Virus record (IMG/VR): IMGVR_UViG_3300032053_000670
Coordinates: 1-20,395 of that record
Source: a virus
Reading direction: 5' to 3' (one strand)
Length of the DNA stretch: 20,395 nt
Made by a program: the position numbers and the translations under genes. Below the pieces are notes generated by a model, which made no database searches, was not told the origin of the DNA, and saw nothing but the letters and a program-made list of their open reading frames with translations. Positions 1 through 20,395 of this stretch are shown here, piece by piece (positions within the stretch are counted from its first letter, which is position 1; the number at the start of each line of letters is the position of its first letter).

Positions 1-380
1 GTATAAGCAGTACCAGAGAATGCAGAAATAATCTCGTCGTCAGTTGCACGACCGAGTGCCCAAGCTGCATTCTGAGCATAGCTGTTTTCAGGGTCGGTAA
101 GCATTTTCAGCTTATCTTCCTTGTCAACCAGGTCTGCCCATTCAAAGTCATAGAGAGATACCCTACGTCTCCTGTGGTCTGACTTAACCAACGGCGTATC
201 TGAGTTACGGGTAGTCTTCTTCACTGCTGCTGTAGAAGCCAGCTGGTCATAGTAAGCTTCCTCTCCTACTATTCCCGTTTCAAGCCTTACACAGTTCATT
301 AGCTTGGAGCCCTTAGCCTGTGACAGCATCGCCACATTAGAGCCGAACTGTTTTACCATCGCTGTGGTTATATTACCCAT
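1..380 (-). CDS. Major capsid protein, N-terminal part (runs off the left edge)
   Basis: The last gene of the minus-strand head operon; only about 126 N-terminal residues lie in the window. The start ATG (380-378) follows a strong CAGGAGGT ribosome binding site. The protein begins MGNITTAMVKQFG and contains ETGIVGEEAYYDQ, a basic stretch HRRRRVSLYDFEWADL, and NAAWALGRATDDEI. I recognise this pattern from the major capsid family of T7/P22-like podoviruses (Phage_capsid_2 type), in which an N-terminal segment precedes an HK97-fold shell domain. Its place directly after a scaffold gene supports the call. Codon use here is richer in G+C than in most neighbours, as expected for a very highly expressed protein. 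The C-terminal two thirds cannot be judged. Confidence 0.8.
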   Translation of the reverse strand, partial: MGNITTAMVKQFGSNVAMLSQAKGSKLMNCVRLETGIVGEEAYYDQLASTAAVKKTTRNSDTPLVKSDHRRRRVSLYDFEWADLVDKEDKLKMLTDPENSYAQNAAWALGRATDDEIISAFSGTAY

Positions 381-471
381 TGTAAAACCTCCTGTTGTAC
401 TGCGTTGATACAATACTCCGCCAGATTATCTACTCTTTACAGAGAGGTCTATTGGAACCTTTTGTTTTGGG

Positions 472-484
472 CTCCCAATGGGAG
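472..484 (-). other. Short hairpin in the scaffold-capsid spacer
   Basis: CTCCC-ATT-GGGAG on the minus strand forms a perfect 5-bp inverted repeat just after the scaffold stop and about 90 bases before the capsid start. No T-run follows it, so it does not look like an intrinsic terminator. It could be an mRNA processing or stability element that lets capsid message be made separately. The 135-base spacer otherwise holds only the capsid ribosome binding site. Confidence 0.25.
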
Positions 485-515
485 TTATCCATTGTATTAC
501 TGACTAACCTGAAGC

Positions 516-1481
516 TTATTCTTTTGCTTTCTCAGGATTAGCCATTGCGAATAGGTCTTCCATTCGCTTTACTGCCAGATTATGTTCAGGATGCATCTTA
601 TCCCAATAAGGATGCTTCTTCTCACCTTGAATCTTGAGTATCTCAGCATTTGCCTCATCAGGAGACATAGTGAGTTCACCACCTTTTCCCGTGATACCAT
701 CCTCAGCCATGCTCTCACCTATCTTCGATAACATCTTGATGAATCTGGGGTCATTACCTAAACCTTCTTCTAGAGCTGCTTTCTCTTCAGGACTAGCAAA
801 TTCTGCAACTACCTTCTTAGCTAATCCTACTCTATTCTCATAATCTTTACCGAAGGTCTGTCTCAGCTGAGTCTCTGCTTCAGCTCTAGCTTTACTTCTA
901 CCTACCATGAATGTATTATATTCAGCTGTCTGATTTCCCATATACCACTGAAATAATGCATTCGTCTGTGAAGGTAAGAGTCTAGCCTTATGAGCTATTG
1001 CTTTGAACTCTTTGATTCTTTCTGCTTTCATCATATCCTTGGGAAAGCCTTCAGGATATTTCACATCAGGTAGTTTATACTCATCAGGAGTCTTAGGTCT
1101 ACCTAACCTGTCTGCAATCAAATCAAGTGCTTGTGTATCATTCTCATCTTTCGGGACAGGGAGTTTCTCTCTGCCGATAAGTGGCTGAACTGCTACGTAC
1201 GCTTTAATTGCTTCTTCAGGAGTCTTGAAAGATTCTAGACTTGGATGATTCTTTATACTAACATCTAGCTTCTCTTTCCAATCTCCAGCTGCTGGTGCTG
1301 CACCTTTACCTGCTGCTCCACCTTCACCAACTGCTGCTGCTCCTTCTTCTCCAGCACCTTCACCACCAGCTCCTTCTCCTGCACCAGCATCTCCAGTACC
1401 ACCTTCAGCAAAACTCATACCGAATGCGGGACTAAGATTTGCCCCTTTGAGGAATCCTAGTTTGTCCTCGAACATTTTCAT
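516..1481 (-). CDS. Capsid scaffold / assembly protein
   Basis: A 321-aa soluble protein expected to guide procapsid assembly inside the shell and then leave or be degraded. Residues about 26-66 are a low-complexity Gly/Ala/Glu linker. The rest is charged and largely helical, with a segment near 95-155 (PVPKDEND, RPKTPDEYKLPDV) typical of podovirus scaffolds. The C-terminal part has NDPRFIKMLSKIGESMAED, followed by HPYWDKMHPEHNLAVKRMEDLF. A basic or helical C-terminal tail that binds the coat protein is usual in this family. Position immediately before the capsid gene is the classic arrangement. The ATG overlaps the stop of the upstream 45-aa gene by one base (TAATG), which suggests translational coupling. 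The family call rests on composition, motif pattern and context, not on catalytic residues. Confidence 0.75.
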   Translation of the reverse strand: MKMFEDKLGFLKGANLSPAFGMSFAEGGTGDAGAGEGAGGEGAGEEGAAAVGEGGAAGKGAAPAAGDWKEKLDVSIKNHPSLESFKTPEEAIKAYVAVQPLIGREKLPVPKDENDTQALDLIADRLGRPKTPDEYKLPDVKYPEGFPKDMMKAERIKEFKAIAHKARLLPSQTNALFQWYMGNQTAEYNTFMVGRSKARAEAETQLRQTFGKDYENRVGLAKKVVAEFASPEEKAALEEGLGNDPRFIKMLSKIGESMAEDGITGKGGELTMSPDEANAEILKIQGEKKHPYWDKMHPEHNLAVKRMEDLFAMANPEKAKE

Positions 1482-1618
1482 TACCCCCTTTTCCCTTCTA
1501 CTGTATGATACTTGTGGTACAGATAACCACGATATGCACTCTCAGCATCTGTTTTAGTATCATACTTTGCTTTACCTTTTCCCATTCTCCATTTCTTACC
1601 AACCTTCTTAACTGGCAT
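1481..1618 (-). CDS. Small basic head-operon protein, 45 aa
   Basis: A short gene with a strong ribosome binding site (GGAGG, 6 bases before ATG at 1618-1616). It overlaps the upstream gene by 11 bases and shares one base with the scaffold start. The product starts MPVKKVGKKWRMGKGKAKYD, followed by TKTDAESAYRGYLYHKY. It resembles the very small MPVxKVxxGYxWGxxGKxYxTKxxAxxQ proteins found among podovirus structural genes, in which a short beta hairpin is followed by a helix. No function is known to me. Placement and translation signals make it a real gene. Confidence 0.7.
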   Translation of the reverse strand: MPVKKVGKKWRMGKGKAKYDTKTDAESAYRGYLYHKYHTVEGKRG

Positions 1619-1856
1619 CTCTTTCCTCCAAAGCTTTCAAGTCTCTCTTCATAAGATTTTGAATATACAGAAAAACTGTTCTCTGTCCTTCATTATAAGA
1701 CATATCATAAGGAAGAGAGGAGAAAGTAGTCTTATCCTGAAAAGAATATTTCTTTGTCAAGTCAGCAAGTACCTTCTGTCCATGCTCAGAAGCAAAAGTT
1801 CTGATATAAGCTTGTTGAAGGTCCTTGAGTTCTTGGAGATTACTCTGTTCACCCAT
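1608..1856 (-). CDS. Bbp19-like small phage protein
   Basis: An 82-aa protein encoded between portal and scaffold. It has the pattern of the Bbp19-like family: a helical N-terminus with LKDLQQAYIRTF, then HGQKVLADLTKKYSF, and a C-terminal YNEGQRTVFLYIQNLMKRDL helix with the conserved EGxR. Members sit in podovirus head operons near the portal, but no activity is established. The ATG overlaps the portal stop by one base. No membrane segment or cysteine motif is present. It is likely a structural or assembly accessory protein. Confidence 0.6.
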   Translation of the reverse strand: MGEQSNLQELKDLQQAYIRTFASEHGQKVLADLTKKYSFQDKTTFSSLPYDMSYNEGQRTVFLYIQNLMKRDLKALEERDAS

Positions 1857-3490
1857 TACTTACCTCCTTCAGTAGGTCTGTTTGCATCTTTCATAGTCTT
1901 AAGTGCTTGAGCTCCAGTATTTGCAGCTTGTGCTCCCTGCATCATCATAGCCATTTGTAATTGACCCTTCTGCATCTCAGCTCTTGCTTCTCTTATCTTC
2001 TTAACTTCATTACTATCAAGAATCAAGTCAGGAGCTACTCCATATAAGTCAGCAATATCATCAACTAACTTATCTCCATCAATCTTATCAAGGACTGTAG
2101 GAATACCTTGAGCTATTCCACTGATAACTGTTATAGCATTTGAAATAGACTTCATCTCTTCTAGTCTTTGAGCTCTGGCCAAAGGTGAAGTATACTCAAT
2201 CACATAACCTTTATTAGATAGGTCTCCAGGAGGAGGTGGAATGATTCCTTTTCTCAGAAGAATAGAGAATGAACGTCCGATGATTGGGTCTAAGAGTTCT
2301 GACATAAGTCTACCAAGAGTAGGAGCCAGTATTAACATCTTCTCTTCTACTCTCTGCATTACTTCAGTAGCAGTCATATTCTTCTGGTCAGCCAGGACTA
2401 AGAATAAATCAACGAAGAAATTCCGTTTGATTATATCTCTCCTTACATTTTCCATTTCCATACCAACTGGAACATTACCATGAGTCACTAGAGGTTCTAC
2501 TTTCTCAATATTACCTAAAGCAGAATTGAGTTTGAAGTTCAAAGCTGCAGGCCCTAACTTTATAGGTAATAGATAACCATCATGAGGAAGCATTAGCGGG
2601 GGGTCCACAATCTTCTGCGCTGCACGTATGATAGTATAGCTCATTTGATTTAACATTTTAATGTCAGCATAACTAACCATTGCAGGGGAAGTACCGTAGA
2701 CCTCTCCACTATTCTTATTGAATCTAGGTACGAAGAATGGGAACTCTTGATAGCCAGATTCACTAATCTTGTGTTTCTGAGTTATTTCCCAGTAAGTTGA
2801 ACTCCAGGGCATATTCTTCGAATTCTTCTTCTGAGGATTATAAACATATCTAGGTTCAACTACATGAACAAAATCTATCTTCTTATCATAATCTTTAGCT
2901 TCAATAGCTTTTGATACTAACTGTCCAGCTTTATCTCCCCACCTATTCCAAGCTTGAATAGCGGTCATCATAAACTTCCGATAAATAGTATCAACTCTTT
3001 CTCTATCATCTTCAGCAATGAATATTTCACCAATAGGTCTACAATAGAATCTAAGAATATCTTTTTCATCTTCCTCTTCATAAAGACAAGAAGTACCGAA
3101 TACACTCAAATCCAGATATACTTCATGTATCTGTTGTGGGAAGTTAGAACCATTGAGTATAGAATAAATCTTATTCTCAGCAACTACTAACCATTCCTTG
3201 ACTGCTTTTGATTGCATTAACTCTGTATCTTGAAGTCTGAGTGAGAACCACTTAGAAGCAGGATTAGTAAGATATGAATGTAATCCAGCAGCCAAGACTA
3301 GAGCAGATTGCATTGCTGTAGAATCATAGACATCAGCATCGAACTTCTCACCAGGAGTTCTAGTTCTTGTGACATAAGCTTTACGTGGAAGACAATAGTG
3401 AGCTACATCTTGCCAGGTGTTAGATACATTGCTTCGGTCAGTCTGCAGACTCTCCAGTCTCTTTAATGTTCTTTCACCTTGAGTTGACAT
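1856..3490 (-). CDS. Portal protein (head-to-tail connector)
   Basis: A 544-aa protein of the head-tail connector family found in T7-like and related podoviruses. It should form the dodecameric ring at one capsid vertex through which DNA is packaged and ejected. Recognisable segments include LQTDRSNVSNTWQDVAHYCLPRK-type sequence at the N-terminus (residues about 14-36), DSTAMQSALVLAAGLHSYLTNP (about 55-76), a wing region with SGYQEFPFFVPRFNKNSGEVYGTSPAM, and a C-terminal domain with KNMTATEVMQRVEEKM and LGRLMSELLDPIIGRSF. The tail is Gln/Ala/Met-rich (about 505-530), as in many portals. Length fits the family. It lies 2 bases after the 100-aa gene and is coupled to the Bbp19-like gene downstream. 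Confidence 0.9.
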   Translation of the reverse strand: MSTQGERTLKRLESLQTDRSNVSNTWQDVAHYCLPRKAYVTRTRTPGEKFDADVYDSTAMQSALVLAAGLHSYLTNPASKWFSLRLQDTELMQSKAVKEWLVVAENKIYSILNGSNFPQQIHEVYLDLSVFGTSCLYEEEDEKDILRFYCRPIGEIFIAEDDRERVDTIYRKFMMTAIQAWNRWGDKAGQLVSKAIEAKDYDKKIDFVHVVEPRYVYNPQKKNSKNMPWSSTYWEITQKHKISESGYQEFPFFVPRFNKNSGEVYGTSPAMVSYADIKMLNQMSYTIIRAAQKIVDPPLMLPHDGYLLPIKLGPAALNFKLNSALGNIEKVEPLVTHGNVPVGMEMENVRRDIIKRNFFVDLFLVLADQKNMTATEVMQRVEEKMLILAPTLGRLMSELLDPIIGRSFSILLRKGIIPPPPGDLSNKGYVIEYTSPLARAQRLEEMKSISNAITVISGIAQGIPTVLDKIDGDKLVDDIADLYGVAPDLILDSNEVKKIREARAEMQKGQLQMAMMMQGAQAANTGAQALKTMKDANRPTEGGK

Positions 3491-3492
3491 AT

Positions 3493-3795
3493 TTATGCTC
3501 CTAGCAATGTTTTCTTAGCTGTTGATGCTTCATCTGTTAATCCAGAAGGTGAAGTGAGAATAGATTGTTTAGCACCTTTCTGATTACTCCTGCGAGCTAA
3601 ATCTTCTTTTGTTGCTACTGCTGCTGCTTGAGCTGCTGCCTGTTGAGCTGCGGCAGATTCACCAGGTACTTCTAATCCAGGAGCAGGTTGTGCTTCAGGT
3701 ACATCAGGTTGATTAGCAGCTGATATAGCTGTAGTAGCAATACCTCCTGCCATAGCAGCTATTGAAGCGATGATGATTGCTGTTTCTATTCCCAT
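3493..3795 (-). CDS. Ala-rich small protein with an N-terminal hydrophobic helix
   Basis: A 100-aa protein beginning with a hydrophobic, Ala/Ile-rich segment (residues about 3-27), then a Pro/Glu linker, an Ala/Gln-rich helix (about 47-64), and a C-terminus SILTSPSGLTDEASTAKKTLLGA. Small proteins ending in ILT.P.GL...A...KKTLLG are common just upstream of podovirus portal genes, but I know no proven function. The N-terminal helix could be a membrane or virion-core anchor. The gene lies one base after the acetyltransferase and two before the portal, so it belongs to the head operon. Confidence 0.65.
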   Translation of the reverse strand: MGIETAIIIASIAAMAGGIATTAISAANQPDVPEAQPAPGLEVPGESAAAQQAAAQAAAVATKEDLARRSNQKGAKQSILTSPSGLTDEASTAKKTLLGA

Positions 3796-3796
3796 G

Positions 3797-4309
3797 TTAA
3801 ATCTCCTTCTCTTTAGACTTCTTTAAGATTATGAATCTTCCCATTGCTGAGTCTACTTCTCTTAATGTCTTGAACCCTAATCTTTTTGAGATTATTGTAG
3901 CTCCTCTGTTTTCTACTCTATGCATAGTGAAAAGATGAGGTGATAATTCAGTAAGAGCATATTCTATCACTATCTTTCCAGCTTGATATGAATAATCCTT
4001 AGTAGGTGAGGTGGAGATGACTGCATGGGCCAATGTCTCATCTCTGTAGGCGTCCAGAGAATAACCCAAGTTAGGAACATAAGTAAGATATATCACTCCA
4101 CCTCTCACAAGTAAGTTTTTCTCTATCACATTCCAGAACATTACTCCATATTGATGAACTATCTCTTTCATCTTATCTAACTCTAAAGTGTTGTACTTAT
4201 ACTTTGAAGCTAACTCAAAGAGATAATCAAAATCTTCTTCTCTATCAAAAGGTCTGAGTACTAAGTTCTCAGTATTCAATGTAGGTGCATCTACATATAC
4301 TCTCATCAT
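3797..4309 (-). CDS. GNAT-family N-acetyltransferase-like protein
   Basis: A 170-aa protein with the layout of GCN5-related acetyltransferases. The N-terminal strand is TENLVLRPFDREEDFDYLFEL (residues 13-33). The centre has a beta-rich core. The acetyl-CoA-side helix begins about YQAGKIVIEYALTEL (108-122), followed by HRVENRGATIISKRLGFK (130-147), which is the usual N.AS....E.LGF region with Ala/Thr substitutions. The canonical pyrophosphate-binding Q/RxxGxG/A loop is poorly conserved (SYQAGK), so activity is uncertain. Its ATG overlaps the large-terminase stop by 4 bases. Acetyltransferase-like genes between terminase and portal occur in other podoviruses, and their substrate is unknown. Confidence 0.7.
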   Translation of the reverse strand: MMRVYVDAPTLNTENLVLRPFDREEDFDYLFELASKYKYNTLELDKMKEIVHQYGVMFWNVIEKNLLVRGGVIYLTYVPNLGYSLDAYRDETLAHAVISTSPTKDYSYQAGKIVIEYALTELSPHLFTMHRVENRGATIISKRLGFKTLREVDSAMGRFIILKKSKEKEI

Positions 4310-5802
4310 AGTTCTGCTTCCCTCGGTAGATTCTTTTGTATGGTACGACTAACAGGTGGTCGAGCAATCTGGTCTTGCATTGCCAGAGCATCAATCAAAT
4401 CCACATAAAGAGATTTGAATCCATCTGCAGTAACACCAAGTAGTTCATTTTCCATCTCACCTAACCATGGAGCTTGTTCTGGGAACCAGATTTGTTTAGA
4501 CCTGAATCTTGGACCTAACATCTTAACCCTGTCTAATTTACTTCCTACCTTTGCATGTTCAATTTCTACAATATCAAAGAAGCAATTCTCTTTGGTCATT
4601 CTTTGTTTGATGAAAGGAGCCATTATCTGTTGATACATTCCTTTCTCTATTCCAACTACTAAAGGAACATTGTAACCTTTATACAATCTTACTTTATCAA
4701 AGAGAATATCTAAGAGTTCAGAAGCATCCCATCTCCCGTAGGGAACATCAGCAATGAACCAAAGATTATCAGGATTGCATCCATTGATGACTATAGCTCT
4801 ATAGCATGATGTCTTCTCTCTTGAAGTAGCAGGGTCAATAGTCATGAAGATGTTACAGGTAGGAAGTATCTTATGGATAGTGAGACCTGAATACCATTGT
4901 ATGTCAGCCCGATGAATAAGACGAGATTCTTCTGCAGATGCTTCACACATCTTCTCTCTCATCCAGATATCTATCTTACCCATTTGACGATAAGCTTCTT
5001 TTTCTTGAAGAATAACTTCCATTGTTCTCTTGGTAGGCCAGAAAGGAAGATTAGAAGCTACATCATACTCAGGTACCTTTGAAGTTCTAAATCCTAACTG
5101 CTTTGCATTGGTAACAACTCTTTCTAAGATACAAGCTTCACCAAGATTGTTACCGATTAAGAATATTCTTGATTTACTTCCTAAGAACATAACATCAGAT
5201 AAGAACCATTCCCAATCATTTTCTAATGTTACTTCTGACTTTACGTCTTCTAAGTCCTGTGGGTCATCTATGATAACTATCTTAGGTCTTCTATCTCTGT
5301 TAGCAAGACCACGAATGGAAGCTCCTTTACCATAAGCTTCTATTCTTACATTCATGATGTTACCATCAGAATCTTTTACATCTACAGAGAATACTTCTGT
5401 GGATTGTTGTTCAACTCTTACGAGTGAAGCAGAGATAAGGGGATTGGATAAAAACTCATTTTCTATTTCTTTAAGTTTATTCTGAGCTAAGGTGGAATTG
5501 TTTTTGATTAAGACAATGTAATCTCTTTTCACATTAGGGAATGTTAAAGCATAAAGAGGAAAGGCTCTTAGAGCATATTGACCTTTGGCAGATTCACGGT
5601 AACCTTCTATTGCTTCTGAAGTGTTACTGTTCAAGAGAGAATCTGACCAGAGATAATGGAATGGAGCTGATTCAACTTCATCTGGTCCCACGTCAAGAAG
5701 AATCTTACGGTAATTGATTAAGTTCTTCTGTGCCTTTGTATACATGTTGACTACATCAGCATCTGTGTAGACTTCAGTCTCTGTTTGATTTACTGGGTTC
5801 AT
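4306..5802 (-). CDS. terL: Terminase large subunit (packaging ATPase and nuclease)
   Basis: A 498-aa DNA-packaging motor. The ATPase half has an adenine/P-loop region GYRESAKGQYALRAFPLY (residues 67-84), then YIVLIKNNSTLAQNKLKEIE, and a clear Walker B, KIVIIDDPQ (174-182), followed by LIGNN coupling-motif sequence near 215-219. The nuclease half starts FMTIDPATS (D323) and continues with VVGIEKGMYQQ (E385) and VDLIDALAMQDQ (D468/D471), which supply RNase H-like acidic residues. In the P-loop the usual K-S/T is K-G (codon GGT, one base from Ser AGT), which is unusual. Length and order fit TerL of podoviruses. ATGA overlaps at both ends tie it to its neighbours. Confidence 0.9.
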   Translation of the reverse strand: MNPVNQTETEVYTDADVVNMYTKAQKNLINYRKILLDVGPDEVESAPFHYLWSDSLLNSNTSEAIEGYRESAKGQYALRAFPLYALTFPNVKRDYIVLIKNNSTLAQNKLKEIENEFLSNPLISASLVRVEQQSTEVFSVDVKDSDGNIMNVRIEAYGKGASIRGLANRDRRPKIVIIDDPQDLEDVKSEVTLENDWEWFLSDVMFLGSKSRIFLIGNNLGEACILERVVTNAKQLGFRTSKVPEYDVASNLPFWPTKRTMEVILQEKEAYRQMGKIDIWMREKMCEASAEESRLIHRADIQWYSGLTIHKILPTCNIFMTIDPATSREKTSCYRAIVINGCNPDNLWFIADVPYGRWDASELLDILFDKVRLYKGYNVPLVVGIEKGMYQQIMAPFIKQRMTKENCFFDIVEIEHAKVGSKLDRVKMLGPRFRSKQIWFPEQAPWLGEMENELLGVTADGFKSLYVDLIDALAMQDQIARPPVSRTIQKNLPREAEL

Positions 5803-6140
5803 TTAAGTTCATCTCTCAATAGTGTGGTCCAGTGGATACCATGTCGTTTCATATCTTCTTTTAACTTTTCATATCTACCTAACTCATTGTTGATTAACAT
5901 ATCAGTGATATACATCAATTCTTTTATTTCAATCTTCTGTATACCATCTTTTTTCATTTGACAGGAAAGGCCCTCTTCTAATAATCTTTCTTCTTCAGAG
6001 GTCATTCCTAATGGGTCAAAGACTTTCTTCAAAGCAAATTTATTCAGACAGGAGATAGTAGGAATAAGATGTTTGTTAGGTTTGATTATAACTTGAGATG
6101 TTTTCAAAAGCTTCTCTTGAGATGTTTTAGGATTATTCAT
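5799..6140 (-). CDS. Unknown 113-aa protein between the terminase subunits
   Basis: I do not recognise this protein. It is charged and mostly helical, with a basic N-terminus (MNNPKTSQEKLLKTSQ) and a C-terminal half FDPLGMTSEEERLLEEGLS followed by ELMYITDMLINNELGRYEKL. A longer frame opens at 6239, but the ATG at 6140 sits 9 bases after AGAGG and 1 base after the small-terminase stop, so I prefer it. Its stop overlaps the TerL start (ATGA). The position suggests a packaging accessory role, which is inference only. Confidence 0.6.
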   Translation of the reverse strand: MNNPKTSQEKLLKTSQVIIKPNKHLIPTISCLNKFALKKVFDPLGMTSEEERLLEEGLSCQMKKDGIQKIEIKELMYITDMLINNELGRYEKLKEDMKRHGIHWTTLLRDELK

Positions 6141-6141
6141 T

Positions 6142-6696
6142 TTATTTTGCCTCTTTACTTTTCTGAATAGCCTCAAAGAGTTTACCTTTGAATGTAACTT
6201 CTCCCCCATGGATGACTTTTGATTCATCATTGAATCCATGATTATTTTTCAAATCGAAGATGATACCTGTTGGATGAGGAGTATCATTGAGTCTTTCAGT
6301 CTTTTGAGATAACACCTTTTCTTTCATATCAGAGATGACATTACCAAAGCGTTCTCTCTTTTCCCATCTTAAGAGTTGAACTCTACTGACGCCCATAAAA
6401 GAAGCAAGTCTTTCTATTGTCATAGGGACTTGCTTTTCTTTACAGTATTCATTGAATACATTCCAACGGTATATTACTTCAGTCTCAGTCTTTGGGACTT
6501 TGACATTGAACATGAACTTCATGTATTTTGAATCAATGCCGTATTTGAACTTATCTTCTTTATCAGGATTGTTTAGTTTATGCTGGAATTCTTTGATGAC
6601 TTCCTTCTCTGTATCATTCAATATCAACTTCTTCCTCCTAGCAACTTTTCTATACTTATCTTTAGCAGGATCTCTGAATTGATATTGCTTCTTCAT
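6142..6696 (-). CDS. terS: Terminase small subunit (DNA-packaging protein)
   Basis: A 184-aa protein that should bind phage DNA and recruit TerL. The N-terminus is basic (MKKQYQFRDPAKDKYRKVARRKK). Residues about 85-125 form a helix-turn-helix region (TIERLASFMGVSRVQLLRWEKRERF). The C-terminal part has PTGIIFDLKNNHGFNDES, the strongly conserved signature of gp3-type small terminases, followed by an oligomerisation/TerL-contact tail (GEVTFKGKLFEAIQKSKEA). The ATG is preceded by GGAG at 5 bases. It is the first gene of the minus-strand operon, downstream of the promoter-like site near 6978-7007. Confidence 0.85.
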   Translation of the reverse strand: MKKQYQFRDPAKDKYRKVARRKKLILNDTEKEVIKEFQHKLNNPDKEDKFKYGIDSKYMKFMFNVKVPKTETEVIYRWNVFNEYCKEKQVPMTIERLASFMGVSRVQLLRWEKRERFGNVISDMKEKVLSQKTERLNDTPHPTGIIFDLKNNHGFNDESKVIHGGEVTFKGKLFEAIQKSKEAK

Positions 6697-6977
6697 ATTA
6701 ACTCCTTCTCATTCATCTCGATGATAGGATTTCTAACAACTGATTTCTACCTGTAGCCGTAAGATTCATCTTTTACTATAATGGTCAGGTACACTGTCGG
6801 GGGTATCTCTAATGGCCCCCATCCCTTATTCAATCTATTCATATCTTCTCTTAGTATATTCATTTGCTATTTCCTTATCTTCTAAACAGATAGAACATTA
6901 GTATGAAGTAGATGATTCCTATTACTATTAGTATAAGCTCTTCCTATACACATACTTCTTCCCTTCTTTCAATTATC

Positions 6978-7007
6978 AATATACCATAAAGAATAGCCAT
7001 TTGTAAA
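6978..7007 (-). promoter_or_regulatory. Leftward promoter-like site for the head operon
   Basis: On the minus strand TTTACA (7007-7002), an 18-base spacer and TATATT (6983-6978) preceded by TGG form a sigma70-type site with an extended -10. It would start transcription about 270 bases before terS. Two direct CATTTGT copies 12 bases apart (6998-7004, 7010-7016) overlap the -35 area and might be a regulator site. The -35 matches the other putative phage promoters here. Confidence 0.5.
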
Positions 7008-7260
7008 CACATTTGTTTATTGTATATCAAATGAGATTCATAAGTCTAACAAATAGTATATGACTGGAAATAGTATATCGAGGATGAATAGTTTATAGTG
7101 AAATAGATTAGAGATAATGACCTGCTTTGCTAAGATAATATCTGTGATTGATATATAATTGAATAGAAAAAGCTTTTATAGAGATGAGTAGGAAGCTAGA
7201 ACCTAGGACATTATCGTCGCAATCAGTATATGAAGTAGGTATAGTCATCGAGATAGATAT

Positions 7261-7323
7261 CTGTAATAGTATTCTGTAATAGTATTCTGTAATAGTATTC
7301 TGTAATAGTATTCTGTAATAGTA
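7261..7323. repeat. 13-bp tandem repeat array, five copies
   Basis: CTGTAATAGTATT is repeated four times without change, followed by an 11-base partial copy that then diverges. Perfect identity suggests recent expansion or selection. No frame stays open through it. It could be origin iterons or protein-binding sites. Confidence 0.9.
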
Positions 7324-7336
7324 AAAGCATTGAGAT

Positions 7337-7410
7337 ACAATAGAAGAATAGAATAGAAGAAGAATAGAATAGAAGAAGAATACAATAGAAGAAGAATACC
7401 ATAGAAGAAT
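7337..7410. repeat. 16-bp purine-rich tandem repeat array, five copies
   Basis: Five units of the form A(S)(M)ATAGAAGAAGAAT: three full 16-base copies flanked by two 13-base copies lacking one GAA. One strand is almost all purine apart from T at fixed places. AGAAGA-rich sequence continues to about 7500. Stops occur in every frame, so it is noncoding. Confidence 0.85.
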
Positions 7411-7607
7411 TAGTATTAGTTATTGTAATTAGAAGAAGACATTATCTTAATTGAATAAGAAGAAGTAGAAGAGGTAGACATAGAAGAAGACATATATAGG
7501 TAATATAGAAATAGAATAAGAATAGAATTAGTTATATCAATAAGACATATTCAATTGTAATAGCTATTTCTAATACTATTTCTAATTCTAATAGATTATA
7601 CTGTACT

Positions 7608-7650
7608 ACTGCTCTAGCTTTTACTGCTTTAGCTTTTACTGCTCTAGTAG
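7608..7650. repeat. 15-bp tandem repeat array, about three copies
   Basis: Units ACTGCTCTAGCTTTT, ACTGCTTTAGCTTTT and a final ACTGCTCTAGTAG. The single C/T change lies in the centre. The array ends just before an AT-rich segment with TATATT and TATAGT, about 115 bases upstream of the rightward promoter, so it could be an operator or iteron set. Confidence 0.85.
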
Positions 7651-7762
7651 ACCATTATATTTTAAGTATATAGTATATAGGGCCGAAGATTATATCAAAA
7701 CAATAAGAAGTTAATTATTTCAATAGGATAAAAGGTGACAGATGAAATAGTCAAAATAATCA

Positions 7763-7790
7763 TTTACAAATATACTATTCGTGATATACT
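7763..7790 (+). promoter_or_regulatory. Rightward early promoter
   Basis: TTTACA (7763-7768), a 16-base spacer and TATACT (7785-7790) with TGA directly before it make a good sigma70-type extended -10 promoter. It lies 40 bases upstream of the first early gene, whose ribosome binding site is AAAGGAGGT. The -10 neighbourhood is nearly the same as that of the site at 10435-10462. Confidence 0.7.
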
Positions 7791-7830
7791 AATAATTGTA
7801 ATACAACTTAAATAAGAAAGGAGGTAAAAG

Positions 7831-7980
7831 ATGACAAAAGCCGAAAAGAAATACATCATCAAAGTAATAGCAGAGGTAATTTTAGAAGAGGGAATAAACA
7901 AATACAATAATCCATTTTCTAAATTACAAGGCAAAGAGAAAGAAATCAAAAGTTATTTAGAAGACTTAGTTACTAATTAA
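7831..7980 (+). CDS. Small early protein, 49 aa, unknown
   Basis: The first early gene. It has a textbook AAAGGAGGT ribosome binding site 6 bases before ATG and a good promoter just upstream. The product, MTKAEKKYIIKVIAEVILEE followed by a short linker and EKEIKSYLEDLVTN, is predicted to be two helices and is charged. I do not recognise it. Early first-in-operon genes of phages are often host-takeover proteins, but nothing in the sequence shows that. Confidence 0.7.
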   Translation: MTKAEKKYIIKVIAEVILEEGINKYNNPFSKLQGKEKEIKSYLEDLVTN

Positions 7981-7999
7981 AGTAGAAAGGAGAAACTAA

Positions 8000-8431
8000 A
8001 TGAACAGCCACAAGAAATATACTCACACACTACATAATGATTCAAAAGAAACTCTGGTTCAGATTGATAAGAAGTTATTCAAGCTAGTAGAAATAAAAGA
8101 AACACTTGATGATATCAAAAAGCTACCTTTCAATAAGACTCCCCATGTAAGGCTCCTCAATCCAATCCAAGAAAGAACTCCACAAGAACAAATGATGAAG
8201 AGTAAGGTAGATGAATCAATACATCGTTTAGCTTCAACTATTCCTACCACAAGAAGAACTATCAATATACGCCAAGCCGCATTAGCTGGAATTGATTTAC
8301 CTAAGGCTATTGCTGAATTGATGGAGAAGAAAGCTAATGCCAAAACAGACGCAGAAAAAAGGGCAATAAGAAAACAGCTCAGGAGATTAGACTACAAAAG
8401 ATTCTTGAATAACACTGAAGACAAAGAATAA
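8000..8431 (+). CDS. Early protein with a C-terminal IRKQLRRLxY motif
   Basis: A 143-aa basic protein with an AAAGGAG ribosome binding site. The N-terminal 50 residues are helical and charged (KLFKLVEIKETLDDIKKL). The middle has a Thr/Arg-rich linker (STIPTTRRTINIRQAALAG). The C-terminal 30 residues, KTDAEKRAIRKQLRRLDYKRFL, match the ending of three further small proteins encoded at 8461, 9053 and 9375. I know no function. It may be nucleic-acid binding given the Arg/Lys-rich helix, as inference. It lies 19 bases after the 49-aa gene and 29 before the next, so all are likely co-transcribed. Confidence 0.7.
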   Translation: MNSHKKYTHTLHNDSKETLVQIDKKLFKLVEIKETLDDIKKLPFNKTPHVRLLNPIQERTPQEQMMKSKVDESIHRLASTIPTTRRTINIRQAALAGIDLPKAIAELMEKKANAKTDAEKRAIRKQLRRLDYKRFLNNTEDKE

Positions 8432-8460
8432 ACTAATTAAAGAAGAAAGGAGAAATACAA

Positions 8461-8640
8461 ATGAAGAAACCTACTATCAAATCTAAGGCCAAGAAAGAAA
8501 TCAGCAAGAGTGAGAAGGTAAAGGAATTACTTAAGGACTATAACACACTGCCTAAGCATAATAACAGTAAAGCAAGACAGCTAAGGAGGAAACTACGACG
8601 TCTAGGTTATTACTTATCTAAACATCAGGGAGGTAAATAA
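8461..8640 (+). CDS. Small basic early protein with an LRRKLRRLGYYLS motif
   Basis: A 59-aa, very basic protein behind an AAAGGAG site 8 bases upstream. The N-terminus is Lys-rich (MKKPTIKSKAKKEISKSEK), followed by a helix VKELLKDYNTLPKHNNSKA and the shared motif ARQLRRKLRRLGYYLSKHQGG. It is one of four early-region proteins with this ending. The final HxGGK resembles the HHGGLH end of the 9053-9337 product. Function unknown. Confidence 0.7.
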   Translation: MKKPTIKSKAKKEISKSEKVKELLKDYNTLPKHNNSKARQLRRKLRRLGYYLSKHQGGK

Positions 8641-8642
8641 TA

Positions 8643-8939
8643 ATGAAGCTACCTCGTCCTAAAGAAATAAAGAAGATATTCTATTCACCTCGAATGGATG
8701 ATAAGGATTTAGAAGCATTACTCGAGTTCGGAATATCTTATTCACTTAACACACGAATCAGAGAGATATCAGATGTAGACCAAGACAAATTCTTCAATCA
8801 AGCGTTGAAACTAATGAGGAAGAAGAATTATTGTTCAGGGAAGATATTCTACATCATCAGACGGAAGATGAATCGATTCAAATTTGGATTTGAGAGCAGT
8901 AGAATATGCCGGACAGTAAAGAAAGGAGGAAAACGTTGA
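8643..8939 (+). CDS. Early protein, 98 aa, unknown
   Basis: An unrecognised basic protein with a GGGAGGT ribosome binding site and only 2 bases between it and the preceding gene. It has a helical acidic centre (RMDDKDLEALLEFGIS) and a basic C-terminal half (FNQALKLMRKKNYCSGKIFYIIRRKMNRF). No membrane segment or metal motif is seen. An AAAGGAGG site lies in its last codons, before a TTG that overlaps its stop (TTGA). Confidence 0.6.
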   Translation: MKLPRPKEIKKIFYSPRMDDKDLEALLEFGISYSLNTRIREISDVDQDKFFNQALKLMRKKNYCSGKIFYIIRRKMNRFKFGFESSRICRTVKKGGKR

Positions 8940-8974
8940 AAGGCATATCAGGGATGGACGAGGATGTATTTTCA

Positions 8975-9003
8975 TTTACAAGTAACAGGAAAAGTCATAA
9001 AAT
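8975..9003 (+). promoter_or_regulatory. Possible internal rightward promoter
   Basis: TTTACA (8975-8980), 17-base spacer, TAAAAT (8998-9003). It lies in the 113 bases between two early genes and would give a leader of about 40 bases to the ATG at 9053. It lacks the TGN extension of the two other rightward sites, so it is weaker evidence. Confidence 0.4.
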
Positions 9004-9052
9004 GATAATTGAACCTAACAACAGAAACATTAAAGAAGGAAGGAGTAACAAA

Positions 9053-9337
9053 ATGAAACAGAAGAAGAAAGTAACAACCGCACCAGCAGTGAAGGAGACA
9101 AAGAAAACGGAAGTCAGGGTTAAGACCACAACTACGAGATTCATCGATGTAGAGTTATTAAGGAAGATAGCTAAAGGAGATCCGAAAGTATCACAGTTCC
9201 TTCACACACTTGATGAACTACATCACAAGTACAGAGGGAAGCAGCATGACAAAGAAGCAATGAGTATAAGAAGGAAGTTAAGACGTAAGGGAGTATATCT
9301 TTCACACCTTGGACATCACGGTGGACTCCATGACTAA
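9053..9337 (+). CDS. Basic early protein with an IRRKLRRKGVYLS motif
   Basis: A 94-aa protein with a Lys/Thr-rich N-terminus (MKQKKKVTTAPAVKETKKTE), a central helical part (FIDVELLRKIAKGDPKVSQF) and the shared C-terminal motif MSIRRKLRRKGVYLSHLGHHGG. I chose the ATG at 9053 because AAGGAG lies 7 bases upstream and the sequence before it looks noncoding and contains a promoter-like site. The frame is open further upstream, and a TTG at 8936 with a strong AAAGGAGG site would give 133 aa, so the start is uncertain. Member of the four-protein early family; function unknown. Confidence 0.65.
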   Translation: MKQKKKVTTAPAVKETKKTEVRVKTTTTRFIDVELLRKIAKGDPKVSQFLHTLDELHHKYRGKQHDKEAMSIRRKLRRKGVYLSHLGHHGGLHD

Positions 9338-9374
9338 CAGTAACATAATCTCAAAAGGAAAGGAGGTGAATCAA

Positions 9375-9602
9375 ATGGCCAAAGCAATTCAAGAGTTAAT
9401 CAAGCAGCTGGAGAAAATCAAAGACCGTAGTTCTTCTGAAGCCAGAACTATCAGAAAGAAACTAAGGGCTGAAGGTTATTCTCTGAGGAAGAAGTCAGAT
9501 GTAAAGAAGGATGACGAATCTACCAAGAAGTCGAAGAAGTCAAAAAAGGTAGATGAGGATAGCGACGATGAGGACGATGACAAAGACGAGGATGAGGATT
9601 AA
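9375..9602 (+). CDS. Small early protein: IRKKLR motif plus SSB-like acidic tail
   Basis: A 75-aa protein starting at the ATG 5 bases after GGAGGTGA. The N-terminal half, MAKAIQELIKQLEKIKDRSS followed by EARTIRKKLRAEGYSLRKKS, carries the motif of the early family. The C-terminal half is a Lys/Ser linker STKKSKKSKKV followed by about 17 residues that are nearly all Asp/Glu. The same linker and acidic ending occur in the phage SSB (16941-17753: KKSKKSKV then Asp/Glu repeats). In SSBs such tails recruit partner proteins or mimic DNA, so this protein may compete for the same partners. That role is inference. Confidence 0.7.
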   Translation: MAKAIQELIKQLEKIKDRSSSEARTIRKKLRAEGYSLRKKSDVKKDDESTKKSKKSKKVDEDSDDEDDDKDEDED

Positions 9603-9611
9603 GTCTTTGTA

Positions 9612-9664
9612 AAACAAAAAAAGAAAACAAAAAAAAAGGGGAGAGGAGATAACATCAAATCTCC
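9612..9664 (+). other. A-rich tract and small hairpin between early genes
   Basis: Runs of A broken by C and G (9612-9637) are followed by GGAGAT-aacatcaa-ATCTCC (9645-9664), a perfect 6-bp stem. Only a CTTTC follows, so termination would be weak at best. It may attenuate or process the early message. Confidence 0.3.
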
Positions 9665-9692
9665 CTTTCACTAAATCAGAAAGGAATATCAC

Positions 9693-9887
9693 ATGCAAGA
9701 AATCACAGCTACAATCACTCCACACCAAATCAAGAAACTTAGTAAAGGTAAAGAAGTAAGGCTCAGAGTAGAAGGTGATGGTATTCTTCTGCTGAAGCCT
9801 AAAGCTATAACACTCAAGGAAGAGAACAATAAGTTGAAGCAGAAGATATATCAGCTTAGATATCAGCTGAGGAAAGGAAAGAAATGA
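9693..9887 (+). CDS. Small early protein with a C-terminal coiled coil
   Basis: A 64-aa protein behind AAAGGA 7 bases upstream. The first 37 residues look like a small beta unit (EITATITPHQIKKLSKGKEV, then VEGDGILLLKP). The rest is a heptad-like helix ITLKEENNKLKQKIYQLRY ending in QLRKGKK. Beta-then-coiled-coil proteins of this size occur in many phages and may form a dimer. No function recognised. Its stop overlaps the next start as ATGA. Confidence 0.65.
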   Translation: MQEITATITPHQIKKLSKGKEVRLRVEGDGILLLKPKAITLKEENNKLKQKIYQLRYQLRKGKK

Positions 9888-10051
9888 GACAACTACAACC
9901 TGTTATAGACTTCTGGGTACCACAATTCAAGTGGCAACTCGTGGAATGGTTCCAAAGAAGATATCCTGCAGAATTATGGAATAAGAAGTCTAAGAAGCAA
10001 CTCACAGCTATCTATATTAACATCAGAAAGAAAGGAAAGCTATGGCTATGA
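9884..10051 (+). CDS. Small early protein, 55 aa, Trp-rich
   Basis: ATG overlaps the preceding stop by 4 bases (ATGA), with AAAGGAAAG as ribosome binding site. The product begins MRQLQPVIDFWVPQFKWQLV and has KKSKKQLTAIYINIRKKGK near its end. Five Trp in 55 residues and a basic C-terminus stand out. The SKKQLxAIYxxxRKK segment resembles a short motif I have seen in other small phage proteins of unknown role. Confidence 0.6.
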   Translation: MRQLQPVIDFWVPQFKWQLVEWFQRRYPAELWNKKSKKQLTAIYINIRKKGKLWL

Positions 10052-10230
10052 CTCAATGGCAGATATTTCTCTTGAAGATTCGGTTAAGTATATGTTATAG
10101 AAAAGCAAGAGTGTATTACCTAAATGGAATCAAGGGAGGAGTAGACAGATGCTTAAGAAGGTATGGAGAATGGTCTGTGAGAAGATACGACAAAAGGGAA
10201 TGGGAAAGATTCCTCAGGAGAATGAAATGA
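10042..10230 (+). CDS. Small basic early protein, 62 aa
   Basis: Starts at ATG 10042, 6 bases after an AAAGG site, overlapping the previous gene by 10 bases. A second ATG at 10048 is possible but has poorer spacing. The product has a hydrophobic, basic N-terminal helix (TQWQIFLLKIRLSICYRKA) and an Arg/Trp-rich end (YGEWSVRRYDKREWERFLRR). Unknown function. The net charge suggests nucleic-acid or membrane-surface contact. Confidence 0.5.
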   Translation: MAMTQWQIFLLKIRLSICYRKARVYYLNGIKGGVDRCLRRYGEWSVRRYDKREWERFLRRMK

Positions 10231-10412
10231 AGATATTCATATCTCAAAATGGTCAAGTAGTGCAAGTAGAAGATAGTGACGCTATCGATGTAATCACTAA
10301 GAGATATTCTGTCCGTATCAGAATCAGTGGAGCTAGGATAATACGCAATGCTCGTCCAAAGAAAGACCTTCCAGCCAAAGTAATCTACGACGAACACTTA
10401 AATCTCACATAA
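10227..10412 (+). CDS. Small early protein, 61 aa, beta-rich
   Basis: I place the start at ATG 10227 because it overlaps the previous stop as ATGA and has AGGAG 7 bases upstream. An in-frame ATG at 10149 behind GGAGG would add 26 basic residues and overlap the previous gene by 82 bases. The product MKIFISQNGQVVQVEDSDAI continues with ITKRYSVRIRISGARIIRN and ends KVIYDEHLNLT. It looks like a small beta fold. Not recognised. It is the last gene before the second promoter. Confidence 0.55.
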   Translation: MKIFISQNGQVVQVEDSDAIDVITKRYSVRIRISGARIIRNARPKKDLPAKVIYDEHLNLT

Positions 10413-10434
10413 TTCATACGAGGATACATTTCTG

Positions 10435-10462
10435 TTTACAGGATTATTCCTTGTGATATAAT
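10435..10462 (+). promoter_or_regulatory. Rightward promoter of the replication module
   Basis: TTTACA (10435-10440), 16-base spacer, TATAAT (10457-10462) with TGA directly before it. This is close to consensus and shares the TNGTGATATAnT surroundings with the early promoter at 7763-7790. It lies in the 84-base gap before the PC4-like gene, so the replication genes can be transcribed separately from the early block. Confidence 0.75.
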
Positions 10463-10496
10463 GAAATTAGATACACTTAACAAGAAAGGTTGAAGT

Positions 10497-10823
10497 ATGT
10501 CTAGCTTCTATGAGAAGGTCATATTTGAATATCCTCAGCTTAAGAAATGGAAGAGTTGGAATAAAGACTCATTCTACAAAATCAGGGTAATCGAGAAGAA
10601 ATGCCATGACGGTATTGTAAGAAGATTTATCGATATCAGAGAGTTTATAGTCAAAGATGAATTCTCTGCTCTCACTGAAAGTAGTGTATGTCTAAGCAAA
10701 ATCAATCTAGATATTTTAATAGATACCTTAATTAAAGCAAGAAAGGAATACTTTGATGGAGCAGGGGACAGAAGTCGAAGCCAGAATCTTAGCAGTTCTC
10801 AGAAGGAAAAGAAACTATCATAA
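10497..10823 (+). CDS. PC4-like (p15 coactivator family) ssDNA-binding protein
   Basis: A 108-aa protein whose middle follows the PC4 pattern: an N-terminal YKIRVIEKKCHDGIVRRF, then FIDIREFIVKDEFSAL (residues 44-59), then TESSVCLSKINLDILIDTLIKA (60-81). In PC4 proteins a xVDIREY strand, a loop with a Pro/Thr-rich turn, a GISL-type strand and a long helix form a dimer that binds melted DNA. Homologues exist in some phages. The match is by pattern only. As the first gene behind its own promoter, next to helicase and primase, it may act in origin opening, replication or late transcription. The last 23 residues are a basic/Ser tail overlapping the helicase start by 68 bases. Confidence 0.5.
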   Translation: MSSFYEKVIFEYPQLKKWKSWNKDSFYKIRVIEKKCHDGIVRRFIDIREFIVKDEFSALTESSVCLSKINLDILIDTLIKARKEYFDGAGDRSRSQNLSSSQKEKKLS

Positions 10824-12063
10824 GTATCGCTCTATCTTACAACCGTCTTTCTTTCAATTAGAAACAACTAGACAAATCTTTTCTTTGGTTGATGAGTTCT
10901 TCTCGACAACGACGACTAAGAAAAAGAAGTTAACTACTGCGAACTTAAGACTGATTATACATCAGAAGATAAGAAATGTAGATTTAAGAAATGAATGCTT
11001 AGAATTTCTAAAGAAGATAAGACCTTATCCTACTAAAGACAATGAAGTAATCGATGAATCAATAAAAGACTTTGCTAAAAGACAATTTGCTAAACGAGCG
11101 GTATTAGAATGCTTAGAATTATTAGAAGGACCTAACCCCGACTTTACTTCAGTTCAAGACCATTTAGAAAAAGCAATAACTATCTCTACAAGTTTTGAGA
11201 AAGAATGCTATTCTTATTTTGACCAAGCAGAAGAAAGAACTATACTTGATGTTCAAGATAAAAGTATTCCTTCGGGTATTCCTAGATTAGATGAGATATT
11301 AGGTGGAGGTACTGGTCAGGGTGAACTAATAGTATTCTTAGCTCCACCTGAAAGAGGTAAGACTTTGGCATTAGTTAATTTTGGTACAGCAGCATTACAT
11401 CTAGGATTAAGAATAGGATATATCAGTTTAGAATTAGCAGAAAGAAAGATAGCTCGTCGTTTTGATTTAAGAATAACCGGTAGGACTTATGAATTACTTA
11501 AGAAAGAACCAGATAGAATCAAGAATCCATTAGCAGCTCTAAGGAAGAACGGATGTGAATTAGTTATCAAAGACTACAGTGCTTCAGACCCAAGATTAGA
11601 AGATATTAAATCCTTTGTAGTTAATTATCAGAATAAGATGAGAAGGAAGTTCGATATGTTAATTGTAGACTATGCTGATTTGATCTCTCCAACTAAAATG
11701 CATAAGACAGAAAGATTTGGTATCAAAGAAGTATATACTAATCTTAGACGCTTTGCTAACGAACTGAAGATTCCTATAATAACAGCGTCACAAGCTAATA
11801 GAAAATCAGTAGGTAAGTTAGTAGTAACTATGGAGGATTTTGCTGAAGACTTTGCCAAAGCTGCAGTAGCTGATGTAGTAATAGCTATATGTCAGACTCC
11901 TGAAGAATTGGAAGATGATTTATGTAGATTATATGTAGCTAAAAATAGAAGAACAGGAAGACATGGTCTAGTAAGATTGACTATGCAACCTAAAGTAATG
12001 TATCTAGGTGAGATGAGAAAAGTAAGTGATGTAAACAGAAAGTCTATAGCAGACAGGATATAA
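10756..12063 (+). CDS. dnaB: Replicative DNA helicase (DnaB/RecA fold)
   Basis: A 435-aa hexameric helicase. The N-terminal ~150 residues are helical, as in DnaB N-domains (EARILAVLRRKRNYHKYRSI). The ATPase domain starts with SIPSGIPRLDEILGGGTGQGEL (170-191), followed by Walker A APPERGKT (196-203), YISLEL with the catalytic Glu (222-227), and Walker B MLIVDYADLI (301-310). Downstream ITASQANRKS (342-351) and AKNRRTGRHG are the H3/arginine-finger regions of DnaB. Length is typical. I use ATG 10756, 8 bases after AAGGA, rather than the adjacent TTG at 10753. It works with the primase encoded one base downstream. Confidence 0.9.
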   Translation: MEQGTEVEARILAVLRRKRNYHKYRSILQPSFFQLETTRQIFSLVDEFFSTTTTKKKKLTTANLRLIIHQKIRNVDLRNECLEFLKKIRPYPTKDNEVIDESIKDFAKRQFAKRAVLECLELLEGPNPDFTSVQDHLEKAITISTSFEKECYSYFDQAEERTILDVQDKSIPSGIPRLDEILGGGTGQGELIVFLAPPERGKTLALVNFGTAALHLGLRIGYISLELAERKIARRFDLRITGRTYELLKKEPDRIKNPLAALRKNGCELVIKDYSASDPRLEDIKSFVVNYQNKMRRKFDMLIVDYADLISPTKMHKTERFGIKEVYTNLRRFANELKIPIITASQANRKSVGKLVVTMEDFAEDFAKAAVADVVIAICQTPEELEDDLCRLYVAKNRRTGRHGLVRLTMQPKVMYLGEMRKVSDVNRKSIADRI

Positions 12064-12064
12064 T

Positions 12065-12874
12065 ATGAATCTATCACAATTAGGTGAACCGTTAAGAAAG
12101 AAAGGTAAATATCAGGTATTCTTTTCCTGCCCCTGCCATGACGATGAATCAGGTCATTTAGGTGTTCATATCAAGAAAGGAATATACCATTGCTTCAAAT
12201 GTGGTACTTCAGGTAGAATTAAGAATTTAGAAATATCACTTTCAGAATTTGAGACAATTGTTCAAGAAAAGCTAAGACCAGACCAGGGAAGAACCGACCT
12301 TCTTTCTAAGGCTAGTCCCCCGTTAGAACTCCCCCGGGAGTATAAGTTGGTATCTTTACAGTCTGGTCTACCTTTCAGATATCTGAATAAGAGATTAGTA
12401 ACTACTGAAGAGCTACTACAGTATCATATAGGCTATTGTAGTACTGGTATATTTCAAGAGCGTATTATAGTACCTATCTATGAACAGCATAAGCTAGTAT
12501 ACTTTGTAGGTAGAACATATACTGGTAGAGAGCCTAAGTATATGAATGCTCCAGTAGAGAAAGGTCACATAGTATTCAAGACTTTCAATGATAGAGTAGA
12601 AGAAGCAATAGTATGTGAAGGTATATTTGATGCTCTTAGAATAGGTAAAGTAATACCTGCTATTAGTCTATTAGGTAAAGTAGCTAGTAAGTATCAGATA
12701 CAGACTATTAGACAACTAACTAATAGTGCAATAGTAATGTTAGACAGTGATGCTAATGTAGAAGCATTTAAGCTATACTCATTACTTAGAATGTATATGC
12801 CCACTAGGATACTAATGATAGATAAACACGACCCAGGTAGTATGACAATAGAACAGTTAAAGGAGGTGATATGA
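12065..12874 (+). CDS. DNA primase (CHC2 zinc finger + Toprim)
   Basis: A 269-aa DnaG-type primase that should make RNA primers for lagging-strand synthesis. The zinc finger is C22-x2-H25 ... C43-x2-C46 (CPCHDDESG, YHCFKCG). The Toprim domain shows AIVCEGIFDAL (E185, D189) and AIVMLDSDA (D227, D229), with a further acidic DKHDPGS (253-259). Between them, FQERIIVPIYEQHKLVYFVGR and PKYMNAP are typical primase core strands. It is shorter than bacterial DnaG (about 600 aa) and lacks the helicase-interacting C-domain, which is usual for phage primases. It follows the helicase by one base, and its stop overlaps the next ATG. Confidence 0.88.
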   Translation: MNLSQLGEPLRKKGKYQVFFSCPCHDDESGHLGVHIKKGIYHCFKCGTSGRIKNLEISLSEFETIVQEKLRPDQGRTDLLSKASPPLELPREYKLVSLQSGLPFRYLNKRLVTTEELLQYHIGYCSTGIFQERIIVPIYEQHKLVYFVGRTYTGREPKYMNAPVEKGHIVFKTFNDRVEEAIVCEGIFDALRIGKVIPAISLLGKVASKYQIQTIRQLTNSAIVMLDSDANVEAFKLYSLLRMYMPTRILMIDKHDPGSMTIEQLKEVI

Positions 12875-13194
12875 TGAACTATCTACTAGTCATAGCTATA
12901 GTAAATGCTATCTTCTTAGCAGAAGGTAGTAATAGAACACAGTATCTATATGGTATAAAGAGTGTACCATACTATTCTAAGGCTGAAGCTAAACAGATAT
13001 GTATCAATACAGTACAGAATAACTATTCTAGATGGATAGTATCTGGTCAGAAAGAAGACTATTTAATATTTCTTTCAAAAAGATATTGTCCAACTGATTC
13101 AGAGACCTGGTATAGAAATGTCAATTACTTATTAAGAAAGGAATTCAAAGATGAGAATCTACTCAAAACTATCAGAGGCAGTAAAAGAAACTGA
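12871..13194 (+). CDS. Small protein with hydrophobic N-terminus and AEG...YGI motif
   Basis: A 107-aa protein preceded by AGGAGGTGAT, a near-perfect match to the anti-Shine-Dalgarno, with ATG at 12871 or 12874. Residues 4-17 are a hydrophobic helix (LLVIAIVNAIFLAEG). Then come TQYLYGIKSVPY, KQICINTVQNNYSRW and FLSKRYCP...WYRNVNYLL. I recall phage proteins with this AEG..YGI..IC.NTI.NN..RW..RYCP..W.RNV pattern. The early Glu resembles lysozyme/transglycosylase-like folds, but no activity is shown here. The hydrophobic helix could be a signal peptide or the first helix of the domain. Its place inside a replication operon is odd for a cell-wall enzyme. Confidence 0.45.
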   Translation: MMNYLLVIAIVNAIFLAEGSNRTQYLYGIKSVPYYSKAEAKQICINTVQNNYSRWIVSGQKEDYLIFLSKRYCPTDSETWYRNVNYLLRKEFKDENLLKTIRGSKRN

Positions 13195-13849
13195 AAGAGA
13201 ATTGATTGAGATGGGCACAAGAGTTATTGTGCAATCTATGCAAGATAAAGAAGGAATCTTTGATACTATAGAATTGCAAGGTTATGGATATATCATAACA
13301 AATCATGCAGGTATTGAAGAAGACTTCATTAAGCTAGGAGGAAATGTAGAATATCTTAGACAAGAATTACAGGAAAGGGTATCACCTTTATGGTATAATC
13401 CAGGACAAGCTTGGTCTATCAGAGAAGATACCTGGAGTCAATTCTTAGAACCTAGTGGTAAGTTTGCTTATACCTATAATGAAAGATTTAGAGAACAGCT
13501 GATGCCTTTACTCAAAGAACTAAATGATAAACCTTCTACTCGTCAAGCTATCCTCTCTATGTATGACAGACATCAGGATATGAATAATTGGGGAGGGAAG
13601 AGAAGAATACCATGTTCTATGTATTATCAATTCTTACGTAGAATAAGAAATGGTATAGAAGTACTAGACATAATCTACACAATGAGGTCATGTGATATAT
13701 ACAATCATTACCTATATGATGTAGTTCTAGCTATGAAGTTACAAGAATATGTAGCTAATGCTCTAGGTATTGAGCCAGGACATTTCACACATTTCATAGG
13801 AAGTCTACATGCATATAAGAAAGATGCTGATAAGAAAGGGGTATTCTAA
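13151..13849 (+). CDS. Thymidylate synthase-family enzyme, possibly dCMP (hydroxy)methylase
   Basis: A 232-aa pyrimidine C5-methylating enzyme. The nucleophile is in RRIPCSMYYQF (C155). The phosphate/pyrimidine-binding signature is RSCDIYNHYLYD (R179-D190). The C-terminal part IEPGHFTHFIGSLHAY carries H220/Y222, equivalent to the HLY of bacterial ThyA. Aligned without gaps to E. coli ThyA RSCDVFLGLPFN, position 190 is Asp where dUMP-specific enzymes have Asn177. Asp here is known from T4 dCMP hydroxymethylase (Asp179) and favours dCMP. The length is also below ThyA (264 aa) and nearer T4 gp42 (246 aa). So the substrate may be dCMP, giving hydroxymethyl- or methyl-dCMP. Family certain, substrate inferred. 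The gene overlaps the preceding one by 44 bases. Confidence 0.8.
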   Translation: MRIYSKLSEAVKETERELIEMGTRVIVQSMQDKEGIFDTIELQGYGYIITNHAGIEEDFIKLGGNVEYLRQELQERVSPLWYNPGQAWSIREDTWSQFLEPSGKFAYTYNERFREQLMPLLKELNDKPSTRQAILSMYDRHQDMNNWGGKRRIPCSMYYQFLRRIRNGIEVLDIIYTMRSCDIYNHYLYDVVLAMKLQEYVANALGIEPGHFTHFIGSLHAYKKDADKKGVF

Positions 13850-14445
13850 TGAATCAGTTAACTAAAGAACAATTTGCTTCATTGATAGCTTTCAATTCTC
13901 TAATCAATAAGTTCAAGTTGAATAGAGATGTAAAGATAACTCTGTTACAGATAGATGAATGGTATCAACTAGGTATAACTCAGTATGAAGCTATCAATAG
14001 TACAGTAGCAGTAGGAGAAGTACCTAAGAGACTATCTAGAGATGAATACTTTATCAGGATAGCTCAAGTAGTAGCTGAAAGAAGTACATGTAGTAGAGCT
14101 AAAGTAGGAGCAGTATTAGTTGACCCTAGGACTAATAGAATAGTAGCTACTGGTTATAATGGGTCTATCAAAGGTAGTCCTCACTGTATAGATGTAGGTT
14201 GTATGATGGTAGAAGACCATTGCAGAAGAACAATACATGCTGAGATGAATGCAGTATTGCACTTAGAACATAACTATGATATACTATACTTGTATTCTAC
14301 TCATGAGCCATGTGCTGAATGCTTCAAAGCATTGAAGACAGCTAATGTAGTAAAGATGACTTATATCAATAGGTATAAAGATGATGTTAGAGATTTGATT
14401 AGAAAGGAACTAGAGGATGAATCTAGAAAGACTAAGAAAACCTGA
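13849..14445 (+). CDS. Deoxycytidylate (dCMP) deaminase
   Basis: A 198-aa zinc enzyme converting dCMP to dUMP. The active site is H130-A-E132 (TIHAEMNAV) with C155/C158 (HEPCAECFKAL). The substrate region VGAVLVDPRTNRIVATGYNGS and the CIDVGCM...C insert (113-125) are typical of phage and T4-type dCMP deaminases. About 62 residues precede the catalytic domain (MNQLTKEQFASLIAFNSLIN...), helical and without a recognised motif; such an extension is unusual. Its ATG overlaps the previous stop by one base (TAATG). In context it supplies dUMP for dTTP or trims dCMP pools beside the TS-family enzyme. Confidence 0.88.
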   Translation: MNQLTKEQFASLIAFNSLINKFKLNRDVKITLLQIDEWYQLGITQYEAINSTVAVGEVPKRLSRDEYFIRIAQVVAERSTCSRAKVGAVLVDPRTNRIVATGYNGSIKGSPHCIDVGCMMVEDHCRRTIHAEMNAVLHLEHNYDILYLYSTHEPCAECFKALKTANVVKMTYINRYKDDVRDLIRKELEDESRKTKKT

Positions 14446-16756
14446 TTGTAAAGAATGTGAACTTCATTCTACTGCACAAGCGGTATGTCTGATAGGTGAT
14501 GGACCGGTACCTTGTGACATAATGATTGTAGGTGAAGCTCCTTCATTCAGGAAAGAAGATATCTATAAACCTTTTGCTGGTAAAGCAGGAAAGGTATTAG
14601 ATGTAATCTTAGGTGAATTAGGATTAGACAGAAGTAAAGTGTATATGACTAATGTAGTTCATTGTAGACCACCTGAGAATAGAACTCCTAAGATGGAAGA
14701 GATAAGAAAATGTAGAGAATATCTCTTGAAAGAAATCAAGTATGTAAAACCTAAAGTAATCTTTGCTATGGGTAACATAGCTATCAAGGGATTGTTTGAT
14801 TCTAATCTATTATCAATCTCTAAAGAAAGAGGGAAGATACTTGACTTCAATGGTATTAAAGTGATACCTACTTATCATCCTGCAGCTACATTATACCAGA
14901 AGTATTATGCGAACATCCTATATGAGGACTTGAGAGTAGGTCTAGAAAGAATAAAAGGAAAGGATTTAGAACAGAAAGACAGAGGAGATTATAAGCTAGT
15001 AACTAAATCTATGAGAGATGATGTTTATAATATCTTATATGATAGTCCTAAATTAGCAGTAGACTTAGAAACTACAGGACTAGACTTCATGGATAAAAAG
15101 TTAGAGATAGTAACAGTGAATATGTCAATAAAACCTTATGAATCTTTTGTCTGGGATATAGCTGATTATGAATATATAAAAGATATCATTCTACATAAGA
15201 AATTACTCATCAATCACGTTATCAAATTTGACTTAGAATGGCTTCATAGATATAAGATTAGACCTAAGTGTAGGATATTTGATACTATGGTAGCTAAACA
15301 TATACTTGATGAGAACTATCCAGATAAAGAACTTAAGCATTTAGCTAGAGTAGAATTAGGTATGTTTGATTTAAGTGAAGCTAATAATATAATGGTCAAG
15401 CATAGAAAAGAAAACACTAGACCTACTATGGAAGAATATGTAAGGTATGGAGGTGGAGATACTGATGCAGTCATGCGATTATACTATAGGTATAAGAAAC
15501 AACTTAAAGAAGAAGGTCTGTATGATTTATTCAAGACTGAAATGAAAGTTCTCAGAACATTGACCAACATGGAAACATGGGGATTCAAGATAGATTTAGA
15601 TGTTCACAAAAGACTATGTAAAGAATACAAGAGAGATATAGAATCTAGTGAGCATATAATCAAAAGAATGGTAGGTGATATAAATCTTAATAGTCCAAAA
15701 CAATTAGCTGTACTATTATATAGTAAGATGAATTTACCTATATTAAAGACAACTGAATCTGGAGCACCTAGCTGTGATGAAGCTACTGTAAAAGAATTAG
15801 TATATCAAGCTAAGAAAGAAGAACAGAAAGAATTTCTAGAAGCTTTATTGAATTATAGAAAGTTAAATAAGCTATACAATACTTATCTTATAGGATTAAC
15901 TAATAACAATCTTCTTAAATCAGATGGAAGAATACATTGTGACTTTAAGATATGTGGTACAAAGACAGGTAGGTTATCTTGTTCAGATCCTAATCTTGAG
16001 AATATACCTAGAGATGGAGACATTAAGAAGATGTTCATCTCTTCATTTGATAAAGGTCAATTGATACAAGTAGATTATTCTCAAATGGAATTAAGGATAC
16101 TATCTCACTATGCTAATGATAAGAATCTAATTAGAGCATTCAAAGAAGGTAGAGATATACATAAGGAGACTACTGCTAAATGTCTTCATAAACCTTATGA
16201 TGAAGTAACTGAAGAAGAAAGGAAGGTGATAGGTAAGAGAGTTAATTTTGGAATAGTCTACATGATAGGAGCACAAGGATTATCAGAAAGAATAGGTTGT
16301 AGTGTATCTCAAGCTAAGATGTATATACTCAATTGGTTCGAAGAGTTCCATAAAGTAAAGGAGTGGATGAATGAAAGACGTGAAGAGATTATTGAAACCG
16401 GGAAGAGTATATCTTTTAATGGACGTATCCGACGACTATATGGTGCGAATACTGAAACAGGAGAAGGGAGGGAAGCTATTAGACAAGGAGTTAATAGTCC
16501 TATCCAGGGAGGAGCAGGCGATATTACTAAATACAATATGTTCCGCTTGGATAAAAGACTTCGTAAAGATGCTAAGGAAGCACATGTCGTAAATAATGTT
16601 CATGATGCTGTAGTAGTTGATTGCCCAAGAGAGGAGGTAAAAGAAGTAATAGCTATTATCAAAGAGTTATTTGTTCAACCCCCAGTACCTCTGTTAGTAG
16701 ACCTAGACTTTGAAATAAAGGTAGGTCCTAACTGGAAAGAGATGAAGGAGATTTAA
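14417..16756 (+). CDS. polA: Uracil-DNA glycosylase (family 4-like) fused to DNA polymerase I
   Basis: A 779-aa fusion. Residues 1-185 match family 4 UDG: four Fe-S cysteines C11, C14, C83 and C99, VGEAPSFRKED (38-48), TNVVHCRPPENRTP (78-91) and YHPAA (153-157). Residues about 190-360 are a 3'-5' exonuclease with VDLETTG (D216, E218), NHVIKFDLEW and YGGGDTDA. The family A polymerase domain has motif A VDYSQMELR (D553), motif B around K607-NFGIVY (F611, Y615), SPIQGGAGDI and motif C VHDAVVVD (D730). The arginine four residues before the motif B lysine appears to be Lys603. All catalytic acidic residues are present, so replication with proofreading is expected. UDG-PolA fusions occur in some other phages. 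It overlaps the deaminase by 29 bases. Confidence 0.92.
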   Translation: MNLERLRKPDCKECELHSTAQAVCLIGDGPVPCDIMIVGEAPSFRKEDIYKPFAGKAGKVLDVILGELGLDRSKVYMTNVVHCRPPENRTPKMEEIRKCREYLLKEIKYVKPKVIFAMGNIAIKGLFDSNLLSISKERGKILDFNGIKVIPTYHPAATLYQKYYANILYEDLRVGLERIKGKDLEQKDRGDYKLVTKSMRDDVYNILYDSPKLAVDLETTGLDFMDKKLEIVTVNMSIKPYESFVWDIADYEYIKDIILHKKLLINHVIKFDLEWLHRYKIRPKCRIFDTMVAKHILDENYPDKELKHLARVELGMFDLSEANNIMVKHRKENTRPTMEEYVRYGGGDTDAVMRLYYRYKKQLKEEGLYDLFKTEMKVLRTLTNMETWGFKIDLDVHKRLCKEYKRDIESSEHIIKRMVGDINLNSPKQLAVLLYSKMNLPILKTTESGAPSCDEATVKELVYQAKKEEQKEFLEALLNYRKLNKLYNTYLIGLTNNNLLKSDGRIHCDFKICGTKTGRLSCSDPNLENIPRDGDIKKMFISSFDKGQLIQVDYSQMELRILSHYANDKNLIRAFKEGRDIHKETTAKCLHKPYDEVTEEERKVIGKRVNFGIVYMIGAQGLSERIGCSVSQAKMYILNWFEEFHKVKEWMNERREEIIETGKSISFNGRIRRLYGANTETGEGREAIRQGVNSPIQGGAGDITKYNMFRLDKRLRKDAKEAHVVNNVHDAVVVDCPREEVKEVIAIIKELFVQPPVPLLVDLDFEIKVGPNWKEMKEI

Positions 16757-16757
16757 T

Positions 16758-16928
16758 ATGGCTAAAGAAAGTAAAGTAGAGATGACAGGTTATTGTGTAA
16801 AATGCAAAAAGAAACAGAAGATGGAGAACTGGCATGAAGACAAGCTGGCTAATAAGATGATGGCAGCTAAAGGTCAATGTATCAAGTGTGGCACAAAGAT
16901 GTGCAAGATACTCGGTAAAGCAAAATAA
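16758..16928 (+). CDS. DUF5679-like zinc-ribbon protein
   Basis: A 56-aa protein with two CxxC knuckles: GYCVKCKKKQKM (C13, C16) and GQCIKCGTKMCKI (C41, C44). This is the pattern of DUF5679, small zinc ribbons common in phages and archaea, usually of the form YCVKCK...KG.CP.CGTKM. The ribosome binding site is AAGGAG, 7 bases upstream. It sits between polymerase and SSB. No function is known; a role as a replication or transcription accessory is possible. The extra Cys49 is not part of the usual motif. Confidence 0.75.
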   Translation: MAKESKVEMTGYCVKCKKKQKMENWHEDKLANKMMAAKGQCIKCGTKMCKILGKAK

Positions 16929-16940
16929 AGGAGGATGTAA

Positions 16941-17753
16941 ATGAGTAAGCATGATAAAGAGAAGAAGAAATACTATCAAGCTGATAATGAAGCTATCATG
17001 AAGAAGCTTGATGAGTTAGGTTCTGGTACTTTCTTCAAGGCTAAAGAAGGAAAGAATCAGGTTAGGATTCTACCTCCCTGGTCAAAGAAGGGAGTATGGT
17101 TCAAAGAGGCTACTCTGCATTATGGAGTAGCTGACAAGAAGGCATATCCTTGCTTGAAGATGTTCGGTAAGGAATGTCCTATCTGTAATAAAGCTGAAGA
17201 GTTACAAGAGGGAAGTGATGAGGATAGGAAGATTGCTGGAAGGCTGAAGCCCAAGACTAAGTATTATGTCAATATCGTAGACCGTAAAAGTGGTAAGGTT
17301 AAGATATGGGGCTTCTCAGCTAAGATACTTGGTACTCTCTTGAGTTATGTAGGAGACCCAGATTATGGTGATATCACAGACCCTGAGGAAGGGTATGATG
17401 TAGTGATAGACCGTACTGGTTCAGGCATGACTGATACTAAGTATGAAGTAAGATGTAGACCTAAACCTTCTGAGATTGATTCTGAAAACTGGGAGAATGA
17501 AATGCACAACCTGGATACAGAAGTAATCGATGAAGTAAATGAAAGTGAAATAGAGTCAGTAGTAGAAGAGAAATTTGGTGAGACTCTTCCTAAGAAATCT
17601 AAGAAGTCTAAAGTCGATGAAGACGAAGAAGATGACGAGGATGATGAAGAGGAAGAGGATAAACCTAGGAAAAAGGGAAAGAAACACAAGAAAGACGAAG
17701 ACGATGATAAGGAGGATGATGATGATGACGAAGATGATGAGGACAAAGATTAA
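16941..17753 (+). CDS. Single-stranded DNA-binding protein (gp32-like)
   Basis: A 270-aa SSB of the T4 gp32-like type. The core has FFKAKEGKNQVRILPPW (31-47), a putative zinc site H60-x10-C71-x7-C79-x2-C82 (LHYGVADKKAYPCLKMFGKE...CPIC) similar in order to T4 gp32, then KYYVNIVDRKSGKVKIWGFS (OB-fold strands) and YDVVIDRTGSGMTDTKYEV. From about residue 205 the protein becomes a low-complexity tail of Lys/Ser patches (KKSKKSKV, KKGKKHKKD) and long Asp/Glu runs. Such acidic tails regulate binding and recruit helicase, primase or nuclease. The GAT/GAC/GAG-rich tail codons also contain the ribosome binding site and start of the next gene. Confidence 0.85.
   Translation: MSKHDKEKKKYYQADNEAIMKKLDELGSGTFFKAKEGKNQVRILPPWSKKGVWFKEATLHYGVADKKAYPCLKMFGKECPICNKAEELQEGSDEDRKIAGRLKPKTKYYVNIVDRKSGKVKIWGFSAKILGTLLSYVGDPDYGDITDPEEGYDVVIDRTGSGMTDTKYEVRCRPKPSEIDSENWENEMHNLDTEVIDEVNESEIESVVEEKFGETLPKKSKKSKVDEDEEDDEDDEEEEDKPRKKGKKHKKDEDDDKEDDDDDEDDEDKD
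17711..17715 (+). promoter_or_regulatory. Ribosome binding site inside the SSB acidic-tail codons
   Basis: AAGGAGG within the SSB reading frame is followed by four in-phase ATG triplets (17716-17727). Those at 17722 and 17725 have 6- and 9-base spacing and open the nuclease frame. This site decides the start of the nuclease gene and couples its translation to SSB. Confidence 0.6.
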
Positions 17754-18621
17754 GTCTGATTCATCTAGGTATATACCTGATAGTGAGGTCCTGTATCTGA
17801 GGACCTCACTACTCAAGGCTTACCTTAGATGTCCAGCTCAATGCTTCTTTAGGTATTTCAAAGGTCTTGTAATTCTACCCAGAAGTTATTTAATGATGGG
17901 TTCATGTTTTCACAAGACAGTTGAACATCACTATAAATACAAGAAGCAGAAGGGGAAGAATGAAAAGCTTTCTACTCTTCAAGATATATTCCACGAAGAG
18001 TTCAAAGCAAGTAGACCTAGGACTCAATGGTTAAAGTCTGAGAAGCCTGATGACTTTGATACTGAGGGTACTAAGTTAATTGTACCTACTTATTACAAAG
18101 AAAGAGCAGTTAAGCTTGAGCCTAAATATGTAGAGGAAGGATTCAAGTTATTCATACCAGAGGTTAATGCTTATGTTACTGGTACTCTAGACTTGATACT
18201 CACTGATGATTCTATCAGGGACCATAAGACTAGAAGCAGAAGACCTAACTGGATGGATGCTATGAAATCTTTCCAAGGATTAAGTTATACTGCAGGTCAT
18301 GTAGAGAAGTTCGGAGAATTCCCTAAAGACTTTAAGCTTGATTATATTCTCAGAGGTAAACATTCAACTGAGATAGAATTAAGTAAGCCAGTGAAACATA
18401 CTAAGTCCGATATTGAAGGATTTAAGATATTGGTAGCCAGAGTAGTAAGGTCAATGAGAAGAGGAGAGTTCTATCCTCATTGTGAAGGTAACTTCTTATG
18501 CTCTCCGAACATGTGTGGATTCTGGTATATCTGTCAGAAGAAAGGACAATGGAAAGACTTAGGAGTATTCACTCAAGTATTTGGAAAGAACTCAGGTGAA
18601 GAAGAAAAGGGAGAAGAATAA
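17722..18621 (+). CDS. RecB/Cas4-like PD-(D/E)XK nuclease with Fe-S cysteines
   Basis: A 299-aa nuclease. Motifs in order are LRTSLLKAYLRCPAQCFFRY (27-46), MGSCFHKTVEHH with H64, VTGTLDLIL (D157), IRDHKT (D167-x-K169) and QGLSYTAGH (Q185, Y189). This is the classic H...D...D-x-K...QxxxY order. Cys37/Cys41 near the N-terminus and C260-x4-C265-x5-C271 near the C-terminus fit the iron-sulphur cluster of AddB/Cas4-type exonucleases. The frame is open upstream to 17575, but that part is only the shifted SSB tail. The likely substrate is DNA ends during replication or recombination. A stand-alone phage exonuclease is more likely than a CRISPR Cas4, since no array or Cas1/2 is present. Confidence 0.8.
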   Translation: MMTKMMRTKIKSDSSRYIPDSEVLYLRTSLLKAYLRCPAQCFFRYFKGLVILPRSYLMMGSCFHKTVEHHYKYKKQKGKNEKLSTLQDIFHEEFKASRPRTQWLKSEKPDDFDTEGTKLIVPTYYKERAVKLEPKYVEEGFKLFIPEVNAYVTGTLDLILTDDSIRDHKTRSRRPNWMDAMKSFQGLSYTAGHVEKFGEFPKDFKLDYILRGKHSTEIELSKPVKHTKSDIEGFKILVARVVRSMRRGEFYPHCEGNFLCSPNMCGFWYICQKKGQWKDLGVFTQVFGKNSGEEEKGEE

Positions 18622-18622
18622 T

Positions 18623-19033
18623 ATGAATATAAAAGACATCGAGAAAGTAGAGGTGACAGGTGATAAACTCGAAGCAATCTTTAGAAAGCAACGGGAGCTT
18701 GAAGAGAGGTATAATAGCATCGAGCGTTCTAATGGTGCTCTTGTGGTACCTACTCCCATTGACTATAATACTTTTCTTGGTCAAGAGCGTATCAGACTAC
18801 TTATTTACAGAGTGGCTGAAGAACTCTTTGAAGCGGGTAATTGTTTACGAAATAAAGCCTGGAAGCAATCTCAAGTTCCGATGGATATGGACCACTTTCT
18901 TGAAGAACTTAGCGATTCAGTCCATTTTCTTATTCAACTATATATCGAGCTTGGTCTGGGTCCCGATGAATTTGCTTCTCTCTACTTCAGAAAAGCTAGG
19001 GTTAATACCTTCAGACAAGATACAAAATACTGA
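18623..19033 (+). CDS. Dimeric dUTPase-like (all-alpha NTP pyrophosphatase) enzyme
   Basis: A 136-aa helical protein. The metal-binding pattern is VAEELFEAGNCL (E66, E67, E70, N73), LEELSDSVHFLIQL (E95, D98, H101) and a C-terminal YFRKARVNTFRQDTKY, which matches the K..VN.FRQ...Y ending of dimeric dUTPases (dUTPase_2) within the MazG/all-alpha fold. It should hydrolyse dUTP to dUMP and pyrophosphate. T4 dCTPase (gp56) belongs to the same superfamily, so dCTP is also possible. It starts one base after the nuclease stop with GGGAG upstream. Together with the deaminase and TS-family genes it controls the pyrimidine pool. The shorter frame start (ATG 18623) is preferred over one 14 codons upstream within the nuclease. 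Confidence 0.75.
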   Translation: MNIKDIEKVEVTGDKLEAIFRKQRELEERYNSIERSNGALVVPTPIDYNTFLGQERIRLLIYRVAEELFEAGNCLRNKAWKQSQVPMDMDHFLEELSDSVHFLIQLYIELGLGPDEFASLYFRKARVNTFRQDTKY

Positions 19034-19045
19034 GGAGGATGAGCA

Positions 19046-19624
19046 ATGCGTAAATCAGAATCCATTCTTAAATTGGAAGAAATGGGATTGAATACTCTTG
19101 ATTATTTTATCACTAAAGATAAAAGAGAGGTAATCCATTATCTAGGTAAACATGCTAATGATGATGTATCAATGAGAACAGAAAGAGGTGATGAGTTCAA
19201 ATGTCCTTTCTATTACATGTTCACTGGAGAGACATTATTGAATGATGCATTACGTCATCTCTCTGAAGGTTATATTTTAATCTTCTCTCCTTCTCTTGAT
19301 ACAAAAGGTTGTATAGCATTCGGTACAGTAGGATTAGGTGAAAGTGCAGCTGATGTCATGGAATTTGTTTTAGGTCCAGGTAAAGTAAGAGACTTAGATT
19401 CTCATCCATCAGCTAAATCAATCTTTATACCTAAAGGAGCATTACAAGCTGTTACTTATAAAGACTTCCCAGACCATGCGGCTATACTGAATACTATCTA
19501 TAGGACGGCTAAACTTAATGCCTATGATGAAATACCATGTGTTCTAGAATGGTCATGGTATAAACATGGAGTAGGAAGAAAGAGTACCCAGGATGTCTGG
19601 TGGGAGCTGCGACCCTATGCGTAA
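19046..19624 (+). CDS. Unknown 192-aa protein, ATP-grasp-like pattern
   Basis: I do not firmly recognise this protein. It has GAGGAGG 7 bases before ATG. Visible blocks are SMRTERGDEFKCPFYYMF (residues about 42-59), LSEGYILIFSPSLDTKGCIA (about 73-92), FGTVGLG, MEFVLGPGKVRDLDSHPSAK (about 105-124) and, at the end, CVLEWSWYKHGVGRKS and DVWWELRPY. The order Arg/Glu-rich entry, two beta-rich halves and a terminal ExSWY..GVG...WELR recalls ATP-grasp or PEP-utilising nucleotide-binding domains, but I cannot prove this. It sits with nucleotide and recombination genes. No membrane segment is present. Confidence 0.5.
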   Translation: MRKSESILKLEEMGLNTLDYFITKDKREVIHYLGKHANDDVSMRTERGDEFKCPFYYMFTGETLLNDALRHLSEGYILIFSPSLDTKGCIAFGTVGLGESAADVMEFVLGPGKVRDLDSHPSAKSIFIPKGALQAVTYKDFPDHAAILNTIYRTAKLNAYDEIPCVLEWSWYKHGVGRKSTQDVWWELRPYA

Positions 19625-19994
19625 GAAGGACCCCCGAACAGAAGAGACTAAGAGGTTAATTAGAAAGTTAAGGAAACATCCAAGATACCTGAGTTGGAAG
19701 AGACATGTGTTAGCTAAAGATGGATGGACAGAAGAAGATAAAAAGATACAAGTCCATCATAAGAAAGAACTATCTTCATTGCTTTGGGAATATGATATAA
19801 GGACTGTAGATGAAGCATTAGAATGTGATGCTTTATGGAAAGTAAGTTTGGGAATAACTCTTAGTCGAGGAGAACACTTTATCATGACTAAGCTGAGAAG
19901 ATATAAGTATTTGACCAATGGATTTATCAGACTTTTAGAAGATTGGTTAGATGAATGTAAACAGAGGCCGAGAAAGAGGTCCCTTAATATCTAG
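19617..19994 (+). CDS. HNH-like protein without the zinc knuckle
   Basis: A 125-aa protein. The core is KIQVHHKKELSSLLWEYDIR (H47, H48) followed by TVDEALECDALWKVSLGITL and SRGEHF (H87). This follows the phage HNH endonuclease pattern VHHI..F..IL..Y.I.T.EEAL.C..LWD..NGITLC..CH, with the metal-site His residues kept but both CxxC knuckles missing (LAKDGWTEED replaces the first and SRGEH the second). It may be an active zinc-free HNH or a degenerate one. I prefer the ATG at 19617, 10 bases after GGGAG and overlapping the previous gene by 8 bases. An ATG at 19593 would add 8 residues. Confidence 0.6.
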   Translation: MRKKDPRTEETKRLIRKLRKHPRYLSWKRHVLAKDGWTEEDKKIQVHHKKELSSLLWEYDIRTVDEALECDALWKVSLGITLSRGEHFIMTKLRRYKYLTNGFIRLLEDWLDECKQRPRKRSLNI

Positions 19995-20047
19995 TGTAAA
20001 AGGACCTAGAGGCCAAATAACCATATATAAAGTCCTTCAAAAAGGAC
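19977..20047. repeat. GGACCT/AGGTCC repeat cluster
   Basis: AGGTCCCTT (19977-19985), AAAAGGACCTAGA (19998-20010), GTCCTT (20032-20037) and AAAAGGACCTA (20040-20050) lie across the end of the HNH-like gene. They can pair in several ways, such as GTCCTT-CAAA-AAGGAC (20032-20047), a 6-bp stem with a 4-base loop. No T-run follows, so this is a possible processing site or operator rather than a clear terminator. Confidence 0.45.
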
Positions 20048-20098
20048 CTATTATAGGTGGATATCTAAAGTGATTTAATTAGTATAGGGAGGGAAGAA

Positions 20099-20212
20099 AT
20101 GAACTATATCTGGATGTTGCCTATCAAGATAGTAATGACAATCGTAGTCGGTGCTATTTACGCCGGACTGAGTTGTCTTTTCGGCTGGATAATTATGGCC
20201 ATTTGGCATTGA
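20099..20212 (+). CDS. Very small membrane protein, 37 aa
   Basis: ATG follows AGGGAGGG at 5 bases, a strong site. The product MNYIWMLPIKIVMTIVVGAI continues YAGLSCLFGWIIMAIWH and is hydrophobic throughout, enough for one membrane helix. Tiny membrane proteins in phages can be holin-like, superinfection-exclusion or host-envelope factors, and nothing separates these here. It follows a gap of about 100 bases and leads a new small-gene group. Confidence 0.55.
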   Translation: MNYIWMLPIKIVMTIVVGAIYAGLSCLFGWIIMAIWH

Positions 20213-20226
20213 AGCAGAGGAGATGT

Positions 20227-20394
20227 ATGAGCAGAACAAAACGCAAACCTCATGGAACAAAAGGATTGATGAGAAAAAAAAGGAATCAACGCAATAGTAT
20301 GATTTTGAAAGACAGATATAAAAAAGAAATCAACCTGATAAAGGGAGGTGGGGATGAAGATGACAAAAGAAATCCATTTATTAAATATTGGTAA
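20227..20394 (+). CDS. Small basic protein, 55 aa, unknown
   Basis: The ATG at 20227 has AGAGGAG 4 bases upstream. The product is very basic at the N-terminus (MSRTKRKPHGTKGLMRKKRN), has a helix (NSMILKDRYKKEINLIKG) and ends GGGDEDDKRNPFIKYW. The alternative ATG at 20223 reads only 24 codons. The last 41 bases overlap the next gene start, which lowers confidence in the C-terminus. Confidence 0.4.
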   Translation: MSRTKRKPHGTKGLMRKKRNQRNSMILKDRYKKEINLIKGGGDEDDKRNPFIKYW

Positions 20395-20395
20395 G
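20354..20395 (+). CDS. Start of a further gene (runs off the right edge)
   Basis: GGGAGGTGGGG is followed by ATG at 20354 (or 20360). The first codons read MKMTKEIHLLNIGK and then the window ends. Only 14 residues are visible, so no product can be named. Confidence 0.4.
   Translation, partial: MKMTKEIHLLNIGK

Follow-up and report, generated by a model that had tools for sequence, protein, structure and literature searches.

A small basic module, predicted to fold as a helical hairpin, recurs on unrelated early proteins of uncultured phages

Domain shuffling is already known in phages, and the Bro-N and KilA families provide examples of it among early and DNA-binding proteins. Shuffling has also been described for the Odn/RepA_N/T5orf172 chimera of phage ICP1 (PMC8263062). 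In these systems, one small domain is combined with varied partners within one phage, as is the case for the module described here; however, the domain shared in them has a nuclease or DNA-binding fold that is already known, whereas here it is an unnamed hairpin of about 38 residues that is carried by three to four proteins per genome. What appears to be new is the module itself. Among described hairpins, the UVR domain of UvrB and McsA is a short antiparallel helical hairpin, with a second helix of the A-x-x-[IL]R type. The module resembles it in its predicted hairpin and in the pattern of the second helix but differs in length and charge, and Pfam UVR was absent among the matches listed at E 1 or 0.05. 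A second hairpin for comparison is that of Escherichia coli cysteinyl-tRNA synthetase (CysRS), in which R427, D436, and W432 contact the wobble base G34, according to a passage of PMC12684709 that cites Hauenstein 2004.

The DNA analyzed here (hereafter, the window) is a complete IMG/VR record of 20,395 bases, and its portal shows 45–47% identity with those of Pelagibacter phages, e.g., HTVC203P and HTVC010P. The left-hand part of the record holds packaging and head genes, and the right-hand part holds replication genes in the opposite orientation. Encoded in the latter are a DnaB-like helicase (10753–12063), a primase (12065–12874), a thymidylate-synthase-like protein (13151–13849), a dCMP deaminase (13849–14445), a uracil-DNA glycosylase fused to DNA polymerase A (UDG-PolA; 14417–16756), an SSB with an acidic tail (16941–17753, plus strand; phrog_1192, E 3.2e-39), a PD-(D/E)XK nuclease (within 17575–18621), and a dUTPase_2-like protein (18620–19033). 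The glycosylase domain of UDG-PolA is N-terminal (the fusion matches PF03167 at 27–163, PF01612, and PF00476), and matches covering both the glycosylase and the polymerase were obtained in records L095, L097, L102, L098, and MW202455. The dUTPase_2-like protein and the dCMP deaminase accompany this fusion, a combination which hints that uracil in the phage genome is tightly controlled.

Between the head/packaging block and the replication genes, in the rightward unit, lie the genes of four small proteins, A–D, all of which were confirmed as open reading frames with an ATG start and a Shine-Dalgarno-like site. The original prediction assigned to them a common C-terminal motif, IRxKLRxxGYxLS, and placed them behind an early promoter. 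Protein A (143 aa; 8000–8431, this and the following features on the plus strand) contains a weak, degenerate, and marginal copy of the module at residues 99–136 (LPKAIAELMEKKANAKTDAEKRAIRKQLRRLDYKRFL; 8294–8407), in which LDY replaces LGY and the terminal LS is absent. In protein B (59 aa; 8461–8640), a short basic N-terminus is followed by the module at residues 16–54 (8506–8622), and in protein C (94 aa; 9053–9337), a basic N-terminal region precedes the module at residues 47–84 (9191–9304), which is followed by a short His/Gly tail. The predicted C-terminal location did not hold for protein D (75 aa; 9375–9602), where the module is N-terminal (residues 1–39; 9375–9491) and a 36-residue tail stands behind it, rich in Lys at first and in Asp/Glu after that. 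Ahead of the cluster, the predicted promoter has a counterpart at 7763–7790 (plus strand; TTTACA-16-TATACT with TG), but this is a consensus match and nothing beyond it, and such matches are abundant in the surrounding AT-rich stretch (25 found vs. 14.7 ± 4.1 expected). The AT-rich gap separating the divergent gene blocks also contains a 13-base unit (TCTGTAATAGTAT) repeated perfectly in tandem in 4.9 copies, beside 16-base AGAAGAATACAATAGA repeats (7260–7409 and 7607–7647), a region that is possibly an origin or control region.

Comparison of the four proteins with shuffled sequences demonstrated that the likeness is firm for three of them. In the pairwise tests, B–C and B–D scored above all 1000 shuffles (z about 7.5); among the pairs involving A, A–D reached a z of about 4, and A–B and A–C were weak. 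A profile built solely from module copies of other phages (the foreign profile) gave 17.1 bits for B, 20.7 bits for C, and 21.8 bits for D, the maxima of the shuffles being 7.9, 10.8, and 7.7 bits, respectively, so that none of 1000 shuffles reached the score of any of these proteins. For A, the foreign profile gave 3.5 bits, a value equaled by 26 of 1000 shuffles, and with a profile that included the other window copies, the score was reached by 1 of 2000 shuffles. When 23 open reading frames of the window were compared with the 13-module foreign profile, only B, C, and D exceeded every shuffle; a degenerate module considered in the neighboring protein 8643–8939 was rejected. In the leave-one-phage-out analysis, 16 of 17 copies, including all 13 foreign ones, beat all of their shuffles (up to 1000 each). 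Thus, the claim that four proteins share the motif can be upheld for B, C, and D, and A is marginal, possibly a degenerate member judging from its sequence.

The alignment of the module was based on 14 copies and later on 17 (four from the window and 13 foreign). It confirmed the predicted motif as a real stretch, but revealed it to be only the second helix of a larger common unit of about 38 residues. Helix 1 has the pattern LLxxLxxA[KR], the turn is usually GD or a similar pair, and helix 2 has the pattern xxARKIRxxLRxx, followed by G[YFIH] and, in most copies, by xL[SR]. The R, L, and R of R-x2-L-R in helix 2 are invariant among the aligned copies, and all 17 have a net charge between +3 and +10. 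The module is predicted to fold as a helical hairpin: the AlphaFold2 model of B, obtained with the 17-sequence input, contains helices at 6–29, 35–47, and 52–55 (mean pLDDT 84; pTM 0.58). For the 353-residue protein of L095, the mean pLDDT was 50, and the only confident parts were the module and an internal hairpin at about 131–160. This additional hairpin, which resembles a degenerate module, was also noted in the corresponding module protein of L097 (L095 2219–3280 and L097 4301–5422), and both proteins possess a conserved Cys-rich stretch (CxxC, CxxC, CC).

Direct searches with the window proteins in annotated phages, PHROGs, and Pfam yielded no convincing relative, and cultivated phages likewise gave no close homologue. 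Relatives were reached through the glycosylase domain, which shares 52% identity with that of L095 and 46% with that of L097, and the profile search proposed in the original prediction bore fruit there: the four-sequence module profile matched three proteins in L095 (53–358, 807–1478, and 2219–3280) and three in L097 (around 3–272, 2235–2900, and 4301–5422). Subsequent scans with the module added L102, with four copies, and L125, with three divergent copies that end in LRxxGHxGG. The module proteins of L125 lie within 5921–8135; by eye, one of them has an SH3- or Tudor-like start and one is winged helix-like. In the proteins of these four records, the module is mostly located at or near the C-terminus. 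The module genes are directly upstream of primase/DnaB in four of five genomes (the window, L095, L097, and L102), and in L125 they adjoin a DNA polymerase A gene.

These searches comprised few scans of fragmentary records, with short queries that were liable to rejection at confirmation. A tblastn search with B, C, D, and the module proteins of L102, L095, and L125 gave nothing convincing among 50,697 phage records, and the best PHROG match at the module was phrog_25824, with an unconvincing value of 0.028. The module was not found in the portal-based relatives L013–L094, and UDG-PolA was not found in the 15 of these records that were searched whole; the closest of the portal-based relatives, L015 and L016, end before the early region. 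Annotated phage records with a related SSB or UDG-PolA, searched whole, were likewise without a detected module, and scans of genome contigs gave no confirmed relative, although confirmation with such short queries may be too strict. Several matches were discarded: the MT121964 match (16 positions, 13 bits) was not counted as a module, that of L005 to B was a chance match in a shifted frame, and the sole result of a motif-pattern scan of IMG/VR, a short peptide (ATNIRRKFRYLGYYYE with its flanks) that is the same in the six contigs L006–L011, was judged to be due to chance.

Within each phage, the N-terminal partners of the module are unrelated, save for a few short matches. Longer N-terminal matches were confined to proteins in corresponding positions of L095 and L097 (41% and 67% identity for two pairs). 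In all five phage records, the same module accompanies N-terminal regions that are unrelated, which supports the proposal of a small basic module whose partners were swapped. Comparison of the window copies with one another at the DNA level revealed no convincing similarity. Since L095 and L097 hold matching copies on matching partners, the duplication is older than the split of these two records, and together with the lack of convincing DNA similarity in the window, this indicates an ancient spread across several genes. Tandem duplication, as originally proposed, is plausible only as such an old event. Judging by the sequences compared, the module is a shuffled unit of uncultured phages that has apparently not been described before.

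The leading Pfam match of the module was CysS_C (PF23493), the hairpin at the C-terminus of CysRS that binds the anticodon; it was found in register in 8 of 17 copies (best E 1.8e-5). This match depends on the order of residues and not on composition, since none of ten exactly reversed modules gave it. At the curated Pfam cut-off of 23 bits, one protein passes (24.3 bits), the other six of the seven places having 12.9–21 bits, and no CysS_C matches were seen for the window copies in the Pfam results. In NCBIfam, CysRS leads by members (2 of 17), and among the natural chains of the PDB, the profile likewise matched a CysRS best (3tqo 415–443, E 0.036); however, de novo designed helical hairpins matched equally well. 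The E. coli CysRS scored 3.8 bits against the module profile, and a Foldseek search with the predicted hairpin listed nothing significant and no CysRS. On alignment, R427 of the E. coli enzyme corresponds to the basic A[KR] of the module and R439 to its invariant R; position 427 is basic in most copies, and the base-reading residues D436 and W432 are not kept. The module shares with CysS_C the two helices (predicted for the module), the KD/GD turn, the A[KR] ending helix 1, the R on helix 2, and the subsequent G-[hydrophobic]-x-L. Unlike CysS_C, it is strongly basic, lacks W432 and D436, and occupies the ends of phage proteins that are unrelated, instead of forming part of a synthetase; its partners, which are short or unrelated phage proteins, gave no synthetase match beyond the hairpin. 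The low score, the absence of matching window copies, and the equally good match of designed hairpins suggest that the CysRS match perhaps reflects a generic hairpin pattern, and the likeness may be convergent. By analogy, the module perhaps works like the CysRS hairpin, without a claim of family membership. Smoothelin (PF12510) also matched one module of L125 (E 4.8e-4 with the whole protein), and one smoothelin match at 3.9e-5 was obtained in the search with isolated modules. The smoothelin motif is eukaryotic and is matched by a single module member, which illustrates that such hairpin patterns can match by chance or convergence.

Four other explanations of the module were weighed. That the likeness of A–D is mere Arg/Lys composition, or independent convergence without a common family, is largely refuted, and we give this reading hardly any credence. 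The module is indeed short, charged, and of low complexity, and A on its own would fit; however, shuffles of the same composition never equaled B, C, D, or the 13 foreign copies, the reversed modules gave no CysS_C match, and the turn, the leucines of helix 1, and the final G[YF]xL are common to the copies outside the basic stretch. The original prediction had itself named a match due to composition alone as the outcome that would overturn it, and this was rejected by both the shuffles and the leave-one-phage-out tests. The main rival is recruitment to the replisome, in which the basic hairpin would dock on the acidic C-terminal tail of SSB and gather early proteins at replication forks, and the acidic tails of D and of two module proteins of L102 would compete with or regulate the docking. 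All four UDG-PolA phages with the module (the window, L095, L097, and L102) have an SSB homologous to that of the window, and in L098 and MW202455, two UDG-PolA records free of the module, a search for phrog_1192 that was run without a positive control came back empty; the contrast rests on four phages vs. two. Upstream proximity to primase and DnaB is consistent with docking, as are the acidic ends behind the module in L102b and L102d. The tail of D (KKSKKSKKVDED...) resembles that of SSB (KKSKKSKVDEDEEDD...) at the protein level and weakly at the DNA level; the DNA stretch 9492–9602, of which 9492–9599 encode the SSB-like tail KKSKKSKKVDEDSDDEDDDKDEDED (plus strand), gave an alignment score that 3 of 500 codon shuffles also attained, which is no more than suggestive. 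However, L125 has the module, yet an SSB of the window type was not detected in it, related SSBs occur without the module in SPO1-like phages and others, and acid–base attraction is unspecific. We consider docking on SSB to be possible, albeit doubtful.

A hairpin of the UVR/McsA type that fixes phage proteins to a host factor, such as a repair, protease, or transcription complex, for takeover appears unlikely. Small helical hairpins, e.g., UVR domains, often mediate protein contacts, designed binder hairpins match the module profile, and the genes occupy an early position; against this, the Pfam matches listed do not include UVR, and the conserved arginines suggest an anionic target. Alternatively, the module could be a tag that directs proteins to the virion, for packaging or co-injection, and not to nucleic acid inside the cell. 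A single tag on several unrelated proteins is reminiscent of the capsid-targeting sequences of T4 internal proteins, but the module genes always lie among replication genes and not structural ones, and structural genes with the module were not found in the records searched; this explanation is quite improbable. The uniform positive charge, the invariant arginines of helix 2, the likeness to an RNA-gripping hairpin, and the position among replication genes make a nucleic-acid-binding tag the likeliest reading in our judgment, and we infer it tentatively, with somewhat less than even confidence. Such a function, which the original prediction had offered beside host takeover, is compatible with the charge of the module and its likeness to the CysRS hairpin, whereas nothing specific was found in favor of host takeover. 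It should be noted that basic hairpins can bind acidic proteins too, and that no tRNA genes were found in the window or in the loci searched.

As a nucleic-acid-binding tag, the module would touch the phosphate backbone or a structured RNA loop with its helix 2 arginines and with the basic A[KR] in which helix 1 ends, as the corresponding CysRS hairpin does with the tRNA anticodon loop. Borne by different proteins, it would make them bind RNA or DNA more tightly and would direct them to the nucleic acid of the virus at an early stage of infection, the specific work being left to the partner domains. A broader and rather improbable proposal is that a lineage of uncultured phages employs a single mobile hairpin, mostly C-terminal and possibly derived from the CysRS anticodon hairpin or convergent with it, as an address label common to several unrelated early proteins. 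The label would assemble them on the same target, be it tRNA or another structured RNA, viral DNA, or the tail of SSB, and their common compartment for takeover or replication would then be defined by the label instead of by the partner domains. The majority of early phage genes are short and have no assignment, and the module is common to three to four of them per genome and kept in several phages. It turns a set of orphan early genes into one question, namely what the tag binds. Should the module prove to anchor proteins to RNA or to the replisome, the function of each of its carriers would become easier to approach, and a very small domain would be added to the parts list that phages shuffle.

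What the first reader, a model, noticed from the sequence alone, without database searches (positions are those of the whole stretch)
10497..10823. PC4-like protein heads the replication operon
The VRRFIDIREF...LTESSVCLSKINLDILIDTLIKA pattern fits the PC4/p15 ssDNA-binding fold, better known as a eukaryotic transcription coactivator. Here it is first behind a near-consensus promoter and overlaps the helicase gene, which hints at a role in origin melting or as helicase loader, since no loader is visible.
Basis: partly seen in the sequence, partly recalled or inferred. Interest (0 to 1): 0.5.

Follow-up and report, generated by a model that had tools for sequence, protein, structure and literature searches.

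The report
Orphan phage protein, doubtfully PC4-like
A small phage gene of unknown ancestry sits behind a good promoter and overlaps the start of the phage's DNA helicase gene; its resemblance to the DNA-binding protein PC4 is suggestive but unproven, and nothing points to it being a helicase loader.

Summary
ORF 10497-10823 (108 aa) has the coding bias of a real gene, lies behind the best promoter match of its region (TTTACA-16-TATAAT) and overlaps the DnaB-like helicase gene by 68 bp. It is an orphan: no Pfam or PHROG family, and no relative in 50,697 phage records or in the motif-seeded contig scans. The PC4 reading is suggestive, not established. PF02229 gives 9.2 bits (cut-off 25; genuine phage PC4s give 37-41). 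Profile-profile comparison beats 993 of 1000 size-matched phage ORFs. AlphaFold alone fails (pLDDT 51). With nine real PC4 rows added it gives a beta-beta-beta-alpha fold (pLDDT 85, Z 6.5 to human PC4), but those rows steer the model, and COMMD and Pur-alpha chains score alike. If it is PC4-like, the DNA-binding face is largely gone: one of seven recorded contact residues is kept, the TKKG turn reads TESS, and both stacking aromatics are lost. The phage encodes a separate SSB, and the possible origin region lies about 3 kb away. Origin melting and helicase loading have no support. A real PC4 does head a replication gene run in another virus (L084), so that arrangement exists. Low to moderate interest.

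The parts
10435..10462 (+). sigma-70-type promoter-like site TTTACA-N16-TATAAT with TG before the second hexamer
   Evidence: 11 of 12 matches; 1 observed against a mean of 0.17 in resampled 3 kb; 3 of 300 resampled 100-bp upstream stretches have one as good
10497..10823 (+). the orphan 108-aa protein gene
   Evidence: codon bias; no family; no relative
10566..10766 (+). 67-residue core (residues 24-90) that can be aligned with PC4 domains
   Evidence: hhalign (residues 42-81); guided AlphaFold model pLDDT 84.8; fold searches
10756..12063 (+). DnaB-like replicative helicase, overlapping the orphan gene by 68 bp
   Evidence: PF03796 5.9e-20, phrog_19 1.7e-65, alignment
12065..12874 (+). DnaG-type primase, 269 aa
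   Evidence: phrog_47 5.1e-43; PF08275, PF01807
14417..16756 (+). uracil-DNA glycosylase / 3'-5' exonuclease / family A DNA polymerase fusion
   Evidence: PF03167, PF01612, PF00476
16941..17753 (+). the phage's own single-strand binding protein, with acidic C-terminal tail
   Evidence: phrog_1192 3.2e-39

Best explanation
A real, apparently fast-evolving phage gene whose protein is probably a diverged beta-beta-beta-alpha domain of PC4 type (inferred, weakly supported). It is made just ahead of the helicase from the same message; the overlap and the helicase's internal ribosome site suggest translational coupling (inferred from sequence). Because the stacking aromatics and the lysine turn of PC4 are missing in the alignment, it more likely acts as a small dimeric accessory protein near the helicase-primase, through protein contacts or weak nucleic-acid contacts, than as a PC4-type ssDNA binder. 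Shown here: gene, promoter-like site, overlap, orphan status. Inferred: fold, dimer, partner.
For: Codon bias, promoter and overlap. PF02229's best six-frame match in the whole window falls in this ORF, E 0.027. hhalign against a PC4 profile: 2 of 400 and 7 of 1000 phage ORFs of similar length score as high, 0 of 200 shuffles, best of 45 window ORFs, aligned across strand-strand-helix in the PC4 register. Guided AlphaFold pLDDT 84.8, Z 6.8 to 5a4n (rmsd 1.6 A, 55 aligned), 6.5 to 1pcf (2.9 A, 59 aligned), 5.2 to phage T5 4bg7 (3.9 A, 62 aligned). A genuine PC4 gene leads a PC4-SSB-RecA-exonuclease-helicase run in L084.
Against: 9.2 bits against a cut-off of 25 and no PF02229 hit in the whole-protein scan. 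With HMMER the window protein (4.8 bits) does not stand out from other ORFs, and the match is only RRFIDIREFIVKDE. Unguided AlphaFold pLDDT 50.8, helical, no PC4 fold. The guided model contains nine PC4 rows, so its fold is not independent; a COMMD chain ties for first (Z 6.8) and Foldseek ranks a COMMD chain first. Two phage ORFs of one family (L014, L015) outscore it against the PC4 profile without any other sign of being PC4.
Confidence: 0.42

Rival explanations
1. An orphan early phage protein with an unrelated fold; the FIDIREF stretch is a chance match. It may act on the host or modulate replication.
For: No relative or family anywhere searched. Single-sequence AlphaFold is helical and poor.
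Against: The aligned register spans strand, strand and helix in the right order, and the protein scores best of the 45 window ORFs.
Confidence: 0.4
2. A helicase loader for the DnaB-like helicase.
For: Position directly upstream with overlapping reading frames; no known loader family among the window proteins scanned.
Against: Among 96 related helicase loci the upstream gene is mostly a 5'-3' exonuclease (53 by my motif count) and never this protein. Not every phage helicase needs a dedicated loader (recalled). No family match to a loader. Another unknown ORF (12871-13194) is an equal candidate.
Confidence: 0.08
3. A genuine PC4-type ssDNA-binding protein acting in recombination-dependent replication, as proposed for phage T5.
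For: PC4-like register; R48 is kept and K35, R42 and R43 are basic in the modelled strands; T5 and L084 precedents.
Against: F77 and W89 equivalents are K34 and I51; R70, K97, R100 and K101 equivalents are Y27, A58, E61 and S62 (read from the alignment). Alanine at F77 or W89 abolishes ssDNA binding in PC4 (PMC4350104 passages). The phage has its own SSB. The hairpin part of the alignment is uncertain.
Confidence: 0.1

Closest known systems
Phage T5 PC4 homologue (PDB 4bg7; T5-type proteins hit phrog_4053)
   Same: Small phage protein with a beta-sheet plus helix fold if the guided model is right (Z 5.2); reported as implicated in recombination-dependent replication (title seen in a reference list)
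   Different: Genuine phage PC4s score 37-41 bits with PF02229; the window protein 9.2. It lacks the EW.PTK.G turn and has a longer first hairpin.
Bacterial and eukaryotic PC4 (1pcf, 5a4n BPSL1147, YdbC)
   Same: IDIRE strand and following strand-helix order
   Different: One of seven DNA-contact residues retained; no significant sequence match
Viral PC4 of L084 (IMGVR_UViG_3300032073_003759)
   Same: PC4 (39.8 bits) upstream of a DnaB-like helicase of the same family on the same strand
   Different: Three genes lie between; canonical TKKG turn; not overlapping the helicase
AcrIIA22, PC4-like nickase
   Same: Small phage-associated protein of the PC4-like class (PMC8545432 passages)
   Different: Anti-Cas9 role, no C-terminal helix; no sequence comparison made here

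Membership tests
PC4 / p15 (PF02229) | Score above the curated cut-off (25 bits) | tested here: not met
   9.2 bits over 12 positions; no PF02229 row at E<=1 in hmmscan; positive controls 37-41 bits
PC4 / p15 (PF02229) | Antiparallel beta-sheet followed by one helix | tested here: inconclusive
   Unguided model pLDDT 50.8; model guided by nine PC4 rows pLDDT 84.8, Z 6.5-6.8 to PC4 chains, tied with COMMD chains
PC4 / p15 (PF02229) | DNA-contact residues R70, F77, R86, W89, K97, R100, K101 (human numbering) | tested here: not met
   Alignments: Y27, K34, R48, I51, A58, E61, S62; only R86 kept. Residue roles from PMC4350104 passages. Alignment of the first hairpin is uncertain.
PC4 / p15 (PF02229) | ssDNA binding as a homodimer | not testable with these tools
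   needs purified protein
PC4 phage family phrog_4053 | PHROG profile match | tested here: not met
   No PHROG at E<=1 for the window protein; controls L173, L175, L181 and L084 hit phrog_4053
Replicative helicase loader | Match to a known loader family (DnaC-like ATPase, T4 gp59, lambda P, SPP1 gp39; names recalled) | tested here: not met
   No Pfam or PHROG match of any such family
Replicative helicase loader | Binds the helicase and loads it on DNA | not testable with these tools
   needs interaction and loading assays

The most novel reading that the evidence does not exclude
A PC4-fold protein that has shed its ssDNA-binding face and become a dedicated helicase partner (assembly or loading factor) in a phage replisome, translationally coupled to the helicase.
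Probability: 0.07. Interest if true: 0.55.

Novelty: new variant of a known kind. Interest (0 to 1): 0.2.

Why it matters
PC4-like proteins are already known in phages (T5, AcrIIA22), so a further one would be a modest addition. It would matter more if the fold were confirmed without the DNA-binding face, since that would show a PC4 scaffold reused for protein contacts in a replisome. The L084 gene order shows that a clear PC4 can lead a phage replication run, which is a better place to test a PC4 role in phage replication than this orphan.

Tried and rejected
Relatives of the 108-aa protein: tblastn in 50,697 phage records, E up to 1; viral contigs with single-protein patterns (18 pattern matches, none a relative) and with window+L084 patterns (162, none); genome contigs (129, none); phmmer --max against 27,907 ORFs of 173 records and 7,532 ORFs of 80 loci. 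The pattern scans need nearly exact short peptides, so diverged relatives could be missed. Helicase and polymerase single-query scans found no close relative of the virus.

PF02229 in 100 of the 160 records behind loci L013-L172: 0 of 100 at E<=0.05 (the records behind L063-L092 and L143-L172 were not searched this way). A home-made PC4 profile then found two PC4 proteins in loci of those scans, L084 and L107; L107's record was among the 100 and was missed by the PF02229 genome search, so that search is not fully sensitive.

The FIDIREF-type motif [FY][ILV]D[IV]R[EK][FYW] occurs in 1 of 33,524 unique ORFs, the window one. I wrote the motif with the window in view, so I do not count it as a test.

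Structural libraries: no Foldseek match with E<=0.001 in PDB or BFVD. The AcrIIA22 structure (7JTA) and YdbC do not appear in the listed rows. No inverted repeat at the promoter, so no visible operator for self-regulation. No tRNA or Rfam match.

Alignments A8 and A9 of the window protein with PC4 rows put the first strand in a different register; I used the trimmed-core alignment instead. The choice was mine and favours the PC4 reading.

Full report
What is there. The window is a 20,395-base virus record and may be a fragment. Head and packaging genes (portal-like head-tail adaptor, terminase) run on the minus strand up to about 6.7 kb. An AT-rich stretch of about 26% G+C follows at 7.0-8.0 kb with tandem repeats (13-mer x4.9, 16-mer x4.2). 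Then come plus-strand small ORFs and the replication genes: helicase, primase, a thymidylate-synthase-like protein, dCMP deaminase, a UDG-exonuclease-polymerase fusion, SSB and a PD-(D/E)XK nuclease. The orphan ORF 10497-10823 sits between the small ORFs and the helicase.

Is the observation sound? Yes. The frame has the codon bias of its neighbours. The promoter is 11 of 12 with a TG before the second hexamer, and equally good sites are rare in resampled sequence. The helicase start at 10756 agrees with four aligned phage helicases and has its own ribosome site, so the 68-bp overlap is credible. The bias over the overlap itself is neutral in the orphan's frame (0.000), as expected if the helicase frame constrains it.

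Is it PC4? Three levels of test. (a) Curated families: no PHROG family and no credible Pfam family (the only Pfam row, a RING finger at E 0.17, is noise). PF02229 searched in six frames picks this ORF as the best place in the window, but at E 0.027, 9.2 bits and 12 positions. Known phage PC4s score 37-41 bits under the same search. (b) A PC4 profile built from 21 sequences, later 23 with L084 and L107: HMMER gives 4.8 and 5.6 bits. In the scan of 27,907 ORFs, only L084 and L107 passed the inclusion threshold and the window protein was not listed at E<=20. hhalign gives probability 7.4% and 5.5%. The empirical rank is good: 2 of 400 sampled ORFs (pool 1,068) and 7 of 1,000 (pool 1,424) score as high, none of 200 shuffles, and it is first of 45 window ORFs. 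The aligned segment covers the last strands and the helix in the right register. (c) Structure: alone, AlphaFold gives pLDDT 50.8 and an all-helical model. With nine real PC4 rows under the 67-residue core it gives strands 2-12, 18-30, 33-43 and helix 45-64 with pLDDT 84.8. The closest solved chains by Z are a COMMD chain, 8p0w_H (6.8), and the Burkholderia PC4 5a4n (6.8, rmsd 1.6 A over 55 residues), then human PC4 (6.5), Borrelia Pur-alpha (6.3), MoSub1 (6.1) and T5 (5.2). The tool warns that Z under 8 may mean only a common arrangement, and the input was PC4-steered. The sequence is therefore compatible with the fold; it is not shown to have it.

Does it have the PC4 surface? Seven residues that touch DNA in human PC4 are named in PMC4350104 (passages read): R70, F77, R86, W89, K97, R100, K101. 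Through the alignments the window has Y27, K34, R48, I51, A58, E61, S62. Only R86 is kept; the PTKKG turn, nearly invariant in the aligned family, reads LTESS. The same paper states that alanine at F77 or W89 abolishes ssDNA binding. L084, a clear PC4 by score, also lacks the W89 aromatic, so that loss alone is not decisive. The first hairpin is five residues longer in the window and its alignment is uncertain.

Origin melting or loader? The window has its own SSB (phrog_1192, E 3.2e-39). The repeat-rich AT-rich segment that looks like an origin is about 3 kb upstream of the gene (origin role inferred). In 96 loci with a related helicase, the upstream neighbour was a 5'-3' exonuclease in 53 by my motif count, phrog_14232 in 5, a dUTPase in 5, something else in 26 and not found in 7; the count is by regular expression and several 'other' rows are visibly exonuclease or dUTPase too. 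None resembles the window protein. So the slot is not a conserved loader slot. 'No loader is visible' is true of the proteins I scanned but is weak evidence.

What is known. PC4 orthologues occur in eukaryotes, Lactococcus lactis, Burkholderia pseudomallei and phage T5 (PMC9600219, abstract and passages). [quoted passage not shown] AcrIIA22 is a PC4-like nickase (PMC8545432 abstract and passages). A literature search for helicase loader + bacteriophage + DnaB + PC4 returned no paper. The searched library holds only CC0, CC BY and CC BY-SA papers.

A useful by-product. In L084 a genuine PC4 (PF02229, 39.8 bits) is followed on the same strand by an SSB-like protein, a RecA-like protein, a 5'-3' exonuclease-like protein and the DnaB-like helicase (the SSB, RecA and exonuclease names are my reading of the sequences, the helicase is a phmmer match).

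Verdict. Real gene, orphan, PC4-like fold possible (about even), PC4-type ssDNA binding unlikely, loader or origin role unsupported. Interest 0.2.

Noticed in passing
   Followed up: partly
window 8000-9602 (+): Several consecutive small ORFs (8000-8431, 8461-8640, 8906-9337, 9309-9602) share a C-terminal motif like S-x-x-A-R-x-I-R-R-K-L-R-R-x-G-Y-x-L-S; no clear family found.
   Followed up: no
window 6900-7900: AT-rich divergent region (about 26% G+C) with tandem 13-mers (7260-7323) and 16-mers (7342-7409) where GC skew changes sign; candidate origin and regulatory region.
   Followed up: no
window 13151-19033: Thymidylate-synthase-like protein, dCMP deaminase, uracil-DNA glycosylase fused to exonuclease and family A polymerase, and a dUTPase_2/NTP-pyrophosphohydrolase: a uracil-metabolism set that may go with modified pyrimidines in the phage DNA.
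   Followed up: no
window 1856-3490 (-): The head-tail adaptor is about 43-47% identical to those of HTVC010P-type Pelagibacter phages, but helicase, primase, SSB and polymerase relatives were not found in 80 loci around related portal genes: structural and replication halves may have different histories.
   Followed up: partly
L107 1221-1466: A second PC4-like viral protein (phrog_13183, unknown function; PF02229 17.9 bits, below cut-off); phrog_13183 could perhaps be annotated as PC4-like.
   Followed up: no
L013-L017, directly upstream of the helicase: A 259-aa protein of phrog_14232 (unknown function) precedes the helicase in five loci; a candidate helicase partner.
   Followed up: no
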